Source of the DNA: an uncultured Clostridia bacterium
GTDB taxonomy: Bacteria > Bacillota > Clostridia > UBA1381
Reading direction: 5' to 3'
DNA: 64,000 bases
Assembly: GCA_947624485.1 (NCBI GenBank)
Contig: CANQKM010000004.1
Coordinates: 1-64,000, forward strand
The position numbers and the translations under genes were made by a program. Each line of letters starts with the position of its first letter. Positions within the stretch are counted from its first letter, which is position 1. Positions 1 to 64,000 of this stretch are shown here, piece after piece. The notes under the pieces are model-generated. The model was not told the origin of the DNA. It worked only from the letters and a program-made list of their open reading frames with translations, and did not search any database.

Positions 1-257
<257 letters not shown>

Positions 258-316
258 TTACCTCCTTTTTCTTGAAACAGCTCACGGTACAATACAATAC
301 ATTGTTTGATAAAATT

Positions 317-345
317 ATTGTATCATACCGCAAATTGTTTTTCAA
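317..345 (-). promoter_or_regulatory. Promoter of the serine recombinase
   Basis: On the minus strand TTGAAA, a 17-base spacer and TACAAT lie 65-95 bases upstream of the recombinase start and overlap the 3' end of the preceding small ORF. TACAAT/ATTGTA repeats just downstream could form a dyad. This suggests the recombinase can be transcribed separately from the upstream ORF. Confidence 0.5.
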
Positions 346-539
346 GATTTTTCGCCATTGTTCCAATCATATCGAATGATATTTTCTATTAAATGCTCCA
401 TTGTTGCTTTGTTTTCAAAATGCTCCTTCAGAATGATAATGTTATTCCCAATCTTGCGCCAGTAAGTATTTTTGTCGGAAGTGTACGGCAAATATTCAGC
501 GCCGATTAACTCCCCGCATACAGCAGAATTGGATTGCAT
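342..539 (-). CDS. TnpW-like small transposon protein
   Basis: A 65-residue ORF with a strong ribosome site (AAGGAGG ten bases before ATG). The core YWRKIGNNIIILKEHF followed by an amphipathic tail ending in ENIIRYDW resembles the short IGxxxYxVxxxF...IxRLI pattern of TnpW-type proteins, found beside large serine recombinases in Tn4451/Tn1549-like elements. Their biochemical role is unknown to me. It lies directly upstream of, and on the same strand as, the recombinase, so the two probably form one mobile-element module. The family assignment rests on pattern recognition of a short protein; that it is a real gene is more certain than its name. Confidence 0.6.
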   Translation of the reverse strand: MQSNSAVCGELIGAEYLPYTSDKNTYWRKIGNNIIILKEHFENKATMEHLIENIIRYDWNNGEKS

Positions 540-874
540 TTGTGCTGCGCCTCCTTTTGGTTATTCAGAGGAACGTGTGTATTAAATACCCTCTACTATA
601 TGGAATGAAACAGGGGTTTTGAATGGGTATTTGATGAAAAAAAGTTGAAAGAATTTTTAATTTTCTACGTTTTCGACAGAAATACAAATGAAATGTTGAG
701 CAAAATACACAGGTAGATTATTCCAAAGAATCGGAAAATGATTGAGAAGAAATGCAAAAAATATTTACAATGGCTTATATTTGCGATAATTCCAACAATC
801 AATCTCATAAAACTGTGAATAATGTAAGTTACACATTCGTAGCAAGCAGTGCATTCGTACACACAAAACGCTCG
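540..874. other. AT-rich spacer, no gene seen
   Basis: The only ORFs here are short, low-complexity frames without convincing ribosome sites (the 65-residue minus ORF at 665-862 is hydrophobic and Cys/His-rich by chance composition). A weak pairing AAATACCC...GGGTATTT lies at about 577-634. I see no RNA gene or recognisable repeat. Confidence 0.5.
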
Positions 875-912
875 AAAATGAAAAATCCCGCTTTACGCGA
901 GATTTTCATTTT
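875..912 (-). terminator. Hairpin after the MerR gene
   Basis: AAAATGAAAATC and GATTTTTCATTTT arms around CGCGTAAAGCG form a long stem on the minus strand about 55 bases after the MerR stop codon, with T-rich sequence in the 3' arm. It is a plausible terminator for the MerR transcript. Confidence 0.5.
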
Positions 913-965
913 TGCTTGTTGGGACTACCGCCCCAAACCCCAAGAACGGAGATTTCATCTCTGAG

Positions 966-1809
966 CTACGCCTCTAAAAGAGGCTTTTTAATCAATCTGC
1001 TTCTGCATAGCCTGTCGATTTCCTCCTTGTCTAAATCCTCGATCGGGACAACAAGGCGCGACACGTATTTTTCCTGCGAAAATTCTTTACCGGTATAACC
1101 GCTTACGATACCTATACCGCGTTTACTGCCCGTAGGTTTCAGACCGAGAGCGCGGATATTTTCATCAAACTCGGCATGCGCTTTGCTTACGGCTTGATAA
1201 TTCCCGTAGCACATCATGGAAAACGCCGTGCAGCTCGGATAAAACACGGTGCATTCATCGGCGCAGGACGGTTCGAGCGGCACACAGCAAATATAAGTAT
1301 TTCCTTTCTCCGACCAATCATTGTTATATATAACAAAAGCCGTTCCGATAAAAGCGGTCTGTAGCCCTTTTCCACAACCTCTCCGAAAAGATTATACATA
1401 TCGCGGTATTTTCGCCCCAGCTTGTGCCCTTAAATTCCTTTTGGTAGCAGACATATTCGGGCAGCTTTATAATGTCCAGTTGAAGGTGCTGTTTATCGTC
1501 CATTCTCAGCTTCATTTCCTCATACGCTCTTGTAAGGAGCGCAATACGGCTTTCGAGCGCGGCAAGAAGCTCGGGCGATTTGCCGTTCGACGCATAGTAC
1601 AAATACGCGTCGTCGTAAGTAAGTCCCATCTCCAAAAACATTTGAATATGCAAAATCTTTGTCACGTTATAAATATCGTAATAGCGGTACCCCGTATCTT
1701 CATCAACGCGCGCGGGTGACAAAAGACCTCTGCTCTCCATACGCAGAACAGTCGAACGCGAAACGCCGCAGCATTTGCACACCTGACCTACCGTAAACAA
1801 TTTTTTCAT
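966..1809 (-). pseudogene. MerR-family regulator with effector-binding domain, two frameshifts
   Basis: Three overlapping minus-strand frames join into one protein of about 281 residues. Frame one carries the MerR helix-turn-helix (FTVGQVCKCCGVSRSTVLR, GLLSP, DTGYRYYD) and the following coiled coil. Frame two continues with MYNLFGEVVEKG. Frame three, open before its first ATG, reads TAFIGTAFVIYNNDW, CCVPLEPSC and MCYGNYQAV to LLEA and is a GyrI/BmrR-type ligand-binding domain. Continuity is restored by adding one C in the CC at about 1404 (plus-strand GG) and one A in the AAAA run at about 1368-1371, so both lesions are single-base homopolymer contractions. The ATG at 1809 is chosen over the in-frame GTG at 1818 because GGAG sits eight bases before it. 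The family binds a drug-like ligand and untwists a long-spacer promoter. It could be truly broken, or intact with sequencing errors. Confidence 0.85.
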
Positions 1810-1827
1810 AAAAATCACTCCAAACTA

Positions 1828-1858
1828 TTGACCTGTTCATGGGTGAACGTGCTATAAT
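1828..1858 (+). promoter_or_regulatory. MerR-type 19-bp-spacer promoter with operator dyad
   Basis: TTGACC at 1828-1833 and TATAAT at 1853-1858 are separated by 19 bases, the over-long spacing diagnostic of MerR-activated promoters. Between them lies GTTCA-TGGG-TGAAC (1835-1848), a dyad at the position a MerR dimer would occupy. The promoter fires rightward, so its transcript would begin near 1865 and enter the SLH gene whose ATG is at 1930. No equally good promoter is seen for the MerR gene on the minus strand. Confidence 0.75.
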
Positions 1859-1929
1859 TATAATGTATGTAAAGAAAAATGTCAATATATAGTATATTTA
1901 CAATAGAATTATAACCGGAGGAATAAACG

Positions 1930-4900
1930 ATGAAAAAACGAATTTTAAGCTTAACTGTTGTATTGTCAATGGTACTTGCCATGATACCGGCGTTTTCGCT
2001 GACCGCGTCGGCGGCGGAATTTGTCGGCTCGGGCGGTAACGGCACGGAGGATGAACCGTATCTTATTTCCAATCTTGACGACCTTGAAGCGTTCCGCGAT
2101 TATATTAACGCTGATGCTGACGGCGGCAGCGATGAGTATTTCAAGCTGACGGCGAATATAGATATGTCTGACAAGTACGGCTCGGGCGGTACATCGTGGA
2201 CGCCGATCGGAACGTTTTCAACAGGGTTTAACGGCGAATTTGACGGAGCCGGTCATACGGTAAAAGTATCGTTGTTATATACCGATAGTACCGTTAATTA
2301 TATAGGCTTATTTGGAACGGTGGGCAGCTACATCAGCAACGGCGACGGCGCGATAAGAAATCTCGGCGTATCGGGTTCAATAAACAGTACTGCCGCTGTA
2401 ACTGCTATCGGCGGCATCGTGGGACAGAACAGCGGTCATGGCAGAATAGAAAGCTGTTACAGCAGCGTAAATATCAACGGAAAGGGTTCGATCGGCGGTA
2501 TTGCGGGAACGAATGTATTGGGCTCGATAACAAACTGTTATAATACGGGTAATATTACAAACAGTTCGACAAGAAACGACGAAGGAACGGGCGGTATTGT
2601 CGGTTACAATTACGAAGCGATAATGAGCTGCTATAACACGGGAAAGATAACGCTTGCCGAAGGAGGTGCTGCTGCCGTCGGCGGAATTGCGGGAACGCAC
2701 GAACAAGGAATAATAGAGAACTGCTATTATCTTACAGGTACGGCGGAAAAGGGTATCAGCGGCACGGACGACGCTGCGGAAACGGTTGAGGAAAAGAATA
2801 CCGAAGACTTTAAGACGCTCGCGTCGGCACTGAACGACGGATGGGACGTGTGGGTAGATTCCTCTTTCCTCGGAAGACCTGTGTTCACCGCTTTTCCTGA
2901 GGGCGGCGACGGTAAGGAGGCTACTCCGTATACGATTCCCGACCTTGAGACGCTTGAAAAGGTGCGCGATTATATCAACGCCGGCAACGGCAGCGGCGAG
3001 TATTTTAAGCTGACGGATAATATTGATATGTCCGACAAGTACGGCGCGGACAAGGGCGAGGACGGCACATCATGGACACCGATCGGAGCGTATTTAAAGC
3101 CGTTTAACGGCATATTTGACGGCGGCGGCTTCACGATAAGCGGACTTTACATTAAATATGTAACGAGTGACTACACAGGCTACAAAGGTCTGTTCAGAGA
3201 AATAGACACAGAGGGAGAGGTTGAAAATCTAACCGTTTCGGGCAGTATCAGCGGCTATGAAACCGTGGGCGGCATCGCGGGATATAACGAAGGCGTTATC
3301 TCAAATTGCCACAATAAATGCACGGTCAACGGTACTCGCAGTAATGTAGGCGGCATCGTGGGACAAAACAGCAGCGGCAGCATTGAAAATTGCGATAACA
3401 CGGGAGCGGTAAGCGGCGCCGGATTTTTGGGCGGCATCGTGGGACAAAACGTCTTAACCAGCAGTATTGAAAATTGCCATAACACGGGCACGGTAAGCGG
3501 CAGCGGCAGTTATATTGGCGGCATTGTCGGAGATAACAATGGAACTTGCAGCATTAAAAACTGCTATAACACGGGAACGATAAGCGGCAAATATGTTGGC
3601 GGCATTGCGGGAACCAATTACGACGGCAATAGCATTGAAAATTGCTATAACACGGGTGAGGTAAGCGGCACGGGCGACTATGCCGGCGGCATTGCGGGAT
3701 ACCACACAGGCACCATTAAAAACTGCTATAACACGGGCACGGTAAGCGGAAATAACAGAGTAGGCGGCATTGCGGGAAACGACTACTCCGGCGGCACCTT
3801 TGAAAATTGCTATAACGCTGGAACGGTAAGCGGCAGCGGAGGATACATAGGCGGCATTGTGGGCTACCACGGCAGCAGCGGCAGCAGTATTGAAAATTGC
3901 TACTACCTCAATACCTGCGGCGCAGAAGGTCAGGGCACGGCAAAAACAGAGGATGCGTTTAATTCCGGCGAGGTGGCGTGGCTACTGCAAAACGGTCAGG
4001 ATACGCAAACGTGGGGACAGAAGCTCAGTGACGGCGCGGACGCATATCCCGTGCTTACGAGTGACACAAGTAAAAAGGTTCTGAAAGTTACGTTCGCAAC
4101 ACAAGATAACCCAAATTATGATGTTAAGTACACCAATCTGAATAAAACGGTAGCGCTGCCGGAAAATCCCTCAAAGACTAATTATACGTTTGAAAGATGG
4201 TCGCAAAGTAAGGACGCGGACGGTGAAAAGTTTGACACGAGTACGAGCGTTACCGAGGATATAACGGTGTACGCCGTCGGACACGACCATTTCGGCGGCG
4301 ACAGTGCGGACATTGCGCTTAGCGCGACTTACGGCTACGCGGATGCGATTACGGTCAATTTGGACGAGCATATGAAGTACGCGAACAGGAGTGTTGCGGC
4401 TGCGGGTAAATTTACGTATAATATAGAAAGTGATGTAAACAGTACGAGCGCGAGTATAGTAAGCGGCAATACTCTGAATATCCCAGTTGGACTTAACGCG
4501 GGCGATTATACGATTACGGTTACGGCTACGGAAAAAGAGCCGCAGTATTCGCTTATGAGCGTTGAGGATTTCGGTACGGATGATGTGACGCTCACGGTTA
4601 AAGTGAGCATCGCGAAAGCCGCGTCAAGCGTAGTGAGCGCGCCGACGGCAAAGAATTTGACGTATAACGGCACGGCGCAGGAGCTTGTGACGGCGGGTAC
4701 AGCTGAGGGCGGCGAAATACAGTACGCTACGGAGCAGGAGGGCGAATATTCGTCAACCATTCCGACGGGTACGGAAGCGAAGGACTACGAGGTTTGGTAC
4801 AAGGTACAGGGTGACAGTAACCATAACGACAGCAATCCGCAGAAGGTGGACGTGACGATTAAAAAAGCAGATTCCACGCTGGCGGTTAACGGCGGCGAGG

Positions 4901-7900
4901 TGACCTATGGCGATACGATTACCCTTACCGCCAACGTTACGCGCAGCGCGGCGAACGGTATACGTTTAGCGGCGGTAGATTTGGATAAAGTCGAGTTCTT
5001 TATTAATGAAAAATCCCTCGGTACGGCTGATGTAGAATATACAGACGGGGAGTTAAAAAGCATCGGCACCGCGACGCTTGAAATCACCGCAAACAAGGAT
5101 TTTGAAATCGGCGCGAACACTATCCGCGCGGTGTACGGCGGAAGCGTGAACTTAAACGGAAGTCAAAACAATTCAATCACCGTTACGATGAATAAGAAAA
5201 CGCTTACATACACGGCGGCAGCGACAAACAGGGCATATAACGGCGGCACGATCGTTGAAGTAACCCTTACGCCAACGAACTCCGGCGGCGATGATGTAAC
5301 ATTAACGGCAACGGGAACGATTGAAAGCGCGGACGCGGGTGACGACAAGGCAGTTACGATAACAGGCGTTACCGTAGGCGGCGACGACGCGGAATATTAT
5401 CAAGCGGCAGCTACTCCGATAGAAGCGGTTACGGTGAATATTGAAAAGGCTGATTCGACCGTTGTTGCTCCGACGGCAAAGACGGATTTGACGTATGACG
5501 GTACGGCGCAGGAGCTTCTTGCAACAGCAGGCTCGGCGACCGGCGGCGAATTGCAGTACAAGGTTGATGAGGGAACGTACTCGACAGCCGCGCCGAAAGC
5601 AACAACAGCCGGAGAGCATACCGTTTATTATAAAGTAGTTGAAAATGAAAATTATAACGGCATAGCAGAGGCAAGTATAAAGGTCACAATCGCGAAGGCA
5701 ACGCCGACATTCCCGACTGTTGAGGCGGTTGACGGCGGTACATATGAACCTAATAAGAAACTTAGCAGCGTACCCGTGCCGGGAGTAGACGGCGGTACGC
5801 TCGCGTGGAGTGACGGCGAAACGGCACTTAATGCAGGCGCAAACAGTGTGCAGGCGGTATTTACGCCCGATAACAGTGAGAATTACGAGCCTACAAGCAT
5901 TACCGATACGGTTACGGTAAACGTCGCAAAGGCAACGATTACCGGCGTGGGGGTTCAGGACGTAACGGCGCGGTTTGACGAAACGCAGCCGACAAAGCAG
6001 TACACGCTCGCCGCGCCGACAGGAACGATTGCGGGCGATACCGTAAGATATGCCGAGGGCGACTATAACGCGGAAACCGACGAAAGCGCGGATTGGCAGG
6101 AAACCTGCCCGAGTTACAGTAACGAGGGTACGGATAAGACGATTACGGTTAAAATAGAGAGAGCAAATTATAACACACTCTATCTCAAAGCTACTATAAA
6201 GATTACAAACGAGCCGGCGATTGATAATGTTGACGTAACGGCGAACGACGGTCTTGTTTACAACGGCGGCGCGCAGGAGCTTGTAACGGTAGAAGGCACA
6301 CAGAGTAGCGACATAGTTACATACTATGTAAACGACGACTTGACCGGCAGCACGGAAAAGGCGACGGGTACAAACGCGGGCAGCTACTCGGTTAAGGTGA
6401 CCGTTGAAAGAGAGAGGTATCATCACTTTGAAAAGACGGTCGCGGTTACAATCGCAAAGGCTAATTCGACCGCGGTTGTAACACCGAAGGATTTGACGTA
6501 TAACGGCGAAGAGCAGGAGCTTGTCAGCGGCAGCGCCGAGGGCGGCGAATTGCAGTACAGTCTTGATAACATCAGCTATTCTACCACTGTCCCGACAGGC
6601 ACGAATGCGAATACCTACACAGTTTGGTATAAGGTGGTCGGCGATGATAACCATACCGATTTGGCTCCGCAGTCGATACAAACGGAAATAAAGAAGGCAG
6701 ATTCCGTCACCGATGTTGATAGTGCAGAAGTAACGTATGGTGACAAATTGATACTGACAGCTTCAGTGTCAAGGAAACCGTTGTTGGGCGGCATAAGCTT
6801 AATGGCTCTGGCAGATAAAGTTGATTTTTATCTCGGCGAAACGCCGCTCGGTTCGGCAGACGTAAGCTATACCGATGAGATGAAAGACAGCGGTACGGCA
6901 ATTCTCGAAATCACTGCGGACAAGCGTTTTGAAATCGGTACGAATACAATTCGCGCCGAGTATGGCGGCAGTGTGAACTTAAACGGCAGCGAAAACAATT
7001 CGATCACCGTTACGCTAAATAAGAAAACGCTTACATACACGGCTGAAGCGACAAATAGGCAATATAACGGTGGCACGACTGTTGAAGTAACACTTGAGCC
7101 AACTAATGCCGAAAGCAGTGATACTGTAACATTAACGGCAACAGGAACGATTGACGACGCGAACGTGGGTGACGGCAAGAGCGTTACGATAACAGGCGTT
7201 ACCGTAGGCGGCGAGGACGCGGAATATTATCAAGCGGCAGCCACTCCGACAGGTGCGGTTACAGTGGATATCGCAAAGGCGAAAGGCAGAGCGAGTGTTA
7301 CAATGGCAGACTACACGTGCGGCGATGAAAGTGTAAACCCCGTTCCCTCGTCCGATACGAACGGAACGGAAAGCGTAACCTATTCATACGCGGCGAAGGG
7401 TACGGACGATTACAGCGAGGTCAAGCCTTTAACAGCCGGAGAATACACGGTCAGGGCGATATTCGAGGCAAGCGATAACTATACCGAGTTGACCGTGACC
7501 GACGACTTTACCGTATCGCATGAATATTCGGTCGATTGGAAAAACAATGAAAATAGTCATTGGCACGAATGTGTGTGCGGAGCGGAATCGGACGAAACGG
7601 CGCATGAGGCGGTGACTGACGCGGCGGTACCCGCGACCTGTACCGATACGGGCAAAACCGAGGGCAGCCACTGTGACGTGTGCGGCTATGTTATTACGGC
7701 GCAGACAGAGACGGACGCGCTCGGTCACAGCTACGGCTCATGGATGATCACAATAGACCCGACACAGACTGCGGCAGGTAAAGCAAAACGCGTATGCGCT
7801 TTGAACGGTGAACATCAGGAAACAACGGACGTTCCCGCCTTAAGCGACAGCTCATGGATAAAGGGCGGGCGCCAAGAGCCGACCGAAACCGAGGAAGGCT

Positions 7901-9594
7901 ATCAAAAGTACACATCGGACAAGTTCGGCGAGTTTACGGAAGTACTGCCGACGCTCAGTGCGCCGCCGACCTATGGAGTACGAGGCACGACCATTGACGG
8001 TGACGGCAGCCCAAAGGCGGGCGTGCATGTTGTATTAAAGCAGGGTAATACAATATTCGGCTCGCAGGACGGCGTTGTGTCCGACGAGGACGGCGAGTTT
8101 AAGTTTACCGGCGTGGGAGCGGGCGTATATAATATTGTAGCGGAGTTTACGACAGAGGACGCGACTGTTACGGTTACGGAAATGGTCGTGATTACGGACA
8201 GTGACGTGGATAATGTGGAGGTAAGGCTGCCCACAGCGAAGGCGGACAGTATACTTATTGTTGAGAATAATAACGATACTCCCGATGTTGTTGTCGGCGG
8301 TCTTGACAGTGTGGCGTCGGATGAGGCGTCGGATATTCCCGATACGAGCCACGTCACCGTTACAATGACTGTGGAAAATCAGCCTGCGAACAGTGAGAAC
8401 GCCGAGCAGCAGGGTATTGACGAGATTTGCGATAATGCGGCTATCAATTTCATAGATATTACGCTTGTTAAGCAAATAGATAACGGCGTGTCGGAGAATA
8501 TTAAGGAAACGAGAAAACAGCTTACAATCGTAATCCCGTTCGATACAAATAATAAAAACAACATAACCGTCTATCGTTACCACGGCGGCGAGGCGGAGGC
8601 TCTTGCAAATACAGCCGAGCAGGGCGACTACTTCACAGTCGGAAACGGATATGTAACAATTTACACAAGTAAGTTCTCGACTTATGCCATAGGCTACGAC
8701 GAAAATTCTTCATCTGCTTCGTCACACGGCGGCGGCAGTGGTTCCTCATCGTACACGGTTCAGTTTGAGGCGAACGGCGGCAGCAAGGTAACATCACAAA
8801 GAATTTCGCGTAACGGCGTTGTGAAAGAGCCGACCGCTCCGACAAAGGACGGTTATACGTTCACCGGCTGGTACACAGATAAGGATTTGACAGCCGAATA
8901 TGATTTTACGTCGAAGGTTACAAAGAGCTTTACCCTGTATGCGAAGTGGAATGAAGCGGAGCCGGACGACGAAACGGAAGCAACTCCCGCGCCTACGGGC
9001 GAGCCGACATACGAGACTGACCTGCCGGACGACGAGCTATACAATCCTTTTACGGACGTTACAAGCGATTTCTGGTTTTACGAGCCTGTGCTGCAAGCAT
9101 ACAGGGACGGTATCATGGAGGGTGTGACCGACACAACATTTGAACCGCTTACGGATATTACACGGGGAATGTTTGTGACTGTGTTGTATCGTATGGAAGA
9201 TGAGCCGGAAGCTGACGGCGGATATACGTTTACAGATGTGCCGAGCGATGCTTACTATGCCGACGCTGTGGCGTGGGCAAGCGCGAACGGAATTGTTAAA
9301 GGCTATTCCGATACCGAGTATGCGCCCGATGACGTCATAACGCGCGAGCAAGCCGCGGCGATAATGTTCAGATACGCAACGTACAAAGGAGAAGCTCCGA
9401 CGGGAGCGTGGGCGATACGGCTCGACTATCCCGACCTTGCCGAAATTTCCGATTGGGCGCTTGATGGCGTAATGTTCTGCACCATGAAGGATATTATGGT
9501 GGGACGCGTCAGCGGAGAGTTCGACCCGAAAGCGAATATTACCCGCGCCGAGGGCGCAGCCGTGTTTGAACGGTATTTGAATATGGCTAAGTAA
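1930..9594 (+). CDS. Giant S-layer-homology surface protein (GLUG/MBG/SLH)
   Basis: A 2554-residue secreted, wall-attached protein. It has a signal peptide (1-29, ending LTASAAE), two blocks of GLUG motifs (about 130-275 and 435-660; GGIVGQN...NCYNTG), each preceded by a duplicated RDYINA/EYFKLT unit, and an InlB B-repeat-like segment near 715-785. MBG/Ig-like modules with LTYNGTAQEL follow (about 895-1790), then a Cys/His section with HWHECVCG and HCDVCGY near 1870-1930, a carboxypeptidase-regulatory-like domain near 2012-2100, a second InlB repeat near 2274-2340 (FTGWYTDKDL), and three SLH domains at 2371-2554 (NPFTDV, FTDVPSDAYY, PDDVITREQAA). SLH domains bind pyruvylated wall polymer, so this is an outer-surface structural or adhesive protein; its ligand is unknown. 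Start fixed by GGAGG eight bases before ATG. It is followed by a terminator and likely driven by the MerR-type promoter. Confidence 0.93.
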   Translation: MKKRILSLTVVLSMVLAMIPAFSLTASAAEFVGSGGNGTEDEPYLISNLDDLEAFRDYINADADGGSDEYFKLTANIDMSDKYGSGGTSWTPIGTFSTGFNGEFDGAGHTVKVSLLYTDSTVNYIGLFGTVGSYISNGDGAIRNLGVSGSINSTAAVTAIGGIVGQNSGHGRIESCYSSVNINGKGSIGGIAGTNVLGSITNCYNTGNITNSSTRNDEGTGGIVGYNYEAIMSCYNTGKITLAEGGAAAVGGIAGTHEQGIIENCYYLTGTAEKGISGTDDAAETVEEKNTEDFKTLASALNDGWDVWVDSSFLGRPVFTAFPEGGDGKEATPYTIPDLETLEKVRDYINAGNGSGEYFKLTDNIDMSDKYGADKGEDGTSWTPIGAYLKPFNGIFDGGGFTISGLYIKYVTSDYTGYKGLFREIDTEGEVENLTVSGSISGYETVGGIAGYNEGVISNCHNKCTVNGTRSNVGGIVGQNSSGSIENCDNTGAVSGAGFLGGIVGQNVLTSSIENCHNTGTVSGSGSYIGGIVGDNNGTCSIKNCYNTGTISGKYVGGIAGTNYDGNSIENCYNTGEVSGTGDYAGGIAGYHTGTIKNCYNTGTVSGNNRVGGIAGNDYSGGTFENCYNAGTVSGSGGYIGGIVGYHGSSGSSIENCYYLNTCGAEGQGTAKTEDAFNSGEVAWLLQNGQDTQTWGQKLSDGADAYPVLTSDTSKKVLKVTFATQDNPNYDVKYTNLNKTVALPENPSKTNYTFERWSQSKDADGEKFDTSTSVTEDITVYAVGHDHFGGDSADIALSATYGYADAITVNLDEHMKYANRSVAAAGKFTYNIESDVNSTSASIVSGNTLNIPVGLNAGDYTITVTATEKEPQYSLMSVEDFGTDDVTLTVKVSIAKAASSVVSAPTAKNLTYNGTAQELVTAGTAEGGEIQYATEQEGEYSSTIPTGTEAKDYEVWYKVQGDSNHNDSNPQKVDVTIKKADSTLAVNGGEVTYGDTITLTANVTRSAANGIRLAAVDLDKVEFFINEKSLGTADVEYTDGELKSIGTATLEITANKDFEIGANTIRAVYGGSVNLNGSQNNSITVTMNKKTLTYTAAATNRAYNGGTIVEVTLTPTNSGGDDVTLTATGTIESADAGDDKAVTITGVTVGGDDAEYYQAAATPIEAVTVNIEKADSTVVAPTAKTDLTYDGTAQELLATAGSATGGELQYKVDEGTYSTAAPKATTAGEHTVYYKVVENENYNGIAEASIKVTIAKATPTFPTVEAVDGGTYEPNKKLSSVPVPGVDGGTLAWSDGETALNAGANSVQAVFTPDNSENYEPTSITDTVTVNVAKATITGVGVQDVTARFDETQPTKQYTLAAPTGTIAGDTVRYAEGDYNAETDESADWQETCPSYSNEGTDKTITVKIERANYNTLYLKATIKITNEPAIDNVDVTANDGLVYNGGAQELVTVEGTQSSDIVTYYVNDDLTGSTEKATGTNAGSYSVKVTVERERYHHFEKTVAVTIAKANSTAVVTPKDLTYNGEEQELVSGSAEGGELQYSLDNISYSTTVPTGTNANTYTVWYKVVGDDNHTDLAPQSIQTEIKKADSVTDVDSAEVTYGDKLILTASVSRKPLLGGISLMALADKVDFYLGETPLGSADVSYTDEMKDSGTAILEITADKRFEIGTNTIRAEYGGSVNLNGSENNSITVTLNKKTLTYTAEATNRQYNGGTTVEVTLEPTNAESSDTVTLTATGTIDDANVGDGKSVTITGVTVGGEDAEYYQAAATPTGAVTVDIAKAKGRASVTMADYTCGDESVNPVPSSDTNGTESVTYSYAAKGTDDYSEVKPLTAGEYTVRAIFEASDNYTELTVTDDFTVSHEYSVDWKNNENSHWHECVCGAESDETAHEAVTDAAVPATCTDTGKTEGSHCDVCGYVITAQTETDALGHSYGSWMITIDPTQTAAGKAKRVCALNGEHQETTDVPALSDSSWIKGGRQEPTETEEGYQKYTSDKFGEFTEVLPTLSAPPTYGVRGTTIDGDGSPKAGVHVVLKQGNTIFGSQDGVVSDEDGEFKFTGVGAGVYNIVAEFTTEDATVTVTEMVVITDSDVDNVEVRLPTAKADSILIVENNNDTPDVVVGGLDSVASDEASDIPDTSHVTVTMTVENQPANSENAEQQGIDEICDNAAINFIDITLVKQIDNGVSENIKETRKQLTIVIPFDTNNKNNITVYRYHGGEAEALANTAEQGDYFTVGNGYVTIYTSKFSTYAIGYDENSSSASSHGGGSGSSSYTVQFEANGGSKVTSQRISRNGVVKEPTAPTKDGYTFTGWYTDKDLTAEYDFTSKVTKSFTLYAKWNEAEPDDETEATPAPTGEPTYETDLPDDELYNPFTDVTSDFWFYEPVLQAYRDGIMEGVTDTTFEPLTDITRGMFVTVLYRMEDEPEADGGYTFTDVPSDAYYADAVAWASANGIVKGYSDTEYAPDDVITREQAAAIMFRYATYKGEAPTGAWAIRLDYPDLAEISDWALDGVMFCTMKDIMVGRVSGEFDPKANITRAEGAAVFERYLNMAK
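4617..5457 (+). repeat. Ig-like module of the SLH gene, copy A
   Basis: This segment encodes an MBG unit, an Ig-like unit (ADSTLAVNGGEVTYGD...GGSVNLNG) and a third unit ending EYYQAAATP. The same order recurs at about 6449-7275 with high DNA similarity, for example the shared AATAAGAAAACGCTTACATA. It is an internal duplication within one gene. Confidence 0.75.
6449..7275 (+). repeat. Ig-like module of the SLH gene, copy B
   Basis: Second copy of the module at 4617-5457, diverged in places (the linker SRKPLLGGISLMALADK replaces TRSAANGIRLAAVDLDK). Nearly identical DNA stretches favour recombination-driven length variation of the protein. Confidence 0.75.
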
Positions 9595-9623
9595 GATTAA
9601 ATTCGGTCATATATGAATATATT

Positions 9624-9662
9624 AAAAGGCGCTATCCCCTTTTATGAGGATAGCGCCTTTTA
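9624..9662 (+). terminator. Terminator of the SLH gene
   Basis: GGCGCTATCC and GGATAGCGCC form a perfect 10-bp stem followed by CTTTTAT, 30 bases after the SLH stop codon. Confidence 0.9.
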
Positions 9663-9772
9663 TGTCCGTCTCGGCTTTGTCAAATATGCTATAATTAAGC
9701 TGATATCTTGGTATCACTGCCGTATTTCTGCATTGAGCAAAAAATCAGTTAGAGATGTTAAAGTGATATATT

Positions 9773-9907
9773 ACGGTCACGCTCCGTATAAAAATGTAGA
9801 AACTTTTAAGCCGTTTTTTGAGGGTAGTAATGAAAGTATATTACCCTGTCGGATTTGCCCCAAAAGCATTAGGTTTTATGCGGTTTTCAGAACCTAAAAT
9901 TTCTACA
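9773..9907. repeat. Structured repeat element, copy 1
   Basis: The element begins TTACGGTCACGCTCC, contains TTACCCTGTCGG, and is bounded by complementary arms TGTAGAAACTTTTA and TAAAATTTCTACA (one base bulged). Copy 2 at 10165-10304 has the same conserved words but different, again complementary, arms. About 80 bases after the element both copies are followed by TACAATTCACTGTCATTC and a GCAGAACGGC motif. Confidence 0.65.
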
Positions 9908-10043
9908 ATCATGCACTGTTGTGACATATTCCGCACCTCATACTTTACAATGCAGTGTATTTTGCGACTTTATCAACTTAGTATACAATTCACTGTCATT
10001 CTGCAGAACGGCGGTTTTGAACCCGATACATAGCTATGTAATT

Positions 10044-10089
10044 ATTACAACAATCATTGCACACAAACTTGTGTCAATATTATTGTAAT
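10044..10089. repeat. Long imperfect hairpin between the two repeat copies
   Basis: ATTACAA-C-AAT-C-ATTG-C-ACACAA pairs with TTGTGT-CAAT-ATT-A-TTGTAAT, giving 20 base pairs with two bulged Cs on one arm, one mismatch and an AC loop. It is followed by ATTTTTG on the plus strand. It could be a rightward terminator or a folded recombination site. Confidence 0.5.
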
Positions 10090-10164
10090 ATTTTTGCCTA
10101 AATTTTCTAAGGAATATACAAAAATATTGTTGTATATGCAAAAAAATCGGAGCGCAGCCTTAAA

Positions 10165-10304
10165 TTACGGTCACGCTCCTTACAAAAATGTCCGCATTTT
10201 TAACCCCATTTTCGGGGTATCGAATATAATTTCATTACCCTGTCGGTTTTCGGCTAAAAAAAACCTTGATTTTATGCGAATTTTTTGCTTAAAATGCGGA
10301 CTAT
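10165..10304. repeat. Structured repeat element, copy 2
   Basis: Shares TTACGGTCACGCTCC, an AAAAATG stretch, ATTACCCTGTCGG and a TTTTATGCG box with copy 1. The bounding arms are GTCCGCATTTTTAA and TTAAAATGCGGAC: the outer seven bases differ from copy 1 on both sides but remain complementary, and one base is bulged as in copy 1. Confidence 0.65.
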
Positions 10305-10458
10305 GACGCTTATTTCTCTTATGTTCAGCGTCCTTTTTCAGTCGTGCTGTTTTTCGACATTTATCACAGTATTTCGTTCTGCGCTCTGTCAGAATATAAT
10401 TCTCACCACATATTGTACATTTTTCGTATTTGTCAGTTTCATCAGCCTTATGTACAAT
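10180..10458 (-). pseudogene. Zinc-finger-like gene fragment without a start
   Basis: The minus strand is open for about 92 codons with no ATG and with in-frame stops just upstream. It reads ADETDKYEKCTICGENYIL, then RTKYCDKCRKTARLKKD and a basic tail. The CxxC...CxxC spacing is a short zinc-ribbon pattern common in mobile-element proteins. The same region after repeat copy 1 (about 9915-10020) holds a more decayed version with stops (CGICHNS). I read both as relics of a duplicated gene. No function can be assigned. Confidence 0.45.
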
Positions 10459-10627
10459 TCACTGTCATTCGGCAGAACGGCAGTTCTGAACCATCTGCAC
10501 AACAGCGAGTATGAAATTGTCTGTGGCCATATGCTGCTATCGTCATTGTCCTTGAAAACACAAGGTGTTTCGGGAGCTACTGTGAATTATCTTTTTTCAA
10601 AGCGTAGTCGATACCGTTTTCGGAGTA

Positions 10628-10660
10628 CGAAAAAAGCGGCTGCTTTTAACAACCGCTTAA
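10628..10660 (-). terminator. Leftward terminator
   Basis: On the minus strand AAGCGG and CCGCTT pair across TTGTTAAAAGCAG and are followed by TTTTTCG. It would stop leftward transcription coming from about 10.97 kb. Confidence 0.55.
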
Positions 10661-10776
10661 ATCTATATTTGATTTTTTCTTTTGTAACTGGTTATGTAAC
10701 TGGTTATTATTTCTAAATTTGAGCGTCTTTCATTTGAACCTCCAGCATAATTTTATATAAATTTTATTTTATAAGT

Positions 10777-10971
10777 TTATCCCATTATACCACAAGCATT
10801 ATAGAAAGACAAGCCCTGAAGGATTACCTTTCCGTGAATAATCAAGTTATTTCGCCCAAACATCACTGTTTGCGGACTCAACGCCATATGCTTGTTCGCA
10901 TCTTTAATCACATCATAGAACGCCCAATAAGCACTGTCGTTCATATCCGTAAACGGATTGATTTTACTCAT
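10777..10971 (-). CDS. Small ORF, possible SLH-domain relic
   Basis: A 64-codon frame starting MSKINPFTDMNDSAYWAFYD. NPFTD followed by a W/Y-rich helix, then QTVMFGRNNLI at the place where SLH domains have a TFxPxxxITR motif, resembles a single eroded S-layer-homology repeat. The ribosome site is weak (GGGAAAG). It sits in the repeat-rich accessory strip and could be a decayed fragment of a surface-protein gene or a chance ORF. Confidence 0.3.
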   Translation of the reverse strand: MSKINPFTDMNDSAYWAFYDVIKDANKHMALSPQTVMFGRNNLIIHGKVILQGLSFYNACGIMG

Positions 10972-11033
10972 ATTCGCTTTCCCACTTTTTATTTTTTGTC
11001 ATATCTGATTACCCCTTTCCAAATTTCCATATC

Positions 11034-11056
11034 AAAAAAGGAGCGTCAAACGCTCC
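11034..11056 (-). terminator. Leftward terminator after the cassette
   Basis: GGAGCGT-TTG-ACGCTCC (minus strand) followed by TTTTTT. With the AAAATATCACGA/TCGTGATATTTT hairpin at 11097-11129 it would end leftward transcription of the three-gene cassette. Confidence 0.75.
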
Positions 11057-11096
11057 CGATTTTCTTTGCCTTATGGTCGAAAAATCCGTCCATAAA

Positions 11097-11129
11097 AAAA
11101 TATCACGATAAGGTTTTTCGTGATATTTT
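11097..11129. terminator. AT-rich bidirectional hairpin
   Basis: AAAATATCACGA pairs with TCGTGATATTTT around TAAGGTTTT. It lies between the direct repeat at 11155 and the terminator at 11034. Confidence 0.55.
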
Positions 11130-11154
11130 GGCGTTTATATTTTGTTTTATAGAG

Positions 11155-11215
11155 GTTAATACTAAGCTTTGACTGTCTGAAACCCTTGATTTTAAGCCAT
11201 TTTCATCTAAAATCC
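11155..11215. repeat. Direct repeat R1 (left boundary of the three-gene cassette)
   Basis: It starts GTTAATACTAAGCTTTGACT and continues with CTGAAACCCTTGATTTTAAG and CCATTTT. The first 49 bases match R2 at 12706-12765 with two differences. The pair brackets three leftward ORFs and nothing else. Confidence 0.8.
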
Positions 11216-11333
11216 ATGGATTTATGTTTTTTACATCAAATTATTTATAATATTTCATAGTTTACACTTGTGTTGCTTACTGATCGAGAATTGTTATAAT
11301 AGTCTTGACAAAGTTAATTAAGACATTTTTCTA

Positions 11334-11951
11334 TTACAAATCCGTTTCCTTCATTTTCTTTATGATACTATCTCTATAATTTCCCGCATCACTATAAGAT
11401 TCAAACTCCTTAACATCATTATCATATACATCTATATCCCCTAAATGTCTTACGATTTCAGATGCTTCATCTCCATTATGTATCCAGAACAATATATCTG
11501 GCATACCATCTCTTTCATAGTTCCAGTCTTCTGGTGCAAAATTAGGATCAAATTTTGTTTTTGAAACCGGAATAAACCCGTAAAGGCTATACATTAAGGA
11601 CAATTTATCATCATTGTAGTTGTCTAATTTATTTCCTCCAAATTCTATAGCGGCGGGTAATAATGTAGATATAACATTATTCATAGCGCTATCACCTTTA
11701 AAAACAGAAATAATATTATTGTCTGTTGTGATTGCCACTCCTGCTTTTTTATCATTTGTAAGTAATAATTCCATACCCTCATATTCAGACTCATCGTGCA
11801 ATGTTACAAACGCCCCATAATCATTTTCTGATTTTGCTATTTTCAAAGCGTCGTGAAATTCTTTTGCTGTAGCAGTATTCAATTCATAATTTTTAATACC
11901 AATGCTAATATATGCTTTTTCCAGTTCCTTACTTATTGCATAATTGCCCAT
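11334..11951 (-). CDS. Hypothetical cassette protein, 205 residues
   Basis: The N-terminal part is helical; the middle has VAITTDNNIISVFKG and AAIEFGGNKLDNY, followed by LMYSLYGFIPVSKTKFD and FAPEDWN. The glycine-rich strand and the YxxxGFxPV segment recall acetyltransferase-like (GNAT) folds seen in phage and conjugative-element cargo proteins, but I cannot identify the acetyl-CoA loop with confidence. No signal peptide or membrane segment. The start overlaps the preceding 70-residue ORF by 19 bases, indicating translational coupling. Base composition is more AT-rich than the core genes. Function unknown; the GNAT-like idea is inference. Confidence 0.7.
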   Translation of the reverse strand: MGNYAISKELEKAYISIGIKNYELNTATAKEFHDALKIAKSENDYGAFVTLHDESEYEGMELLLTNDKKAGVAITTDNNIISVFKGDSAMNNVISTLLPAAIEFGGNKLDNYNDDKLSLMYSLYGFIPVSKTKFDPNFAPEDWNYERDGMPDILFWIHNGDEASEIVRHLGDIDVYDNDVKEFESYSDAGNYRDSIIKKMKETDL

Positions 11952-12145
11952 GCTAAATCCTCCGGTTTTCTTTTGTTTATTATGGCATATTTAATTGCTC
12001 CCTCTTTTACAAGATTTAGTTGTGTGCTACTGGCACCGCACTTAATCATTTCATTAATTACTGCTATCTTATACGCCTCTATATCTGCCTTATTTATATT
12101 AGCCATGTCGGGTTTTGAAATTATGCTTAATAAATATTTATTCAT
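11933..12145 (-). CDS. Small hypothetical cassette protein, 70 residues
   Basis: A compact predicted all-helical protein (KADIEAYKIAVINEMIKCG, then LVKEGAIKYAI and KPEDLAWAIMQ). Preceded by GGTGG about ten bases before ATG and overlapping the next gene by 19 bases, so the two are probably co-translated. The LVKEGAIxxAIxxxRxPEDxAWA pattern is one I associate with short hypothetical proteins of Clostridia mobile elements; no biochemical role is known to me. Confidence 0.65.
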   Translation of the reverse strand: MNKYLLSIISKPDMANINKADIEAYKIAVINEMIKCGASSTQLNLVKEGAIKYAIINKRKPEDLAWAIMQ

Positions 12146-12176
12146 AATACCACCTCTATTGATATAATATTAATTA

Positions 12177-12596
12177 TTATGACCAAATTACAGGAAGTAT
12201 TTCTGAAAAAGCATCATTAACTATGCGAACCATAGTCATTGTCAATTGGAGCAAACTTTCCGCCGCATTATCTTCACTGTATTGTGCATCTATTTGTGCC
12301 GATATTTCGCCCTTATTGTATATCGTAAACTTAATCCATCTATACTTATTATTAAGACTATTGCATAATTCCAACAATTGATTCCTTTTTGTTTCGTCAG
12401 CCTCAACTATAGAGAAAACTCGCATTGCCACATCTTTTTCTCCTATAATGACTAATATTCTATATGATTGCTTTTGAGGGCTTATCCAATCTATTGTTAA
12501 TATGTCATCATCGTTATCAGAATCGTTCCTAATTGTTGCATATTTTATTTTTAACTCATCTAATTTTTTTATATATTTTTCAGTCGCCTTTTTCAT
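12177..12596 (-). CDS. YbjN-domain-like protein
   Basis: 139 residues. A basic N-terminal helix is followed by alternating strands (IDWISPQ, SYRILVII, VAMRVFSIVEAD), a helix LLELCNSLNNKYRWIKF, a strand pair with GEISAQIDAQYS, and a C-terminal helix with VRIVNDAFSEILPVIW. This order (strands, LxxLNxLN helix, kFxxxxxGxI, acidic strand, final helix ending near P) matches the YbjN / type III secretion chaperone-like fold. Such proteins are thought to bind other proteins rather than act as enzymes. First gene of the three-gene cassette, 31 bases before the next ORF. Confidence 0.55.
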   Translation of the reverse strand: MKKATEKYIKKLDELKIKYATIRNDSDNDDDILTIDWISPQKQSYRILVIIGEKDVAMRVFSIVEADETKRNQLLELCNSLNNKYRWIKFTIYNKGEISAQIDAQYSEDNAAESLLQLTMTMVRIVNDAFSEILPVIWS

Positions 12597-12705
12597 TTGC
12601 TTGTCCTCTTTTCTATTATATTACAATTATATATTATCACAATATAGCATACGCTGTCAATTGTATTTTATAATGTTTTCATTTAAAAATATAATTAATT
12701 ATAAT

Positions 12706-12765
12706 GTTAATACTACGCTTTGACTGCCTGAAACCCTTGATTTTAAGCCATTTTTGCCCAAATCC
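12706..12765. repeat. Direct repeat R2 (right boundary of the three-gene cassette)
   Basis: Second copy of R1: GTTAATACTACGCTTTGACT, then CCTGAAACCCTTGATTTTAAG and CCATTTTTGCCCAAATCC. Divergence from R1 is concentrated in the last dozen bases. Confidence 0.8.
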
Positions 12766-12785
12766 AATGTGACCTCTCGTACCAC

Positions 12786-12822
12786 GTCGGCGCGAACGTC
12801 GCAGCGTTCGCGCCGACTTTTT
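12786..12822 (+). terminator. Strong rightward terminator with no rightward gene
   Basis: GTCGGCGCGAACG and CGTTCGCGCCGAC form a perfect 13-bp GC-rich stem followed by TTTTTATTT on the plus strand. All nearby genes run leftward, so its partner transcript is not apparent. Confidence 0.8.
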
Positions 12823-12836
12823 ATTTACTATCATTA

Positions 12837-13106
12837 TCAAAACTCATAATGTGTCCGCATACTGACAATTTTTACTGTTTTATTTTCATCGTCAATTTGA
12901 TACACAAGCCTATGCTGTACATTTATTCGCCGCGAGAACGCGCCGCTTAAATCTCCTGTCAGCTTTTCGTACGGCGGCGGTGTCTTATACGGATTTTCAC
13001 AAAGTATATCGATAAGCTGCTGCACCTTTCCGTCCAAATGCGCGGCTTTCAGCTTCGGAATGGCTTTTAATGCGGATTTTGTGAAAAATATTTTATACAT
13101 TACCAC
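12837..13106 (-). CDS. yoeB: YoeB-family toxin
   Basis: An 89-residue RelE-superfamily ribosome-dependent mRNA endonuclease. The YoeB signature is clear: FTKSALKAIPKLK at the start, PYKTPPPYEKLTGDLSG, then the core SRRINVQHRLVYQID and the C-terminal MRTHYEF, which supplies the His-Tyr pair. The catalytic Glu (YEKL region), Arg and His-Tyr are all present, so the toxin looks intact. Its start overlaps the last codons of the antitoxin gene, the normal YefM-YoeB arrangement. Adjacent to the cassette strip, it may stabilise that region. Confidence 0.92.
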   Translation of the reverse strand: MVMYKIFFTKSALKAIPKLKAAHLDGKVQQLIDILCENPYKTPPPYEKLTGDLSGAFSRRINVQHRLVYQIDDENKTVKIVSMRTHYEF

Positions 13107-13348
13107 TCAACCGCGCTTTCTTCGACACAATCCTCAATCGGCGTTTTCATACCTTCTACAATCTCGTCCTTCACTTCCCGATTGCGTGACAGATACAAGG
13201 TTTCCATAAGTCCGTTATAGTCCGCCTCGCTGATAATAACGGCATTTCCCGCTTTCGTGTTGACGTTTATTACATCATTAAATTCAACCGCCTGATTGAT
13301 ATAGTCGAACAAGTTTTTTCTGAGATTGGTTATATTTATATTTGTCAT
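13100..13348 (-). CDS. yefM: YefM/Phd-family antitoxin
   Basis: 82 residues from the ATG at 13348, chosen because GGAGGTGAATGAC precedes it; the longer ORF-track start would lie upstream of the promoter -10. It has the Phd/YefM DNA-binding N-terminus (NITNLRKNLFDYINQAVEF), the strand VINVNTKAGNAVIISEADY, and a C-terminal toxin-binding tail with IEDCVEESAVEW. It represses its own operon and neutralises YoeB. The toxin start lies within its last codons. Confidence 0.9.
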   Translation of the reverse strand: MTNINITNLRKNLFDYINQAVEFNDVINVNTKAGNAVIISEADYNGLMETLYLSRNREVKDEIVEGMKTPIEDCVEESAVEW

Positions 13349-13368
13349 GTCATTCACCTCCGACATTA

Positions 13369-13407
13369 TTATATGTACATAATAACGTACATATAACATT
13401 TTGTCAA
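13369..13407 (-). promoter_or_regulatory. yefM-yoeB promoter with autoregulatory palindrome
   Basis: On the minus strand TTGACA, 17 bases, TATTAT. A perfect 10-bp inverted repeat TTATATGTAC...GTACATATAA (13369-13396, 8-base centre) covers the -10 and start region, the expected place for YefM-YoeB autorepression. The GTACAT half-site matches the TGTACA core known for YefM operators. Confidence 0.85.
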
Positions 13408-13415
13408 GACCTCAT

Positions 13416-13967
13416 TCATATCTCCCTATACTGTTTTTGACCGATTTCGTAAAGGTCGCCGCCGCTGCAGTCGATAAGCACGACCGCCGGAAAATCCTCG
13501 ACTTCAAGGCGGCGTATGGCCTCCGTGCCGAGGTCGTCATACGCTACAACCTCCGCTTTCTTTATCGACTGCGCTATAAGCGCGCCAGCACCGCCTATCG
13601 CGCCGAGATACACGCAGGTGTTGCGCTTCATCGCGTCAACAACAGCCTCGCTCCTTGCGCCCTTGCCTATCATGCAGCCGAGTCCCTTGTCGAGAAGGAG
13701 CGGCGTGTACGCGTCCATTCTGCCAGCCGTTGTGGGACCGCACGAGCCTATCACCTCTCCCGGCTTCGCAGGGCAGGGACCGGCGTAATAAATCACGTTA
13801 TCGGTAAGGTCGATCGGAAACGGCTCGCCGTTTTCGTAATTTTTAACCATTCTTTCGTGCGCCGCGTCGCGTGCGGTGTATATCGTGCCGGTCAAAAGCA
13901 CGCTGTCACCGGCTTTAAGCTCCTTTATTTTATCCTTCGTAAGCGGCGTTGTGATTCTCTTTTCCAT
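13416..13967 (-). CDS. fumB: Class I fumarase beta subunit / C-terminal domain
   Basis: 183 residues of the C-terminal domain family of iron-sulfur hydro-lyases (fumarase/tartrate dehydratase beta). Recognisable are LKAGDSVLLTGTIYTARDAAH, YYAGPCPAKPGEVIGSCGPTTAGRMD, GLGCMIGKGAR and the NTCVYLGAIGGAGAL and YDDLGTEAIRRLEVEDFP segments. With an alpha subunit holding the 4Fe-4S cluster it interconverts fumarate and malate. ATG at 13967 chosen for GGAGGAG upstream. It starts four bases after the HAD gene stop, so the two are coupled. No alpha subunit lies next to it, which is unusual because the two halves are normally adjacent. Confidence 0.88.
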   Translation of the reverse strand: MEKRITTPLTKDKIKELKAGDSVLLTGTIYTARDAAHERMVKNYENGEPFPIDLTDNVIYYAGPCPAKPGEVIGSCGPTTAGRMDAYTPLLLDKGLGCMIGKGARSEAVVDAMKRNTCVYLGAIGGAGALIAQSIKKAEVVAYDDLGTEAIRRLEVEDFPAVVLIDCSGGDLYEIGQKQYREI

Positions 13968-13971
13968 AGCG

Positions 13972-14988
13972 TTACTCCTCCTCAATAAAATCGGCAATAC
14001 TGTTTAATATGTACTCGGCTTTCATGTCCTCGAAATATCCGCGCGACCTTTCGCCGTTTATACCTGTAAGCACGGCGCAGAAGTCCGCGCCCATCGCGCG
14101 CGCCGCGAGTATGTCCGCGCCCGCGTCGCCGACTATAAGCGCGCGTTTTATCTTATCCTTATCGTACAGCCCTTCGACTATCCTTTTATCGTCGTAATCC
14201 ATGCCGTAAAGCGCCTTCAGGAACATATACGGGTGCGGCTTTGTGAGCGCGTTGTTGCCGAGCGCTTGTTCCGCCGCCTCAACGTGGTCGTAGCAGCACA
14301 GCCCGTCAGTGGCAAAATATTTAAGCGCGCCCCAATCGGAAAGAGGTCGGAGCATTTCTATACCCGGTCTGCCTGTTCCGGTGCAGACGCGCTTGCCCGA
14401 GCTTAAAAGGCGCAGAATTTCAAGCAGCGTACTCTTTGGTATTATCGGTTCTTCCTTTTCGATAAGTCCGCTTTTAAAGCCGTTTTGCGACGGTTTGCCG
14501 TTAAGAGCGTCGCCCAGAAACCACTCCTGGAACAGTCCGTGCATCTCACGCCACATTTTGCCGTTGCGCCTTAAATCCTCCGCACTTTCGCCCGTGACGG
14601 CGGCGCACCTTTCCGCGAGAGTGTCATATGCGTCTATGATGTTGTCGGGAAGCTTTTTCGCGTATTCGAGCGCGGCGGTGAAAATATCGTTGTCCTCGCC
14701 GCCCGCAAGCCGCGCGCACAGCACGGTAACGTAACCCAAATCCCAGTTTGAGTTTACGCCCTTAGCTTTCAGCAGACCTATAAGCTTATCGCCGCAGAAA
14801 ACGCGTTCGCGTATTTTGTCCGCGCGGCGCATATACATTTCCGTATCGACATCCGCGCCGGCGCACATACTCATGTATTCCGCGGCCGTGAGAGCCGCGC
14901 TTGTCCAGTAGTTTTCCTCGCTTGTGATAACGCCGTCCATATCAAATATAACGGTGTCGTATTTGCTTAAAAATGATTTCAGCTTCAT
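13972..14988 (-). CDS. HAD-superfamily hydrolase
   Basis: 338 residues. Motif I is IFDMDGVI near residue 15, with the nucleophile Asp and the general-acid Asp. A large helical cap contains the WFLGDALNG region. Motif II is in KRVCTGTGRPG, followed by TKPHPYMFLKA, and motif IV is LIVGDAGADILAARAMGA. This is a phosphatase of the phosphoglycolate/beta-phosphoglucomutase-like branch; substrate unknown. ATG at 14988 is chosen because AAGGA precedes it and because the promoter at 15020-15049 puts the transcript start near 15013, which excludes the upstream ATG at 15015. First gene of an operon with the fumarase beta subunit; the pairing is not one I recognise. Confidence 0.85.
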   Translation of the reverse strand: MKLKSFLSKYDTVIFDMDGVITSEENYWTSAALTAAEYMSMCAGADVDTEMYMRRADKIRERVFCGDKLIGLLKAKGVNSNWDLGYVTVLCARLAGGEDNDIFTAALEYAKKLPDNIIDAYDTLAERCAAVTGESAEDLRRNGKMWREMHGLFQEWFLGDALNGKPSQNGFKSGLIEKEEPIIPKSTLLEILRLLSSGKRVCTGTGRPGIEMLRPLSDWGALKYFATDGLCCYDHVEAAEQALGNNALTKPHPYMFLKALYGMDYDDKRIVEGLYDKDKIKRALIVGDAGADILAARAMGADFCAVLTGINGERSRGYFEDMKAEYILNSIADFIEEE

Positions 14989-15019
14989 CGTATCGTTCCT
15001 TATGCTTTGTTTCATGTAC

Positions 15020-15049
15020 AGTATACCATTTTTATACGCCTGCTGTCAA
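15020..15049 (-). promoter_or_regulatory. Promoter of the HAD-fumB operon
   Basis: TTGACA, 18-base spacer, TATACT on the minus strand, directly downstream of the small RNA terminator. Its position decides the HAD gene start. Confidence 0.75.
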
Positions 15050-15062
15050 TCATGGCACGCAT

Positions 15063-15216
15063 AAAAAAGAGATACCCATTCAGACCTCCGTAAAATGCTT
15101 AAAGCAAATCCGAACATTGATAGGGTATCTCTTTAAGGGGGTAGAGTTGCTTTTCCAAGTTATGGTGGTTCAAAGACCACAGGCAGAAATGCCGGACTTG
15201 CGAAAAACAACTCTAT
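15063..15216 (-). ncRNA. Candidate free-standing structured small RNA, about 154 nt
   Basis: Bounded by its own promoter and an intrinsic terminator. The 5' domain has a closing stem AGAGTTG/CAACTCT with inner helices AAGT/ACTT and TGGT/ACCA. A CCCCCTTAA linker follows. The 3' domain is a perfect 10-bp AGAGATACCC/GGGTATCTCT stem enclosing an inner TTCGGA/TCTGAA helix and a GCTTTAAGC mini-hairpin, then TTTTTT. No convincing ORF exists on this strand. It lies between the ECF sigma operon and the HAD operon, each with separate signals. It is not a T-box, tmRNA, RNase P or SRP RNA by any landmark I can see, and it does not form the single long hairpin of 6S RNA. Confidence 0.7.
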
Positions 15217-15222
15217 AAGCGC

Positions 15223-15251
15223 AGTATAACAAATCACGAGGGAAATGTCAA
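15223..15251 (-). promoter_or_regulatory. Promoter of the small RNA
   Basis: TTGACA, exactly 17 bases, TATACT on the minus strand, just after the stop codon of the DUF4179 gene. The transcript should start about seven bases later, at the base of the first stem. Confidence 0.82.
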
Positions 15252-15257
15252 TACGGG

Positions 15258-16709
15258 TTAATGCAGTTTTACGGTCAGCGCGTTATCATAGTCAAGTTTT
15301 ATGTCCTTGGGATATGTGACGGTAAGTGAGCTTATCGATTGTTTAATTTCTTCATTGCTCACGTTTTCGTCGGGAACAATGTAATATCCCGTTTCGTCGT
15401 ATCCTCCGAATATGAGCCGCGCGGTGTAAGAATTTGTGTCGTAATGCACTCTGTCGCTGCGGTCTGACATCGGAGTAATACCGCCCGGAGCAGCCTCGGC
15501 GCCGCTTTCATCGCGCAGACCGAATTTAATTCCGCACGGCACAAATCCGTCCTTGTAATAGTCAATGCTTACCACGCCGCCGTCCGCGCGCACATCAGTC
15601 ACGACTATGCTTCCCAATCCGTCGGGCAGTTCATATCGTATCGGATAATCTCCGATTTTGTGCGATATTTCGCCCGTTTCCACGCCGTCAGACAATATCG
15701 GTACAATTTTGATTTCCTCGGTGTTCGTATCGGCTTTCAGAAATTCGTATGAATTTTCCTCACCGATAACGTCTGTGTCAAGAATGTCGAGCGATACGCC
15801 GTTTTCGTCAAACAATGCGACCTTCTCCGCGATATTGCCGCCGCCCGTTGTTACAAGCTGATTGCCGAACGGCGACAGCACGATTTTCTCTATTGACGCG
15901 TCCGTATCGGGAATATTTATGTTAGTCTTCGCCGTAACGGTCGCTTCCTTGGCGGCTTTCCTGTCTATATCCGTGGCAACGTACCATATTCTTGACTTTT
16001 CCTCGTCCGTCAAACCGCGGCTCTGAAGCTCCGTCAGGTCTATCGGATTTTCGCTGTCATGCCTGTCGGCGAGAACCTCAACCTTAATCGTATCGGGCAG
16101 GTCGGACGCGGATATATTGTACTTGTACACCGTTTTGAACGTGTACCTGTCGGCGAAATATCCCTGTGTGCTGCTGTGGTTGCCGGCAACACTTACATCG
16201 TGCTGTCCGTTTATTCTGACCTCAACCCACATCTTCTCATACGCCTTTGCGTAGGCGTTGTGACCTATCGGCTCACTGCCCTCGTAAAACTGTTCGTCGG
16301 ACGTAAGCGTGCAGAACACGTGAAGATAGTTATCGTCGGCAGCCGCATTATCAAGCGTCAGCGTTATTCCGTCCTTTGTGACGCTTTCCCCTATTTGCGC
16401 GCTGTATTTTGCCAGTTCTTCCGTATCGGTTATTTCGTTTACTCTGTCGTTTTGGAAATAGCTTATGATACTGCCGATAGCCTCACGTCCCGCCGGCGAC
16501 GCGGCAAATGCCGCCGCGGTGCATATTACCGCCGCGCACGCCGCTATAAGCGAGGCTTTAAGTATTTTGTGCCGCATATACCTCTTCCTTTCCGAAGGGG
16601 CGGCGGTTATGGACGCTGTCACTCTGCGCGTAATATTGTCCGCGCTTATTTTAAGGTCGGTGTCGGGAATGCCCGTTTCCGATATAAGCTCTTTAAGTCT
16701 TTTATTCAT
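15258..16709 (-). CDS. DUF4179-type membrane protein, putative anti-sigma factor
   Basis: 483 residues from the ATG at 16709. A cytosolic N-terminal segment of about 45 residues, one membrane helix (ASLIAACAAVICTAAAFAAS) and a large extracytoplasmic part beginning GREAIGSIISYFQND with KDGITLTLDNAAADDNYLHV match the DUF4179 architecture. These proteins are encoded with ECF sigma factors and usually act as membrane anti-sigma factors that release sigma on an outside signal. The start overlaps the sigma gene end by eight bases, so translation is coupled. The signal sensed is unknown. Confidence 0.85.
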   Translation of the reverse strand: MNKRLKELISETGIPDTDLKISADNITRRVTASITAAPSERKRYMRHKILKASLIAACAAVICTAAAFAASPAGREAIGSIISYFQNDRVNEITDTEELAKYSAQIGESVTKDGITLTLDNAAADDNYLHVFCTLTSDEQFYEGSEPIGHNAYAKAYEKMWVEVRINGQHDVSVAGNHSSTQGYFADRYTFKTVYKYNISASDLPDTIKVEVLADRHDSENPIDLTELQSRGLTDEEKSRIWYVATDIDRKAAKEATVTAKTNINIPDTDASIEKIVLSPFGNQLVTTGGGNIAEKVALFDENGVSLDILDTDVIGEENSYEFLKADTNTEEIKIVPILSDGVETGEISHKIGDYPIRYELPDGLGSIVVTDVRADGGVVSIDYYKDGFVPCGIKFGLRDESGAEAAPGGITPMSDRSDRVHYDTNSYTARLIFGGYDETGYYIVPDENVSNEEIKQSISSLTVTYPKDIKLDYDNALTVKLH

Positions 16710-17253
16710 TTCCGTACCCCCTCTCAATCAAATATTCCTTTATCTTTTTACGTCCTCTTGAAAGTCTGGACTTGACGGTCGAAGAATTAAGCCCTGTCAT
16801 ATTGGCAATATCGGTTATTTTTTCCTCGTAATAGTAGTACCGGAGGAATATTTCGCTGTCGGGTTCTCCGAGATTTTTTATAATACCCGTGAGGATTTCG
16901 CGCTTTTCTCGTTCAAGCGCGGCGTCCTGCGGCGTTTTGTAATCGGAAATTATGCTCTCGTTTATATCCTCGTGTATGCGCAGTGTGCGGAGCTTATTCT
17001 TCGCCGCGTTGCGCGCCGCTGCCGCAAGGTACGCTCTTAAACTTCCCTTGCCGCCGTCAAGTCCCGACGCATTCCTCCAAAGCGACAGAAATACATCGCT
17101 TACGACTTCCTCTATATCCTCGCGCGCCATAACCGCTCCGATAACGCCGTAAACAACGACCGTAACGTACGGCGTATAAAGCTCAATCACTTTTTCAAGG
17201 CTCGTGTGGCTATGGCGGCGCAGTCCCGATATGAGCTTTTCTTCTTTTGTCAA
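16702..17253 (-). CDS. ECF-type RNA polymerase sigma factor
   Basis: 183 residues. Region 2 spans TSLEKVIELYTPYVTVVV to DIEEVVSDVFLSLWRNA, and region 4 spans DSEIFLRYYYYEEKITDIA to TGLNSSTVKSRLSRGRKKIKEYL, the helix-turn-helix that reads the -35. The start is a TTG at 17253 with GGGAG eight bases upstream; another in-frame TTG at 17271 precedes that ribosome site. It directs RNA polymerase to an extracytoplasmic-function regulon, probably under control of the overlapping DUF4179 protein. No obvious target promoter is visible in the window. Confidence 0.92.
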   Translation of the reverse strand: MTKEEKLISGLRRHSHTSLEKVIELYTPYVTVVVYGVIGAVMAREDIEEVVSDVFLSLWRNASGLDGGKGSLRAYLAAAARNAAKNKLRTLRIHEDINESIISDYKTPQDAALEREKREILTGIIKNLGEPDSEIFLRYYYYEEKITDIANMTGLNSSTVKSRLSRGRKKIKEYLIERGYGNE

Positions 17254-17360
17254 TGTATTCACTCCCTTCAATCGAACAAAACAACGTTGTTTCCGTAATT
17301 ATATACACATAAAAACCGTATTCGGTTGCACATAAACTGAAATTTTTATATTGGTACAGT

Positions 17361-17393
17361 AAAAGAGCGTACCGTTTCGGTACGCTCTTTTTT
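17361..17393. terminator. Bidirectional terminator after khpA
   Basis: AAAAGAGCGTACC/GGTACGCTCTTTT around GTTTC, with A- and T-runs on both sides. It ends the leftward ylxM-ffh-rpsP-khpA operon. Confidence 0.9.
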
Positions 17394-17396
17394 GAT

Positions 17397-17627
17397 TTAC
17401 ACGATATCGACGGAAACCTTTTTATTTTCGTTGCTTGCCGCCGCTTTGACAACGGTGCGGATCGCCTTTGCAATTCGTCCCTGCTTGCCTATGACCTTGC
17501 CCATATCGCCCGACGCGACGCGTAGCTCGAGTGTAATCGTGCCGTCCTCATGCTCGATTTCGGTCACGTTTACCTCGTCGGGTGTATCGACAAGCGCTCT
17601 CGCAATCGTTTCCAATACTTCTTTCAT
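17397..17627 (-). CDS. khpA: KH-domain RNA-binding protein KhpA
   Basis: 76 residues forming one type II KH domain. The RNA-binding loop reads GKVIGKQGRIAKAIRTVV (GxxG = GKQG). The N-terminus (ETIARALVDTPDEVNV) and the following strand are standard. KhpA pairs with KhpB/Jag and influences cell-wall growth and division in Firmicutes. It follows rpsP by 16 bases, the conserved order in Gram-positives. Ribosome site GGAGG before ATG. Confidence 0.95.
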   Translation of the reverse strand: MKEVLETIARALVDTPDEVNVTEIEHEDGTITLELRVASGDMGKVIGKQGRIAKAIRTVVKAAASNENKKVSVDIV

Positions 17628-17643
17628 TTGCCTAACCTCCGTA

Positions 17644-17889
17644 TCAGTCGATAATGTTAGACTTCTTCAAAAGAGCCTTAACAGTATCCGTAGGCTGAGC
17701 GCCATTCGCTATCCACTTCTTTACAGCCTCACCGTCTATTTTGATTTCGGCGGGATCGGTAAGCGGATTGTATGTGCCGACTTCCTCAATAAATCTGCCG
17801 TTTCTGGGGTATCTTGAATCCGCGACTACAACTCTGTAAAACGGAGTCTTCTTCGCGCCCATTCTTCTGAGTCTTATTTTAACTGCCAT
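17644..17889 (-). CDS. rpsP: 30S ribosomal protein S16
   Basis: 81 residues from the ATG at 17889 (GGGAGG upstream). The sequence [39 protein letters not shown] and the C-terminal [12 protein letters not shown] are diagnostic. S16 is a component of the small ribosomal subunit body needed for assembly. It lies between ffh and khpA in one leftward operon; trmD and rplS, often next in this cluster, are not here. Confidence 0.98.
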
Positions 17890-17956
17890 TACCTTTTTCA
17901 CCTCCCGTTTTTTGTGTGGTTCATATAAAGTATATGATATACCTTATTAACGTTGT

Positions 17957-18026
17957 TTTACGGGCGGCCGATGACCGCCCCTACGTGTGTGTGTTGTTTT
18001 GCGGGCGAACACGGTTCGCCCCTACG
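17957..18026. repeat. REP-like palindromes between ffh and rpsP
   Basis: Two units in tandem: GGGCGgccgatgaCCGCCC and GGGCGAAcacggTTCGCCC, each followed by CCTACG. Related units occur at 30298-30330 and 48726-48745. They lie in intergenic space only. Confidence 0.7.
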
Positions 18027-19367
18027 TCAGCGCATTTTTCTTAAACGTTTTAGCATCTTGCTCTGTCTGCCGCCCGAAAGCTGCTTCATCATTTTCTGCA
18101 TCTCGCCGAACTGCTTCAAAAGCTGGTTTACGTCCTGCACTCTCGTGCCGCTGCCCTTCGATATTCTGACCTTGCGGCTCGCGCCGATAATACCGGGCTT
18201 GCGGCGTTCCTCCTCGGTCATGGACTGGATTATCGCTTCTATTCTCACAAGACGTTTCGCGTTTTCCTCGGTATCAACCTGATCGAGCATTTTCTTGTCC
18301 ATGCCCGGCAGCATTCCGAGTATCTGTGAAAACGAACCCATTTTCTTTATCTGACGAAGCTGCTGCAAAAAGTCGTTTAAGTCAAACTGCTGCTTTCTTA
18401 TCTTCGCCTCAAGCTCCGCCGCCTGCTTTTCGTCTATCGCTTCCTGCGCCTTGTCTATAAGTGTCAGCACGTCGCCCATGCCGAGTATTCTCGACGCCAT
18501 GCGCTCCGGGTGGAACTGCTCGAGATCCGACAGCTTCTCGCCCACCGACGCGAATTTTATCGGCTTGCCCGTAACCTGCTTTACCGACAGCGCCGCGCCG
18601 CCGCGCGTGTCGCCGTCGAGCTTTGAAAGTATTACGCCGGTTATGTCAAGCTGCTCGTTAAACGACTTCGCGACATTTACGGCGTCCTGACCTGTCATTG
18701 CGTCGACAACGAGCAGTATTTCGGTCGGCGTTACCTCTTTTTTGATTTTGGCAAGCTCGTCCATAAGCTCGTCGTCTATGTGGAGCCGTCCCGCCGTATC
18801 GAGAATTATCGGATCGTTGCCGTGCTTTACCGCGTGTGCAACCGCTTCCTTGGCGATTTTAACGGGGTTTACGTCCGTACCCATCTGGAATACGGGTTGA
18901 TTTATCTGTTTGCCGAGCACTTCAAGCTGCTTTACGGCTGCCGGTCGATACACGTCGCACGCGACCATAAGCGGCCGTCTGCCCTGCTTTGAAAGGTTCA
19001 GCGCGAGCTTTGCTGTGGCTGTTGTTTTACCCGCGCCCTGCAAGCCGCACATCATTATTACCGTCGGCGGCTTCTGCGCAAATTCAAGTCTTGCCGCCTC
19101 GCCGCCTATCATTGCGGTAAGCTCGTCGTTTACTATTTTTACAAGCTGCTGCGCCGGAGTGAGCGACTCCATTATTTCCGCGCCGAGAGCCTTCTCGGAT
19201 ACGGAGTTTACAAATTCCTTGACGACCTTGAAGTTTACGTCGGCTTCAAGGAGAGCAAACTTTATTTCGCGCATAGCGTCCTTTATGTCTTTTTCGTTCA
19301 GCTTTCCTTTACCGCGCAGCTTTTTGAATACGCCCTGCAGCTTGTCGCCCAAACTTTCAAATGCCAT
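18027..19367 (-). CDS. ffh: Signal recognition particle GTPase Ffh
   Basis: 446 residues. N domain (FESLGDKLQGVFKKLRGKG), then the GTPase G domain with GLQGAGKTTATAKLA (P-loop), DTAGRLHIDDELM and LSKLDGDTRGGAALS, and a methionine-rich M domain (LRQIKKMGSFSQILGMLPGM, SRKVRISKGSGTRVQDVN) that binds SRP RNA and signal sequences. It targets nascent membrane and secreted proteins to FtsY and SecYEG. Directly downstream of ylxM, 16 bases apart, and first of a cluster with rpsP and khpA. Confidence 0.98.
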   Translation of the reverse strand: MAFESLGDKLQGVFKKLRGKGKLNEKDIKDAMREIKFALLEADVNFKVVKEFVNSVSEKALGAEIMESLTPAQQLVKIVNDELTAMIGGEAARLEFAQKPPTVIMMCGLQGAGKTTATAKLALNLSKQGRRPLMVACDVYRPAAVKQLEVLGKQINQPVFQMGTDVNPVKIAKEAVAHAVKHGNDPIILDTAGRLHIDDELMDELAKIKKEVTPTEILLVVDAMTGQDAVNVAKSFNEQLDITGVILSKLDGDTRGGAALSVKQVTGKPIKFASVGEKLSDLEQFHPERMASRILGMGDVLTLIDKAQEAIDEKQAAELEAKIRKQQFDLNDFLQQLRQIKKMGSFSQILGMLPGMDKKMLDQVDTEENAKRLVRIEAIIQSMTEEERRKPGIIGASRKVRISKGSGTRVQDVNQLLKQFGEMQKMMKQLSGGRQSKMLKRLRKMR

Positions 19368-19383
19368 CTCGGATTTCCTTTCG

Positions 19384-19716
19384 TCAAATTTCGGTCTTTA
19401 TGTCGTTAAGTAACCGCTTTACCGTATCAGCGCCCTCAAAATCGGCGCTTTTCATAATCGTTTCGATTTCCGTTATTTTTTTGCTTATGCTGCGGAAACG
19501 GCTCACCACACCGAGCTTTTCCTCGTATTCATCGAGGTGCTTTTCGCCCTGCTTTATCGAGGCGAGTACGCCCTGACGGCTTATCCCGATTTCCTCCGCT
19601 ATTTCCGCGAGAGAAAAGTCCTCGTTGTAGTACAAGTCTATCGCGCCGCGCTGCTTGTCGGTCAAAAGCTGTCCGTACGCATCGAGCAGCACAGTCACGT
19701 TCAAATCCTTTGCCAT
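19384..19716 (-). CDS. ylxM: YlxM family, SRP-associated helix-turn-helix protein
   Basis: 110 residues. It carries a sigma-region-4-like helix-turn-helix (LTDKQRGAIDLYYNEDFSLAEIAEEIGISRQGVLASIKQGEKHL) and an acidic C-terminal tail. YlxM (UPF0122) is encoded immediately before ffh in most Firmicutes and stimulates the SRP GTPases; whether it also binds DNA is uncertain. GAGGT precedes the ATG. Length and position are typical. Confidence 0.93.
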   Translation of the reverse strand: MAKDLNVTVLLDAYGQLLTDKQRGAIDLYYNEDFSLAEIAEEIGISRQGVLASIKQGEKHLDEYEEKLGVVSRFRSISKKITEIETIMKSADFEGADTVKRLLNDIKTEI

Positions 19717-19791
19717 AGCGGTTACCTCGTCTGTAAAGTATTTTTATTTTACAGCATACCGCGCGTTTTGTCAATACTATTTTTGTTAAAA

Positions 19792-20397
19792 TTATTCATT
19801 GTCGGCGTTTATGTTTTGTGCAATCTGACACAACTCGTCATAATCAACAAGGCGGTTGAGCATATCGAGAAGCATACTCGCCGATATTTTCATGGGTATG
19901 CCGAGCGTTTTCGCAAGAGCGCGGCGCTTGTCCGCGCTGCCCTCGCCGCCCGACAGACCGAGAAAATACATATCCGCCTTCGTTATTTTTCTGCCGCGCA
20001 CGGCTTGTCCGCTCTCGCCGTCAATCTCACAGCCCGCCTTTTTGAGCGCGTCCAAAATAACGCTGTCGTCCATGCCCTCAACGCCCAAAAGTCCCTCCCT
20101 GCCCGGTTCTCTCTTGCGCTTTTCCTTGCCGCGCACGTCGGGAATGTAAGCGTGCTTCACCGTTTCGGGCGGGAGGGACTGCTTTATGTAATTCCGTATC
20201 TTAAAGCCCGCGCTGTCGCTGTCCGTAAGAATGACAACGCCCGTCTCGCGCGCCATTTTCGCAATCGTTGCAACCGTTTCGGGCGACGAGAACACGCTGA
20301 AGCCGTTTACCGCGATTATAACCGCGTCAATAAAGCGCGACAGCTTTATTTTGTCGTATACTCCCTCGACGATTATCGTTTCTTTTACATGGTACAT
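19792..20397 (-). CDS. rnmV: Ribonuclease M5-type Toprim protein
   Basis: 201 residues. The N-terminal Toprim domain has the catalytic Glu in IIVEGVYD and the DxD motif in VVILTDSDSAGFKIRNYI. A C-terminal DUF4093-like domain follows (GRKITKADMYFLGLSGGEGS). RNase M5 matures the 5S rRNA precursor. This copy fits the rnmV-like family of Clostridia, though its N-terminus departs from the Bacillus form (VKETIIVEGVYDKIKLSRF). It follows the DUF6514 gene by 30 bases, suggesting an operon. Confidence 0.82.
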   Translation of the reverse strand: MYHVKETIIVEGVYDKIKLSRFIDAVIIAVNGFSVFSSPETVATIAKMARETGVVILTDSDSAGFKIRNYIKQSLPPETVKHAYIPDVRGKEKRKREPGREGLLGVEGMDDSVILDALKKAGCEIDGESGQAVRGRKITKADMYFLGLSGGEGSADKRRALAKTLGIPMKISASMLLDMLNRLVDYDELCQIAQNINADNE

Positions 20398-20427
20398 CTG
20401 CTTTTCCCCGTATATTTTTTTCTTATC

Positions 20428-20751
20428 TTATATCTTCTGCTTTGCCCTGTCAAGACCTTCGAGTATATATTTTTCCGTAAAGCGCTTCAAATCCTTCGGC
20501 TCGACCATTTCACGCGCGGCGCGGCTTACAAAATCGCGCACGTCGCCGTAACGGTAGAATACGTTGTTCATCTGCTGTGACTCTATCGTTTTTCCGCCGC
20601 CGTCGTATACCGTTGTTTTTACTATCCTCACTCCGTAGCGTTTAAGGTCGCAGTACATGGCGGATATGCTTTCGGTTATTATGTAATAGTCCGTGTACGT
20701 GTCCGACTTTTTGTCCGGCACAACGCTTTCGTACAGAATTTCGGTGTCCAT
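20428..20751 (-). CDS. DUF6514-like small protein
   Basis: 107 residues starting MDTEILYESVV with GGAGG upstream. Soluble, no signal peptide. A mixed alpha/beta N-terminal part (YYIITESISAMYCDLKRYGVRIVKT) is followed by a helical C-terminus (VSRAAREMVEPKDLKRFTEKYILE). The pattern matches a small Clostridia-restricted family I know as DUF6514; no function is established. Upstream of rnmV on the same strand. Confidence 0.6.
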   Translation of the reverse strand: MDTEILYESVVPDKKSDTYTDYYIITESISAMYCDLKRYGVRIVKTTVYDGGGKTIESQQMNNVFYRYGDVRDFVSRAAREMVEPKDLKRFTEKYILEGLDRAKQKI

Positions 20752-20862
20752 TTTTATGACCTCCATGTGATTTATTCCGTTTTGACCGCCAAATATTATA
20801 TGCGGTAATCATTACATTTATGACCGTAATTTTCCGTCGGCTTTTTTCGGCATTTTTTTCAC

Positions 20863-20891
20863 TTGACTATTTCACCGCAAAACAGTATAAT
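20863..20891 (+). promoter_or_regulatory. Promoter of the acyl-CoA dehydratase activator
   Basis: TTGACT, 17 bases, TATAAT on the plus strand, 58 bases upstream of the start codon. Confidence 0.75.
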
Positions 20892-20948
20892 ATACTTGTA
20901 TAATTATGTGTAAAATTATCCTTTTTGTATACTTGGGAGGACATATAT

Positions 20949-23900
20949 ATGAGTAAGTTACATATGGGTATCGACGTCGGTTCTACGACGGTTAAGCTTG
21001 TTGTGCTTGACGACGGAAACAAGGTTTTGTTCGCCGAATACAGGCGGCACTACTCCGATACAAAGGAAACAGTCCGCGCTCTTTTCGAGGAAGTAAAGCC
21101 TGTTGTCGGCGATAATGAGTTTACCGTTACGATAACGGGTTCGGGCGGCCTTTTGTTCTCGAAAATGCTCGGCCTGCCGTTCGTTCAGGAGGTTATTGCC
21201 AATAAAGAGGCGATTAAGACATTTTTGCCCGAAACGGACGTTGTTATAGAGCTGGGCGGTGAGGACGCGAAAATCCTCTACCTTTCCGGCGGTCTCGAAC
21301 AGCGTATGAACGGCACGTGTGCTGGCGGTACGGGTTCGTTTATAGACCAGATGTCCATTCTACTAAAGACGGACGCGGACGGTCTTAACTCGCTCGCCGA
21401 AAAGCATAAGATAATATATCCCATAGCGGCGCGGTGCGGCGTTTTCGCGAAGTCGGACGTGCAGCCGCTTCTTAACGAGGGCGCGGCAAAGGAGGACGTT
21501 GCGGCTTCCATTCTTCAGGCGGTCGTAACGCAGACGATAAGCGGTCTGGCGCAGGGACGTCCGATACGCGGCAACATCGTATTTCTGGGCGGGCCTCTGC
21601 ACTTTTTGCCGCAGCTTCGCAGACAGTTTGAGGAAACGCTTAAGGATAACGCGAAGTCGTTTACAACGCCCGACAATGCGCAGCTGTTTGTCGCGATTGG
21701 CGCGGCGCTGTCGCATGAGGACGACACGGCTGTTAAAATCGACGATATTATTGAAAACCTTAACCATGCGCACAGCGTTGACACGGAAATTACGCGTATG
21801 CGCGTGCTGTTCATGGACGAGGACGAGAAAAAGGAGTTTTTCGACCGCCACAACAAGGATGTTGCGAAGCGCGCCGATATTTCGACGGCTAAAGGCCCCG
21901 TATTCCTCGGTCTTGACGTAGGCTCGACGACGATAAAGGCATCTGTTATAAACGACAATTACGATATTCTCTACTCCTACTACGGCAAAAACGAGGGCAG
22001 TCCGATAACGAGGGGCATCGATATTCTGCGCGAGCTGTACTCAAAGCTCCCGAAGGACGCGTACATAGCGAACGCCTGCACGACCGGCTACGGCGAGCTT
22101 CTGTTAAAGACGGCGTTCCGTATCGAGGAGGGCGAGATTGAGACTATCGCCCACTACAAAGCCGCGAACCACTTCTCTCCCGGCGTAAATTTCATCATAG
22201 ACATCGGCGGTCAGGATATGAAGTGCATGAAGATAAAGGACGGCGTTATCGACTCTATAATGCTCAACGAGGCTTGCTCGTCCGGCTGCGGCTCGTTTAT
22301 TCAGACGTTTGCGGAGTCGCTCGGACTCGATACCGTTTCGTTCGCCGAGGAAGCGTTAAAGGCGGAAAGTCCTGTCGATCTCGGTACGCGCTGCACTGTA
22401 TTTATGAATTCGCGCGTTAAGCAGGCGCAGAAGGAGGGCGCGACCGTCGGCGACATAAGCGCGGGACTGTCGTATTCCGTTGTCAGAAACGCGCTATACA
22501 AGGTTATAAAGCTGCGCGATCCGGAGCAGATGGGTAAAAATATCGTCGTGCAGGGCGGCACGTTCAACAACAACGCCATTCTGCGCTGCTTCGAGCTTTT
22601 GACGCGCAAAAAGGTTGTGCGTCCCGATATCGCCGGCATTATGGGCGCGTTCGGTTCGGCTATCATTGCGAAGGAACGCTGGCAGGGCGGCGAAAGTGAT
22701 ATACTGCGCCGCGATGAGCTTGACACCTTTGAGTTCGACACAAGCCTTACGCGCTGCCAAAAGTGCAACAACCACTGTCAGCTTACGATCACGAAGTTCG
22801 CCGACGGTGGTCAGTTTGTGTCCGGCAACAGGTGCGAGCGCGGCGCCGGACTTGAAAAGCCGAAAAAGCAGATGCCAAACCTTTTTGACTACAAGTACAA
22901 GAGAGCGTTCCGCTACAAACCGCTCAAAGAGGACGAGGCTCCCAACGGCGTTATCGGTATTCCGCGCGTGCTTAACGTGTATGAAAACTATCCGCTGTGG
23001 TTCACGTTCTTTACGGAGCTTGGCTTCTCGGTAAAAATTTCAGGCAGAAGCTCGCACGAGATTTACGAAAAGGGTATCGACTCGATACCGTCCGAAAGCG
23101 CGTGCTATCCCGCGAAGATCGTACACGGTCACATACAGGATTTGATAGACAAGGGCGTAAAGACGATATTCTACCCGTGCATACCATACGAGCAGATAGA
23201 GTATTCCGACGCGGGCAACCACTTCAACTGCCCGATGGTAACGTCTTACCCGGAGGTTATATACAACAACATGGACGCTGTGCGCGCGGCGGATATGAAA
23301 TATATTTATCCGTTCGTAAACCTCGCGGATAAGCCGTCCGTTAAGCGTCAGCTTATGAAGGCGTTAAAGGATTACGGATTTACGAAAGCGCAGATCGACG
23401 CGGCGGCGGATAAGGCGTTTGAGGAGCTTCAGAATTACAAGAACGACGTTCGTAAAAAGGGTGAGGAAACGCTCGCGTGGCTTGAGGAGCATGACGAGCG
23501 CGGAATAGTCCTCGCCGGCAGACCGTACCACATAGATCCCGAAATCAACCACGGCATACCCGATATGATTACGTCGCTCGGCTTCGCGGTGCTTACGGAG
23601 GACAGTGTGGCTCACCTCGGTCACTTAAAGCGCGATATACGCGTTGTAGATCAGTGGGCGTACCACACGCGCCTTTACGAGTCGGCGGCGCAGGTTATAA
23701 AAAATCCGCGCCTGGAGCTAATACAGCTTAACTCGTTCGGCTGCGGTCTTGACGCGGTTACGACCGATCAGGTTCAGGAGATCATACAGTCTCATGAAAA
23801 GATTTACACGACGCTCAAAATCGACGAGGTGTCCAACCTCGGTACGGCGAGAATAAGAGTGCGCTCGCTTAAAGCGGCGGTCAAGGAGCGTGACGCGAGC

Positions 23901-25253
23901 GATTTCGTGCCTCATAAGATCGAGGACTACACGATCAACCGCGTGAAATTCACGAAGGAGGAACGCGAGAAGCATACGATCATATTCCCGCAGATGTCCC
24001 CCACCCACTTCGGGCTGTTCGAGGCGGTGCTGCGCGCGAACGGCTACAAGGCTGTCGTGCTTGAACACGCGACCGCGGAGGACGTTGAGGCGGGACTTAG
24101 GAGCGTAAACAACGACGCGTGCTATCCGTCAATTATGGTAACGGGACAGCTTGTAAACGCGTTCCAGAGCGGCAAGTGTGATCCCGACAACACGTCTGTT
24201 ATGATCACGCAGACCGGCGGCGGCTGCCGCGCGACGAATTACATAGCGTTCCTGCGCAAGGCGCTCAAAGAAGCGGGCTACCCGAACGTTCCCGTTATTT
24301 CGCTTAACGTGTCAGGTCTTGAGGGTAATCCCGGTTTCTCTATCACGCCGAAGCTCGTTGACGGTCTTTTAAAAGCGTGTACGTGGGGCGATTTGCTGCT
24401 CGCGGTAACGCTGAGGATACGCCCGTACGAGGTTCATAAGGGCGAGACAAACGCCGTCGCGGAAAAGTGGCAGAAGCGTCTTTATAACGATTTGAGAAAC
24501 AAGAACCATAAAAATCTTAAACTTAAAAAGGTTATCAATGAGATCATAGCCGATTTTGACGCTATAGAGATTGACGACACAGTCAAAAAGCCGCGCGTCG
24601 GCGTTGTCGGTGAGATACTCGTAAAGTTCCACCCCGACGCGAACAACAATATCATCGACGTTATCGAGGAAGAGGGCGGCGAGGCTGTAATGCCCGGTCT
24701 TGCGGACTTTATGCTGTACTGCCTCTACAACAACAACTTTAAGCGCGACAACCTCGGCTCGAAGTCGTCCACAGCCGCGCTCTGCAACCTCGCAATATGG
24801 GGTATCGAGAGCTACCGCAAGCATGTTGTAAAGGTTATGGAGGGCAATCCGAAATTCCGCTCGCGCTCGCCGAAGCATATCGCGGATATTGCCGAGGGCG
24901 CGAAGCAGGTACTGCAGCTCGGTCACTGCACCGGCGAGGGCTGGTTCCTTACGGGCGAGATGATTGAGCTTATAAACAGCGGCGTGCCAAATATCGCGTG
25001 CGTTCAGCCGTTCGCGTGTCTGCCCAACCACGTTACCGGCAAGGGCATGATCAAGGAACTGCGCCGTCAGTTCCCGCAGGCGAATATCGTCGCGGTCGAC
25101 TACGATCCCGGCGCAAGCGAGGTCAACCAGCTTAACCGTATAAAGCTGATGATGGCTGTCGCGTTCGAGAATATGAAAAAGGACGTCGAATTTGACGCGG
25201 TTACCGCCGCGCCGAAGAAAAAAGAAACCTCAAAAGAAAAAGCAAACGCATAA
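20949..25253 (+). CDS. Large 2-hydroxyacyl-CoA dehydratase activase-like protein
   Basis: 1434 residues from the ATG at 20949 (GGGAGG upstream; the ORF-track start eight codons earlier lies within the ribosome site). Two tandem BadF/BcrA/HgdC ASKHA ATPase domains: residues about 1-260 ([43 protein letters not shown]) and 310-560 ([38 protein letters not shown], whose Cys would hold the 4Fe-4S cluster). A Cys-containing DUF2229 part follows ([24 protein letters not shown]), then a C-terminal HgdB-like region ([15 protein letters not shown]). Members couple ATP hydrolysis to low-potential electron transfer; the substrate of this fused single-chain form is unknown. Monocistronic, with its own promoter and terminator. 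Confidence 0.93.
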
Positions 25254-25259
25254 CACAAA

Positions 25260-25290
25260 TACCCGACGCCTTACGCGTCGGGTATTTTTA
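25260..25290 (+). terminator. Terminator after the activase gene
   Basis: ACCCGACGC/GCGTCGGGT stem followed by ATTTTTATG, ten bases after the stop codon. Confidence 0.9.
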
Positions 25291-25297
25291 TGTTTTG

Positions 25298-25594
25298 TCA
25301 GCCTATCATATTGAGCGCGTCTTTAAGCCACCACTCGCCTATGTCGAGCGCCATGTAGAGGTTTTCTCTCTCGCCCTTTCTGTATATCTGACCTTTTCCG
25401 AACTCGCCGGTGTTGTCCATGACCTGAACCTTTACCTTCGTTGTTTCCTTCGCGCCCTTGCGGTCTTTACTTTCCACAATATCGAGCGCGAGAATACACT
25501 TATCCTCAAGATTTCCGTAATATATTCTGTCGCCGCATCTTATAAGCGGCTTTCCTTTGTACATCAACAGCTTTTTCTTTTTTGCCGCAGCCAT
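25298..25594 (-). CDS. Conserved hypothetical protein, 98 residues
   Basis: A small basic, beta-rich protein: AAAKKKKLLMYKGKPLIRCG, then DRIYYGNLEDKCILALDI, a charged loop, VKVQVMDN and a C-terminal amphipathic helix (ALDIGEWWLKDALNM). GGGAGGAG precedes the ATG. No signal peptide. I associate the YKGKPLVR...IYYGN pattern with a Clostridia hypothetical family but cannot give a function. Possibly a single-gene transcript between the activase and the DUF6062 gene. Confidence 0.7.
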   Translation of the reverse strand: MAAAKKKKLLMYKGKPLIRCGDRIYYGNLEDKCILALDIVESKDRKGAKETTKVKVQVMDNTGEFGKGQIYRKGERENLYMALDIGEWWLKDALNMIG

Positions 25595-25666
25595 TTATGC
25601 TCCTCCCTTCTTTAATTTCCTATATTGGATATATTGTATCATATATTTTTTTAAAAATCAAGATTT

Positions 25667-26407
25667 TTAATTTTCTTCGCCGGCGTCCTTTATGTAACCC
25701 GACAGTTTTTCCATGGTGCGTATGGGAGCGTCCTTGGCGTTGCCCCACTCCATATCCTTGTTGCGGTAGTCGAATTTGAGGGTGAAGCGGTGTATGTCCT
25801 CCTGTATGCGGTCAAACTCACTGCCCGCCTTGCGAACCATCGTGCCGAGAAATTCGTTCGCGCGTGAGCCGATCGACTTCGGAGCCGTGTCGGTAAGCAA
25901 AAGCATGTGCTTTATACACAAGCCCTTTGACTTGTCGAATTTCTGTCTGAACGCGTCGTCGTTCGCCCACATATACAGAAGCACATCCGCGTAACGCTCC
26001 ATAGTGGAGTTTATTTTCTCGCATACGACGCAGCCGCTGTAAATATTTTGCAGGCAGTCCTTAAGCTCCTTCGCGAAGCCGTCCTTTTTACCGAACAGTC
26101 CGCTCTTTGCGCCGTCCTTCGGCGCTTTCTTTATTACCTTGCCGAGTTCTTTGCGCACTTCCTCCGTGTGCGTGTCAAGCACAAGCGCGAGCGGAAGCTT
26201 GTTCGGCATCTCAAAGAATTTGCCGAAATGTCGGTTACAGTAACCCGTCTTGTCGGAGTAACCCCTAAAATCCTCCTCCATCATCGCCGCGCCGAGGTTG
26301 TATTCGAGAGCTTCCCTTTCGAGATTGCTTTCCAAAAGGCACATCGGACACTCGCAGTCCTTGTCATACGCCTCGTTTACCGGTATTGTGTATATCTTCT
26401 CCTTCAT
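25667..26407 (-). CDS. DUF6062 family protein
   Basis: 246 residues, soluble. Conserved landmarks are YDKDCECPMCLLE near the N-terminus, FRGYSDKTGYCNRHF, GCVVCEKI in the middle, GLCIKHMLLL, and the C-terminal FDYRNKDMEWGNAKDAP. Three Cys-x-x-Cys or Cys/His pairs suggest metal binding, though this is not established. DUF6062 is a Clostridia family of unknown function. The start codon overlaps the stop of the DUF4364 gene by four bases, so the two are co-translated. Confidence 0.85.
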   Translation of the reverse strand: MKEKIYTIPVNEAYDKDCECPMCLLESNLEREALEYNLGAAMMEEDFRGYSDKTGYCNRHFGKFFEMPNKLPLALVLDTHTEEVRKELGKVIKKAPKDGAKSGLFGKKDGFAKELKDCLQNIYSGCVVCEKINSTMERYADVLLYMWANDDAFRQKFDKSKGLCIKHMLLLTDTAPKSIGSRANEFLGTMVRKAGSEFDRIQEDIHRFTLKFDYRNKDMEWGNAKDAPIRTMEKLSGYIKDAGEEN

Positions 26408-26964
26408 TCCTCATCGTCCTCCTTGTCGGCTTCCTTAAACGCGCTTAAAACATCGCCGTATATTTTGTCGGGATGTGCTTTGAAATATTTCGCCAGCTTT
26501 TCCGCCTCGTCGCGCGAACCCGCATACATATACAGGCGCATCATTTCGGTTTTGTCGTCGTCGCGCAGAATACACTCAAAGCCGTACTCGTCGTTCCTCA
26601 CCGGCATTATACCGCTCTGTACGGCGTTTTTGCGGCGTTCCTCGATATAAAGCTGCTTTATCGACTCGTCTATCGGCTCACGGATATATACGGGTACGCT
26701 TGTCCTGAAATACTTTATGGCATTCGCGCCCTTTTCGGTGATGCCGTATCTGCATATATTTTTACCCTCCATATAGGAGTATACATGTCCTGTTTCTTCG
26801 AGATTTACGAGAGATATTTGAAAATCGGGAAAGCTGACGTTGCAGTTGTCCATCACGAGGGTTATAAGGTCGCTGTATTCGGGATCCTTGTCGGTATTGT
26901 TAAGCGTATACAATATTATGAATTGTATAATCTCCGGATCGGTTATCTCCCTTGTGTATAGCAT
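26404..26964 (-). CDS. DUF4364 family protein
   Basis: 186 residues from the ATG at 26964, chosen because GAGGTG precedes it (the ORF-track start 13 codons upstream has none). The N-terminal part looks like a winged-helix domain (ITDPEIIQFIILYTLNNT, VSFPDFQISLVNLEETGHVYSY, YGITEKGANAIKYF); the C-terminal half is a DUF4364 effector region. Members are annotated as putative transcriptional regulators in Clostridia, without known targets. Translationally coupled to the DUF6062 gene. Confidence 0.85.
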   Translation of the reverse strand: MLYTREITDPEIIQFIILYTLNNTDKDPEYSDLITLVMDNCNVSFPDFQISLVNLEETGHVYSYMEGKNICRYGITEKGANAIKYFRTSVPVYIREPIDESIKQLYIEERRKNAVQSGIMPVRNDEYGFECILRDDDKTEMMRLYMYAGSRDEAEKLAKYFKAHPDKIYGDVLSAFKEADKEDDEE

Positions 26965-27013
26965 TTTCTTCACCTCGTATCCATTGTAGCATATTTTACC
27001 CAAATTTTACAAA

Positions 27014-28804
27014 TTATTTCTGCATATCGATCGTGATGATATTCATTTTATATATATAGCTGTAAGTGATTTTTTTCGCAATCTTTTGAGCCATATGTAC
27101 GCCTATTTTTGAAAAGTCGTCGGGCTTGTACTCAAAGTCAAGCGGATTGTAGCGCTTCGCGGTGTTGCGTATTGTTATCCGAAACTTATCGCTGTCCGAA
27201 AACAGCTTTATGTCCATAAGCTCGCGGTCCTCGTTTATTTTCTCGTTCGTGATTTGAGAATGTGCGATAAAGTCAGCCGCAAGCTCCTCCATGCACAAGG
27301 CGCTCATATACGCCGTGCGCGGCGCGGTGCCGTTGTTTTCCAAAAACTGCTGTATTTCCTCCGATAAGCCGCTTATGTCCGTATTGCTGTAGTGTATGCT
27401 TATATCCTTCATTGGCACGTTGTCGCGTATGCTTTTGTCCAGAAACAGCAGATCGTCAACCGACGGCTTCAGTTTGCGCTTGTAAAGGAGAAAGAGTAAT
27501 CCCGCTATTATAAGGAACATCATCTCGCAGCCGCCGTATGCCAGCCACATACCCTTGTATCCGAGCATCGGAACAAGTATAAGCATCATCAGCGGCAGGA
27601 TAACGGAATCCGACGTCGCGGAAAACGCTATTGACAGCAGCGGCTTGTCGATAGCCTCGTAAAAGCCCGCCATTATATACACCGCAAGCGCAATCGGCGT
27701 GAACACCGATGCGATATATACTCCCGCGCGGATAATTCCATCCATTCCCTCGGTTCCGCTGCCGTTCGTGTAGATATTTATTATCGGTGTGAGCAGAAGA
27801 AGAATAACCGCAATCCATATTATTGAAAAAACGTATGTGATTTTCAAGCCTTCCGCAAGCGTTTTCTTTACGCCGTTTTTATCTCTCGCGCCCGCAAATA
27901 TGCCTATCATCGGACACATAGCCGCGCGCATTCCGTCGGACGCGGTCAGTATAAGTCCCCCTATGCTGCTTATTACCGAATAAACGGCAAGTCCTACCGT
28001 GCCGAGCGACAAGGATATTATATTATTTATAACGCTGCCCGCAACTCCGGCGGCAAGGTTGTCCGCCGATGTGGGAAAACCGTATTTAAGCAGGCTTACC
28101 GCGTCGGACGTCTTAAAGCCGCCGTGCCGTATCAGTATCGGCAGCTTACGCAGCTTCATCAGCAAAAAGCAGCACAGCATACTAATAAAGGTAGCCACCC
28201 ACGAGCCTATGGCAAGCGCGGCAATTCCCAAAGCAGTATATTTGGCAAGCAGCGCCGACAGCAGGAAGTTTATAATAAACTCGACGACCGTCAGGACAAG
28301 AACGTCGGTTTGGTACCCGTATACGCTCAGAACCGACATCAGCACCAGCTTAATTCCGAGGAACAGCAGATACGGAGCGATATATCTCAGATAACTCGCG
28401 GCGATTACCGCCACCGCAGCCTCATTTGCACCGCATATACGTACAATGCCGTGAGCGAATATTTCCGAAACAATCAGAAAAATCGTGCACATCACGGTTG
28501 TTGTTATCAAGCCGAGCATATATATTCTGTCCGCCTTGCGCTTGTCGCCCGCGCCTATCGTCACGCTCATGCTCATCTCAACGCCCGCCGCAACCGCGTT
28601 CATCAGCGCGGCGGCTATTATTGTCACCGGTACCGTTACTCCTATCGCCGCTATATATTCCGCCGTAAAGAAATATCCCGCGAGCATTGCGTCAATCATA
28701 TTAAGGAAGTTGACCGCGAGTATTCTGAAAAAGCACGACGGAAACATTCCTATAACGGAACGCCTTATAAGTCTGTTACTGCCGTATGTTCTTTTATCTG
28801 TCAT
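27014..28804 (-). CDS. MATE transporter with C-terminal GHKL ATPase-like domain
   Basis: 596 residues. The first about 445 are a MATE-family multidrug/Na+ antiporter: FLNMIDAMLAGYFF near the start, then about twelve membrane segments (IAAIGVTVPVTIIAAALMN, VTIGAGDKRKADRIY, AYGGCEMMFLIIAGLLFLLY). The last about 130 residues are soluble and resemble the HATPase_c/RsbW fold: ALCMEELAADFIAHS (N-box position), ITIRNTAKRYNPLDF and a DDFSKIGVHMAQKIAKKITYSY segment at the G2 position. The usual N-box Asn and the DxGxG motif are not evident, so nucleotide binding is uncertain. The fusion suggests transport controlled by a regulatory ATPase-like domain. AAGGGG precedes the ATG. Confidence 0.85.
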   Translation of the reverse strand: MTDKRTYGSNRLIRRSVIGMFPSCFFRILAVNFLNMIDAMLAGYFFTAEYIAAIGVTVPVTIIAAALMNAVAAGVEMSMSVTIGAGDKRKADRIYMLGLITTTVMCTIFLIVSEIFAHGIVRICGANEAAVAVIAASYLRYIAPYLLFLGIKLVLMSVLSVYGYQTDVLVLTVVEFIINFLLSALLAKYTALGIAALAIGSWVATFISMLCCFLLMKLRKLPILIRHGGFKTSDAVSLLKYGFPTSADNLAAGVAGSVINNIISLSLGTVGLAVYSVISSIGGLILTASDGMRAAMCPMIGIFAGARDKNGVKKTLAEGLKITYVFSIIWIAVILLLLTPIINIYTNGSGTEGMDGIIRAGVYIASVFTPIALAVYIMAGFYEAIDKPLLSIAFSATSDSVILPLMMLILVPMLGYKGMWLAYGGCEMMFLIIAGLLFLLYKRKLKPSVDDLLFLDKSIRDNVPMKDISIHYSNTDISGLSEEIQQFLENNGTAPRTAYMSALCMEELAADFIAHSQITNEKINEDRELMDIKLFSDSDKFRITIRNTAKRYNPLDFEYKPDDFSKIGVHMAQKIAKKITYSYIYKMNIITIDMQK

Positions 28805-28952
28805 TTTATTGCCCCTTACCGTTTTTTATAATATTTCATCTGAGCCGACGGTCGGTCGGGAATTTCCTTGATAATTGCGGAATCCACAAACAAGTATAAC
28901 ATAAATATCTCCGTATTACAATCCATTTTGCGCCGTTTATGTAAAAAATATG

Positions 28953-29669
28953 TCATTGTTCGGACGCCGGGCGGTTCTCGCCGGTAGCGTAATTTATGAC
29001 GACGTTCGGCTGGACGTTGTAGCAGTACACGTTAAAGCAGACACTGCCGCCGTCCTCGACCGAGTACGCCTCCATAATAACGCCGCTCGCGAGAAGGTTA
29101 TCGCCGTTAAACACGGGCGTGACGCGGTACATGACGTGGTTGCCCGTCTTTCTGATATAGCCCGCGACCTGATTTTCGTACGGAAGCATACCTTCTATGT
29201 TCATGTAAGCCGTTCCCGTTATAAGGTTGCGCTCGTTCGCGTTTTCGCCCGAGAGCTGGTAGCCTATGACGTGGCAGCGGTGGTAAATATAGTCGCCGTC
29301 TATGAAGCCGTATTTCCTGTTTTGCCAGCCTGTGGGCTTTACGGACGATATGTCGCCGCGCTCCTCCTTAGGCATTGTGTCACGCGACAGACACGCGCTC
29401 GCCGCGCCGCAGCGTCCGAGGTCGTCAAGCTCGCTGTATTTTTCAAAGCTTTGCGTCGTTTGTTTTTCCTCGTCGGTAAAGGCCGGTATATTGTCGTTGA
29501 GTATAACGCTCGCCGCGCCGCTGTAGGGCGGTATGCCGTCAATGGTGTAGCTTTCCTTAAAGCCGCTTTTGTGCGCGTATTCCGCCGCCGCGGCGGCGAC
29601 AATAAGAATTATAAGCGTCAGCAGCGCCGCCGCGGCTTTGCCTGTCCGTCTTGTTCTTCTTCTGCCCAC
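28953..29669 (-). CDS. Secreted or membrane-anchored DNA/RNA non-specific endonuclease
   Basis: 238 residues from a GTG start (GGAGA eight bases upstream). A basic N-terminus and one hydrophobic segment (AAAALLTLIILIVAAAAAEY) anchor or export it. The nuclease core has YIYHRCHVIGYQLSG, corresponding to the DRGH/DRSH motif with catalytic His, and the metal-binding Asn in NERNLITGTAYMN; HVMYRVTPVF follows. This is the EndA/streptodornase family, which degrades extracellular DNA or processes DNA during uptake. The catalytic motif has HRCH where DRSH is usual, a mild departure. Confidence 0.87.
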   Translation of the reverse strand: MGRRRTRRTGKAAAALLTLIILIVAAAAAEYAHKSGFKESYTIDGIPPYSGAASVILNDNIPAFTDEEKQTTQSFEKYSELDDLGRCGAASACLSRDTMPKEERGDISSVKPTGWQNRKYGFIDGDYIYHRCHVIGYQLSGENANERNLITGTAYMNIEGMLPYENQVAGYIRKTGNHVMYRVTPVFNGDNLLASGVIMEAYSVEDGGSVCFNVYCYNVQPNVVINYATGENRPASEQ

Positions 29670-29747
29670 AATGCATCTCTCCTTGTACCGTTATCTTCAC
29701 ACTATTATACATTATCAGCCGCGTATTATCAAGACCGATTATCCGGA

Positions 29748-29783
29748 TAAAAGATAAGACAGGATTTGAAAATCCTGTCTGTA
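29748..29783 (-). terminator. Terminator of rhaM
   Basis: AGACAGGATT and AATCCTGTCT pair around TTTCA; on the minus strand TATCTTTT follows. Confidence 0.75.
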
Positions 29784-29790
29784 TTCTTTA

Positions 29791-30105
29791 TCAGTCGAGG
29801 TGGAAAAGAAGATCGAGGTCGGTCGAAACGGGGCTGTTGTCGGGGTTCGTTTCCATTATGTCAGCCATGAAGTCCCACCATTTGCGGTTTATCGCGGTGT
29901 CCGCACCCTTCGCCCAAAGCTCCTCATCCTCTATCTCGATGTAACCGAAAAGCGTGAGCGTTTCCTTGTCGAGGTAGATTGAGTAGTTTTTGCCGCCGTG
30001 TTCGTGGATCATGTCCTTCATTTCCTGCCACAGCTCGTTGTGACGCTTCTCGTACTCCGCTTCCTGTCCCGGGTACAGCTTCATCTTAAATCCCTTGTGT
30101 ATCAT
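29791..30105 (-). CDS. rhaM: L-rhamnose mutarotase
   Basis: 104 residues, matching the usual length. Characteristic elements are KMKLYPGQEAEYEKRHNELW (catalytic His in the RHNELW helix), IYLDKETLTLFGYIEIED, and the C-terminal TAINRKWWDFMADIM and DLLFHLD. It interconverts alpha and beta anomers of L-rhamnose. No other rhamnose genes are in the window; it appears as a single gene with its own terminator. GGAGG precedes the ATG. Confidence 0.95.
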   Translation of the reverse strand: MIHKGFKMKLYPGQEAEYEKRHNELWQEMKDMIHEHGGKNYSIYLDKETLTLFGYIEIEDEELWAKGADTAINRKWWDFMADIMETNPDNSPVSTDLDLLFHLD

Positions 30106-30172
30106 GTGTATTCCTCCTTAAATTTTATTATTATTTTTATTATGGTTTGTGGGGCGTATTTATAGCGGACGG

Positions 30173-30300
30173 CGCACAACGTGAGCCTCTCCTTGAGGAG
30201 AGGTGGCATCGCGAAGCGATGACGGAGAGGTGGCAACGAATTTTTAAAACCACCTCTCAGTCGCCTTCGGCGACAGCTCCCCTCAAGGGGAGCCTCACGT
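30173..30300. repeat. MITE-like palindromic repeat
   Basis: Ends are inverted copies (ACGTGAGCCTCTCCTTGAGG against CCCTCAAGGGGAGCCTCACG). Inner hairpins ATCGCGAAGCGAT and GTCGCCTTCGGCGAC and a CCACCTCTC/GGAGAGGTGG pairing are present. A related element with the same architecture is at 48752-48868. Confidence 0.7.
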
Positions 30301-30330
30301 AGGGGGCGAACCGCGTTCGCCCGCCGCGAT
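30298..30330. repeat. REP-like palindrome
   Basis: GGGCGAAccgcgTTCGCCC preceded by CGTAGG. Same family as the units at 17957-18026 and 48726-48745. Confidence 0.6.
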
Positions 30331-30431
30331 ATATTGGTAACGGGCTGTCGAGGGCGCCAGCCCCTACGACGCACATTTTTTAAATTACAGGTGTAGGAGA
30401 CGGCGCCCTCGACGTCCCGCACAGCTATGTT

Positions 30432-31802
30432 TTACCCCAATTTCTTATGTGCCTCAATCGCGATTGCGCATTCAAGGCGTTTTTTCTGAAATTCGCAGCC
30501 GAGTTCGTAAGGCTTATTTATATCGCCGTTAAAGTTATACGCGTTGGCGGAGCAGCCGCCGCTGCAATAGAATTTGGCGAAGCAGTCCTTACATTTTTCC
30601 TTTGTATACACGTTTGAGCGTTCAAACTCGGAGCGTATGTCCTCGTTAAGCGTTCCGTCGTACACGTTTCCCATTTTATAGTCCTCGTTGCCGACAAACT
30701 GGTGGCACGGGTAAATGTCGCCCGACGGCGCGACCGCAAGGTACTCGTGTCCCGCTCCGCAGCCCGACAGGCGCTTTATCGCGCACGGTCCCTGGTCGAG
30801 GTCGACCATGAAGTGGAAGAAGTTAAAGCCTCTTCCCTCGTCGTAGCGCTTTACATATTCCTCACAAAGCTTGTCGTACTCGGCGCATATTTTTTTCACA
30901 TGCTCGGGCTTTAGCGCGTAATCCTCGTCGTACGGCGCGACAACAGGCTCGACGCTCGTCTGTTTGAAGCCGAGGTCGGCAAGGTGCAGAACATCCTTCG
31001 CGAAATCGAGGTTGTAAGCCGTGAACGTGCCGCGGACGTAGTAGTTATCCTGATTGCGGCTCTCGGCAAGCTTCCGGAATTTCGGCACTATCGCGTCATA
31101 CGAGCCGCTGCCGTCAACGCGGCGGCGTACGCGGTCGTTCGTTTCCTTCGTGCCGTCTATCGAAAGCACGACGTTCGACATGTTCTCGTTTATGTACTTC
31201 ATCATGTCGTCGTTTAAGAGTATGCCGTTTGTCGTGATTGTGAAGCGGAAATTTTTGCCGTGCTTTTCACCCTGTTCGCGGGCGTAGTCGGTAATTTCCT
31301 TTACAGCCTCAAAATTCATTGTCGGCTCGCCGCCGAAGTAGTCGATCTCTATGTTGCGGCGGCTTCCGCTGTTCGCGATTACGAAATCGATCGCCTTTTT
31401 GCCCGTTTCCGCGCTCATAAGGCTTCTGCCGCCGTGAAATTCGCCCGTGTCGGCGAAGCAGTATTTACAGCGCAGATTGCAGTCGTGCGCTATGTGCAGG
31501 CAAAGAGCTTTGACGATCGAGCCTTTATTCCAGTTTTTCGCGAATTTCTCGTACGTGTCCTCGCTGAATAACTGTCCCGCCCTGTAAAGCGAGCAGATTT
31601 CCGCGTAGCACTCGTCTATTTCCTCGTCGGAATACTTGTCCCCCATCGCCTGCTTCACGTATTCGGGACATGCGTTCTCTGGCGTGAACGGCTCGAATAT
31701 GCAGTCGAGCATATCATACATCACGTCGTCCGCTATATGTACCGCGCCGGAATAAACATCCATAACTATATTCATTCCGAGCTGCTTAAACTTATGTATC
31801 AC
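30432..31802 (-). CDS. scfB: SCIFF peptide maturase, radical SAM
   Basis: 456 residues from a GTG start with AAGGAG upstream. The radical SAM cluster motif is HDCNLRCKYCF (CxxxCxxC), followed by DYFGGEPTMNFE and ITTNGILL. A C-terminal SPASM/twitch region carries more Cys ligands (GCGAGHEYLAV, YPCHQFVGNED, CKDCFAKFYCSGGCSANAY). ScfB forms thioether crosslinks in the SCIFF ribosomal peptide. The N-terminal RRE-like part (MDVYSGAVHIADDVMYDML) binds the precursor. The precursor gene lies immediately upstream, the invariant pairing in Clostridia. Confidence 0.96.
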   Translation of the reverse strand: MIHKFKQLGMNIVMDVYSGAVHIADDVMYDMLDCIFEPFTPENACPEYVKQAMGDKYSDEEIDECYAEICSLYRAGQLFSEDTYEKFAKNWNKGSIVKALCLHIAHDCNLRCKYCFADTGEFHGGRSLMSAETGKKAIDFVIANSGSRRNIEIDYFGGEPTMNFEAVKEITDYAREQGEKHGKNFRFTITTNGILLNDDMMKYINENMSNVVLSIDGTKETNDRVRRRVDGSGSYDAIVPKFRKLAESRNQDNYYVRGTFTAYNLDFAKDVLHLADLGFKQTSVEPVVAPYDEDYALKPEHVKKICAEYDKLCEEYVKRYDEGRGFNFFHFMVDLDQGPCAIKRLSGCGAGHEYLAVAPSGDIYPCHQFVGNEDYKMGNVYDGTLNEDIRSEFERSNVYTKEKCKDCFAKFYCSGGCSANAYNFNGDINKPYELGCEFQKKRLECAIAIEAHKKLG

Positions 31803-31864
31803 CTGTAAAAAACTCCTTTGTCGTTCACGAAACGCGTGAACCGATTTTACGCGCCGTTAAACAG

Positions 31865-31894
31865 AAAATCACCGACCGCGCAGCCGATGATTTT
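31865..31894 (-). promoter_or_regulatory. Hairpin between scfA and scfB
   Basis: AAAATCA and TGATTTT pair across a GC-rich interior just after the precursor stop codon. A second hairpin GTTCACG-CGTTT-CGTGAAC follows at about 31823-31841. Such structures could lower maturase expression relative to the precursor; this is inference. Confidence 0.45.
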
Positions 31895-31900
31895 GTTTGT

Positions 31901-32047
31901 TCAGTTCTGTGCGTTCTCGCACTTCTGATTTGCAACCGTGCAGGACGTCTTGCAAGCCGACTGACATGAAGTCTGGCACTCGCCGCATCCGCCGTGCACC
32001 GCGCTTGACTTAAGATTCGCGCTGTTTAATGTTGTAACGTGCTTCAT
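31901..32047 (-). CDS. scfA: SCIFF ribosomal peptide precursor
   Basis: 48 residues from the ATG at 32047 (ACGGAGG upstream); the ORF-track start 12 codons earlier is too long. The leader MKHVTTLNSANLKSSAVHGG is followed by six Cys in CGECQTSC, CKTSC, KC and the intervening residues, the six-Cys pattern that names the family. It is modified by ScfB to thioether bonds. The function of the mature peptide is unknown. It is nearly universal in Clostridia and a good lineage marker. Confidence 0.96.
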   Translation of the reverse strand: MKHVTTLNSANLKSSAVHGGCGECQTSCQSACKTSCTVANQKCENAQN

Positions 32048-32130
32048 TGAAATATCCTCCGTGTCTGTTTTATTTCCATACACCGTTATTTTACCATATT
32101 ATGATAAAAAAGTCAATAGTACGATAAATT

Positions 32131-32490
32131 TTACTTGTTGCCTATTATACAGCCCAGCATAGCCGCGCCGAATATTCCCGCCGTTACCGCCGCTGTGTGC
32201 GCGGTAAAGCATATGCCGCCGTTCAGAACCATCGCGAGCGCGAGAAGCGCACACGCGTATATCAGCGCGGCGAGCAGCACGTGCAAAAGACGCTTGCAGT
32301 CGGCGGCGCGGGCTATTATTACCGCCCCCAGAAGCATACCGAGTATTACCGCCGCGTAAGAGCCGATGTTAACAACGCTCGGACTTATGCCGGTAAGATG
32401 CTCCAAAAGCGACAGGATAAACAAGACCGCTACGGAGAACAATATCGACGCCGCCGCGCCCTTTACGACTGTTTTTATATTCACGGACAT
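32131..32490 (-). CDS. TIGR04086-family membrane protein
   Basis: 119 residues, four predicted membrane helices (AAASILFSVAVLFILSLL, YAAVILGMLLGAVIIA, LLHVLLAALIYACALLALAM, TAGIFGAAMLGCIIG). The small size and topology match TIGR04086, a Clostridia membrane family commonly encoded between yajC and scfA, as here. No function is known. Its ribosome site is inside a perfect hairpin (32499-32534). Confidence 0.87.
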   Translation of the reverse strand: MSVNIKTVVKGAAASILFSVAVLFILSLLEHLTGISPSVVNIGSYAAVILGMLLGAVIIARAADCKRLLHVLLAALIYACALLALAMVLNGGICFTAHTAAVTAGIFGAAMLGCIIGNK

Positions 32491-32498
32491 AAAAAAAC

Positions 32499-32534
32499 CT
32501 CCTTAATATATCTCGATACAAATATATTAAGGAG
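32499..32534 (-). promoter_or_regulatory. Hairpin that is both terminator-like and sequesters a ribosome site
   Basis: CTCCTTAATATAT and ATATATTAAGGAG are perfectly complementary over 13 bases with a 10-base loop. The 3' arm carries the AAGGAGG of the TIGR04086 gene and is followed by TTTTTTT before the ATG. It could end the yajC transcript, block translation of the next gene, or both. Confidence 0.75.
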
Positions 32535-32556
32535 ATTTCCTTTATATTCCCTTAAA

Positions 32557-32970
32557 TCAGTCCTTCGCGGGATTTACCGTTCTTATGGAGTCGCGCTCCA
32601 TTTTGATAACGCTCTTCTCGTCCTGCGTGCCGATGTTGCCTGTCTCAACCCAGACAAACTCGTCCTTTATTTTGCTGACCTTGCCGCATATGCCGCCTAT
32701 CGTAACGACCTTGTCGCCGACCTTCATGGCGTTAAGCATAGCCTTTGCTTCCTTTTCGCGCTTTCTCTGCGGTCTTATCATCATAAAGTAAAGAAGCACG
32801 ATAATAAGCACGAACGGCAGAAAGCTCATAATCATTCCCATTACGGTGTTGCCCTGCTGTTGCTGCTGCGCTGCCGGAGCCTGCTGTTCCGTGGTAGCCG
32901 CGGTGTTCTGCTGCGCCGCCGTATCGGCTGTTTCGCCTTCCGCAAATACAACTGTTTCCAAGATATTCAT
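32557..32970 (-). CDS. yajC: Preprotein translocase subunit YajC
   Basis: 137 residues. A Gln/Ala-rich N-terminal extension precedes one membrane helix (MIMSFLPFVLIIVLLYFMMI) and the conserved RPQRKREKEAKAMLNAMKVGDKVVT and GGICGKVSKIKDEFV. YajC associates with SecDF-YidC in the Sec translocon. The N-terminal stretch of about 50 residues is longer than in most YajC. GGAGAG precedes the ATG. Confidence 0.95.
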   Translation of the reverse strand: MNILETVVFAEGETADTAAQQNTAATTEQQAPAAQQQQQGNTVMGMIMSFLPFVLIIVLLYFMMIRPQRKREKEAKAMLNAMKVGDKVVTIGGICGKVSKIKDEFVWVETGNIGTQDEKSVIKMERDSIRTVNPAKD

Positions 32971-33046
32971 GTTTTACTCTCCTTCAAGTTTATTTCTTTT
33001 GTATTGTACCATGTATTTCCCGATATTGCAAGTATTTTATAAAATT

Positions 33047-33661
33047 TTATGTAAGAGAGCGAATGTGGCGCGCCATTTCGACAAGCTCTTCGCCTTCGGC
33101 TATAAGCGAGCCGTGTTCCGCGGCAAATACGTACTTCAGCGGATTGTACGACACGCTTTCGGCAAATTCTTTTATAAGATCTATGTATTTTGCATGCTTC
33201 TCCGCATTCTTCATCGCGAGGCAAAAGGCTTTGTCCAGCCTGTAAAAAGCGCCGTCAAAAAGAATTTCGTCGGTAAGACGCGCAAGCGACATGCACGCGC
33301 TGTCGAAGTCGGGAAAGTAAAATACCGCGTTTCTCGCCGCCGCCTTATCGGGCGACTTTAGCCTTGCCGTAACCTTGACGTTTCTCTTAAATTCCTCGAT
33401 CGCAAGTCTTGTCTGCGCCGCGCCCATTTTGCTTACAATGAGCGTTATGCCGTCCTTAAACGGCGTAGCCTCGACGACAACCTGTCCGTTATAAGGATTA
33501 AAGCCCGTTTCGTCGCGTATCATTTCCATTATATTGAAAAGAAGGCTGTGAAGCTCCTTGCAGTTCGGTCCGAGAGCGTTGATGTCAATATTGTAATCCG
33601 ACAAATCCGTCGGTGAAAGAGTCACCATTATTCTGTCCTTGTTAATTTTTTCTATTTTCAA
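33047..33661 (-). CDS. mecA: Adaptor protein MecA
   Basis: 204 residues from a TTG at 33661, giving the family N-terminus KIEKINKDRIMVTLS with AGGTGA six bases upstream; a GTG at 33670 is possible but lies inside that ribosome site. The C-terminal domain has ARLTDEILFDGAFYRLDKAFCLAM and HGSLIAEGEELVEMARHIR, typical of ClpC-binding MecA. In Bacillus it delivers ComK and other substrates to ClpCP. No substrate is in the window. Confidence 0.93.
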   Translation of the reverse strand: MKIEKINKDRIMVTLSPTDLSDYNIDINALGPNCKELHSLLFNIMEMIRDETGFNPYNGQVVVEATPFKDGITLIVSKMGAAQTRLAIEEFKRNVKVTARLKSPDKAAARNAVFYFPDFDSACMSLARLTDEILFDGAFYRLDKAFCLAMKNAEKHAKYIDLIKEFAESVSYNPLKYVFAAEHGSLIAEGEELVEMARHIRSLT

Positions 33662-33826
33662 AACATTCACCTGCCCTTGATGATTATATTCTATTATACT
33701 ATATAAATCGCGTTTTGGGAATACATTTTTCGATTTTTGTCAAATAAAATTTTTGCCATACGGGTATATTTAAGGAAATTCGGTCAAGAATACTATATAT
33801 CAAACGATGCATTGGAGGAACATATT

Positions 33827-34600
33827 ATGCAGAATAACGAAGAAAAGAAGAAAAACAAAAAGCTTCCGGCGTTTTATATAGCTCTGTGCTGCTGCGTTCT
33901 GATGATAGGCGTAGCCGGCTTTATAACCGAAAAGCATACCGAGGACAGCGGCGCAGAAACGGTTACGGTTGGCGAGCTTCCGTCCGAGGAAAGCGATACC
34001 GCGCCTGTATTTTCGGGAGAGCTTCCCGAGGACGTGAGTTTGTCGCTTGCCGAGATAACGCCTCAGCCCGAACCGACAGCCGAGCCTGCAGCGGAAGAAA
34101 CGGCAGCCGAGGAAACGGATGCTCCGACAGATGAGGTTATGGATTACGCCGTTGACAACCCCGACGTTACGGGCGAATCGATTATGGTAACGAACGACCT
34201 CCCCGCGTTTATTATGCCGGTAAACGGCGAAATTCTCGAGCCGTACACCGACGTTCTCGCCTACAATCACGCGCTTGACGACTGGAGAGCGCACGGCGGT
34301 GTGGATATTGCCGCCGAAAAGGGCTGCTCCGTCGCGTCGGTCGCGTCGGGCGAGGTCGAAAGAGTGTACGACAACGCTATGGGCGCGTGCGTCGAAATAT
34401 CGCACCCGGCGGGATTTGTGACGCGTTACATGGGGCTTGAAGCCGCCGAAAACCTCACCGAAGGCAAGGAAGTACAGTCCGGCGAGGTAATAGGCACGGT
34501 CGGCGACTGCGCCGCCGAAAACGTCGAGCAGCCGCATCTCCATTTTGAAATGGAAAAGGACGGCGTTCCCGTAAATCCAACCGATTTCCTTCCTCACTAA
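33827..34600 (+). CDS. spoIIQ: Membrane-anchored M23 (LytM) peptidase-domain protein, SpoIIQ-like
   Basis: 257 residues from the ATG at 33827 (GGAGG upstream). A basic N-terminus and single membrane helix (FYIALCCCVLMIGVAGFI), then an acidic, Pro/Glu-rich linker (PEPTAEPAAEETAAEE), then the LytM domain. The zinc-site residues appear kept: WRAHGGVDIAA and the HLHFE motif. This layout matches SpoIIQ, which holds the engulfed forespore to the mother cell through SpoIIIAH; clostridial SpoIIQ often keeps the catalytic His, as here. A generic membrane-bound wall endopeptidase is the alternative. Confidence 0.78.
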   Translation: MQNNEEKKKNKKLPAFYIALCCCVLMIGVAGFITEKHTEDSGAETVTVGELPSEESDTAPVFSGELPEDVSLSLAEITPQPEPTAEPAAEETAAEETDAPTDEVMDYAVDNPDVTGESIMVTNDLPAFIMPVNGEILEPYTDVLAYNHALDDWRAHGGVDIAAEKGCSVASVASGEVERVYDNAMGACVEISHPAGFVTRYMGLEAAENLTEGKEVQSGEVIGTVGDCAAENVEQPHLHFEMEKDGVPVNPTDFLPH

Positions 34601-34613
34601 AGCAAATATACAC

Positions 34614-34648
34614 CATGCCCCCTCGCTCGGAGGGGGCATGTATTTTTT
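34614..34648. terminator. Terminator between the converging spoIIQ and aconitase genes
   Basis: CATGCCCCCT/AGGGGGCATG stem with TATTTTTT on the plus strand. The aconitase stop codon is within its tail. Confidence 0.88.
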
Positions 34649-36578
34649 ACGCGTTCTGTTTTGTGTAGTTGAGCAGTCCGCCGGCGTAAAGCATTTCCTT
34701 CTGTCTTTCGGAAAAGTCCGCGTTAAGCTCAAAATCGAAGCCCTTTGTAACATCCGTTGCCTTTATCACGTTTCCCGCCGCGATCTGCTTTCCTATATTT
34801 TCAATCTTTATTTCGTCCGTCTGGTCTATCCTGTCGTAGTCCGCCTCGTTTATGAACGTCAGCGGCACGATACCCGCGTTTATGAGGTTTGCCATATGTA
34901 TTCTCGCGAACGACTTCGTGATTACCGCTTTTACGCCGAGGTACAAGGGCGCTAACGCCGCGTGTTCTCTCGATGAGCCCTGTCCGTAGTTCGAGCCGCC
35001 GATTATAACGCTCTTGCCCATTTCAAGAGCGCGGTCATGGAATTTCTCGTCGCATACCGCGAAGCAGTATTCCGAAATCTTCGGAATATTCGAGCGGAGC
35101 GGTAAAATCTTCGCGCCCGCAGGCATGATGTGGTCGGTGGTGATATTGTCGCCGACCTTAAGGCTTACCTTCGCGTCGATAGTTTCAGCCAAAGGCTCCG
35201 ATACAGGGAACGGCTTGATGTTGGGGCCGCGCAGTACCTCAACGCTGTCCATTTCCTCTGCCGGAACGGGCGGTACTATCATATTGTCGTTTACCGTGAA
35301 TTTCTCGGGTAGCGTTATATCGGCAGCCTTGCCGAGTGTGCGCGGATCGGTGAACACGCCGGTAAGAGCCGATATTGCCGCAGTTTCGGGCGATACGAGG
35401 TAAATTTGTCCGTCCTTTGTGCCGCTTCTGCCCTCGAAATTTCTGTTGAAGGTTCTGAGCGATATACCCTTAGAGTTCGGCGACTGTCCCATACCTATGC
35501 ACGGACCGCACGCGCTTTCGAGTATTCTCGCGCCCGCGTCTATCATTATCGCCAGCGCGCCGTTATTCGCAAGCATATTAAGCACCTGCTTTGAGCCGGG
35601 CGCAATTGCGAGCGACACATCGGGGTGAACGGTCTTGCCCTTTAATATGTACGCAACCTTCATCATATCGAGAAGCGACGAGTTTGTGCATGAGCCGATA
35701 CATACCTGGTCTATCTTCTGTCCCGCAAGCTCCTCTATGCTCTTTACGTTGTCAGGCGAGTGAGGACACGCCGCGAGCGGAACGAGTTCGGAAAGATTTA
35801 TCTCAACCGTTTCGTCGTAAACCGCGTCAGCGTCGGGCTTTAATTCAGTCCAGACTTCCTCTCTGCCCTGCGCCTTCAAAAACTCGCGCGTAACCTCGTC
35901 CGACGGGAATATCGAGGTGGTCGCGCCAAGCTCCGCGCCCATGTTCGTTATCGTCGCGCGCTCCGGTACGGAAAGTGTCTTAACGCCCTCGCCCGTGTAT
36001 TCTATAACTTTGCCCACGCCGCCCTTTACGGACAGGCGCTTCAAAACCTCGAGTATAACGTCCTTCGCGGCAACCCACGGCTGCAGCTTACCCGTAAGAT
36101 TTACCTTCACGACCTTCGGGCAGGTTATGTAGTATGTGCCGCCGCCCATTGCAACCGCCACGTCCATGCCGCCCGCGCCTATGGCAATCATGCCGATACC
36201 GCCGCCTGTCGGGGTGTGGCTGTCCGAACCTATGAGCGTCTTTCCGGGTATGCCGAAGCGCTCCAGATGAACCTGGTGGCATATTCCGTTGCCGGGACGC
36301 GAGAAATATATTCCGTGCTTTTTCGCGACGCTTCCGATAAAGCGGTGGTCGTCCGCGTTCTCAAAGCCGCTCTGGAGCGTGTTGTGGTCTATGTACGCCA
36401 CGCTTCTTTCCGTCTTTACTCTCGGCACGCCCATAGCCTCAAATTCGAGATACGCCATTGTGCCTGTGGCGTCCTGCGTGAGCGTCTGGTCGATTTTAAT
36501 ACCGATTTCCGTACCCTTTACCATTTCGCCCTCAACAAGATGCGCCGAAAGGATTTTTTCTGTCAGTGTCATTCCCAT
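34647..36578 (-). CDS. acnA: Aconitate hydratase (Clostridia single-domain-order type)
   Basis: 643 residues from the ATG at 36578 (GGGAGG upstream). Substrate and cluster motifs: GSDSHTPTGGGIGMIAIGAGG, then CIGSCTNSSLLDM and ESACGPCIGMGQSP (the three cluster Cys), and the C-terminal swivel domain with GSNYGQGSSREHAALAPLYLGVKAVI. It converts citrate to isocitrate in the cytoplasm. The length of about 640 residues matches the shorter aconitase/homoaconitase-like form common in Clostridia, not the 900-residue AcnA. The gene stands alone here; citrate synthase and isocitrate dehydrogenase are not adjacent. Confidence 0.93.
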   Translation of the reverse strand: MGMTLTEKILSAHLVEGEMVKGTEIGIKIDQTLTQDATGTMAYLEFEAMGVPRVKTERSVAYIDHNTLQSGFENADDHRFIGSVAKKHGIYFSRPGNGICHQVHLERFGIPGKTLIGSDSHTPTGGGIGMIAIGAGGMDVAVAMGGGTYYITCPKVVKVNLTGKLQPWVAAKDVILEVLKRLSVKGGVGKVIEYTGEGVKTLSVPERATITNMGAELGATTSIFPSDEVTREFLKAQGREEVWTELKPDADAVYDETVEINLSELVPLAACPHSPDNVKSIEELAGQKIDQVCIGSCTNSSLLDMMKVAYILKGKTVHPDVSLAIAPGSKQVLNMLANNGALAIMIDAGARILESACGPCIGMGQSPNSKGISLRTFNRNFEGRSGTKDGQIYLVSPETAAISALTGVFTDPRTLGKAADITLPEKFTVNDNMIVPPVPAEEMDSVEVLRGPNIKPFPVSEPLAETIDAKVSLKVGDNITTDHIMPAGAKILPLRSNIPKISEYCFAVCDEKFHDRALEMGKSVIIGGSNYGQGSSREHAALAPLYLGVKAVITKSFARIHMANLINAGIVPLTFINEADYDRIDQTDEIKIENIGKQIAAGNVIKATDVTKGFDFELNADFSERQKEMLYAGGLLNYTKQNA

Positions 36579-36615
36579 AGTAATTCCTCCCATATTTTTA
36601 TACAGTTCTGCGTAT

Positions 36616-36645
36616 ATTTTAATACATACGTGCGCCCTTTGTCAA
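36616..36645 (-). promoter_or_regulatory. Promoter of the aconitase gene
   Basis: TTGACA, 18 bases, TAAAAT on the minus strand, 38 bases upstream of the ATG. Confidence 0.6.
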
Positions 36646-36706
36646 GTGTAACGGCGGCGTAAAAAAGCGTTAATGAATAATTTATATTATATTTTGGATT
36701 TATTAC

Positions 36707-36735
36707 TTGCAAAATCGCCGTTTCGGGCTTATAAT
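36707..36735 (+). promoter_or_regulatory. Promoter of the spoVB-like gene
   Basis: TTGCAA, 17 bases, TATAAT on the plus strand, 31 bases upstream of the ATG. The ORF-track start overlaps it, which supports the later ATG at 36766. Confidence 0.7.
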
Positions 36736-36765
36736 ACACATAACGGACAAACGAGGAGAAATTTT

Positions 36766-38463
36766 ATGGAAAACGTAAAAAAAGAGAAAACAAAATCGTT
36801 TATGAGCAACGTCACGGTTATTCTCGTGTCGCAGATAATCGTCAAGCTGTTCGGAATGATTTACAGGATAGTTATAACGAACGTGCCGGGCTTCGGAGAC
36901 GAGGCTCTGGGACTTTACAACGTCGGATTTCAGATTTACACGGTGCTTCTTGCAATATCGTCCGTCGGCATACCGAACGCCATATCGAAAATGGTGTCTG
37001 AAAGAGCCGCTATAGACGACTACAAGGGCGCGGAAAAGATATTTAAGACGGCTATGGCGCTGTTCACCGCGATAGGTCTCGCGACGACAGCCGTCCTGTT
37101 CTTCGGCGCGGACATATTCGCGGAAAAACTCATAAAAATGCCCGGCTCGCAGCACGTCATGCGCGCTCTCGCGCCGTCGCTGCTGTTCGTGTGCGTGTCG
37201 TCCGTAATACGCGGCTACTTCACCGGTCTTAAGGATATGCGCGCGACGAGCAATTCGCAGGTACTCGAACAGATACTCAAATGCTCGCTTACGATTATAT
37301 TCGTGTACATCGCGGCCGGTATGGCTGCGTCGGCCGAAATGATGGCGACGTGGGCAAACTTCGCGACGTCGGTCGCAACGGTTCTGAGCTTCCTTTACCT
37401 CATGCTGTTCTACCACAACAGAAAAAAATCGCTCAGCCGTAAGGCCGAGCAAAGCACGGGCGAAACGCTCAAGGAGAGCGGCGGCAGACTGATGAAGGCT
37501 ATACTGCTTTTGAGCATACCCATTTCGCTCGGCTCTATCATCACCGCGATAAACCGCGTAATAGACACCGCGACGGTGAGCCGCGGCATACAGATAGCGT
37601 TCGCCGAGGTTATACCGGCACACGGAAACACAGCGGCTATCGTTTCGCCCGACGCGGACGCGCTCGTTGAAGCGGTAAGGCGGCTGTCGGGACTTCTGGC
37701 AAAGAGCGATATTCTCTACAATATGCCGCTCGCGGTGAATTTCGCGTTCGCGACGGTGCTTGTGCCGTACGTCGCAAGCGCGATGAAGCTCAAAAACTAC
37801 GCGGAAGCAGCCGAAAAGGTGAACTATTCGCTGCTCGTGTCGATACTTATAATACTGCCGTGCGCGATAGGTCTTATTGTGCTTGCCGAGCCGGTGTACA
37901 AAATCATTTACTTTAACGCGTCCGAGGGCTACGAGCTTTTGCAGCTTGTGTCGGTGTCGCTCATATTCGCGGCTCTGGCGCAGACAATGACCGGCTCGCT
38001 CCAGGGTATCGGCAAGGTGTTTGTTCCGGCAATAAGTCTGCTGTTCGGCTGCATAGCGAAAATAATACTCAACATACTGCTCATAAGAATACCGTCCGTA
38101 AACATCTACGGCGCGGCTGTAAGCTCCATTGCGTGTCAGTTCATTTCGTGCGCGATATGCTTTATGGTGCTGAGGAAACACTGCAGGCTTAAAATACAGC
38201 CCGTAAAGTATATCGTAAAGCCGCTCATAGCCGGAGTTGTTATGGGCGCGGCGGCACTTGGAACGTACAAGCTCGTCACGCTTGTGACAGGCGCAGGCTT
38301 TGTTGCAAATCTCATCGCAACGGTTCTGGCTATCGGCGTGGCGGTCGTTGTGTACTTCGCGCTCGTGTTCGCGCTCAAAGTCATGTCTCCCGACGAGGTC
38401 AAGCAACTCCCAGCCGGTGATAAGATTTACAAGCTGCTCGTTAAGACGAGATTGTATAAATAA
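36766..38463 (+). CDS. spoVB: SpoVB/MurJ-like lipid flippase
   Basis: 565 residues, polytopic with about 14 membrane helices, of the MOP (polysaccharide transporter) superfamily. The N-terminus (SNVTVILVSQIIVKLFGMIYRI, ALGLYNVGFQIYTVLLAISSVGIPNAISKMVSE) and the VIRGYFTGLKDMRATSNSQV loop are characteristic of SpoVB and its paralogues, which move lipid-linked cell-wall precursors across the membrane, for the spore cortex in sporulating Firmicutes. Start at the ATG with GAGGAG upstream. Monocistronic, between its own promoter and terminator. The vegetative MurJ role cannot be excluded. Confidence 0.88.
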   Translation: MENVKKEKTKSFMSNVTVILVSQIIVKLFGMIYRIVITNVPGFGDEALGLYNVGFQIYTVLLAISSVGIPNAISKMVSERAAIDDYKGAEKIFKTAMALFTAIGLATTAVLFFGADIFAEKLIKMPGSQHVMRALAPSLLFVCVSSVIRGYFTGLKDMRATSNSQVLEQILKCSLTIIFVYIAAGMAASAEMMATWANFATSVATVLSFLYLMLFYHNRKKSLSRKAEQSTGETLKESGGRLMKAILLLSIPISLGSIITAINRVIDTATVSRGIQIAFAEVIPAHGNTAAIVSPDADALVEAVRRLSGLLAKSDILYNMPLAVNFAFATVLVPYVASAMKLKNYAEAAEKVNYSLLVSILIILPCAIGLIVLAEPVYKIIYFNASEGYELLQLVSVSLIFAALAQTMTGSLQGIGKVFVPAISLLFGCIAKIILNILLIRIPSVNIYGAAVSSIACQFISCAICFMVLRKHCRLKIQPVKYIVKPLIAGVVMGAAALGTYKLVTLVTGAGFVANLIATVLAIGVAVVVYFALVFALKVMSPDEVKQLPAGDKIYKLLVKTRLYK

Positions 38464-38473
38464 AACAGGCATC

Positions 38474-38504
38474 AAAAAAACGTACCATGAGGTACGTTTT
38501 TTTT
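38474..38504. terminator. Bidirectional terminator between spoVB and the amidase
   Basis: AAAAAAACGTACC-ATGA-GGTACGTTTTTTTT, symmetric A and T runs, serving two converging genes. Confidence 0.92.
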
Positions 38505-38508
38505 CATA

Positions 38509-40074
38509 TTACTGCGGCATATCCACTTCGCGGAGGGTGAGGATAATGCCTTCGGCGATGCCCTGAGCGGCTTTTTGCTGGTACTCGTCGGTAGTCATAA
38601 GATATACCTCCTCGGGGTTTGAGATAAATCCGACCTCGGCAAGCACCGCCGGCATGTTGCAGCGTCTTGTTACGGCATGTTCAGCCGTCTTTACGCCGCG
38701 GTTTACGGACTGCATATACTGAAGCATTCTTTCAAGCACGTTTTCCGCAAACGCTTCGCTCGTCACGCCGTAGCCGTAGTCGTTATTTTCCTCGGCGTAA
38801 TATACCTCCGTGCCTTGCGCCTCGCTCGCTTCGGCTGAATTGATATGTATGCTTATGAACAGCGCGGCGTTTTCCGCGTTCGCCTGCTCCGGTCTTTCCG
38901 TCAGCGACGGAAGCGTGTCGCCCTCGCGCGTCAGAGAAACATTATAGCCCGCATTTTCGAGTATGGCTTGCACGCGCTTTGTTATCTGAAGCGTAAGCTC
39001 CTTCTCGTACACAGGCTCGCCGTCAAGCTCGCCGACCGCGCCGCTGTCGCTGCCGCCGTGTCCCGCGTCAAGCACGATAAGCATATCCTCCGAGGAACGC
39101 GGCGTGTAATTTGTGTTCTGCGTCACCGTAGCCTTGATCTCCTTTTTTATGTCCTCCGCCGCGGCTTCCTGCTTCGGAGCGGTTATCACGGTGTTGATTT
39201 CAAGCGTGTTGTCGGACGTCTGCGTCACGGTATACGTTTTGAGATTATTCATGTCAAGCACTATACGCGCTCGCTCATCGTTGTCGCCCACTCTTACCGC
39301 GCTCACTCCAGCCGCGCCGACTGTGATGTTCTCGTCAACGCCGTAAATTTTCGCGTACGGAATATCCACTACCAGTCTTGTTGGAGACTGGAGAACGAAA
39401 TCGTCGTAATTTTCTATCACGCCGTCGGTCGTAACCGTTACGCAAGCCGTTTCCGCGCCCGTGATGTCGTACGAAACATCGGTCACATAAAGCTCCGGCT
39501 CGGGCGTAGGCTCGGGAGTGGGTTCGGGTTCGGCGTATTCCTGCACCGGCGTTTCATCAACGAGCGTGTAGCCGTCCGACTCGATGAGTATCGCACCGTC
39601 ATCGCCGTCAAATTCAACGTCGAGACCTATGCTTTCGCTTATGAAACGAACGGGTACCATCGTCTTTGTCTCGCCGCCGACCTTTGATATGAGCTTCGGC
39701 ACAACGTTATCGGGTATCTTTGTCTTAGCGCCGTTTATGTACGCGACGTTGTCGTTTATTCTGAGCTTTACATCGGTGTTGTCGCCCTTGACCTCCACCG
39801 TCTGCGTCTCGTTTATGTAGTCTACCTCAGCGCCGACCTCCTCGAATATCTCTCTTACCGGCACAAGCGCTCTGTCGTTAAAAATAATCGGCGAAAGAGG
39901 CGGATCTATAAGCTGATTGTTTACCACGAGCGAATAAAATTCGCCGTTGTACTCGTGCATACCTCCGTCGTATTCAAGCATCACGCCGTCCGCGTCCGCG
40001 CAAACGGCGCCGCACAGCATTACCGCCAGCGCGGCAATTACGGTAATTACAGCCTTTCTCATTTTTAACATCAT
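38509..40074 (-). CDS. N-acetylmuramoyl-L-alanine amidase with copper-amine-oxidase-like and AMIN domains
   Basis: 521 residues, secreted (signal peptide ending CGAVCADA). A copper-amine-oxidase N1-like domain (PPLSPIIFNDRALVPVREIFEEVGA, TKTMVPVRFISESIGLDV), a PEPTPEPTPEPE linker, an AMIN domain (about 190-290; SPTRLVVDIPYAKI), and a C-terminal Amidase_3 domain with zinc ligands in VLDAGHGGSDSG, YEKELTLQI and SIHINSAEA and the catalytic Glu in AEVGFISNPEE. It cleaves the glycan-peptide bond of peptidoglycan, in division or spore release. The start is ambiguous: ATGs at 40074 and 40062 lie 0 and 12 bases after GGGAG. Confidence 0.93.
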   Translation of the reverse strand: MMLKMRKAVITVIAALAVMLCGAVCADADGVMLEYDGGMHEYNGEFYSLVVNNQLIDPPLSPIIFNDRALVPVREIFEEVGAEVDYINETQTVEVKGDNTDVKLRINDNVAYINGAKTKIPDNVVPKLISKVGGETKTMVPVRFISESIGLDVEFDGDDGAILIESDGYTLVDETPVQEYAEPEPTPEPTPEPELYVTDVSYDITGAETACVTVTTDGVIENYDDFVLQSPTRLVVDIPYAKIYGVDENITVGAAGVSAVRVGDNDERARIVLDMNNLKTYTVTQTSDNTLEINTVITAPKQEAAAEDIKKEIKATVTQNTNYTPRSSEDMLIVLDAGHGGSDSGAVGELDGEPVYEKELTLQITKRVQAILENAGYNVSLTREGDTLPSLTERPEQANAENAALFISIHINSAEASEAQGTEVYYAEENNDYGYGVTSEAFAENVLERMLQYMQSVNRGVKTAEHAVTRRCNMPAVLAEVGFISNPEEVYLMTTDEYQQKAAQGIAEGIILTLREVDMPQ

Positions 40075-40105
40075 CTCCCATACATTTGTTTATCCTATAC
40101 ATAAT

Positions 40106-41113
40106 TTATTCCGCGAACGGAATGTCGAAATGCTCGTAAGCGGCTTTTGTGGCAACTCTGCCGCGCGGCGTGCGCGCTATAAACCCGAGCTGGAGAAGGT
40201 ACGGCTCGTACACGTCCTCGATCGTGCCGGGTTCCTCCCCTATCGTCGCCGCGAGCGTGTCAAGTCCCACAGGTCCGCCGCCGAAATTCTCTATCATGGT
40301 TTTGAGCATGCGGCTGTCGATCGCGTCAAGTCCAAGCTCGTCCACCTCCATGCTTTTAAGCGCTTCGGCTGCCACCGCGTAGGTTATAACTCCGTCATGT
40401 TTAACCTGCGCGAAATCTCTTACGCGCTTTAGGAAGCGGTTCGCGATTCTCGGCGTACCGCGCGAGCGTGACGCTATTTCAGCCGCGCCCTCCTCGTCTA
40501 TGTCTATTTCGAGAAGTCCTGCGCTGCGTGTGACGATCTCCTTCAAATCCTCCACGCTGTAAAGCTCAAGACGGCTTATTACGCCGAAACGGTCGCGCAG
40601 CGGCGCTGACAGAAGTCCCGCACGCGTCGTCGCGCCTATCAGCGTGAATTTCTCTATCGGAAGGTGCAGCGTTCTTGCCGCAAGACCTTTGCCCGTTATT
40701 ATGTCAAGCGTGTAGTCCTCCATTGCGGGGTACAGTATTTCCTCGACCGTCCTCGACATGCGGTGTATCTCGTCGATGAACAGTATATCGTGAGCCGAAA
40801 GGCTCGTGAGTATCGCCGCAAGGTCGCCCGCGCGCTCAATCGCAGGACCTGACGTTATCCTTATATTTACGCCCATCTCGTTGGCGATAATGCCGGCAAG
40901 CGTCGTTTTGCCAAGTCCCGGCGGCCCGTACAAAAGCACGTGGTCAAGCGGTTCGTGGCGGTCGAGCGCAGCCTTTATGTACACGTCGAGATTGCTCTTT
41001 ACCTTGTCCTGACCGATGTACTCGCCGAGCGTTTTCGGGCGCAGTCCGTATTCTATTTCCGCGTCCTCGCCGGTAAATCCGCCGGTGACAAATCTCTCAT
41101 CTTCCTCAAACAA
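40106..41113 (-). CDS. ruvB: Holliday junction DNA helicase RuvB
   Basis: 335 residues from a TTG start with GGAGGT seven bases upstream. Walker [20 protein letters not shown], Walker [10 protein letters not shown], sensor [18 protein letters not shown] and the C-terminal winged helix ([31 protein letters not shown]) are all present. RuvB hexamers drive branch migration with RuvA. The start is 25 bases after the ruvA stop, one operon. Confidence 0.98.
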
Positions 41114-41138
41114 AGGCGTTACCTCCGATTTTAATTAG

Positions 41139-41729
41139 TTAAAACAGCTTCGTAAGCGCGTACTTTACAAGCGCCTCGACGCTCATGGAATTGTCCGCAC
41201 CCTTAAGAGCGGCTGTCGCCTCCTGCATGCTGTAGCCGAGCGACACGAGAGCGGCTGCCGCTTCGCTTCTGTTGTCTCCCGATACGGCAGGCGCAGTATC
41301 GTCGTCAAGCGGCAGGTTCAAAGCTTCACCCTTAATCTTATCGCTCAGCTCATGAATTATCCGCTGCGCCATTTTCGGCCCTATACCCTGCGCGCGCGTT
41401 ATCATCTTAACGTCGCCCGTCACGATTGCGGCGGCTATTTCCGAAGAATCTCCGACCGAGAGAACGGCAAGTGCCGCCTTCGGTCCCACGCCCGACACCG
41501 ACGTGAGAAGCAGAAACATATTCTTTTCTTCCGTCGACGTGAAGCCGTAAAGCTCCATAATATCCTCGCGCACGTGCAAACACGTGTACATTTTAACCGC
41601 CGAGCCGATACTTCCCGCGTGCTGTACGCTTGTCAGCGACGTGTAAATCATATATCCGACGCCGCCCACGTCTATAACAACATAATTCTCGCTCTTATGC
41701 GCGAGCGTTCCTTTTATATAGTAATACAT
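41139..41729 (-). CDS. ruvA: Holliday junction DNA helicase subunit RuvA
   Basis: 196 residues from the ATG at 41729 (AAGGA upstream); the ORF-track start at 41774 lies upstream of the likely transcript start. OB-fold N-terminus (MYYYIKGTLAHKSENYVVID, VGYMIYTSLTS), helix-hairpin-helix units (LTSVSGVGPKAALAVLS, ITRAQGIGPKMAQRIIHELSDKI) and a C-terminal UBA-like domain (AAALVSLGYSMQEATAAL) that contacts RuvB. It binds the four-way junction. First gene of ruvAB, driven by a promoter overlapped by a perfect palindrome. Confidence 0.98.
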   Translation of the reverse strand: MYYYIKGTLAHKSENYVVIDVGGVGYMIYTSLTSVQHAGSIGSAVKMYTCLHVREDIMELYGFTSTEEKNMFLLLTSVSGVGPKAALAVLSVGDSSEIAAAIVTGDVKMITRAQGIGPKMAQRIIHELSDKIKGEALNLPLDDDTAPAVSGDNRSEAAAALVSLGYSMQEATAALKGADNSMSVEALVKYALTKLF

Positions 41730-41758
41730 AAAATTCCTTCCGAAAGATTTATTGACAG

Positions 41759-41791
41759 TGTAATAATACAACATTATTACAATTATGTCAA
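41759..41791 (-). promoter_or_regulatory. ruvAB promoter with a 9-bp inverted-repeat operator
   Basis: On the minus strand TTGACA, 17 bases, TATTAT. A perfect palindrome TGTAATAAT-GTTGT-ATTATTACA (41759-41781) covers the spacer and -10. This is not the SOS LexA box of Firmicutes (GAAC...GTTC). A plus-strand TTGACA (41752-41757) also abuts it. Confidence 0.75.
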
Positions 41792-41971
41792 CCCCGTAAT
41801 TATTAAGAAATTGTTACAGATTGTAATATTTTGAAATAAAATTATAATTTTTGACAAAATTCGTCATGCATTTTGCACAATGAATTAAAATAAATAAACG
41901 TTTTATATGGTAATAATAAATAAAATTTGTATATTTCAGTCATATTTCTAAAATGTTAAGAAATTATTAAA

Positions 41972-42004
41972 CGCACCGCTATATATAGACATTCAAGCGG
42001 TGCG
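41972..42004 (-). terminator. Terminator of ruvC
   Basis: CGCACCGCT and AGCGGTGCG pair across about 15 bases; the minus strand continues TTTAATAATTT. It separates ruvC from ruvAB. Confidence 0.8.
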
Positions 42005-42020
42005 CCGTCAATATATGGTT

Positions 42021-42524
42021 TTACTTAATTTTGTTCACTCCGAGCGCTATGCCGAGCTTCGAGGTCATCGTGTGCGTTAGCGCAATCGCCAAAGCGTCCG
42101 CCGCGTCGTCGGGCTTGGGTACCGCGTTGAGGTGAAGGAGCATTTTTACCATCGTCTGTATCTGCTTTTTGTCGGCGCGTCCGTAGCCCGCGATCGACTG
42201 CTTCACCTGCAGCGGCGTGTACTCGTATATCGGCACATTTCGGCTCGTCACCGACACGAGCAGCACTCCCCTTGCCTGTGCAACGTTTATCGCCGTTTTC
42301 TGGTTGGTGTTGAAGAAAAGCTCCTCGATCGCGACCGCGTCGGGCTTGTACTCGTCTATAAGCCTGCCCGTTTCACGGAAAATGATATTGAGCCGCTCCG
42401 TCGTGTTCATGCCGGCGGGCGTTGTCACGGCGCAGTGGTGTATGTAGCGCGTCCTTCCCTTTTCGTATTCTATTATGCCTATGCCGACTATCGCGTAGCC
42501 GGGATCTATACCCATTACTATCAT
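42021..42524 (-). CDS. ruvC: Holliday junction resolvase RuvC
   Basis: 167 residues. RNase H-like fold with catalytic acids in VMGIDPGYAIVGIGI, VAIEELFFNTNQKTAINVAQARG and DDAADALAIALTH. YTPLQVKQSIAGYGRADKKQIQ is the junction-recognition loop. It cuts Holliday junctions symmetrically after RuvAB branch migration. It is followed by its own terminator and 245 bases of AT-rich sequence before ruvA, so here it is a separate unit from ruvAB. Confidence 0.97.
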   Translation of the reverse strand: MIVMGIDPGYAIVGIGIIEYEKGRTRYIHHCAVTTPAGMNTTERLNIIFRETGRLIDEYKPDAVAIEELFFNTNQKTAINVAQARGVLLVSVTSRNVPIYEYTPLQVKQSIAGYGRADKKQIQTMVKMLLHLNAVPKPDDAADALAIALTHTMTSKLGIALGVNKIK

Positions 42525-42550
42525 TATTTACCTCTTTTTCAAATTACCTA

Positions 42551-42579
42551 TTGAATATTGACAAAAATCGTTGTATAAT
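42551..42579 (+). promoter_or_regulatory. Promoter of argG
   Basis: TTGAAT, 17 bases, TATAAT. The start region TTGTATAATGTACCTTGTAT and following AT-rich bases could hold arginine-repressor boxes, but no full consensus is visible. Confidence 0.65.
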
Positions 42580-42621
42580 GTACCTTGTATAAATATATAT
42601 TATTTTAGGAGGAATGTCAAC

Positions 42622-43839
42622 ATGGCAAAAGAAAAAGTTGTTCTCGCCTATTCGGGCGGTCTGGACACGTCAATTATAGTAAGGTGGCTCATCGAGAATT
42701 ACGGCTACGACGTAATCTGCGTATGCGGCGACGTAGGTCAGGGCAAGGAAACGGACGGTCTCGAGGAAAGAGCAAAGCGTGCGGGCGCGTCAAAGTGCTA
42801 CATCGCGGATTTAAGAGACGATTACGTAAAGGATTATATATTCCCCACGCTTAAGGCGGGCGCGGTGTACGAGGGCAAGTACCTTCTCGGCACATCGCAC
42901 GCGAGACCTATCATTGCGAAGAAGCTCGTTGAGATAGCCCACAAGGAGGGCGCGACGGCTATTTGCCACGGCGCGACCGGCAAGGGCAACGACCAGGTTC
43001 GTTTCGAGCTTACGATTAAGGCGCTCGATCCGTCGATCAAAATAATCGCTCCGTGGAGAATCTGGGACATCAAGTCGCGTGAGGACGCTGTTGACTACGC
43101 GGAGGCGCACGGTATAGAAGTTCCCGTTACGAAAAAGGATTTGTACTCGCGTGACCGCAACATCTGGCACATCAGTCACGAGGGCATGGATCTTGAAGAT
43201 CCCGCGAACGAGCCGCAGCTTGACAGCCTGTTAAAGCTCGGCGTATCGCCCGAAAAAGCTCCCGACGAGCCGGAATATGTTACGATAGGCTTTGAAAAGG
43301 GCGAGCCGGTGTCGGTCGACGGCAAAAAGATGAAGCCGCGCGAGCTTGTTGAAAAGCTCAACGCTCTCGGCGGTAAGCACGGCGTAGGTATTGCGGATAT
43401 AGTCGAGGACAGACTTGTCGGCATGAAGTCGAGAGGCGTGTACGAGACGCCGGGCGGTACAATTCTTTACGCCGCTTTGCAGGAGCTTGAATACCTCTGT
43501 CTTGACCGCGACACGCAGTCGTTCAAGCGTCAGTCGGCGATTAAGTTCTCCGAGCTTGTGTACGACGGCAAGTGGTTCACGCCGCTGCGCGAGTCGATGT
43601 CGGCTATGTTCGACAAGATGGACGAGACGGTTACGGGCGAGGTTCGCGTAAAGCTCTACAAGGGCAGCGTTACGCCCGCGGGTTCAAAGTCGCCGTACTC
43701 GCTCTACAACGAGGATATCGCATCGTTCGGCGACAGCCACGAGCTTTACAGCCACAAGGACAGCGAGGGCTTTATAAACCTGTTCGGTCTGCCGCTTAAG
43801 GTTCGCGCCATGATGAAGAAAAAGAACGGATTGAAGTAA
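42622..43839 (+). CDS. argG: Argininosuccinate synthase
   Basis: 405 residues from the ATG at 42622 (AGGAGG upstream). The ATP-pyrophosphatase loop [37 protein letters not shown] and [19 protein letters not shown], with [17 protein letters not shown], identify it. It joins citrulline and aspartate with ATP to make argininosuccinate. argH lies 1.5 kb downstream on the same strand but as a separate unit with its own promoter; the two are usually adjacent, so the BspA relic and the XRE gene appear to have been inserted between them. Confidence 0.98.
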
Positions 43840-43849
43840 AATTGTACTT

Positions 43850-43885
43850 AAAAGGCAGTGATTATTTAAAATCACTGCCTTTTTT
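43850..43885. terminator. Terminator after argG
   Basis: AAAAGGCAGTGAT/ATCACTGCCTTTTTT. It also suits the converging BspA-like gene. Confidence 0.92.
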
Positions 43886-43902
43886 ATTCACATTCCGTGT
43901 AT

Positions 43903-44824
43903 TTAATTTATATTTATTGTTTTTGCCTCACATAACGGATTTATCATTACCAAGTTGCCCCATAAAAATATTTTCACCGTGTCGGCGTTCACGTATTCCA
44001 ATGTCACATTTACGGATGCATCTCCCGGTTTTACGTCGGTAATTTCGGTCTTTTTCAGCGCTCCTTCACTGTATAGAGCAGTAATAATACAGCACGGAGA
44101 CTGCACGTTATTCAAAGGAACGTTAATTGTATACTTGTTGCCGGAATGGTCTATGCTTGGAGTATCAGCAATTTCAGGTTTTCCTTCCGAGTGTCCCAAG
44201 AAGTGAATGTTGGCATTTTTAAGAGCGCTGTTGTCACCTTCCCCTTCGTCTGTGCCGTCGCTTATATCAATTTCATTCCATTCATCTTGTGTTCCTCGAT
44301 AGTATACATCGGTAAGACTTGTGCACCATTCAAAGGCGACTCTGTCCACGGTCGTAACACTGTTTGGTATTGTTACTGTATTCAAAGAGGAACAATAACT
44401 GAACGTATACTCTTTGATCGTTTGCACGCCGTCAGGTATAACCATGCTTTTCAAATTTGAGCACGAGGAAAATGCACTGTGTCCAATTTCGGTGACGGTA
44501 TCCGGAAGATATATATTGCGCAATTCCCTGCAGCCGCAAAAAGCACCGGCGGCTATTTTATCAACTCCGTCGCGGACAACATAATTTTCGCCCTTTTTCC
44601 CCGCCGTCTTCATACAGCCAAGGAACTTTGTTAAACCAATCATAATTGATCATTCTGCCCGTCCCCTTGAATGTCAGTGTTCCGTCGCTGTCAAGCGTCC
44701 ATGTTACGTTACTTCCATCCGCGCCGCATTCACCTTCCGCAACGACAGACGCTGCTCCCGCGCATGGCATAAATGTGCAAAATATGCATACAATTAAAAA
44801 TAAACCGACAATTTTTCTTTTCAT
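43903..44824 (-). pseudogene. BspA-type leucine-rich-repeat secreted protein, frameshifted
   Basis: Two minus-strand frames form one protein. The first has a signal peptide (IVGLFLIVCIFCTFMPCAGAA) and a BspA N-terminal unit (TWTLDSDGTLTFKGTGRM). The second continues with GENYVVRDGVDKIAAGAF and LRR_5 repeats (LPDTVTEIGHSAFSSC, VTIPNSVTTVDRVAF) and ends in a Clostridia C-terminal module (YVNADTVKIFLWGN). The break is in the plus-strand run CCCTTTTTCCCC (about 44591-44602); dropping one G from GGGG, or adding two bases, restores one frame. These proteins are surface-exposed LRR adhesins. The window holds a longer intact relative at 46794-48698. Could be pseudogenised or a sequencing error. Confidence 0.85.
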
Positions 44825-44938
44825 ATTTTATTCCTCACTTTTGTTCATTTATGTTGCTATTTTACACTATATTAGGTGTAATGTCAATACATTGATGAGT
44901 TGTATATTATAATTTTTAAAAGGAGGAATGTTAATTTT

Positions 44939-45148
44939 ATGAAATCATATAACGAAATCATACGAGAATTGCGTGAGGACAATGATTTGACGCAATCAAC
45001 GATTGCCGATTATCTGAAAACAACTCAACAAGTGTATTCACGTTATGAACAGGGAATAAATGAAATGCCGATACGTCATTTGGTAGCTCTGTGCAAATTT
45101 TACCACGTTTCCGCAGATTATATACTGGGATTATCGGACAAAAGGTGA
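44939..45148 (+). CDS. XRE-family transcriptional regulator, 69 residues
   Basis: A single helix-turn-helix domain: IIRELREDNDLTQSTIADYLKTTQQVYSRYEQGINEMPIRHL covers helices 1-4, ending VSADYILGLSDKR. The spacing is typical of a Cro/C1-type DNA-binding domain without an effector part. AGGAGG lies 12 bases before the ATG, a little far. No partner gene is adjacent; targets unknown. Followed by a clear terminator, so it is monocistronic. Confidence 0.88.
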   Translation: MKSYNEIIRELREDNDLTQSTIADYLKTTQQVYSRYEQGINEMPIRHLVALCKFYHVSADYILGLSDKR

Positions 45149-45150
45149 AG

Positions 45151-45182
45151 ATCCCCGACGCACTTCCGTCGGGGATTTTTTC
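45151..45182 (+). terminator. Terminator after the XRE gene
   Basis: ATCCCCGACG/CGTCGGGGAT stem followed by TTTTTC, starting at the stop codon. Confidence 0.92.
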
Positions 45183-45324
45183 ATTAAAAAATAATCAGAG
45201 TTATACTTTTCAGTGCGGACAACGTATTGATACAATTCGCTCCGGAGGTCATTATCACAAGCAAGATTTTCATTAGCAATTTACCAATTTTTCAAATTTT
45301 TCACCGCATACGTGAAACAAAATA

Positions 45325-45353
45325 TTTACAACAGCGCGGTTTTATTGTATAAT
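45325..45353 (+). promoter_or_regulatory. Promoter of argH
   Basis: TTTACA, 17 bases, TATAAT. The TTGTATAAT around the -10 is shared with the argG promoter. Confidence 0.72.
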
Positions 45354-45384
45354 ATCGGTTAGAACCGAACAAAGGAGAATTGCA

Positions 45385-46764
45385 ATGGCTAAATTATGGG
45401 GCGGACGCTTTCAGAAAAGCACCGACAAAAAGGTTGACGATTTCAACTCGTCCATACGTTTTGACAAGCGTATGTATAAGCAGGATATAAAAGGCTCGAT
45501 TGCGCACGCGCGTATGCTCGGACGGCAGGGCATCATTCCGCAGGAGGACGCGGATAAGATCATCGCGGAGCTTAAAAATATTTTATCTGATATAGAAGCG
45601 GGCAAAATCGAATTTCTTATAGACGCCGAGGATATTCATATGAACATCGAAAAGATCCTCACAGACCGCATAGGCGACGCGGGCAAGCGTTTGCACACGG
45701 GACGCAGCCGCAACGACCAGGTCGCGCTCGATATACGTATGTATCTTATGGACGAAACGGAAATAGTCGAGGAAATGCTCGTCCACGCGCTCAATGTATT
45801 CGTTGATTTGGCTTCGGAGCATACCGAAACGATCATGCCCGGCTACACGCATCTGCAGAAAGCGCAGCCTATCACATTCGCTCATCACTTAATGGCATAT
45901 TTTGAGATGTTCAAGCGCGATTTGTCACGCCTGAAGGATTGCCGCAGGCGCATGAACGTTATGCCGTTAGGCTCGGGAGCGCTCGCGGGAACAACTTATC
46001 CGCTCGACCGCGAATCGGTTGCGGCGGAGCTTGGCTTTGACGGAGTTACGATGAACTCGCTCGACGGAGTTTCAGACCGCGATTTTGTTATAGAGCTTGC
46101 GAGCTGTCTTTCTATCATAATGATGCATATGAGCCGCTTCTCGGAGGAGCTTATTCTATGGTCGAGCCACGAGTTTTCGTTTGTTGAGATGGACGACGCG
46201 TTCTCAACCGGCTCGTCAATAATGCCGCAGAAGAAAAATCCCGACGTTGCGGAGCTTATACGCGGCAAAACGGGGCGCGTGTACGGTCATCTTATGGGAC
46301 TTTTAACGACTATGAAGGGAATACCTCTCGCGTACAACAAGGATATGCAGGAGGACAAAGAGCCGATTTTTGACGCGCTCGACACGGTTAAGCTGTGTCT
46401 GCCCGTGTTCTGTGATATGATTTCAACTATGACCGTCAAAAAAGACAATATGCTAAAAGGCGCAAAGGGCGGCTTTACGAACGCCACAGACGCGGCTGAC
46501 TATCTCGTTAAAAAGGGACTTCCCTTCCGCGAGGCTCACGCGGTAATAGGCAGAATGGTGTTCTATGCGATTGAGCATAATAAGTCGCTTGACGAACTAA
46601 CAATGGACGAATTTAAGGAGTTTTCGGATATAATCGGAAGCGACATATACGACGCGATAAGTATGGAAACGTGCGTAAACGACCGTAAGCTTATCGGCGG
46701 TCCGGCTAAGGAGACCGTCGAGAAGGCAATCAATAAGGCACGGGAGTTTTTGGAAAATAGGTAA
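45385..46764 (+). CDS. argH: Argininosuccinate lyase
   Basis: 459 residues. The N-terminus [22 protein letters not shown], the [16 protein letters not shown] segment, [13 protein letters not shown] and the fumarase-superfamily signature [18 protein letters not shown] are diagnostic. It splits argininosuccinate to arginine and fumarate, the last step of arginine synthesis. AAAGGAG precedes the ATG. Full family length. Confidence 0.98.
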
Positions 46765-46765
46765 G

Positions 46766-46792
46766 AAAAAAACGGGCAATGCCCGTTTTTTT
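46766..46792. terminator. Terminator between argH and the BspA-like gene
   Basis: AAAAAAACGGGC-AAT-GCCCGTTTTTTT, bidirectional, between converging genes. Confidence 0.9.
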
Positions 46793-46793
46793 G

Positions 46794-48698
46794 TTATAAT
46801 ACATTTGTAATTGCGTCCATGAGCGGCGCGTTGTTAGCGTCCCAGAGCATTATTTTGTAATGTTCCGCGTCGGGAATGTCGGCGGTAATTGTGATTGTAT
46901 CGCCCTCGACCGCGCCCTTTTCGCCGAACGTCACGTTCGTGAGCCGCCCGTCCGCGTCGTACTCGGCGATGTACAGCCTTACACCGTTAAGCTCCTCCGC
47001 GCGCTCTATGTCGGTTACCGTAACGGGGATTTTTATTTTGTTCTCTTCCGTGTCCTTCTCCGGCTCAACTGGCTGCACTTCGAGGGGCTTACCCAAAAAA
47101 TGAATATTCGCATTGAGCAGATTGTCATTATAATCACCTATCTCAATCAGCTTCCATTCCTGTTCTGTGCCGGAATAGTATATATCTGTCAAATTATCAC
47201 AGCCATAAAACGCACCATAGTCTATGCTTGTAACACTGTTAGGAATGGTTATGTTTGTTAGACTCCCACATCTGTAAAATGTCAAAGAAGAAATTCTTGT
47301 CATGCGGTCGGGCAGCTTTACATTTGTCAGACCTGTGCAGAAGGAAAATGCACTTTCGTCTATGTTTGTCATACTGTCAGGTATTGTTACGCTCTTTAAA
47401 CCAGTACAGCTGAAAAATGCATGCTCGCCGATACTTGTCACGCCGTTAGGGATGCTGATTCCCGTCAGGCTCACACAATCATAAAACGCATAGTCGTCTA
47501 TGATTGTCACACTGTCAGGCAGCTTTACGCTTGTAAGGTTCTCGCAGTTGTAGAATGCACTATTCGCGATAACTCTTGTTTCGTCTTTTATACTGTATGA
47601 GCCGCTTAATGTATTATGTGCACATATAAGATAATCACCTATATACAAAACATCATTTTCCCAATTATCAGAGTTATTATAGTATCCTGTGCCTAAAAAT
47701 GCACTGGCGCCAACACTTGTAACACTGTCGGGGATAGTCACACTTGTCAGACTTGAGCAGAACCAAAACGCACCACCGCTTATGTTTGTGACACTATCGG
47801 GAATATTTACATTTGTCAAGCTTGCGCAGCCAAAAAAGGCACTATAGCCAATGCTGGTAACGCCGTTCGGGATGTCTACGCTTGTTAATCCGATGCAACC
47901 GGAAAACGCCTCATCGCATATGCTTGTCAATCCGTCGGGCAACTTTACGCTGGTTAGGTTCTCGCAGTAGTCGAAAGCAGCATTGCCAATGCTCATAACG
48001 CCGTTTGGAATAATATATTCGGGCTGCAATACATCTTTGGCATAAGCCAATATGGTCTTTTTGTCTTTGGTAAGCAAAACTCCGTCTATATCGCAATAGT
48101 TTTGATTATTTGGGCTGACATTTATATTTAAACTGCCGCACTGGAAAAACGCACTCACGACAATATCGGTCACACTACCGGGAATATTGACGCTCGTCAG
48201 CTTTCTGCAACCGGCAAATGCCCTATCGCCGATGCTTGTCACGCCATCCGGCAATTTTATGCTTGTTAGGCTTTCACAGTTGGAAAACACCTCATTGCCG
48301 ATACTTGTAACGCCGTTTGGGATGTGTATGCTTTGCAGATTCATGCAGTAAAAAAATGCACCATTACCGATGCTTGTAACACTGTCGGGGATATTTATGC
48401 TTGTTAGGTCAAAACAGTTGTAAAACGCAGCATCGCCGATGCTTGTTACACTGTTGGGAATGGTTATGCTTGTTAGGTCATAACAGTGGGAAAATGCATT
48501 ATATTCGATGCTTGTCACCTTCACCCCGTCAATTTCTTCGGGAATAACAAGCTCGCCTTCGGCATCTTCGTTACAATCCTTAATCGTTCCAGTTTCAGCA
48601 TCAAACCACAAATCGTCCACGCTTGCGGCGTTGGCGATAATCGGCACGCACAGGAGCATTGTCAATGCGGCTAAGGCAATCAAAATTCGTTTTTTCAT
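46794..48698 (-). CDS. BspA-type leucine-rich-repeat surface protein
   Basis: 634 residues from the ATG at 48698 (ACGGAGG upstream). A signal peptide (ILIALAALTMLLCVPIIANAA) is followed by about 17 LRR_5 repeats with the pattern ITIPNSVTSIGDAAFYNCxxLTS, one interrupted by an inserted unit (LYIGDYLICAHNTLSGSY), then GTEQEWKLIEIGD. The final about 80 residues form the Clostridia module with YKIMLWDANNAPLMDAI, also at the end of the pseudogene at 43903-44824. The family binds host matrix or glycans in Bacteroidota and Firmicutes. No LPXTG or SLH anchor is visible. Confidence 0.92.
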   Translation of the reverse strand: MKKRILIALAALTMLLCVPIIANAASVDDLWFDAETGTIKDCNEDAEGELVIPEEIDGVKVTSIEYNAFSHCYDLTSITIPNSVTSIGDAAFYNCFDLTSINIPDSVTSIGNGAFFYCMNLQSIHIPNGVTSIGNEVFSNCESLTSIKLPDGVTSIGDRAFAGCRKLTSVNIPGSVTDIVVSAFFQCGSLNINVSPNNQNYCDIDGVLLTKDKKTILAYAKDVLQPEYIIPNGVMSIGNAAFDYCENLTSVKLPDGLTSICDEAFSGCIGLTSVDIPNGVTSIGYSAFFGCASLTNVNIPDSVTNISGGAFWFCSSLTSVTIPDSVTSVGASAFLGTGYYNNSDNWENDVLYIGDYLICAHNTLSGSYSIKDETRVIANSAFYNCENLTSVKLPDSVTIIDDYAFYDCVSLTGISIPNGVTSIGEHAFFSCTGLKSVTIPDSMTNIDESAFSFCTGLTNVKLPDRMTRISSLTFYRCGSLTNITIPNSVTSIDYGAFYGCDNLTDIYYSGTEQEWKLIEIGDYNDNLLNANIHFLGKPLEVQPVEPEKDTEENKIKIPVTVTDIERAEELNGVRLYIAEYDADGRLTNVTFGEKGAVEGDTITITADIPDAEHYKIMLWDANNAPLMDAITNVL

Positions 48699-48725
48699 TT
48701 TTTCTACCTCCGTAAAGTAAATTTT

Positions 48726-48745
48726 ATGGGCGAACACAGTTCGCC
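48726..48745. repeat. REP-like palindrome upstream of the BspA-like gene
   Basis: GGGCGAAcacagTTCGCCC followed by ATACG; third site of the family seen at 17957 and 30298. Confidence 0.6.
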
Positions 48746-48751
48746 CATACG

Positions 48752-48868
48752 TAAGGCTCCCCTACTAGGGGAGCTGTCACACGTAGTGTGACTGAGGGGT
48801 TTCATTTACGTTCCAAACCCCTCCGTCGGCTTCGCCGACACCTCCCCTAATAGGGGAGGCTTGCAAAT
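48752..48868. repeat. MITE-like palindromic repeat
   Basis: Inverted ends GGCTCCCCTACTAGGGGAG and CTCCCCTAATAGGGGAGGC, inner hairpins CACACGTAGTGTG and GTCGGCTTCGCCGAC. Same architecture as 30173-30300 but different inner sequence. Confidence 0.7.
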
Positions 48869-49202
48869 ATTCCCCCCCCGCAATAAAAAAATGCGCGGCA
48901 CATATCTGTACCACGCATAAAACGCGGCTCAGATAGATGTTACCACACATTTACTGTCAAATATGAAATACTGCTTCAAGGTACTACATAAAGGGCATAT
49001 TCATATATAAAGCCTGCGTTTTTAACAACACACAGCCCAATATAAATAATACCCAAATTAGAATATTCCCATGAGGAATATCCTAAAAAATTATATTAAA
49101 AAAGCAGTATCATAAATAATAAATATTTATGACAGTAAATTGTGGTACATTTATTATACCATATTTCCGCGTATTTGCAATACAAATTTCAAAAAACACA
49201 TA
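48869..49202. other. AT-rich spacer
   Basis: The only features are an imperfect hairpin at 48891-48918 (ATGCGCGGCACA pairing with TGTACCACGCAT, two mismatches) and repeated short AT-rich words. No ORF of note. Confidence 0.5.
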
Positions 49203-49236
49203 AAAAGGGACGTATTTTGTAATACGTCCCCTTATT
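49203..49236 (-). terminator. Terminator of the toxin-antitoxin pair
   Basis: GGGACGTATT and AATACGTCCC pair around four bases; the minus strand continues TTTTTAT. Confidence 0.9.
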
Positions 49237-49500
49237 TCACACCCCGAGCATATCCTTATGCCGTCCTATATCCAACAGCAGAATAATAACGTCGCCTTCA
49301 TATTTCCACAATATGCGTATATCCATATTGACGCTCATTTCAAACACGCCGCGCAAGCCCTGTATTTTTTTGGTCCGCAGGGACGGATAGAACGGATTTT
49401 CCGTGAGAAGTCTGAGCTTTCTCGCAACCATGACCTGCTCGGCGCGGGATAGCTTCTTTAAGTCCTTCTCAAACTCTTTTGTATATTTCAGTTTATACAT
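49237..49500 (-). CDS. RelE/YafQ-type toxin
   Basis: 87 residues. The RelE/ParE fold pattern is seen in YTKEFEKDLKKLSRAEQVMV, then LRTKKIQGLRGVFEMSVNMDIRILWKYEGDVIILLLDIGRHKDML; the Arg and His in IRILW and GRHKDM occupy usual functional positions. Such proteins cut mRNA on the ribosome. It starts one base after the stop of an AbrB-type gene, so the two form an operon, and a terminator follows. Confidence 0.87.
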   Translation of the reverse strand: MYKLKYTKEFEKDLKKLSRAEQVMVARKLRLLTENPFYPSLRTKKIQGLRGVFEMSVNMDIRILWKYEGDVIILLLDIGRHKDMLGV

Positions 49501-49501
49501 T

Positions 49502-49759
49502 TCAAATATCTATCCCCATATCGGCAAACATATCCTCGACGCTTTCAAACGCGGTCTGTTTTGCCGTTTCCTCCTCCGCGTCCTTAACAAGCTTCGCGAC
49601 CTTGGCTATTTTGTCCTTCGGATATATCACGACGGGACACATAAATATACCGCCGTCCTTTTCGGTAATGTCGAACTTATCACCCTCTGCGATACCGAGC
49701 TTTTTTACGATTTCCGCCGGTATCGTTACCTGTGACCGTCCTCTTATTTCCGCCAGCAT
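49502..49759 (-). CDS. AbrB/MazE-type antitoxin
   Basis: 85 residues from the ATG at 49759, after GAGTGATAAAA. The SpoVT/AbrB swapped-hairpin domain reads LAEIRGRSQVTIPAEIVKKLGIAEGDKFDITEKDGGI. The C-terminal half (KVAKLVKDAEEETAKQTAFESVEDMFADMGIDI) is an acidic, flexible, antitoxin-like tail. It should bind the operon promoter and neutralise the adjacent RelE toxin. AbrB-type antitoxins are more often paired with MazF or VapC/PIN toxins, so this RelE pairing is less common. Confidence 0.87.
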   Translation of the reverse strand: MLAEIRGRSQVTIPAEIVKKLGIAEGDKFDITEKDGGIFMCPVVIYPKDKIAKVAKLVKDAEEETAKQTAFESVEDMFADMGIDI

Positions 49760-49845
49760 TTTTATCACTCACTTTCCGAAAATCAGAATTTCTTATATGT
49801 ATTATATCGCATATACCGAAAAAAATCAAGCGGTTTTTATGATTT

Positions 49846-50262
49846 TTAATGCTTTATTTTCATAATCAAATAGCTTATAAGGTATATAACCACCAAGCTG
49901 CAGACGGTGAACGCCACGATTCTCGCCTCGGATTCCATGCCGGTGCAAATCATCACGATAATTGCCACCGCCGCCGCCATAATATATATCGCGAACGCGA
50001 GGGAGCGTGATTTATGCATGAGCATGACATTACGCTCGTCGGTTTCGGCTGTTTCGCGCTTTTGGAGCTTTTCGGGATCGCGTACCACGATAATGTTCCT
50101 CACCGCCATTATCGCTCCGCACACCGCCATAGCTATGCCCATTGCCGATATTGTGTCGTTGGGATTTGCGCCGAATGTTCCCACAACCCACATAACGGCG
50201 CCGATTACGACGTACAGCAGCATAAGTCCTATTCTTGTCATTGTTTTGCTCTTGAATTTCAT
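49846..50262 (-). CDS. Small membrane protein (DUF2178-like)
   Basis: 138 residues from the ATG at 50262; GAGGAGG nine bases upstream excludes the earlier in-frame ATGs. Two helical pairs (MTRIGLMLLYVVIGAVMWVVG, AMGIAMAVCGAIMAVRNIIVV; LAFAIYIMAAAVAIIVMIC, IVAFTVCSLVVIYLISYLIM) flank a cytosolic loop with ETDERNVMLMHKSRSLAF. This architecture is like DUF2178/DUF2178-like membrane proteins that follow a small XRE gene. Function unknown. The start lies one base after the XRE stop. Confidence 0.75.
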   Translation of the reverse strand: MKFKSKTMTRIGLMLLYVVIGAVMWVVGTFGANPNDTISAMGIAMAVCGAIMAVRNIIVVRDPEKLQKRETAETDERNVMLMHKSRSLAFAIYIMAAAVAIIVMICTGMESEARIVAFTVCSLVVIYLISYLIMKIKH

Positions 50263-50263
50263 T

Positions 50264-50464
50264 TTACTCATCCTCCTCAAATATAAATATGTCCTCGATT
50301 TTTACGCCGAAAAATTTGGCGATTTTGTGCGCGAGCTGCAGCGACGCGCTGTAACGTCCGTTTTCGAGCGATATTATCGTCTGGCGCGTCACGCCGACCG
50401 CCTTCGCAAGCTCGTCCTGCGTTATTCCGCTGCGCTTTCTCGCTTCTCTTACCTCTGCAATCAC
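50264..50464 (-). CDS. XRE-family regulator (66 residues)
   Basis: From a GTG at 50464 with AAGGAG eight bases upstream; the ORF-track start is too early and would overlap the operator. One helix-turn-helix: IAEVREARKRSGITQDELAKAVGVTRQTIISLENGRYSASLQLAHKIAKFFGVKIEDIF. The YozG/YgzD-like pattern QTIISLENGRYSPSLxLA is typical of small regulators coupled to a membrane protein gene, as here. Probable autoregulator through a TGTAAA palindrome. Confidence 0.88.
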   Translation of the reverse strand: MIAEVREARKRSGITQDELAKAVGVTRQTIISLENGRYSASLQLAHKIAKFFGVKIEDIFIFEEDE

Positions 50465-50486
50465 TCTATCAGCTCCTTTGTGAAAT

Positions 50487-50538
50487 TGTAAAATATACTT
50501 TACATTTATAATATAGCACACACGAAATAAAATGTCAA
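50487..50538 (-). promoter_or_regulatory. Promoter and operator of the XRE-membrane protein operon
   Basis: On the minus strand TTGACA (50533-50538), 17 bases, TATATT (50510-50515). Just downstream is a perfect palindrome TGTAAA-ATATAC-TTTACA (50487-50504). A related TGTATTTTACA lies at 50540-50550 upstream of the -35. The two sites flank the promoter. Confidence 0.75.
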
Positions 50539-50575
50539 GTGTATTTTACATTTTTATTTTAAAAATATTATTTCC

Positions 50576-50604
50576 TTGCCACGCGGCTCAAAATGTGGTA
50601 AAAT
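50576..50604 (+). promoter_or_regulatory. Promoter of dgt
   Basis: TTGCCA, 17 bases, TAAAAT on the plus strand, 29 bases upstream of the ATG. Confidence 0.65.
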
Positions 50605-50633
50605 CACAGTACAAACCACGGGAGGAAACTGTA

Positions 50634-51827
50634 ATGTTAAACTATGAACGTCTGTCAAAGGAGTTGCAGAACAGAATAAACGAGGAAATATTCGGCGGCA
50701 GGGGCTTTGATGATCCGGCGGTGCGGCGCGAGAACCGCGAACACGACAAGGCTACGCTCTGGCGCGGCGCTTACGTGCGCGACGCTGAAAAAATAATGCA
50801 CAGCCCGTACTACAACCGCTACGCCGACAAGACGCAGGTGTTTTCCTTCTACAAAAACGACGACATCTCGCACCGCGCTCTGCACGTGCAGCTTGTGTCG
50901 CGTGTCGCGCGCAACATCGGCGTGCTGCTGGGGCTTAACACCGACCTTATAGAGGCGATCGCGCTCGGTCACGACATCGGTCACACGCCGTTCGGTCACG
51001 CGGGCGAGCGGTTCTTAAGCGACCTGTACCACGCCCACACAGGCAGATATTTTAACCACAACGTCCACAGCGTGCGCGTGCTTGACAGGATTTTCCGGCT
51101 GAATATAAGCCTTCAGACGCTCGACGGCATACTGTGCCACAACGGCGAGTTTGAGTGCAGGGAGTATGTTCCCCGCCCGCTCGGCGGCTTTGAGGAATTT
51201 GACGCTATGGTAGAGGAGTGCTACTGCGACAAATCGGCGGTCGGCAGGCTCGTGCCGTCAACGCTCGAGGGGTGTGTCGTGCGTGTGTCGGATATGATCG
51301 CGTACATCGGCAAGGACAGGCAGGACGCTATCAAGGCGGGACTTATAAGCAGCGAGGATATATTTGAGGAAAACCAAATCGGCAGATATAACGCGACAAT
51401 CATAAACAACCTTATCGTCAACATCGTCGAAAACAGCTACGGCAAGCCGTATATACGCCTTGACGACGCGCATTTTGCGGCTTTGAAGGAGAGCAAGCGC
51501 AATAATAACGAGATTATTTACCAAAACAGCAAAATTGCCGGCACGTACGATAAAAAAATCCAACCGATGTTTGAGCGCGTTTACGAGACGCTTCTCAAGG
51601 ATTTAAGCAGCGGCCGCCGCGAGTCGCCCGTGTTCAGGCATCATATCGACTTCGTAAACGACGCGAACCGCTTTAACGGCTGGGATTACACGGCGCACAG
51701 CGCGAATGACGATATTGTCGTCGACTACATCGCGAGCATGACGGACGACTACTTTATCGACCTCTACGAGTACCTTTTCGGTGAAAAAGCGCCCGTCAGG
51801 TATATCTCGTACTTCGATAATGTATAA
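50634..51827 (+). CDS. dgt: HD-domain dGTP triphosphohydrolase-like protein
   Basis: 397 residues from the ATG at 50634 (GGGAGG upstream). The HD metal-binding core is IALGHDIGHTPFGHAGERFL, with the flanking His in HNVHSVRVLDRIF and the C-terminal DMIAYIGKD; RRENREHDKATLWRGAYVRDAEKI and KTQVFSFYKNDDISHRALHVQL are typical N-terminal parts. The family hydrolyses dNTPs to nucleosides and triphosphate. Divergent from the XRE operon by about 170 bases. Confidence 0.88.
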   Translation: MLNYERLSKELQNRINEEIFGGRGFDDPAVRRENREHDKATLWRGAYVRDAEKIMHSPYYNRYADKTQVFSFYKNDDISHRALHVQLVSRVARNIGVLLGLNTDLIEAIALGHDIGHTPFGHAGERFLSDLYHAHTGRYFNHNVHSVRVLDRIFRLNISLQTLDGILCHNGEFECREYVPRPLGGFEEFDAMVEECYCDKSAVGRLVPSTLEGCVVRVSDMIAYIGKDRQDAIKAGLISSEDIFEENQIGRYNATIINNLIVNIVENSYGKPYIRLDDAHFAALKESKRNNNEIIYQNSKIAGTYDKKIQPMFERVYETLLKDLSSGRRESPVFRHHIDFVNDANRFNGWDYTAHSANDDIVVDYIASMTDDYFIDLYEYLFGEKAPVRYISYFDNV

Positions 51828-51871
51828 AAAACAGGTTTTTTAAAAAAATTCAAATTTTTTTGAAATAAGTA

Positions 51872-51900
51872 TTGAAATTCCGGAACGAATGGTGTATAAT
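51872..51900 (+). promoter_or_regulatory. Promoter of the second small RNA candidate
   Basis: TTGAAA, 17 bases, TATAAT on the plus strand, directly before the first hairpin. Confidence 0.75.
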
Positions 51901-51904
51901 AAGG

Positions 51905-51986
51905 GTAACATTGTTTGAGTACAATGTTACGTTCATATACAACAAAGCCACCGATGATCGCACGTCGGTGGCTTTGTTGCGTTTTG
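51905..51986 (+). ncRNA. Candidate two-hairpin small RNA
   Basis: Starting 5-7 bases after a good promoter is a perfect 10-bp stem GTAACATTGT/ACAATGTTAC, then a short linker, a perfect 14-bp stem CAACAAAGCCACCG/CGGTGGCTTTGTTG and CGTTTT. The RNA would be about 80 nt with the last hairpin as a terminator. No convincing ORF runs in this sense; the 93-codon minus ORF across it is a chance reading of the hairpins. Confidence 0.6.
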
Positions 51987-52020
51987 ACATTGCCGGAAGC
52001 AACCTTTGATACTCTGCAGC

Positions 52021-52055
52021 AAAAAAAATACCCTTGAAAAATCAAGGGTATTTTA
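52021..52055. terminator. Terminator of the lipoprotein gene
   Basis: AATACCCTTGA/TCAAGGGTATT; the minus strand runs into a long T stretch. Confidence 0.9.
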
Positions 52056-52057
52056 AA

Positions 52058-52756
52058 TTACTTTTGTCCTCCTGCGTCCTTAGCCTTCTCGGTGTCAAGT
52101 TCCGACTGAAGCAGTTTTAAATCTGTGTTGTCGGGATACTTTTGCAGCGCGGCATCAATAAGTATTTGCGCTTTGTCGTATTCCTTGTTCCATTTGATTG
52201 CGCTTTCAATGTCGGATATTGTAGCTTCAAGCTCCGCTTCGTCAGCGTCCGTTTCTTTTACGTCAATGATTTTTGCGGTATATCCCGCAACCGTTTCATC
52301 GGGAACATTGTGGTAATACTTCTCGTCCAACTCCCATATAAGATTTTCATCAAAACGCGTATCCTCGCCCGCCTTCAGCGCGTTATCCGGCGTAATAATT
52401 TTTTCTCCTATACGCGCTCCGGTTTCATCACAGATTTCAAACGTAACGCTGACATAGCTTTTCTCGATATCACCGCCGTTTTTGTAAATCCTACCCGTAA
52501 TATCAACATAGCCGTCGTCATTGATAAACTCCACCTCGTCCACGCCTATCGGAACGGAATCGGCGTCTATGTTATCGTATTTGCCCTTATTTGTTTTCTT
52601 CGCCGGCTTTTCGGTCGCCGAATTTTCGGCTTGTCCGGACTGTTGGGTTTGTTCTTCACCCTCCCCCGCCGGCGCGCTGTTATTTGCCGAGCATCCGGCT
52701 ATCAGCGACGCGCTTAAAACAGATAAAAGGATCGCTGCTGAGATTTTCTTTTTCAT
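52058..52756 (-). CDS. Lipoprotein with FxLYD-like domain
   Basis: 232 residues. The lipobox is in SVLSASLIAGCSANNS (Cys lipidation), followed by a low-complexity Gln/Glu/Lys linker. The central part has an FxLYD-like beta-sandwich pattern (GVDEVEFINDDGYVDITGRI, VSVTFEICDETGARIGEKI, LKAGEDTRFD), as in small extracytoplasmic proteins of Firmicutes. The C-terminal helices (AQILIDAALQKYPDNTDLK) resemble a TPR unit. Anchored on the outer face of the membrane; ligand unknown. Confidence 0.75.
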   Translation of the reverse strand: MKKKISAAILLSVLSASLIAGCSANNSAPAGEGEEQTQQSGQAENSATEKPAKKTNKGKYDNIDADSVPIGVDEVEFINDDGYVDITGRIYKNGGDIEKSYVSVTFEICDETGARIGEKIITPDNALKAGEDTRFDENLIWELDEKYYHNVPDETVAGYTAKIIDVKETDADEAELEATISDIESAIKWNKEYDKAQILIDAALQKYPDNTDLKLLQSELDTEKAKDAGGQK

Positions 52757-52846
52757 AGGTATGTACCTCCTTAAAATAATTTTTACATACCTATAATATC
52801 AAAGCAGACGGACACGTGTATGTCCGTCTGAAAATTTTTATTAAAT

Positions 52847-53809
52847 TTATTTGTAGCTTTCGGCAATTCTTTCGGCGCACCCGCGTATCTCGTCCGCCAA
52901 CTCCCGAGGCTCAAGCACCTTTACCCAGTCGCCCTGCGACAAAAGCCACATTCTTATGCCGTCACCGTACACCTGTGCTTCGATTATGTTCACACCGTTT
53001 CTGACGTCGATCAGCTTTGCCGTCGGTAAACGGTCAAGCACCGCCTGCACCGACGGGCCCGTAAACTCGAACAGTATGCGTCTGTTTTTGCCCGGGAACA
53101 TAAATTGATTGAGTCTCCGAAGCTCACCCTCGTTAAACTGCGGACGGCTCATCACGGCGTCGCGGTGTTCCGCGACCTCTTTTATGCGGTCAATGCGGTA
53201 AAACCGTTCGGTCATGCCGTTTTCCGTTTCGTGGAACGCGATAAGGTAAAAATAATACTCGCTGAACATTATCGAAACAGGCACTATACGGCGCGTAATT
53301 TCCGAGCGATCCATTTTGTAATAGATTATTGTGATTTCCTTTTTCAGTTCAATCGCGCGTGAAATCTGCCACAGCCTATCCGTTACGTGCGGCACGTCGG
53401 AGCCGACCGCGCTGTAATAATACATTTCGCGGCTGAGCATATTATTAAGCATTTTCCTGTCCTCCGGCGCGGAAAAGCACTTGATTTTATTGACTATCGA
53501 AAGCATGTCTCCCCTGTTTAACGCGCGGCTCGCAATCAGGATCTTTACAAGCGCCAGCAGTTCGCGGTCGGACAGAAATTCCTCCATTTTAAGGAAGTAC
53601 GCCTTTCGGCGATAGGAGTACTGCAGTTCCGCGTAACCGAGCATGTCGCGGTTCTCCACCAAAAACGTTTTCAAATCTCTTATGTCCCGCGCTATGGTTT
53701 TGGTCGATACGCCGTACTCGTCCGATATGCGCCGCACGGATAAATCCTCGCCCCGTACGGCGCGGAAAAATATGGCGAGCGTCCGTTCAAGCTTGTCGGA
53801 ATTATTCAT
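52847..53809 (-). CDS. WYL-domain transcriptional regulator
   Basis: 320 residues. An N-terminal helix-turn-helix (GEDLSVRRISDEYGVSTKTIARDIRDLKTFL) is followed by a WYL domain (KKEITIIYYKMDRSEITRRIVPVSIMF, YYFYLIAFHETENGMTERFYRIDRI) and a C-terminal WCX-type extension (GDGIRMWLLSQGDWVKVLEPRELADEIR). WYL proteins bind ligands or nucleic acid and control DNA-damage or defence-associated genes. AAGGGTGA before the ATG. No target is adjacent. Confidence 0.9.
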   Translation of the reverse strand: MNNSDKLERTLAIFFRAVRGEDLSVRRISDEYGVSTKTIARDIRDLKTFLVENRDMLGYAELQYSYRRKAYFLKMEEFLSDRELLALVKILIASRALNRGDMLSIVNKIKCFSAPEDRKMLNNMLSREMYYYSAVGSDVPHVTDRLWQISRAIELKKEITIIYYKMDRSEITRRIVPVSIMFSEYYFYLIAFHETENGMTERFYRIDRIKEVAEHRDAVMSRPQFNEGELRRLNQFMFPGKNRRILFEFTGPSVQAVLDRLPTAKLIDVRNGVNIIEAQVYGDGIRMWLLSQGDWVKVLEPRELADEIRGCAERIAESYK

Positions 53810-53945
53810 AGTTCATCACCCTTTATTCCTTTATTATAATTTTATACGCTGTTACATGCCGTGTCAATATGTTTATTTTATCAAATCCGGCGGACGGGCG
53901 TATGTCCCGACAATTTTTTTATTTTGGCGTATATATCTTTGCAAA

Positions 53946-53980
53946 TTAAAAGAACGTATCGCAAAGATACGTCCTTTTAA
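53946..53980 (-). terminator. Terminator of pckG
   Basis: GGACGTATC/GATACGTTC stem on the minus strand followed by TTTTAATTT. Confidence 0.85.
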
Positions 53981-54005
53981 TATCACGCCCTGCAGAGCGG
54001 TTTTA

Positions 54006-55799
54006 TTACTTTGAAAGATTTGCCTCAAGCTTGTCAAGCTCTTCCGCCATTTCCTTCGGAAGTCTGTCGCCGAACTGAGCGAAGTACTGCTTGATACCCG
54101 TGTCGGGATCCTCAACGTCCTTGAGCCATTCAGCCTTGTCAACCGTAAGGAGCGCCTTAACGTCGTCAACGGTCATGTCGAGGTCGGTGATGTCGATGTC
54201 CTCGGGCTTGGGCAGGTAGCCTATCGGCGAGTCGACCGCGTCAACCTTGCCCGCGCAGCGGTTGAGTATCCAGAGAAGCACGCGCATATTGTCGCCGAAG
54301 CCGGGCCACATAAAGTTGCCGTCGTCGTCCTTTCTGAACCAGTTAACGTGGAAAATCTTCGGAGCTTTGTCGCCGAGCTTCTTGCCCATTTCGATCCAGT
54401 GTCCCCAGTAATCAGCCATGTTGTAGCCCACGAATGGCTTCATAGCCATAGGATCGCGGCGTACTACGCCTACAGCGCCCGCAGCCGCTGCTGTCGTCTC
54501 AGAAGCCATTGTAGCGCCCACGAATGTACCGTGCTGCCAGTCTCTCGACTGGTATACCAGCGGAGCGCACTTTGCGCGTCTGCCGCCGAATATGATAGCG
54601 TCAACGGGTACGCCCTGCGGATTCTCAAACTCTGACGAAATGCACGGGCAGTTTACCGCAGGAGCGGTAAATCTTGAGTTCGGGTGAGCAAGGTTATTGC
54701 CTTCCGCGATGTACTCGGGACCGTTTACCTTCGCGCCCTTCCACTCTGTCGCGTTTACCGGCGGGTTCTTGTCAAGACCTTCCCACCAAACCGTCATGTC
54801 GTCGTTGTTTATCGCAACGTTTGTGAATATCGTATTCTTCTTTGTCGATTCGAGCGCGTTGAAGTTTGTCTTAACGCTCGTACCGGGCGCTACGCCGAAG
54901 AAGCCGGATTCGGGGTTGATCGCGTAAAGTCTGCCGTCGGGGCCTATGTTGAGCCATGAAATGTCGTCGCCGACTGTCCATACCTTATAGCCCTGCTTCT
55001 TCAGATATTCGGGCGGTATGAGCATCGCGAGGTTCGTCTTTCCGCAAGCCGACGGGAACGCCGCGCAGATGTACTTAACCTCGCCCTGCGGATTTTCAAG
55101 ACCGAGGATAAGCATATGCTCAGCCATCCAGCCCTGGTTCTTGCCGAGGTACGACGCTATACGGAGCGCGAAGCACTTCTTGCCGAGAAGCACGTTGCCG
55201 CCGTAAGCGGAGTTGATCGACCATATCGTGTTGTCCTGCGGGAACTGCACGATATATCTGTCGTCGGGGTTTACGTCCTTCTTCGCGTGCAGGCACTTTA
55301 TAAATTCAGCATCGGGATCATTGCCGAGCCGGTCGAGTACCTTCTGTCCGACTCTCGTCATGATTGCCATGTTGAGTACGACGTAAATACTGTCGGTAAG
55401 CTCGATACCTATCTTCGAGAACGGCGAACCTACGGGGCCCATCGAGTACGGGATCACGTACATCGTTCTGCCCTTCATCGAGCCGGTGTAGAGCGCCTTT
55501 AATTTAGCGTACATCTCGTCGGGAGCCATCCAGTTGTTTATGGGACCCGCTTCCTCCTCGGTCGGCGTGCAGATAAACGTTCTGTCCTCTACTCTCGCAA
55601 CGTCGTTCGGAGCTGTTCTGTGGTAGAGACAGCCGGGGAGCTTCTCCTCGTTCAGCTTAATCATTTCGCCCGTTGCAACGGCTTCCTCTCTCAACGCGTC
55701 GAGCTGTTCCTCGCTGCCGTCAATCCAGACAATCTCGTCCGGCTGACACATGGCAGCCATTTCGTCAAGCCATGCAAGGACTGTTTTGTTTTCAGTCAT
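54006..55799 (-). CDS. pckG: Phosphoenolpyruvate carboxykinase (GTP)
   Basis: 597 residues from the ATG at 55799 (GGAGG eight bases upstream). The P-loop-like kinase motif FPSACGKTNLAMLIPP, WTVGDDISWLNIGPDGRL and the GTP-type segments MKGRTMYVIPYSMGPVGSPF and HVNWFRKDDDGNFMWPGFG are diagnostic. It interconverts oxaloacetate and PEP with GTP/GDP. In anaerobes it often runs in the carboxylating direction. Own promoter and terminator. Confidence 0.98.
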   Translation of the reverse strand: MTENKTVLAWLDEMAAMCQPDEIVWIDGSEEQLDALREEAVATGEMIKLNEEKLPGCLYHRTAPNDVARVEDRTFICTPTEEEAGPINNWMAPDEMYAKLKALYTGSMKGRTMYVIPYSMGPVGSPFSKIGIELTDSIYVVLNMAIMTRVGQKVLDRLGNDPDAEFIKCLHAKKDVNPDDRYIVQFPQDNTIWSINSAYGGNVLLGKKCFALRIASYLGKNQGWMAEHMLILGLENPQGEVKYICAAFPSACGKTNLAMLIPPEYLKKQGYKVWTVGDDISWLNIGPDGRLYAINPESGFFGVAPGTSVKTNFNALESTKKNTIFTNVAINNDDMTVWWEGLDKNPPVNATEWKGAKVNGPEYIAEGNNLAHPNSRFTAPAVNCPCISSEFENPQGVPVDAIIFGGRRAKCAPLVYQSRDWQHGTFVGATMASETTAAAAGAVGVVRRDPMAMKPFVGYNMADYWGHWIEMGKKLGDKAPKIFHVNWFRKDDDGNFMWPGFGDNMRVLLWILNRCAGKVDAVDSPIGYLPKPEDIDITDLDMTVDDVKALLTVDKAEWLKDVEDPDTGIKQYFAQFGDRLPKEMAEELDKLEANLSK

Positions 55800-55855
55800 G
55801 TTCTGTTCCTCCATTATAATAAATTTTTTTATTGCTGTTTATCGCAGTTACATTT

Positions 55856-55884
55856 ATTATACCACATTTTACATACAATTTCAA
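55856..55884 (-). promoter_or_regulatory. Promoter of pckG
   Basis: TTGAAA, 17 bases, TATAAT on the minus strand. Just upstream a hairpin with an internal loop (CGCCCT/AGGGCG and AGTATT/AATACT, 55892-55935) separates it from aspS. Confidence 0.72.
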
Positions 55885-55988
55885 AACATTTCGCCCTCAA
55901 AAAGTATTATTGTGAAAAATACTTAGTTAAGGGCGAAATATAGTGGTAAAAAATGTATACTTTTACATGTAACACTCTAAATATTGTG

Positions 55989-57299
55989 TCAGGGATCGAG
56001 GTGGTGAAGATCTCTCGGGAACAGGCTCGCCTGTCTTATGTTGTCAAGACCGAGCAGCTTCATCACGAGCCGCTCCAGACCGATGCCCAGTCCGCCGTGC
56101 GGAGGCATGCCGTAGCGGTGAATGTCGAGGTACGCGCCAAGCTCCTCCGGCTCGACCTTGTAACGCCTGAGCTTCTCCACCTGTTCGTCGTAGTCATGTA
56201 TTCTCTGTCCGCCCGTCGTTATTTCAAGTCCGCGGAACAGAAGGTCAAAGCTTTCCGCAAGCTTCGGATCGTCCTTTGAGTCCATCGCATAGAACGGACG
56301 CTTAAGTCCGGGGAATTTTTCTACGAATATAAACTCGCTGCCGTGATTTTTCTTCGCCCACTCGCACAGCTTTACCTCGTCGGTCGGGTCGAGGTCGAAC
56401 TGCGCACGCTCCTTGCCGAGTATATCAAGCGCTTCAAAGAACGTCACCGACGGTATTTCCTTTACCTCCGGCAGCGCCGCGCCGAGCATTTCAAGCTCGT
56501 GAGAGTAGTTTTCGGCGAGATATTTTACAACGTGGCGCAGCATAGCCGTTTCCATAGCCATTACGTCATGCATATCGTCTATGAACGCCATTTCAAAGTC
56601 AAGACCTATATACTCGTTCAAATGGCGCGTTGAGTTGTGCTTTTCCGCGCGGTACACCGGCGCAATCTCAAACACGCGGTCGAAAAACGCCACGCACGTC
56701 TGCTTGTAAAACTGAGGACTTTGCGCGAGGTACGCGTTCTGTCCGAAGTATTTAAGCTTGAATATGTTCGCGCCGCCCTCCGCGCCGGCAGCGACGATCT
56801 TCGGCGTGTGGATTTCGGTAAAGCCCTCGCCGAGCATAAACTCACGGAATCCCGACACTACGCCCTCCGCGACCTTAAACACCGCCCTCTGCTCCGGGTG
56901 GCGCAGCGCGACGCTCCTGTGTTCCATACTCGTCTCTATCGAGCAGCCGAGCCGCTTAGACGATACGTGGAGCGGATATTCCTCCTTCGGCTTTGACAGT
57001 ATATCAAACGATGAAAGCGTTATTTCATAGCCGTAATTCGCGCGCGGCTCTTTCTTTACGATACCGGTGACCGTTACGTACGCGCCTTCGGTAAGCGCGT
57101 CAAAATCGCCTTTGCACTCGCCGGGCGTGTACACCGATTGAAGCACGTACCGTCCCGTGCGCAGAATTATAAACGAGAAGCCGCCCATGTTGCGTATTTT
57201 ATGCACGCAAGCCGAAAAGGTTATCTCCCCTCCCTCGCTTTTTTCGAGGGCGGCAAGCGTTATTTCGCTTTTAAGCTGTATGCCGTCTATTTTCTCCAT
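55989..57299 (-). CDS. aspS: Aspartyl-tRNA synthetase, archaeal/non-discriminating type
   Basis: 436 residues, the short form without the bacterial GAD insert. An OB-fold anticodon-binding part (GEITFSACVHKIRNMGGFSF) precedes the class II core: motif 2 FEIAPVYRAEKHNSTRHLNEY, motif 3 GIGLERLVMKLLGLDNIRQ. This type usually charges both tRNA-Asp and tRNA-Asn with Asp. That fits its position 17 bases after gatB, since GatCAB then amidates Asp-tRNA-Asn. The discriminating capacity itself is inferred. Confidence 0.93.
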   Translation of the reverse strand: MEKIDGIQLKSEITLAALEKSEGGEITFSACVHKIRNMGGFSFIILRTGRYVLQSVYTPGECKGDFDALTEGAYVTVTGIVKKEPRANYGYEITLSSFDILSKPKEEYPLHVSSKRLGCSIETSMEHRSVALRHPEQRAVFKVAEGVVSGFREFMLGEGFTEIHTPKIVAAGAEGGANIFKLKYFGQNAYLAQSPQFYKQTCVAFFDRVFEIAPVYRAEKHNSTRHLNEYIGLDFEMAFIDDMHDVMAMETAMLRHVVKYLAENYSHELEMLGAALPEVKEIPSVTFFEALDILGKERAQFDLDPTDEVKLCEWAKKNHGSEFIFVEKFPGLKRPFYAMDSKDDPKLAESFDLLFRGLEITTGGQRIHDYDEQVEKLRRYKVEPEELGAYLDIHRYGMPPHGGLGIGLERLVMKLLGLDNIRQASLFPRDLHHLDP

Positions 57300-57316
57300 T
57301 TTACTTTCCTCCGAAT

Positions 57317-58735
57317 TTACTTCAATTTCTCCGTCAGCGCGTCCTTCGCAAGCTTCGGGTTCGCGCCCTTGCCGAGCGCGCGTATCACCTGTCCCATAAG
57401 GAAGCCGAATACCTTTTCATTGCCGTTTTTGTAGCTCTCCACGCTGTCGGCGTTTTCGGCAAGCACCTTGTCGATAGCCGCGTCAAGCTCGGACGTGTCG
57501 CTGCTCATTATAAAGCCGCGCTTTTTCGCTATTTCCTCGGGTTTGCCGCCCTCGGCGAACATTATAGAAACAATTTCCTTCGCGGCGTTCTTTGAAATAA
57601 CTCCGTCCGACGCCATTTTAACCGTATTTGCCAAATCCTCCGGCGTAAATTTCAAATCCTCCATGCCCGTTTCCGACTCGTTCAGATTGCGGTTAAGCTC
57701 AACAAGCATAAGGTTTGAAATCTGCTTGTAGTCGGGGTTTATCGCAACCGCCGCGTCGTAAAAGTCGGAAAACGCCTTGTCCGCGATTATAAGTCCGGCG
57801 TCCTCTGCCGGCAGCTTGTAAACCTCGGTGTAACGCTTGAACCGCTCCTGCGGCATTTCGGGCATTTCGTTCCGTATTTCGTTCATCTCCCCGTCCGTAA
57901 GCTGCACAGGAGGAATGTCGGGTTCGGGGAAATAGCGGTAGTCGTGCGCTTCCTCCTTCGAGCGGAGCGCCTTTGTGTCGCCGTGGTTGTCGTTGTAACG
58001 GCGAGTTTCCTGTACCACTTCGCCGCCGGCGTCGAGTATCTCCGACTGACGCTGTATCTCGTACTCTATCGCACGTCCTATCGCCTTTAACGAGTTCAGA
58101 TTTTTAAGCTCCGCACGCGTGCCGAATTTGTCGCTGCCCTCGGGCATAATCGAAATGTTTACGTCAACGCGCATCGAACCCTGTTCCATACGTGCGTCGC
58201 ACACGCCGGCGTACTTAAGCCTTAACGCGACCTGCTCCACAAAGTCCTGCACCTCTTCGACCGTGCGGAAATCGGGTTCGGTCACTATCTCGATAAGCGG
58301 CACGCCGCAGCGGTTGTAGTCAGCCATCGACACGCCCTCGTAATCGTCATGCACGAGCTTACCGGCGTCCTCCTCGATGTGTATGCGGTTTATGCGTATA
58401 TCCCTGCCGCCCGTGACGGTAACGTGTCCGTCGGTACATATAGGCGAGTCGAACTGCGTGATCTGGTACGCCTTCGGAAGGTCGGGGTAAAAGTAATTTT
58501 TTCTGTCAAACGCGCTGTAACCGTGTACGTTGCAGCCCAAGGCATAGCCCGCCTTCGCGGCGAGACGCACCGCGCCGCGGTTGAGCAGAGGCAGAGTGCC
58601 GGGCATACCGCTGCAGCGCGGACACACCCTCGTATTTTCACTGCCGCCGAATTCGTTTTGGCAGGTGCAGAATACCTTTGAATTTGTGAGAAGCTCACAG
58701 TGTATTTCAAGTCCCACAACAGGCACGTATCTCAT
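57317..58735 (-). CDS. gatB: Asp-tRNA(Asn)/Glu-tRNA(Gln) amidotransferase subunit B
   Basis: 472 residues. GLEIHCELLTNSKVFCTCQNEFGGSENT, VCPRCSGMPGTLPLLN with Cys ligands, then GFxxPDLPKAYQITQ-type substrate site and the C-terminal YqeY-like tail (GQVIRALGKGANPKLAKDAL). GatB binds the misacylated tRNA and phosphorylates its side chain. ATG overlaps the gatA stop by four bases. Confidence 0.97.
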   Translation of the reverse strand: MRYVPVVGLEIHCELLTNSKVFCTCQNEFGGSENTRVCPRCSGMPGTLPLLNRGAVRLAAKAGYALGCNVHGYSAFDRKNYFYPDLPKAYQITQFDSPICTDGHVTVTGGRDIRINRIHIEEDAGKLVHDDYEGVSMADYNRCGVPLIEIVTEPDFRTVEEVQDFVEQVALRLKYAGVCDARMEQGSMRVDVNISIMPEGSDKFGTRAELKNLNSLKAIGRAIEYEIQRQSEILDAGGEVVQETRRYNDNHGDTKALRSKEEAHDYRYFPEPDIPPVQLTDGEMNEIRNEMPEMPQERFKRYTEVYKLPAEDAGLIIADKAFSDFYDAAVAINPDYKQISNLMLVELNRNLNESETGMEDLKFTPEDLANTVKMASDGVISKNAAKEIVSIMFAEGGKPEEIAKKRGFIMSSDTSELDAAIDKVLAENADSVESYKNGNEKVFGFLMGQVIRALGKGANPKLAKDALTEKLK

Positions 58736-60168
58736 AATACCGCCTCCTTCCGCTCAAAATCCTTTTCAAAACGGTCGCAGACCGATATGATCGTCTTTTC
58801 ATCAAACGCGCGTCCGATAAGGCTCATACCTATCGGCATACCGTTTTTGTCGTAGCCGCACGTCGTCGAAATCGCGGGCAAACCGGCTATGTTCACGGTG
58901 ACGGTGTATATGTCCGCGAGGTACATCTTTACGGGATCGTTCTCCTGCTCGCCTATTTTGTACGCCGTTGTCGGCGCGGTCGGCGTTAGGATAACATCGC
59001 ACTTCTCAAATATATCGGCGTATTCCCTGCGTATCTGCGTGCGGATGCGAGTCGCGTTTTTGTAGTACGCGTCGTAGTAGCCGGAGCAGAGCGCGTAGTT
59101 GCCAAGCATTATGCGCCGCTTTACCTCATTTCCGAAGCCTTCGCGTCGCGAATTTTTGATGAGGTCGCTGTAATCCTCGCCGAGCCCCGAACGGTAGCCG
59201 TACTTTATGCCGTCGAAACGCGAGAGGTTGCTTGCCGCCTCCGCCGACGATATGAGGTAATACGCCGATACCGCGTATTCGAGTGACGGAAGCGACACGT
59301 CCGTTATTTCGCAGCCGAGCGATTTGTAATAGTCAACAGCTTTTAACACAGCCGTCTTTACCTCGTCGTCTATGCCGTCGGCGAAAAACTCCTTCGGTAC
59401 GCCTATCCTTATATCCGACACGTCCGCGCCGACCTTTTCGGTGTAGCCGCCCTTGGCAAGCTTTGAGGACGTCGCGTCGTTTTCGTCAAAGCCGTAAATG
59501 CCGTTTAAGATGTATCCCGTGTCCTCCGCGCTTTTCGCGACAACGCCTATCTGATCGAGCGACGACGCGAACGCTATAAGTCCCCACCTCGATACCGCGC
59601 CGTAGGTGGGTTTAAGTCCCGTAACTCCGCAGAACGCGGCGGGCTGTCTTACCGAGCCGCCCGTGTCCGAGCCGAGAGCCGCGGCGCAAAGTCCCGCGGC
59701 AACGCTTGCCGCCGCGCCGCCCGACGAGCCGCCCGTTACGCGCGACGTGTCGTACGGGTTTTTAACGCCGCCGAAGTACGACGTCTGCGACGAGCCGCCC
59801 ATCGCGAACTCGTCCATATTCGTCTTACCGAGTATTACCGCGCCCGCGTTTTTGAGCTTCGTTACAGCAGTCGCGTCGTACGGCGGAACGAAGTCCTCGA
59901 GCATACGCGACGCGCACGTCGTTTTAACGCCGTTGGTGCATATATTATCCTTCACGGAAACGGGCAATCCCGTAAACGCTCCGCCTCTGCCTTCGTCGAT
60001 CGCCTCTTGGGCGCGCTTCGCGTCCTCTATGGCGTTTTCGGCGCAGACGGTGATATAGCTGTTTATTTTGCCGTCCGTTTCCTCTATCTTCTTTAAATAT
60101 TCCTTCGTAAGCTCAACCGCGCCTATCTCTTTTCGGTCGAGTTTTTTCCTGATATCCGCGAGTGACAT
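58732..60168 (-). CDS. gatA: Asp-tRNA(Asn)/Glu-tRNA(Gln) amidotransferase subunit A
   Basis: 478 residues from the ATG at 60168. Amidase signature with the catalytic Ser-cisSer-Lys: VSVKDNICTNG, GGSSGGAAASVAAGLCAAALGSDTGGS and GVTGLKPTYGAVSRWGL. It supplies ammonia from glutamine or asparagine to GatB. Second gene of the gatC-gatA-gatB-aspS operon. Family length. Confidence 0.97.
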   Translation of the reverse strand: MSLADIRKKLDRKEIGAVELTKEYLKKIEETDGKINSYITVCAENAIEDAKRAQEAIDEGRGGAFTGLPVSVKDNICTNGVKTTCASRMLEDFVPPYDATAVTKLKNAGAVILGKTNMDEFAMGGSSQTSYFGGVKNPYDTSRVTGGSSGGAAASVAAGLCAAALGSDTGGSVRQPAAFCGVTGLKPTYGAVSRWGLIAFASSLDQIGVVAKSAEDTGYILNGIYGFDENDATSSKLAKGGYTEKVGADVSDIRIGVPKEFFADGIDDEVKTAVLKAVDYYKSLGCEITDVSLPSLEYAVSAYYLISSAEAASNLSRFDGIKYGYRSGLGEDYSDLIKNSRREGFGNEVKRRIMLGNYALCSGYYDAYYKNATRIRTQIRREYADIFEKCDVILTPTAPTTAYKIGEQENDPVKMYLADIYTVTVNIAGLPAISTTCGYDKNGMPIGMSLIGRAFDEKTIISVCDRFEKDFERKEAVL

Positions 60169-60200
60169 ATACCTTACCCCTTCCAATTATTTTACGGCGG

Positions 60201-60479
60201 TTACACAACCTTCGGCACAACGAAGCTGTTATTCTTCACATTCTTCGCATTCGAGGTGATCTTCTCCGTCGGGTACGAATCCTTATACTCGTCGGCGCGC
60301 AGATCGTTATACCCTACCGCGTCGAGCGCGTAAGCCTTTTTGGACGAGTCGAACCCGCATACCTTGTCCATGAGCGCGATTATGCTTTCCATATCCTTCG
60401 TCATTGCCGCGCACTCATCGTCGGTGAACTCGATTTTGCTAAGCTCCGCCAAATGGCGCGTAAGCTCCTCGTTTACCAT
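60201..60479 (-). CDS. gatC: Asp-tRNA(Asn)/Glu-tRNA(Gln) amidotransferase subunit C
   Basis: 92 residues from the ATG at 60479 (GGGAGTTGAGGAAT upstream); the ORF-track start runs through the leader hairpin. HLAELSKIEFTDDECAAMTKDMESIIALMDKVC is the GatC belt region that wraps GatA and GatB. First gene of the operon. Confidence 0.95.
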   Translation of the reverse strand: MVNEELTRHLAELSKIEFTDDECAAMTKDMESIIALMDKVCGFDSSKKAYALDAVGYNDLRADEYKDSYPTEKITSNAKNVKNNSFVVPKVV

Positions 60480-60504
60480 ATTCCTCAACTCCCTGAAACA
60501 AAAA

Positions 60505-60540
60505 GGCGTTATATGACAGTCCTCCCTGTCATACAACGCC
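60505..60540 (-). promoter_or_regulatory. Terminator-like hairpin in the gatC leader
   Basis: On the minus strand GGCGTTGTATGACAG and CTGTCATATAACGCC pair over 15 bases (one G-U) around a GGAGGA loop, followed by TTTTTG. It lies between the promoter at 60561-60589 and the gatC ribosome site, so it could attenuate the operon. Confidence 0.75.
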
Positions 60541-60560
60541 ATTGTCGTATAATTTACTAT

Positions 60561-60589
60561 ACTATAGCACAAATTTCTTCGGTTTGCAA
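60561..60589 (-). promoter_or_regulatory. Promoter of gatCAB-aspS
   Basis: TTGCAA, 17 bases, TATAGT on the minus strand. Confidence 0.72.
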
Positions 60590-60625
60590 GAGTGAATTTA
60601 AAAATTTTGCCGTTTTCTTCTTAAA

Positions 60626-62416
60626 TTACTCGCTTTCGTCCTCTTCCTCCGAATCTTCCTCCAATTCTTCCTCCAAGCTTTGCATCGCTTGCTTGTGCGG
60701 CATATACGTGCTTGAATTAAGCGTGTCGGTCGAAATAAGACTGCCGTTTTCGTACACGTAGCGCGTCGAGTAAACGACGGTATTTTCGCCCTGCGTCGTC
60801 GCGTTGTTTGAAATCGTGATCTTCCGCGCCGGTTCCCACGCCGTGCCGATTATGCTTATTACAACGCTCGAACCGCTCGTGTACGCGGAAATCTTAATCG
60901 GGTAATCGCTCGTGTTCCTGAATCGGAAGTCAACGCCGCCGTCGGCAACGGTCGCGTCCTGACCGAGCGGTATGTAACCGACGGTCATCATGTGGTTGAG
61001 ACGCTCGACTATGCCCATATCGGCGTACAGCACCGCGCTGTAAAGCGTGCTCGATACCTGACACGTGCCGCCGCCGATACCGTCCACGCTTTCGCCGTTA
61101 ATGTACTCCTTCGCGGTATAGAAGCCGTTTTCCACGGTGCGGTGTCCCACTGTGTCGTTAAAGGAAAACACCTCGCCCGGCGCCACCACCGTTCCGCTTA
61201 TAAGCGACGCGGCGCGCGCTATGTTCTGACAGCGGTTCCACGTCGAACCGCCGTAAGACGTGGAATACGTCGAAAGCGTGTTCGCGAACAGCTTGTCGTT
61301 CAGCGTTTGGGACGAAATGTCGGGGTATGAAATATTATAAGGAATGTTTACGGGTTCGCAGCCCTCGTAAATATTCGCGAGCAGCGGCGTAACCGCTTCC
61401 TTATCTATATACCGTCCCGTTGCGTCCTCGGTTATCGAGACGGAATTTCCGTCTATTACATATTCCGCGTTTACCGGATCCTTGTATATCATCGCGTCGA
61501 TACGCTCTATCGTCATCGTTTCCGGAGGCGATGTGTCAAAGTCAACGTGAATGTCCTTGAAGCGTTCGCCTTGGAGAGCGTTTACAACCTGCTCGTAAGC
61601 CTTCGCGTGGTCGCCGTTGTAGCCCGTTTGACCGGAGAAAACCGTCGCGGTCTGTTCCTCGTTAAATTCTATGTAGTGTTCCTTCCTCTCGCCCTTCATT
61701 AAATTGCCGCACTCGTCAAGCTTCGCGCCGAGCATTGCCTCGTCGGTCTGCGGTACCGGCACGATCTCGTGCGGCTTGAACAGCAGCCGCGCGGCAAGCC
61801 ACGATTTTACGAATATATTCTCGTTCTTGCAGTAATCGACCGCCTTTTGAGCCGTGTCCTCCGGCAGAGCCGCAAGTCCTATATCAGCGCCGGTCATTGT
61901 AAATTCCGTTTCGCCGTCGGTAAGCGTGATGTCGGTATCGTCGAAAAGGCTGGACGCGTTTATCGCATTAAGCGTTTCGTCGTACGTCATACCGCCGACG
62001 TAAACGCCTTCTATGTAAACGTTTTTCATCACGCGTCCGTCTTTTACCGTCGAGAGCGCGTAACCGAAAAAGCACAGCGCCGCAAAAACGACTGCCGATA
62101 CGCCGATAATAATCGGTTTTAATATCTTCTTTCCCGATTTGCGCCTCATTTCTTCCTCGCTTTCGTCCGACGCGCTTTCATACTCCGCTTCCTCGTCCCC
62201 GGCTTCCGTATCCGTGTCGTCCTCATCGTACGTATCATACGCATTATCTGTATCATCCGTGAAGTCGCTGTCGCTCCAGCCGAAATCGTCCTCGGCTTCG
62301 TCCGCCGTTTCCGTGCCGGTGTGTTCCTCCGCGACCTCAAACGTCACGGGACGCGGAACGCTTGTGTTATCCGCCTCCGACACTTCTTCTACCGCCCCGT
62401 TTTCATTATCCGCCAT
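60626..62416 (-). CDS. VanW-family protein with peptidoglycan-binding-like domains
   Basis: 596 residues. A long acidic cytosolic N-terminus (TFEVAEEHTGTETADEAEDD, YDEDDTDTEAGDEEAEYESA), one membrane helix (PIIIGVSAVVFAALCFFGYAL), a repeated extracellular unit (YVGGMTYDETLNAI; a second similar module GYNGDHAKAYEQVVNAL) and the VanW domain: FSFNDTVGHRTVENGFYTA, GIGGGTCQVSSTLYSAVLYAD, FRFRNTSDYPIKISAY. Proteins of this kind are membrane-anchored with unknown wall-related roles. AAGGGA precedes the ATG. Downstream comes the gatCAB promoter, and upstream the Cys-cluster gene is 21 bases away on the same strand. Confidence 0.9.
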   Translation of the reverse strand: MADNENGAVEEVSEADNTSVPRPVTFEVAEEHTGTETADEAEDDFGWSDSDFTDDTDNAYDTYDEDDTDTEAGDEEAEYESASDESEEEMRRKSGKKILKPIIIGVSAVVFAALCFFGYALSTVKDGRVMKNVYIEGVYVGGMTYDETLNAINASSLFDDTDITLTDGETEFTMTGADIGLAALPEDTAQKAVDYCKNENIFVKSWLAARLLFKPHEIVPVPQTDEAMLGAKLDECGNLMKGERKEHYIEFNEEQTATVFSGQTGYNGDHAKAYEQVVNALQGERFKDIHVDFDTSPPETMTIERIDAMIYKDPVNAEYVIDGNSVSITEDATGRYIDKEAVTPLLANIYEGCEPVNIPYNISYPDISSQTLNDKLFANTLSTYSTSYGGSTWNRCQNIARAASLISGTVVAPGEVFSFNDTVGHRTVENGFYTAKEYINGESVDGIGGGTCQVSSTLYSAVLYADMGIVERLNHMMTVGYIPLGQDATVADGGVDFRFRNTSDYPIKISAYTSGSSVVISIIGTAWEPARKITISNNATTQGENTVVYSTRYVYENGSLISTDTLNSSTYMPHKQAMQSLEEELEEDSEEEDESE

Positions 62417-62437
62417 AATTTAATCCCTTCCAATCCG

Positions 62438-62959
62438 TCAATCATAAAACCTGCCAAACTCGTCAAGATAATCCGAGTACATCTTCATAAAAGCTCTGAA
62501 TCCTGCGTTTTTCATAAGCAGCGTAAACGCCCGTCGTATGTTGCGCACAAACACGCCGTCAAAATCCTCCAAAAGCATAGCCTTCGCCATCGGGCATATA
62601 CCCTTGCCGCGAGGATCTACTGTAATTTCCATGCCGCCGTCCTTTGAAAGATAGGGCGTCAGCGGAAAAATCCTGCACGCGAGCGGTCGTTGAAACCTGT
62701 CGCACGTCCCGCCGCACACAGCGAGCGAAACGGTATGCTTTTTCCCCTCAAACTCGTATTGAAGCTGCGTTTTCTCAACTCTTATTCCGTCGGGATTTAA
62801 GAGCTTGAAAACCTCCTCCTCGCCCGGAAACAGGAGCATGCCGCTGTCGTCTCCCTTACAGCACGCCTTGCCGCACAGTCTGCCGCAGTCGGCGCGCACG
62901 GGCGTTACATAGTCAAAAAGTCTGTATATCTGCAAGTATACGTAAGCGGCGTTCATCAT
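62438..62959 (-). CDS. YkgJ-like Cys-cluster protein
   Basis: 173 residues. Cys-rich sites: RADCGRLCGKACCKGDDSGMLLFPGEEE, CGGTCDRFQRPLACRIFPLTPY, GICPMAK. The pattern CxxxCCxx...CxxxxxRPxxCRxFP resembles the YkgJ zinc/iron-chelating family (UPF0153). Function is unproven. Possibly co-transcribed with the VanW gene, which starts 21 bases after its stop. Confidence 0.8.
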   Translation of the reverse strand: MMNAAYVYLQIYRLFDYVTPVRADCGRLCGKACCKGDDSGMLLFPGEEEVFKLLNPDGIRVEKTQLQYEFEGKKHTVSLAVCGGTCDRFQRPLACRIFPLTPYLSKDGGMEITVDPRGKGICPMAKAMLLEDFDGVFVRNIRRAFTLLMKNAGFRAFMKMYSDYLDEFGRFYD

Positions 62960-63090
62960 ATTCGCTACCTTACCTTTCCGTTTACATAATTCATATAAAT
63001 TTTATCACAGTTTTTTCTCCAAAACAATACTTATGCGGAGAATTTTGCGTTTTGTAACATTATTTTAATGTAAACGAGAAACCGCCGTAT

Positions 63091-63120
63091 TTGACAGATT
63101 AGCTTATATGGTGGTATAAT
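63091..63120 (+). promoter_or_regulatory. Promoter of the gyrB/parE-like gene
   Basis: TTGACA, 18 bases, TATAAT on the plus strand, 46 bases upstream of the ATG. Confidence 0.75.
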
Positions 63121-63166
63121 TATAATAGAACTTCTATATCTTGATTTTGGAAAGGAAATTACGTAA

Positions 63167-64000
63167 ATGGCAAAAAAGAAACAGGAATACGGCAACGACT
63201 CCATAACGAGCTTAAAAGGCGCGGACAGGGTTAGAAAACGTCCGGCTGTTATATTCGGCTCGGACGGCTTGGAGGGCTGCGAACATTCTTTTTTTGAAAT
63301 ACTGTCAAACTCGATCGACGAGGCGCGCGAGGGCTACGGCAATCTTATCGAGGTCACACGTTTCGCGGACGGCTCGATAGAGGTGCGCGACCACGGACGC
63401 GGCATACCGCTCGACTACAACGAAGCCGAGGGACGCTACAACTGGGAGCTTGTGTACTGCGAGCTTTACGCAGGCGGCAAGTACGACAACAATAAGGGCG
63501 GCATGTACAGCTACAGCCTCGGTCTTAACGGTCTGGGCGCGTGCGCGACGCAGTATTCGAGCGAGTATATGGACGTTACGGTCGTGCGCGACAAGACGGT
63601 TTACACGCTGCATTTTGAAAAGGGTGAGAATGTCGGCGGTCTTACGAAGCGTGACACAAGGAGCGTGCAGACCGGTACGACGCAGCGGTGGAAGCCCGAC
63701 AAGGACGTTTTCACCGAGACCGATATACCTGCCGAATACTACAGGGACACGCTCAACAAGCAGGCTATGGTAAACGCCGGTATCAGGTTCGTGTTCTACA
63801 ACGAGACCGAAGACGGCATGGAAATGACCGAATATTTCTACGAGAACGGTATTGTGGACTATCTTAAGGAAACGGTCGGCGACACGGGCTTTACGACGGT
63901 CGAAACTTGGGAAACGGAGCGCGAGGGACGCGACAGAGCCGATAAAGAGGACTACAGGATGAAGATGCAGGTCGCGTTCTGCTTTTCAAATAAAGTTAAT
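63167..64000 (+). CDS. Type IIA topoisomerase B subunit (GyrB/ParE-like), partial
   Basis: The first 278 residues, cut by the window edge. AAAGGA precedes the ATG at 63167. GHKL ATPase motifs: FFEILSNSIDEAREGYGNL (N box with Glu and Asn), RDHGRGIPLDYNEAEGRYN (G1), LGLNGLGACATQYSS (glycine lid) and QTGTTQRWKPDKDVF. These depart from standard GyrB (EIVDNSIDEA, GGLHGVG), so this is a divergent paralogue, probably the ParE-like one seen in Clostridia next to a matching A subunit. ATP-driven strand passage is inferred from the family. Confidence 0.88.
   Translation, partial: MAKKKQEYGNDSITSLKGADRVRKRPAVIFGSDGLEGCEHSFFEILSNSIDEAREGYGNLIEVTRFADGSIEVRDHGRGIPLDYNEAEGRYNWELVYCELYAGGKYDNNKGGMYSYSLGLNGLGACATQYSSEYMDVTVVRDKTVYTLHFEKGENVGGLTKRDTRSVQTGTTQRWKPDKDVFTETDIPAEYYRDTLNKQAMVNAGIRFVFYNETEDGMEMTEYFYENGIVDYLKETVGDTGFTTVETWETEREGRDRADKEDYRMKMQVAFCFSNKVN

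Follow-up and report, generated by a model that had tools for sequence, protein, structure and literature searches.

The window analysed here is the whole stretch of 64,000 nucleotides at the start of contig CANQKM010000004.1 from an uncultured Clostridia bacterium (assembly GCA_947624485.1). Near its left end lies the gene of a giant SLH surface protein of 2554 aa (1930-9594, + strand), which is preceded by the ribosome-binding site GGAGGA (1917-1922, +). The protein carries a signal peptide (MKKRILSLTVVLSMVLAMIPAFSLTASA, called by a heuristic), GLUG, Ig-like and List_Bact_rpt domains and three SLH repeats (E 6e-31). According to the domain match, the C-terminal SLH region extends approximately from 9046 to 9591 (+). 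The AT-rich region 3' of the gene contains two degenerate direct repeats, one of 99 nt (9767-9865 and 10161-10259) and one of 67 nt (9957-10023 and 10426-10492). They may be what is left of a gene or element that was duplicated. Further downstream, a gene pair at 12837-13399 (-) resembles, by eye only, a YefM/YoeB-type toxin-antitoxin module. Serine-recombinase coding sequences are found near two merR/surface-protein loci of the source genome: one in the window (3-251, -), beyond the window merR gene, and the other at 1-1054 (-) of locus L006, near the merR gene of contig 12.

The divergent promoter region and the window merR gene

The promoter of the SLH gene is composed of a -35 hexamer TTGACC (1828-1833, +), which is kept in paralogues and relatives, and a -10 hexamer TATAAT (1853-1858, +), directly followed by a second TATAAT (1859-1864). 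The spacer is exactly 19 bp long (1834-1852) and harbours an operator dyad GTTCA-TGGG-TGAAC (1835-1848; extended TGTTCATGGGTGAACG) with perfect 5+5 arms that display symmetric compensatory changes across homologues. A dyad inside a -35/-10 spacer of 19-20 bp is a hallmark of MerR promoters. The sequence bears out the original prediction of such a promoter with a GTTCA/TGAAC dyad at 1828-1858, coordinates included, and of its direction into the 2554-residue SLH gene, which is intact behind it. A sigma-70 scan covering spacers of 16-18 bp listed no + strand promoter between 1000 and 1930. The SLH promoter is absent from this ordinary scan because its spacer has 19 bp.

The second MerR hallmark, a divergent regulator gene with the operator at its own start, is likewise present. 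On the opposite strand, the SLH promoter is overlapped by the merR promoter TTGACA-17-TATAAT (1857-1885, -), which matches the consensus at 12/12 positions and occurs as the same block in relatives. As this promoter reads from 1885 to 1857, the operator at 1835-1848 falls just downstream of the predicted merR start. By its sequence, the layout of this region is the classical divergent MerR arrangement. The merR reading frame as it stands encodes 161 aa (1324-1809, -; ATG at 1809), and its homologous part, the MerR DNA-binding domain and the coil, spans 1405-1809 (-). Compared with intact orthologues, two 1-bp deletions are apparent: A5 was shortened to A4 at 1405-1420 (-) and T5 to T4 at 1329-1345 (-). 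They truncate the frame, so that the GyrI-like effector-binding domain (1038-1388, -; profile positions 142-264) is now out of frame. This means that the predicted divergent cognate merR gene is there, but not with a continuous effector-binding domain. The window MerR retains an intact DNA-binding domain and coil, followed by a tail of out-of-frame sequence after about residue 135. Apart from the two deletions the gene is well preserved, which suggests that the frame was either lost recently or misassembled; both deletions reside in homopolymers about 1.4 kb from the contig end, where such an error is possible.

An intact merR gene of the source genome is located on contig 12 (9258-10052). Its product shares about 48% identity with the window type. 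The gene is divergent from that of a 2561-aa secreted protein and has a site of its own, GTTCA/TGGAC. Since the window merR is frameshifted, any regulation of the SLH gene would have to come from the contig-12 copy or from the truncated protein. The contig-12 copy is the likely regulator of the window SLH promoter. A second truncated merR gene, ending after about residue 101-109, was found in genome G011 ahead of a related GLUG surface gene.

Regulator family and ligand

Pfam MerR_1 recognizes the N-terminal winged-helix DNA-binding domain of both copies, with E-values of 1e-10 (window) and 2e-13 (contig 12). Intact regulators comprise about 264-282 aa and consist of a MerR DNA-binding domain, a helix and a GyrI-like domain; that of G005 has 277 aa. 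The predicted regulator structure (pLDDT 88) matches EcmrR (E 2e-15) and BmrR (E 1e-12) as well as CtaZ and GyrI. In an intact orthologue, the C-terminal domain superimposes on that of EcmrR with a TM score of 0.82, the Pfam GyrI-like match being below the cut-off. Both the profile matches and the predicted fold support an assignment to the MerR + GyrI-like (BmrR/EcmrR) class. PPR-repeat matches look spurious and were rejected.

It is the fold that suggests a ligand-dependent regulator. An acidic pocket residue for cationic drugs is a trait of the BmrR/EcmrR class. In the alignment column where CtaZ, a closthioamide binder, has Glu, the window's branch mostly has Arg, Gln or Leu, and a few Lachnospiraceae branches have Glu. 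Similarly, the site-I Glu of EcmrR is apparently replaced by a hydrophobic residue, as judged from our own alignment and numbering. With these replacements, sensing of amphipathic drugs is not the favoured reading. A ligand of another kind is therefore plausible, speculatively an amphiphile that is bile-like or anionic.

Recurrence of the site, its targets and the apparent growth of the regulon

With up to three mismatches, four sites were found in the 2.7-Mb source genome compared to none for the reversed pattern. A scan of 101 relatives listed 20 sites, and a scan of 391 genomes of the class listed 23 sites in 13 genomes, in two sets that overlap; the reversed pattern yielded 0 in both. A chance promoter was rejected as an explanation: the reversed pattern gave no hits, the site is conserved and the dyad changes in a compensatory manner. 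A regulator-alignment scan of 84,980 species genomes detected close homologues in uncultured Clostridia. The records are mostly labelled Clostridia, Lachnospiraceae or Oscillospiraceae and include a 'Lapin' (rabbit) series and ruminants. Upstream of merR homologues, the best hexamer pair had a spacer of 19 bp at about 25 of 41 loci versus 15% in shuffles, the best promoter being chosen by the two hexamers alone.

The dyad arms are complementary at 147 of 175 positions against a shuffle mean of 121, and 0 of 20,000 shuffles reached 147; this count is inflated by a site selection that in part rewarded dyad symmetry or agreement with the consensus, and the underlying sequences are related and hence non-independent. 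Variants altered on both sides comprise GTTCA/TGAAC, GTCCA/TGGAC, GATCA/TGATC, GACCA/TGGTC, TACCA/TGGTA and TTACA/TGTAA. In addition, the half-site follows the recognition helix: SRST occurs with GTTCA, SRKT with GATCA and SRTS with TACCA. By its covariation and its tracking of the helix, the comparison speaks strongly for binding of the GTTCA/TGAAC-type dyad by this MerR family. Five loci (L036, L038, L040, L042, L052) display asymmetric half-sites GTTCA/TGGTT together with a TTGAG -35 box and are located farther from merR. They constitute a divergent Lachnospiraceae operator type which the simple dyad does not explain.

The genes behind the promoters encode mainly secreted proteins. At merR-linked loci with a resolvable divergent gene, 25 of 32 partners are secreted versus 42 of 261 background proteins (p = 2e-12), where signal peptides were called by the same home-made heuristic in both groups, the 25/32 were tallied by hand and a few start sites (L042, L058, L060) were corrected. 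Counted by unrelated target family, 8 of 14 are secreted (p = 9e-4). Pfam identified C-terminal SLH domains in four targets, those of G000 (2554 aa), G005 (2188 aa), G011 (2864 aa) and G002 (2693 aa), and the 2878-aa target of G100 has an SLH-like C-terminus by sequence. On this domain content, the arrangement with SLH giants recurs in four species besides the source, i.e. in five altogether. Other targets are Calx-beta giants, List_Bact giants, solute-binding lipoproteins and S41-like lipoproteins. At locus L104 (G005:C3), two sites at 15748 and 17064 point outward around one intact merR gene to two different secreted giants.

Exceptions behind merR-linked sites include one NRPS and two leader-type peptides. 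The NRPS is the divergent partner in G046 (L031/L115), and the peptides, Nif11-like or GG-leader peptides by eye, are those of L047 and L054; secreted metabolites may thus be among the products under this control. Orphan sites were found ahead of small membrane proteins, DUF308/HdeD-like in L004 and L117 and a ClC-type channel in L136. On contig 12 of the source genome, merR is directly followed by a ClC-like gene, so that the DUF308 and ClC genes may be part of one envelope or acid-stress response. A drug-efflux or detoxification target, typical of the BmrR/EcmrR class, was not encountered, and no drug pump is encoded directly behind any site. One MntP-like membrane ORF (by eye) lies 367 nt behind a site and has no ribosome-binding site. 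A MATE-like gene near L029 was rejected as an efflux-pump target, for it follows merR and is encoded on the opposite strand. A comparison of the genes downstream of merR across the loci revealed no conservation. Since they are unrelated, the conserved pair consists of merR and its divergent partner.

A merR homologue is present in 18 of 19 genomes with a site versus 1 of 10 congeners without one, where it is partial (Fisher 1e-5). Seventeen of the 18 are full-length or nearly so (that of G357 contains stops), and that of G203 is distant. This co-occurrence is an association and no proof of action, because site and merR are often inherited as one cassette. In G043, G060 and G196, merR and the sites are located on different contigs, which is consistent with control in trans.

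Fifteen extra sites have no intact divergent merR gene. About half of them retain merR pieces beside the promoter: L002, L107 (cut by the contig end), L110, L113, L133, L134 and L135 keep remnants of its 5' end, and the second site of L104 has a C-terminal fragment. These remnants are most simply explained if the cassette was duplicated as a whole and the spare regulators then decayed, with the promoters staying intact. From these gene remains, copying of cassettes and loss of regulators thus seem to be the way in which the regulon expanded. The source genome contains a degenerate copy of the module (G000:C10:38405; L002, L005), with about 12 codons of merR left and a frameshifted GLUG surface gene. 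Its promoter is perfect and is followed by an apparent tRNA sequence (by eye).

Proposed mechanism, alternative readings and known systems

Taken together, 1828-1858 can with good confidence be regarded as a MerR-regulated promoter of the giant SLH gene that belongs to a small, growing regulon. Binding, activation by distortion, control in trans and ligand dependence are what we infer for its operation. A BmrR/EcmrR-like dimer would bind the dyad within the over-long spacer of 19 bp. At rest, the dimer would hold the SLH promoter in an inactive form and mask the beginning of the divergent gene by which it is encoded. Upon activation, kinking and under-twisting of the spacer by the dimer would make the -35 and -10 boxes usable by RNA polymerase. 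In evolution, a module of merR, two-way promoter and secreted gene was joined to different surface proteins and seems also to have been duplicated, with extra copies losing merR and keeping the promoter. Decay of merR beside a retained promoter would imply control in trans. The window merR would be at an early stage of such decay, with the contig-12 copy likely acting in its place or the truncated window protein being constitutive. In its widest form, this proposal is tentative and a little short of an even chance: a portable merR/two-way-promoter cassette, fitted to one giant SLH or other surface protein after another and multiplied within genomes, would form a ligand-responsive one-protein switch that remodels the cell surface, and the one MerR left would switch several surface proteins in trans upon sensing a gut-derived molecule.

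The frameshifts in the window merR allow other readings. The truncated 161-aa protein might itself be a constitutive activator, which would render the SLH gene constitutive. The isolated N-terminal domain of Mta (MtaN) is a constitutive activator, and its structure is among the fold matches; the DNA-binding domain and coil of the window MerR are intact, and G011 also has a truncated merR ahead of a GLUG surface gene. However, the out-of-frame tail after about residue 135 may destabilize the dimer, and the homopolymer deletions may be assembly errors. This reading is considered unlikely. The same two frameshifts could mean that the promoter is a relic of an ancestral MerR control that was lost, leaving the SLH gene unregulated and driven weakly or from another promoter. 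The contig-10 copy, which decayed together with its target gene, would fit such a course. Yet the SLH gene has no break in its 7.6 kb and stands behind a perfect promoter and dyad, contig 12 encodes an intact paralogue of the regulator, and orphan promoters elsewhere were kept despite the loss of merR. Furthermore, the scan with 16-18-bp spacers listed no other good + strand promoter between 1000 and 1930. A relic is distinctly improbable.

The regulator could also control only itself, with the surface genes adjoining by chance or by insertion of a mobile element. Autoregulation is expected, the divergent merR promoter is excellent and a recombinase fragment is found nearby. Nevertheless, the 19-bp promoter faces the surface gene, away from merR, and recurs without merR still ahead of secreted genes. 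Moreover, the targets come from several unrelated secreted families and exceed the background. Autoregulation as the whole explanation is very unlikely. A MerR-controlled SLH promoter remains the preferred reading.

A one-component MerR switch whose operator can be read would offer a testable handle on how gut Clostridia time the display of giant surface proteins. As operator and recognition helix vary together, targets should be predictable across many uncultured species. The GyrI-like domain invites a search for a gut molecule that alters the bacterial surface. In addition, duplication of a regulator/promoter/target cassette and subsequent loss of the extra regulators would provide a route to regulon growth.

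In the openly accessible literature searched, a MerR regulon of S-layer, SLH or other surface proteins was not found. A paper on a Veillonella autotransporter had come up through the surname Merritt, and the MtaN literature retrieved dealt with an unrelated enzyme that bears this name. The molecular logic is known, whereas the target class and the growth by cassettes were not found there. MlrA, which is not known to have a GyrI-like domain, acts via csgD, away from the structural gene, and we know of no conserved divergent cassette of MlrA with giant SLH proteins. MerR-family control by MlrA is linked to surface structures or colonisation in E. coli (csgD/curli) and V. cholerae (PMC3509220, PMC9662190). 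In heavy-metal resistance MerR regulons, the palindrome is located in a 19-20-bp spacer (PMC1526738). They share the operator/promoter logic with the SLH site, but their regulators bind metals and their targets are transporters or detoxification genes.

The best match is EcmrR, a multidrug-sensing MerR protein of E. coli (PDB 6xl5; E 3e-20 by profile and 2e-15 by fold), which likewise consists of a MerR DNA-binding domain, a coil and a GyrI-like domain. EcmrR activates promoters with 19-bp spacers by kinking and under-twisting the DNA, and its GyrI-like domain binds drug-like compounds with a Glu in each site (PMC8113463). By contrast, the regulator described here has about 16% identity to EcmrR over the fold alignment, and its targets are secreted proteins, with giant surface proteins among them. 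BmrR from B. subtilis, which controls the Bmr efflux pump, has the same three-part architecture and fold and an operator in an over-long spacer, whereas the divergent partner here is a secreted protein.

Follow-up and report, generated by a model that had tools for sequence, protein, structure and literature searches.

Two Copies of One Repeat With Different Arms

The window, a stretch of 64,000 nucleotides from an uncultured Clostridia bacterium (contig CANQKM010000004.1, positions 1 to 64,000), contains two related repeats whose bounding arms differ between the copies and yet remain complementary within each copy. This raises the question of whether the pairing of the arms is kept rather than their sequence, and of what an element built in this way might do. 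The initial annotation had described two copies of an unnamed repeat with such arms and one bulged base in each, and this description was confirmed on the sequence (Table 1). Copies A and B match at 72% over 99 nt and lie 394 nt apart from start to start. The arms of copy A are GTAGAAA-C-TTTTA and TAAAATTTCTAC, with the C of the left arm bulged; those of copy B are GTCCGCATTTT-T-AA and TTAAAATGCGGAC, with the T of the left arm bulged. The two strings that had been reported as shared are real: TTACGGTCACGCTCC was found at 9771-9785 and 10165-10179 and TTACCCTGTCGG at 9841-9852 and 10235-10246, neither of them occurs again in the window beyond these places, and chance does not account for two matches, which were obtained in 0 of 100 shuffles. 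However, the 15-mer TTACGGTCACGCTCC falls outside the arms and is not part of the element proper. Next to copy B it forms the 3' strand of a hairpin; copy A has retained this strand alone, and intact relatives of the hairpin adjoin the copies at loci L068 and L007.

Behind each copy lie the remains of a cysteine-rich VLP gene, and the two remnants share a direct repeat, D2. The relative G011 has the same arrangement of elements and VLP remnants as the window, and near copies of copy B are present in G011, G015, and G010. Our preferred reading of the locus is a tandem of two VLP-plus-element modules, old and decayed, that mobile elements have left behind.

Table 1. Features of the two repeat copies and their surroundings in the window.
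Feature	Position	Strand	Basis
Element, copy A (111 nt), arms GTAGAAA...TTTCTAC	9796..9906	+	sequence; R1 match 9792-9910, E 2.5e-16 (seed sequence)
Left arm, copy A (GTAGAAACTTTTAA, C at 9803 bulged)	9796..9809	+	sequence
Right arm, copy A (TAAAATTTCTAC)	9895..9906	+	sequence
Internal core, copy A (TTAGGTTTTATGCGG)	9869..9883	+	alignment A1
Element, copy B (112 nt), arms GTCCGCAT...ATGCGGAC	10190..10301	+	sequence; R1 match 10186-10305, E 1.3e-15 (seed sequence)
Left arm, copy B (GTCCGCATTTTTAA, one bulged T)	10190..10203	+	sequence
Right arm, copy B (TTAAAATGCGGAC)	10289..10301	+	sequence
Internal core, copy B (CCTTGATTTTATGCG), family-wide	10264..10278	+	pattern search and alignment A1
Hairpin GGAGCGCAGCCTTAAATTACGGTCACGCTCC left of copy B, containing the 15-mer (3' strand retained by copy A, 9771-9785)	10149..10179	.	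sequence
Cysteine-rich VLP gene remnant behind copy A, 3' side facing the element	9917..10033	-	tblastn, E 1e-9 to the VLP of L006
Cysteine-rich VLP gene remnant behind copy B	10392..10586	-	PF14194 above cut-off at 10464-10568

Immediately upstream of the repeats there is an ORF for a repetitive, surface-protein-like product of 2554 aa with a signal peptide (1930-9594, + strand). Neighbouring small ORFs at 12837-13399 (- strand) resemble, by reading alone, a RelE/YoeB-type toxin and a Phd/YefM-type antitoxin. At 11150-11230, AAACCCTTGATTTTAAGCC stands behind GAGGTTAATACT; it resembles single-core sites in L019 and L027, and is a different short repeat with the same core.

A Family With a Conserved Interior and Variable Ends

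A DNA search of 61 relatives revealed homologues in G010, G011, G014, G015, G018, G021, G027, and G033, and elsewhere in the genome to which the window belongs. Searching for the core CCTTGATTTTATGCG as a pattern, in combination with an arm finder, yielded copies with new arms. A covariance model (R1) was built on 13 copies aligned by sequence alone; it matched elements in 38 of 121 relatives and, class-wide, in 20 of 291 genomes at E<=1e-4. Covariance and arm-blind searches (see below) gave more than 100 copies in gut Clostridia, of about 112 nt each (a few subfamilies are some 10 nt longer), which share a conserved interior and carry many different arm sequences, GTGGAAC, GTCACGC, GTCAGCA, and ATGGGCA among them. 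The outermost positions are G (91%) and T (92%) on the left and A (92%) and C (88%) on the right, often extended to TGT...ACA, and the conserved interior blocks are AGAACC..ATTTT..GGG, GAATATAA, TTACC, and CCTTGATTTTATGCGG. In L094, L099, L101, L102, L109, and L111 the core was seen by eye to be present as its reverse complement. The interior folded mildly better than shuffled sequence (mean z of -0.8 and -1.0 on the two strands, a strand difference that was not significant), and the whole element reached a z of about -3 on both strands.

In L007, L025, L029, and L046 the core CCTTGATTTTATGCGGTTTTTT leads without a gap into GACCTTCCTTAA and pieces of BspA-like (leucine-rich-repeat) genes, the points of junction differing, and one such piece in L007 is fused to the left half of a B element.

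Covariation of the Arms

For the 13 copies aligned by sequence alone, RNAalifold returned a structure that consisted of the arms only, with double changes in 8 of 10 pairs. Among 77 distinct copies, 89.6% of the arm cells paired (65% after shuffling), and 9 of the 10 arm pairs covaried, with a score of 0.517 against 0.145 for shuffled and at most 0.158 for slid arms. Since the 77-copy alignment had been fitted to the structure and related copies in it are not independent, we also carried out a test that was blind to the arms. To this end an interior-only model without structure (R2) was run on 150 genomes and the known loci, and the arms were measured afterwards; in copy A, a seed sequence, it matched 9808-9890. 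At least 10 of 12 arm positions were complementary in 39 of the 85 non-redundant, non-seed matches, a level reached by 12% of mismatched partners and by fewer than 1% of shuffled flanks, and in 37 of these 39 the right arm ended at offset 100-104. Another 32 of the 85, mostly low-scoring, had at most 8 complementary positions, a level that mismatched partners also attain; the poorly paired matches include a subfamily with the left arm GTAGAAAG and the right side AAATATCTTATAAATGNGGACAT. Arms with one or two mismatches occur, and the mismatches showed no preference for wobble pairs (19 G-T versus 23 A-C).

The expectation, voiced in the initial annotation, that further copies would bring new but complementary arms was thus borne out for most copies, the exceptions being a divergent subfamily and weak or hybrid matches; the non-complementary arms that it had named as the opposite outcome do exist, in the minority just described. 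Its proposal of a selected fold gains from the covariation of the arms across many copies. Selection itself is left unproven by this pattern, since template switching can also yield complementarity.

Elements at the 3' Ends of Genes and Their Link to VLP

The cysteine-rich VLP gene, a small zinc-finger gene of conjugative elements, belongs to PF14194, the sole Pfam family found. The element was located at the 3' end of this gene in 25 of 33 loci (27 of 33 when two seen by eye are added), whereas only 12 of 378 control gene ends showed pairing at 11 or more of 12 positions. The VLP-linked arm usually starts 12-21 nt before the end of the stop codon, which often lies inside the right arm. Viewed from the elements, VLP was found on the right flank of 18 of 76 R1 elements, with its 3' end towards the right arm, and the three left-flank VLP matches belong to a neighbouring copy. 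All six named plasmid-borne VLP genes carry the element; the named carriers include Enterococcus faecalis pMG2200, Monoglobus, Pusillibacter pMM59_01, Subdoligranulum, Vescimonas, and Campylobacter jejuni pGMI16-002. In pMG2200, a vanB-carrying enterococcal plasmid, the element adjoins vanR-B, mobC, and the relaxase gene, in a region that is presumably Tn1549-like. When the L141 copy was compared with phage and plasmid records by nucleotide similarity there was no match, and the elements in those records were found only via VLP. An alignment of VLP proteins showed invariant Cys and no HUH motif among the invariant residues, and the predicted structure was of low confidence (pLDDT 61, pTM 0.34). 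In open-licence papers no description was found of VLP function or of the repeat.

Units away from VLP lie mostly between convergent genes or immediately behind a stop codon, as judged by inspection of the flanking ORFs. Elements follow genes in both orientations, the interior being turned one way relative to VLP genes and the other way relative to other genes, and no strand preference was found. They are frequently arranged in arrays of 2-4 elements with different arms, with as little as about 4 nt between them or with arms that overlap, and dispersed and chromosomal copies also occur. Strong hairpins were present to the right of 17-19 of 46 non-VLP units, over a background of 4-10%. The family resides largely on conjugative and mobilizable elements of gut Clostridia. 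Its constant home is the 3' end of VLP genes; it is also located behind other genes, often in tandem arrays.

Several loci have features of their own. In L149 and L152 the element makes up the entire gap of about 111 nt between VLP and a repA-like gene without an evident ribosome-binding site, and translational coupling across the fold is conceivable there. To the right of the arrays in L118, L119, L066, L037, L064, L196, L198, and L249, a strong hairpin precedes a second conserved palindrome, the module TTGACAG...ACTGTCTTA, and here too the flanking arms differ by locus (CCTGCCGTAA/TTACGGTAGG, ACCATAA/TTATGG, GACACCTAA/TAGGGTGTC). This module looks promoter-like and is often the last of its unit; the motif search was not significant, a control pattern giving equal counts. 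In G007 (L118:9360-9844 versus L123), a block composed of array, hairpin, tail, and a tyrosine recombinase gene lies immediately behind the luxS stop codon, and in G003 (98% identical LuxS) and other relatives the 3' side of luxS has other sequence in place of this block.

A Proposed Folded Strand at Gene Ends

We tentatively propose, as the best of the explanations considered, that these elements are a new family of small hairpin-bounded repeats of the REPIN/RUP kind that function in the form of a folded strand at the 3' ends of genes. The closing stem of 12-13 bp, free in sequence, would enclose a conserved and weakly structured interior (small hairpins; the core CCTTGATTTTATGCGG or its reverse complement), and as a folded single strand the element would bring its own two ends together. 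Some subfamilies may in addition be small non-autonomous repeats that spread as REPINs or RUP do. The family itself, the pairing of its arms, its position, and the link to VLP are shown by the data, whereas folding in the cell, mobility, and any part played by the VLP protein are inferred. Against the proposal count the poor arms of the 32 matches, the weak interior structure, and the lack of any excision, new insertion, clean empty site of a single element, or detectable target-site duplication among our loci (flank k-mers 0.35 versus 0.30 in permuted pairs at k=5). Furthermore, the nearly fixed site behind VLP speaks for a part of a module rather than for a freely moving repeat. It could even be that VLP and the element form a two-part system of conjugative elements, in which a small zinc-finger protein would recognise the fold and not the sequence, and the fold would be a signal, at gene ends or on the incoming single strand, that leads to protection, processing, or copying. 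We consider this extension improbable; in such a system the arms would be free to diverge and neighbours in an array could coexist without interference.

Action as DNA is somewhat favoured over action as RNA: elements follow genes in either orientation, some cores appear inverted, and the arms show no bias towards wobble pairs, and for these reasons we lean to a folded or mobile DNA rather than to one RNA. What still speaks for an RNA role is the position at 3' ends, together with the hairpins found after many units. The corresponding alternative, that the element is a structured RNA of mRNA 3' ends, past the stop codon and before the terminator, which stabilises or processes the transcript, possibly from both strands of convergent pairs, is less probable, but it is the strongest of the competitors. 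It would explain the site behind stop codons and between convergent genes, the excess of hairpins on the right, and the folding of the whole element on both strands, although tolerated parasitic repeats would show the same location (PMC3049150). The initial annotation had offered RNA as one of its two readings, and one defined RNA strand is weakened by the lack of strand-specific folding and of a G-U preference on either strand; the inverted core and the opposite interior orientations in VLP and non-VLP settings also speak against it. Moreover, no known RNA family was recognised, as there was no match to Rfam 15 in the window or, at a relaxed threshold, in 14 loci. A bidirectional intrinsic terminator as the sole function was rejected as well: none was called in 9560-10620, there is no T run behind the closing stem, and an internal terminator would halt transcription before the second arm.

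Improbable, though slightly less so than the explanations that remain, is that no fold is selected at all. DNA template switching within inverted repeats is documented to copy one arm over the other and to invert the spacer, and it can make or keep complementarity without selection (PMC8604942, PMC8794818). The core inversions of this family and the indifference to wobble pairs agree with such a process. The near-constant length and arm position and the nearly fixed VLP site, on the other hand, suggest function, and arms with one or two mismatches are what stepwise change predicts.

A role in conjugative transfer, in which the element would fold on the transferred single strand and work, for example, as a single-strand origin, is very unlikely. 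In the vanB plasmid and in L116 the element stands behind operons for a relaxase or for a relaxase and VLP, an arrangement that recalls sso1 of ICEBs1, which likewise lies behind a relaxase gene and relies more on structure than on sequence (PMC4595007). Nevertheless, the element does not keep to one strand with respect to the nearest relaxase gene (L071 versus L147), which weakens a transfer-strand origin; L116 has two opposite copies within about 1.1 kb, and arrays and chromosomal copies do not fit. Equally doubtful are arms that act as duplex binding sites, that is, terminal inverted repeats read by a transposase-like protein at both ends without pairing: the GT...AC ends, often TGT...ACA, the dispersed copies, and the lack of wobble preference would suit them, but the sites of one protein should be conserved, whereas in this family it is the interior that is conserved and the arms that vary, and the absence of target-site duplications, despite terminal inverted repeats, led us to reject a classical MITE insertion.

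The second reading of the initial annotation, a single-stranded DNA recombination site, was not supported in the attC sense. An integron-like system was considered on account of the Xer-like integrase beside the arrays in G007. An integrase of this L118 type is present in 44 of 121 genomes, and elements adjoin it in G007 only, with none beside 29 other integrase loci.

The general architecture (inverted ends with a spacer, arrays, a site at gene ends) is already known from REPINs and RUP/BOX-type repeats; the new aspects, not described in open-licence papers, are that the interior is conserved while the ends vary, and that the family is tied to VLP on conjugative elements. The family is conserved in shape and resides on mobile DNA of the kind that carries vanB and aadE, and its nearly fixed site beside a conserved gene of unknown function provides a testable cis partner for VLP. 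Since many copies with differing but complementary arms are available in related genomes, it also offers a natural case for asking whether multi-base compensatory change comes from selection or from template switching.

Comparison With Known Systems

The sites known as attC are tandem imperfect palindromes whose fold is more conserved than their sequence, and the new elements resemble them in both respects. They differ by having no general integrase partner and by GT...AC ends without attC core boxes. The structure-dependent stem-loop of single-strand origins, near relaxase modules in rolling-circle plasmids and ICEBs1, is another likeness (PMC4595007), from which the inconstant strand relative to relaxase genes and the tandem arrays set the family apart. 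In PMC8040213, 250 palindromic RNA candidates have been catalogued in human microbiomes.

REPINs are doublets of REP sequences that form hairpins and are linked to RAYTs (PMC3116915). Like them, the new elements have inverted ends and a spacer that could fold into a hairpin as single-stranded DNA or mRNA, are extragenic, form tandem clusters, and have a companion gene by some copies. In REPINs, however, the ends are conserved 16-mers and the spacer is less so (PMC3116915), whereas here the interior is conserved and the arms vary even within one genome; and VLP, which has no HUH motif, does not correspond to the HUH tyrosine transposase that accompanies REPINs. With the RUP, BOX, and SPRITE repeats of pneumococcus the family shares a size class of about 107 nt (RUP), AT-richness, an apparent enrichment between convergent genes, clustering, and a mosaic make-up (PMC3049150). 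BOX and RUP have been reported with target-site duplications (PMC3049150), of which none was detected for the new family, and the latter occurs on mobile elements of many genera, with ends that vary and covary.
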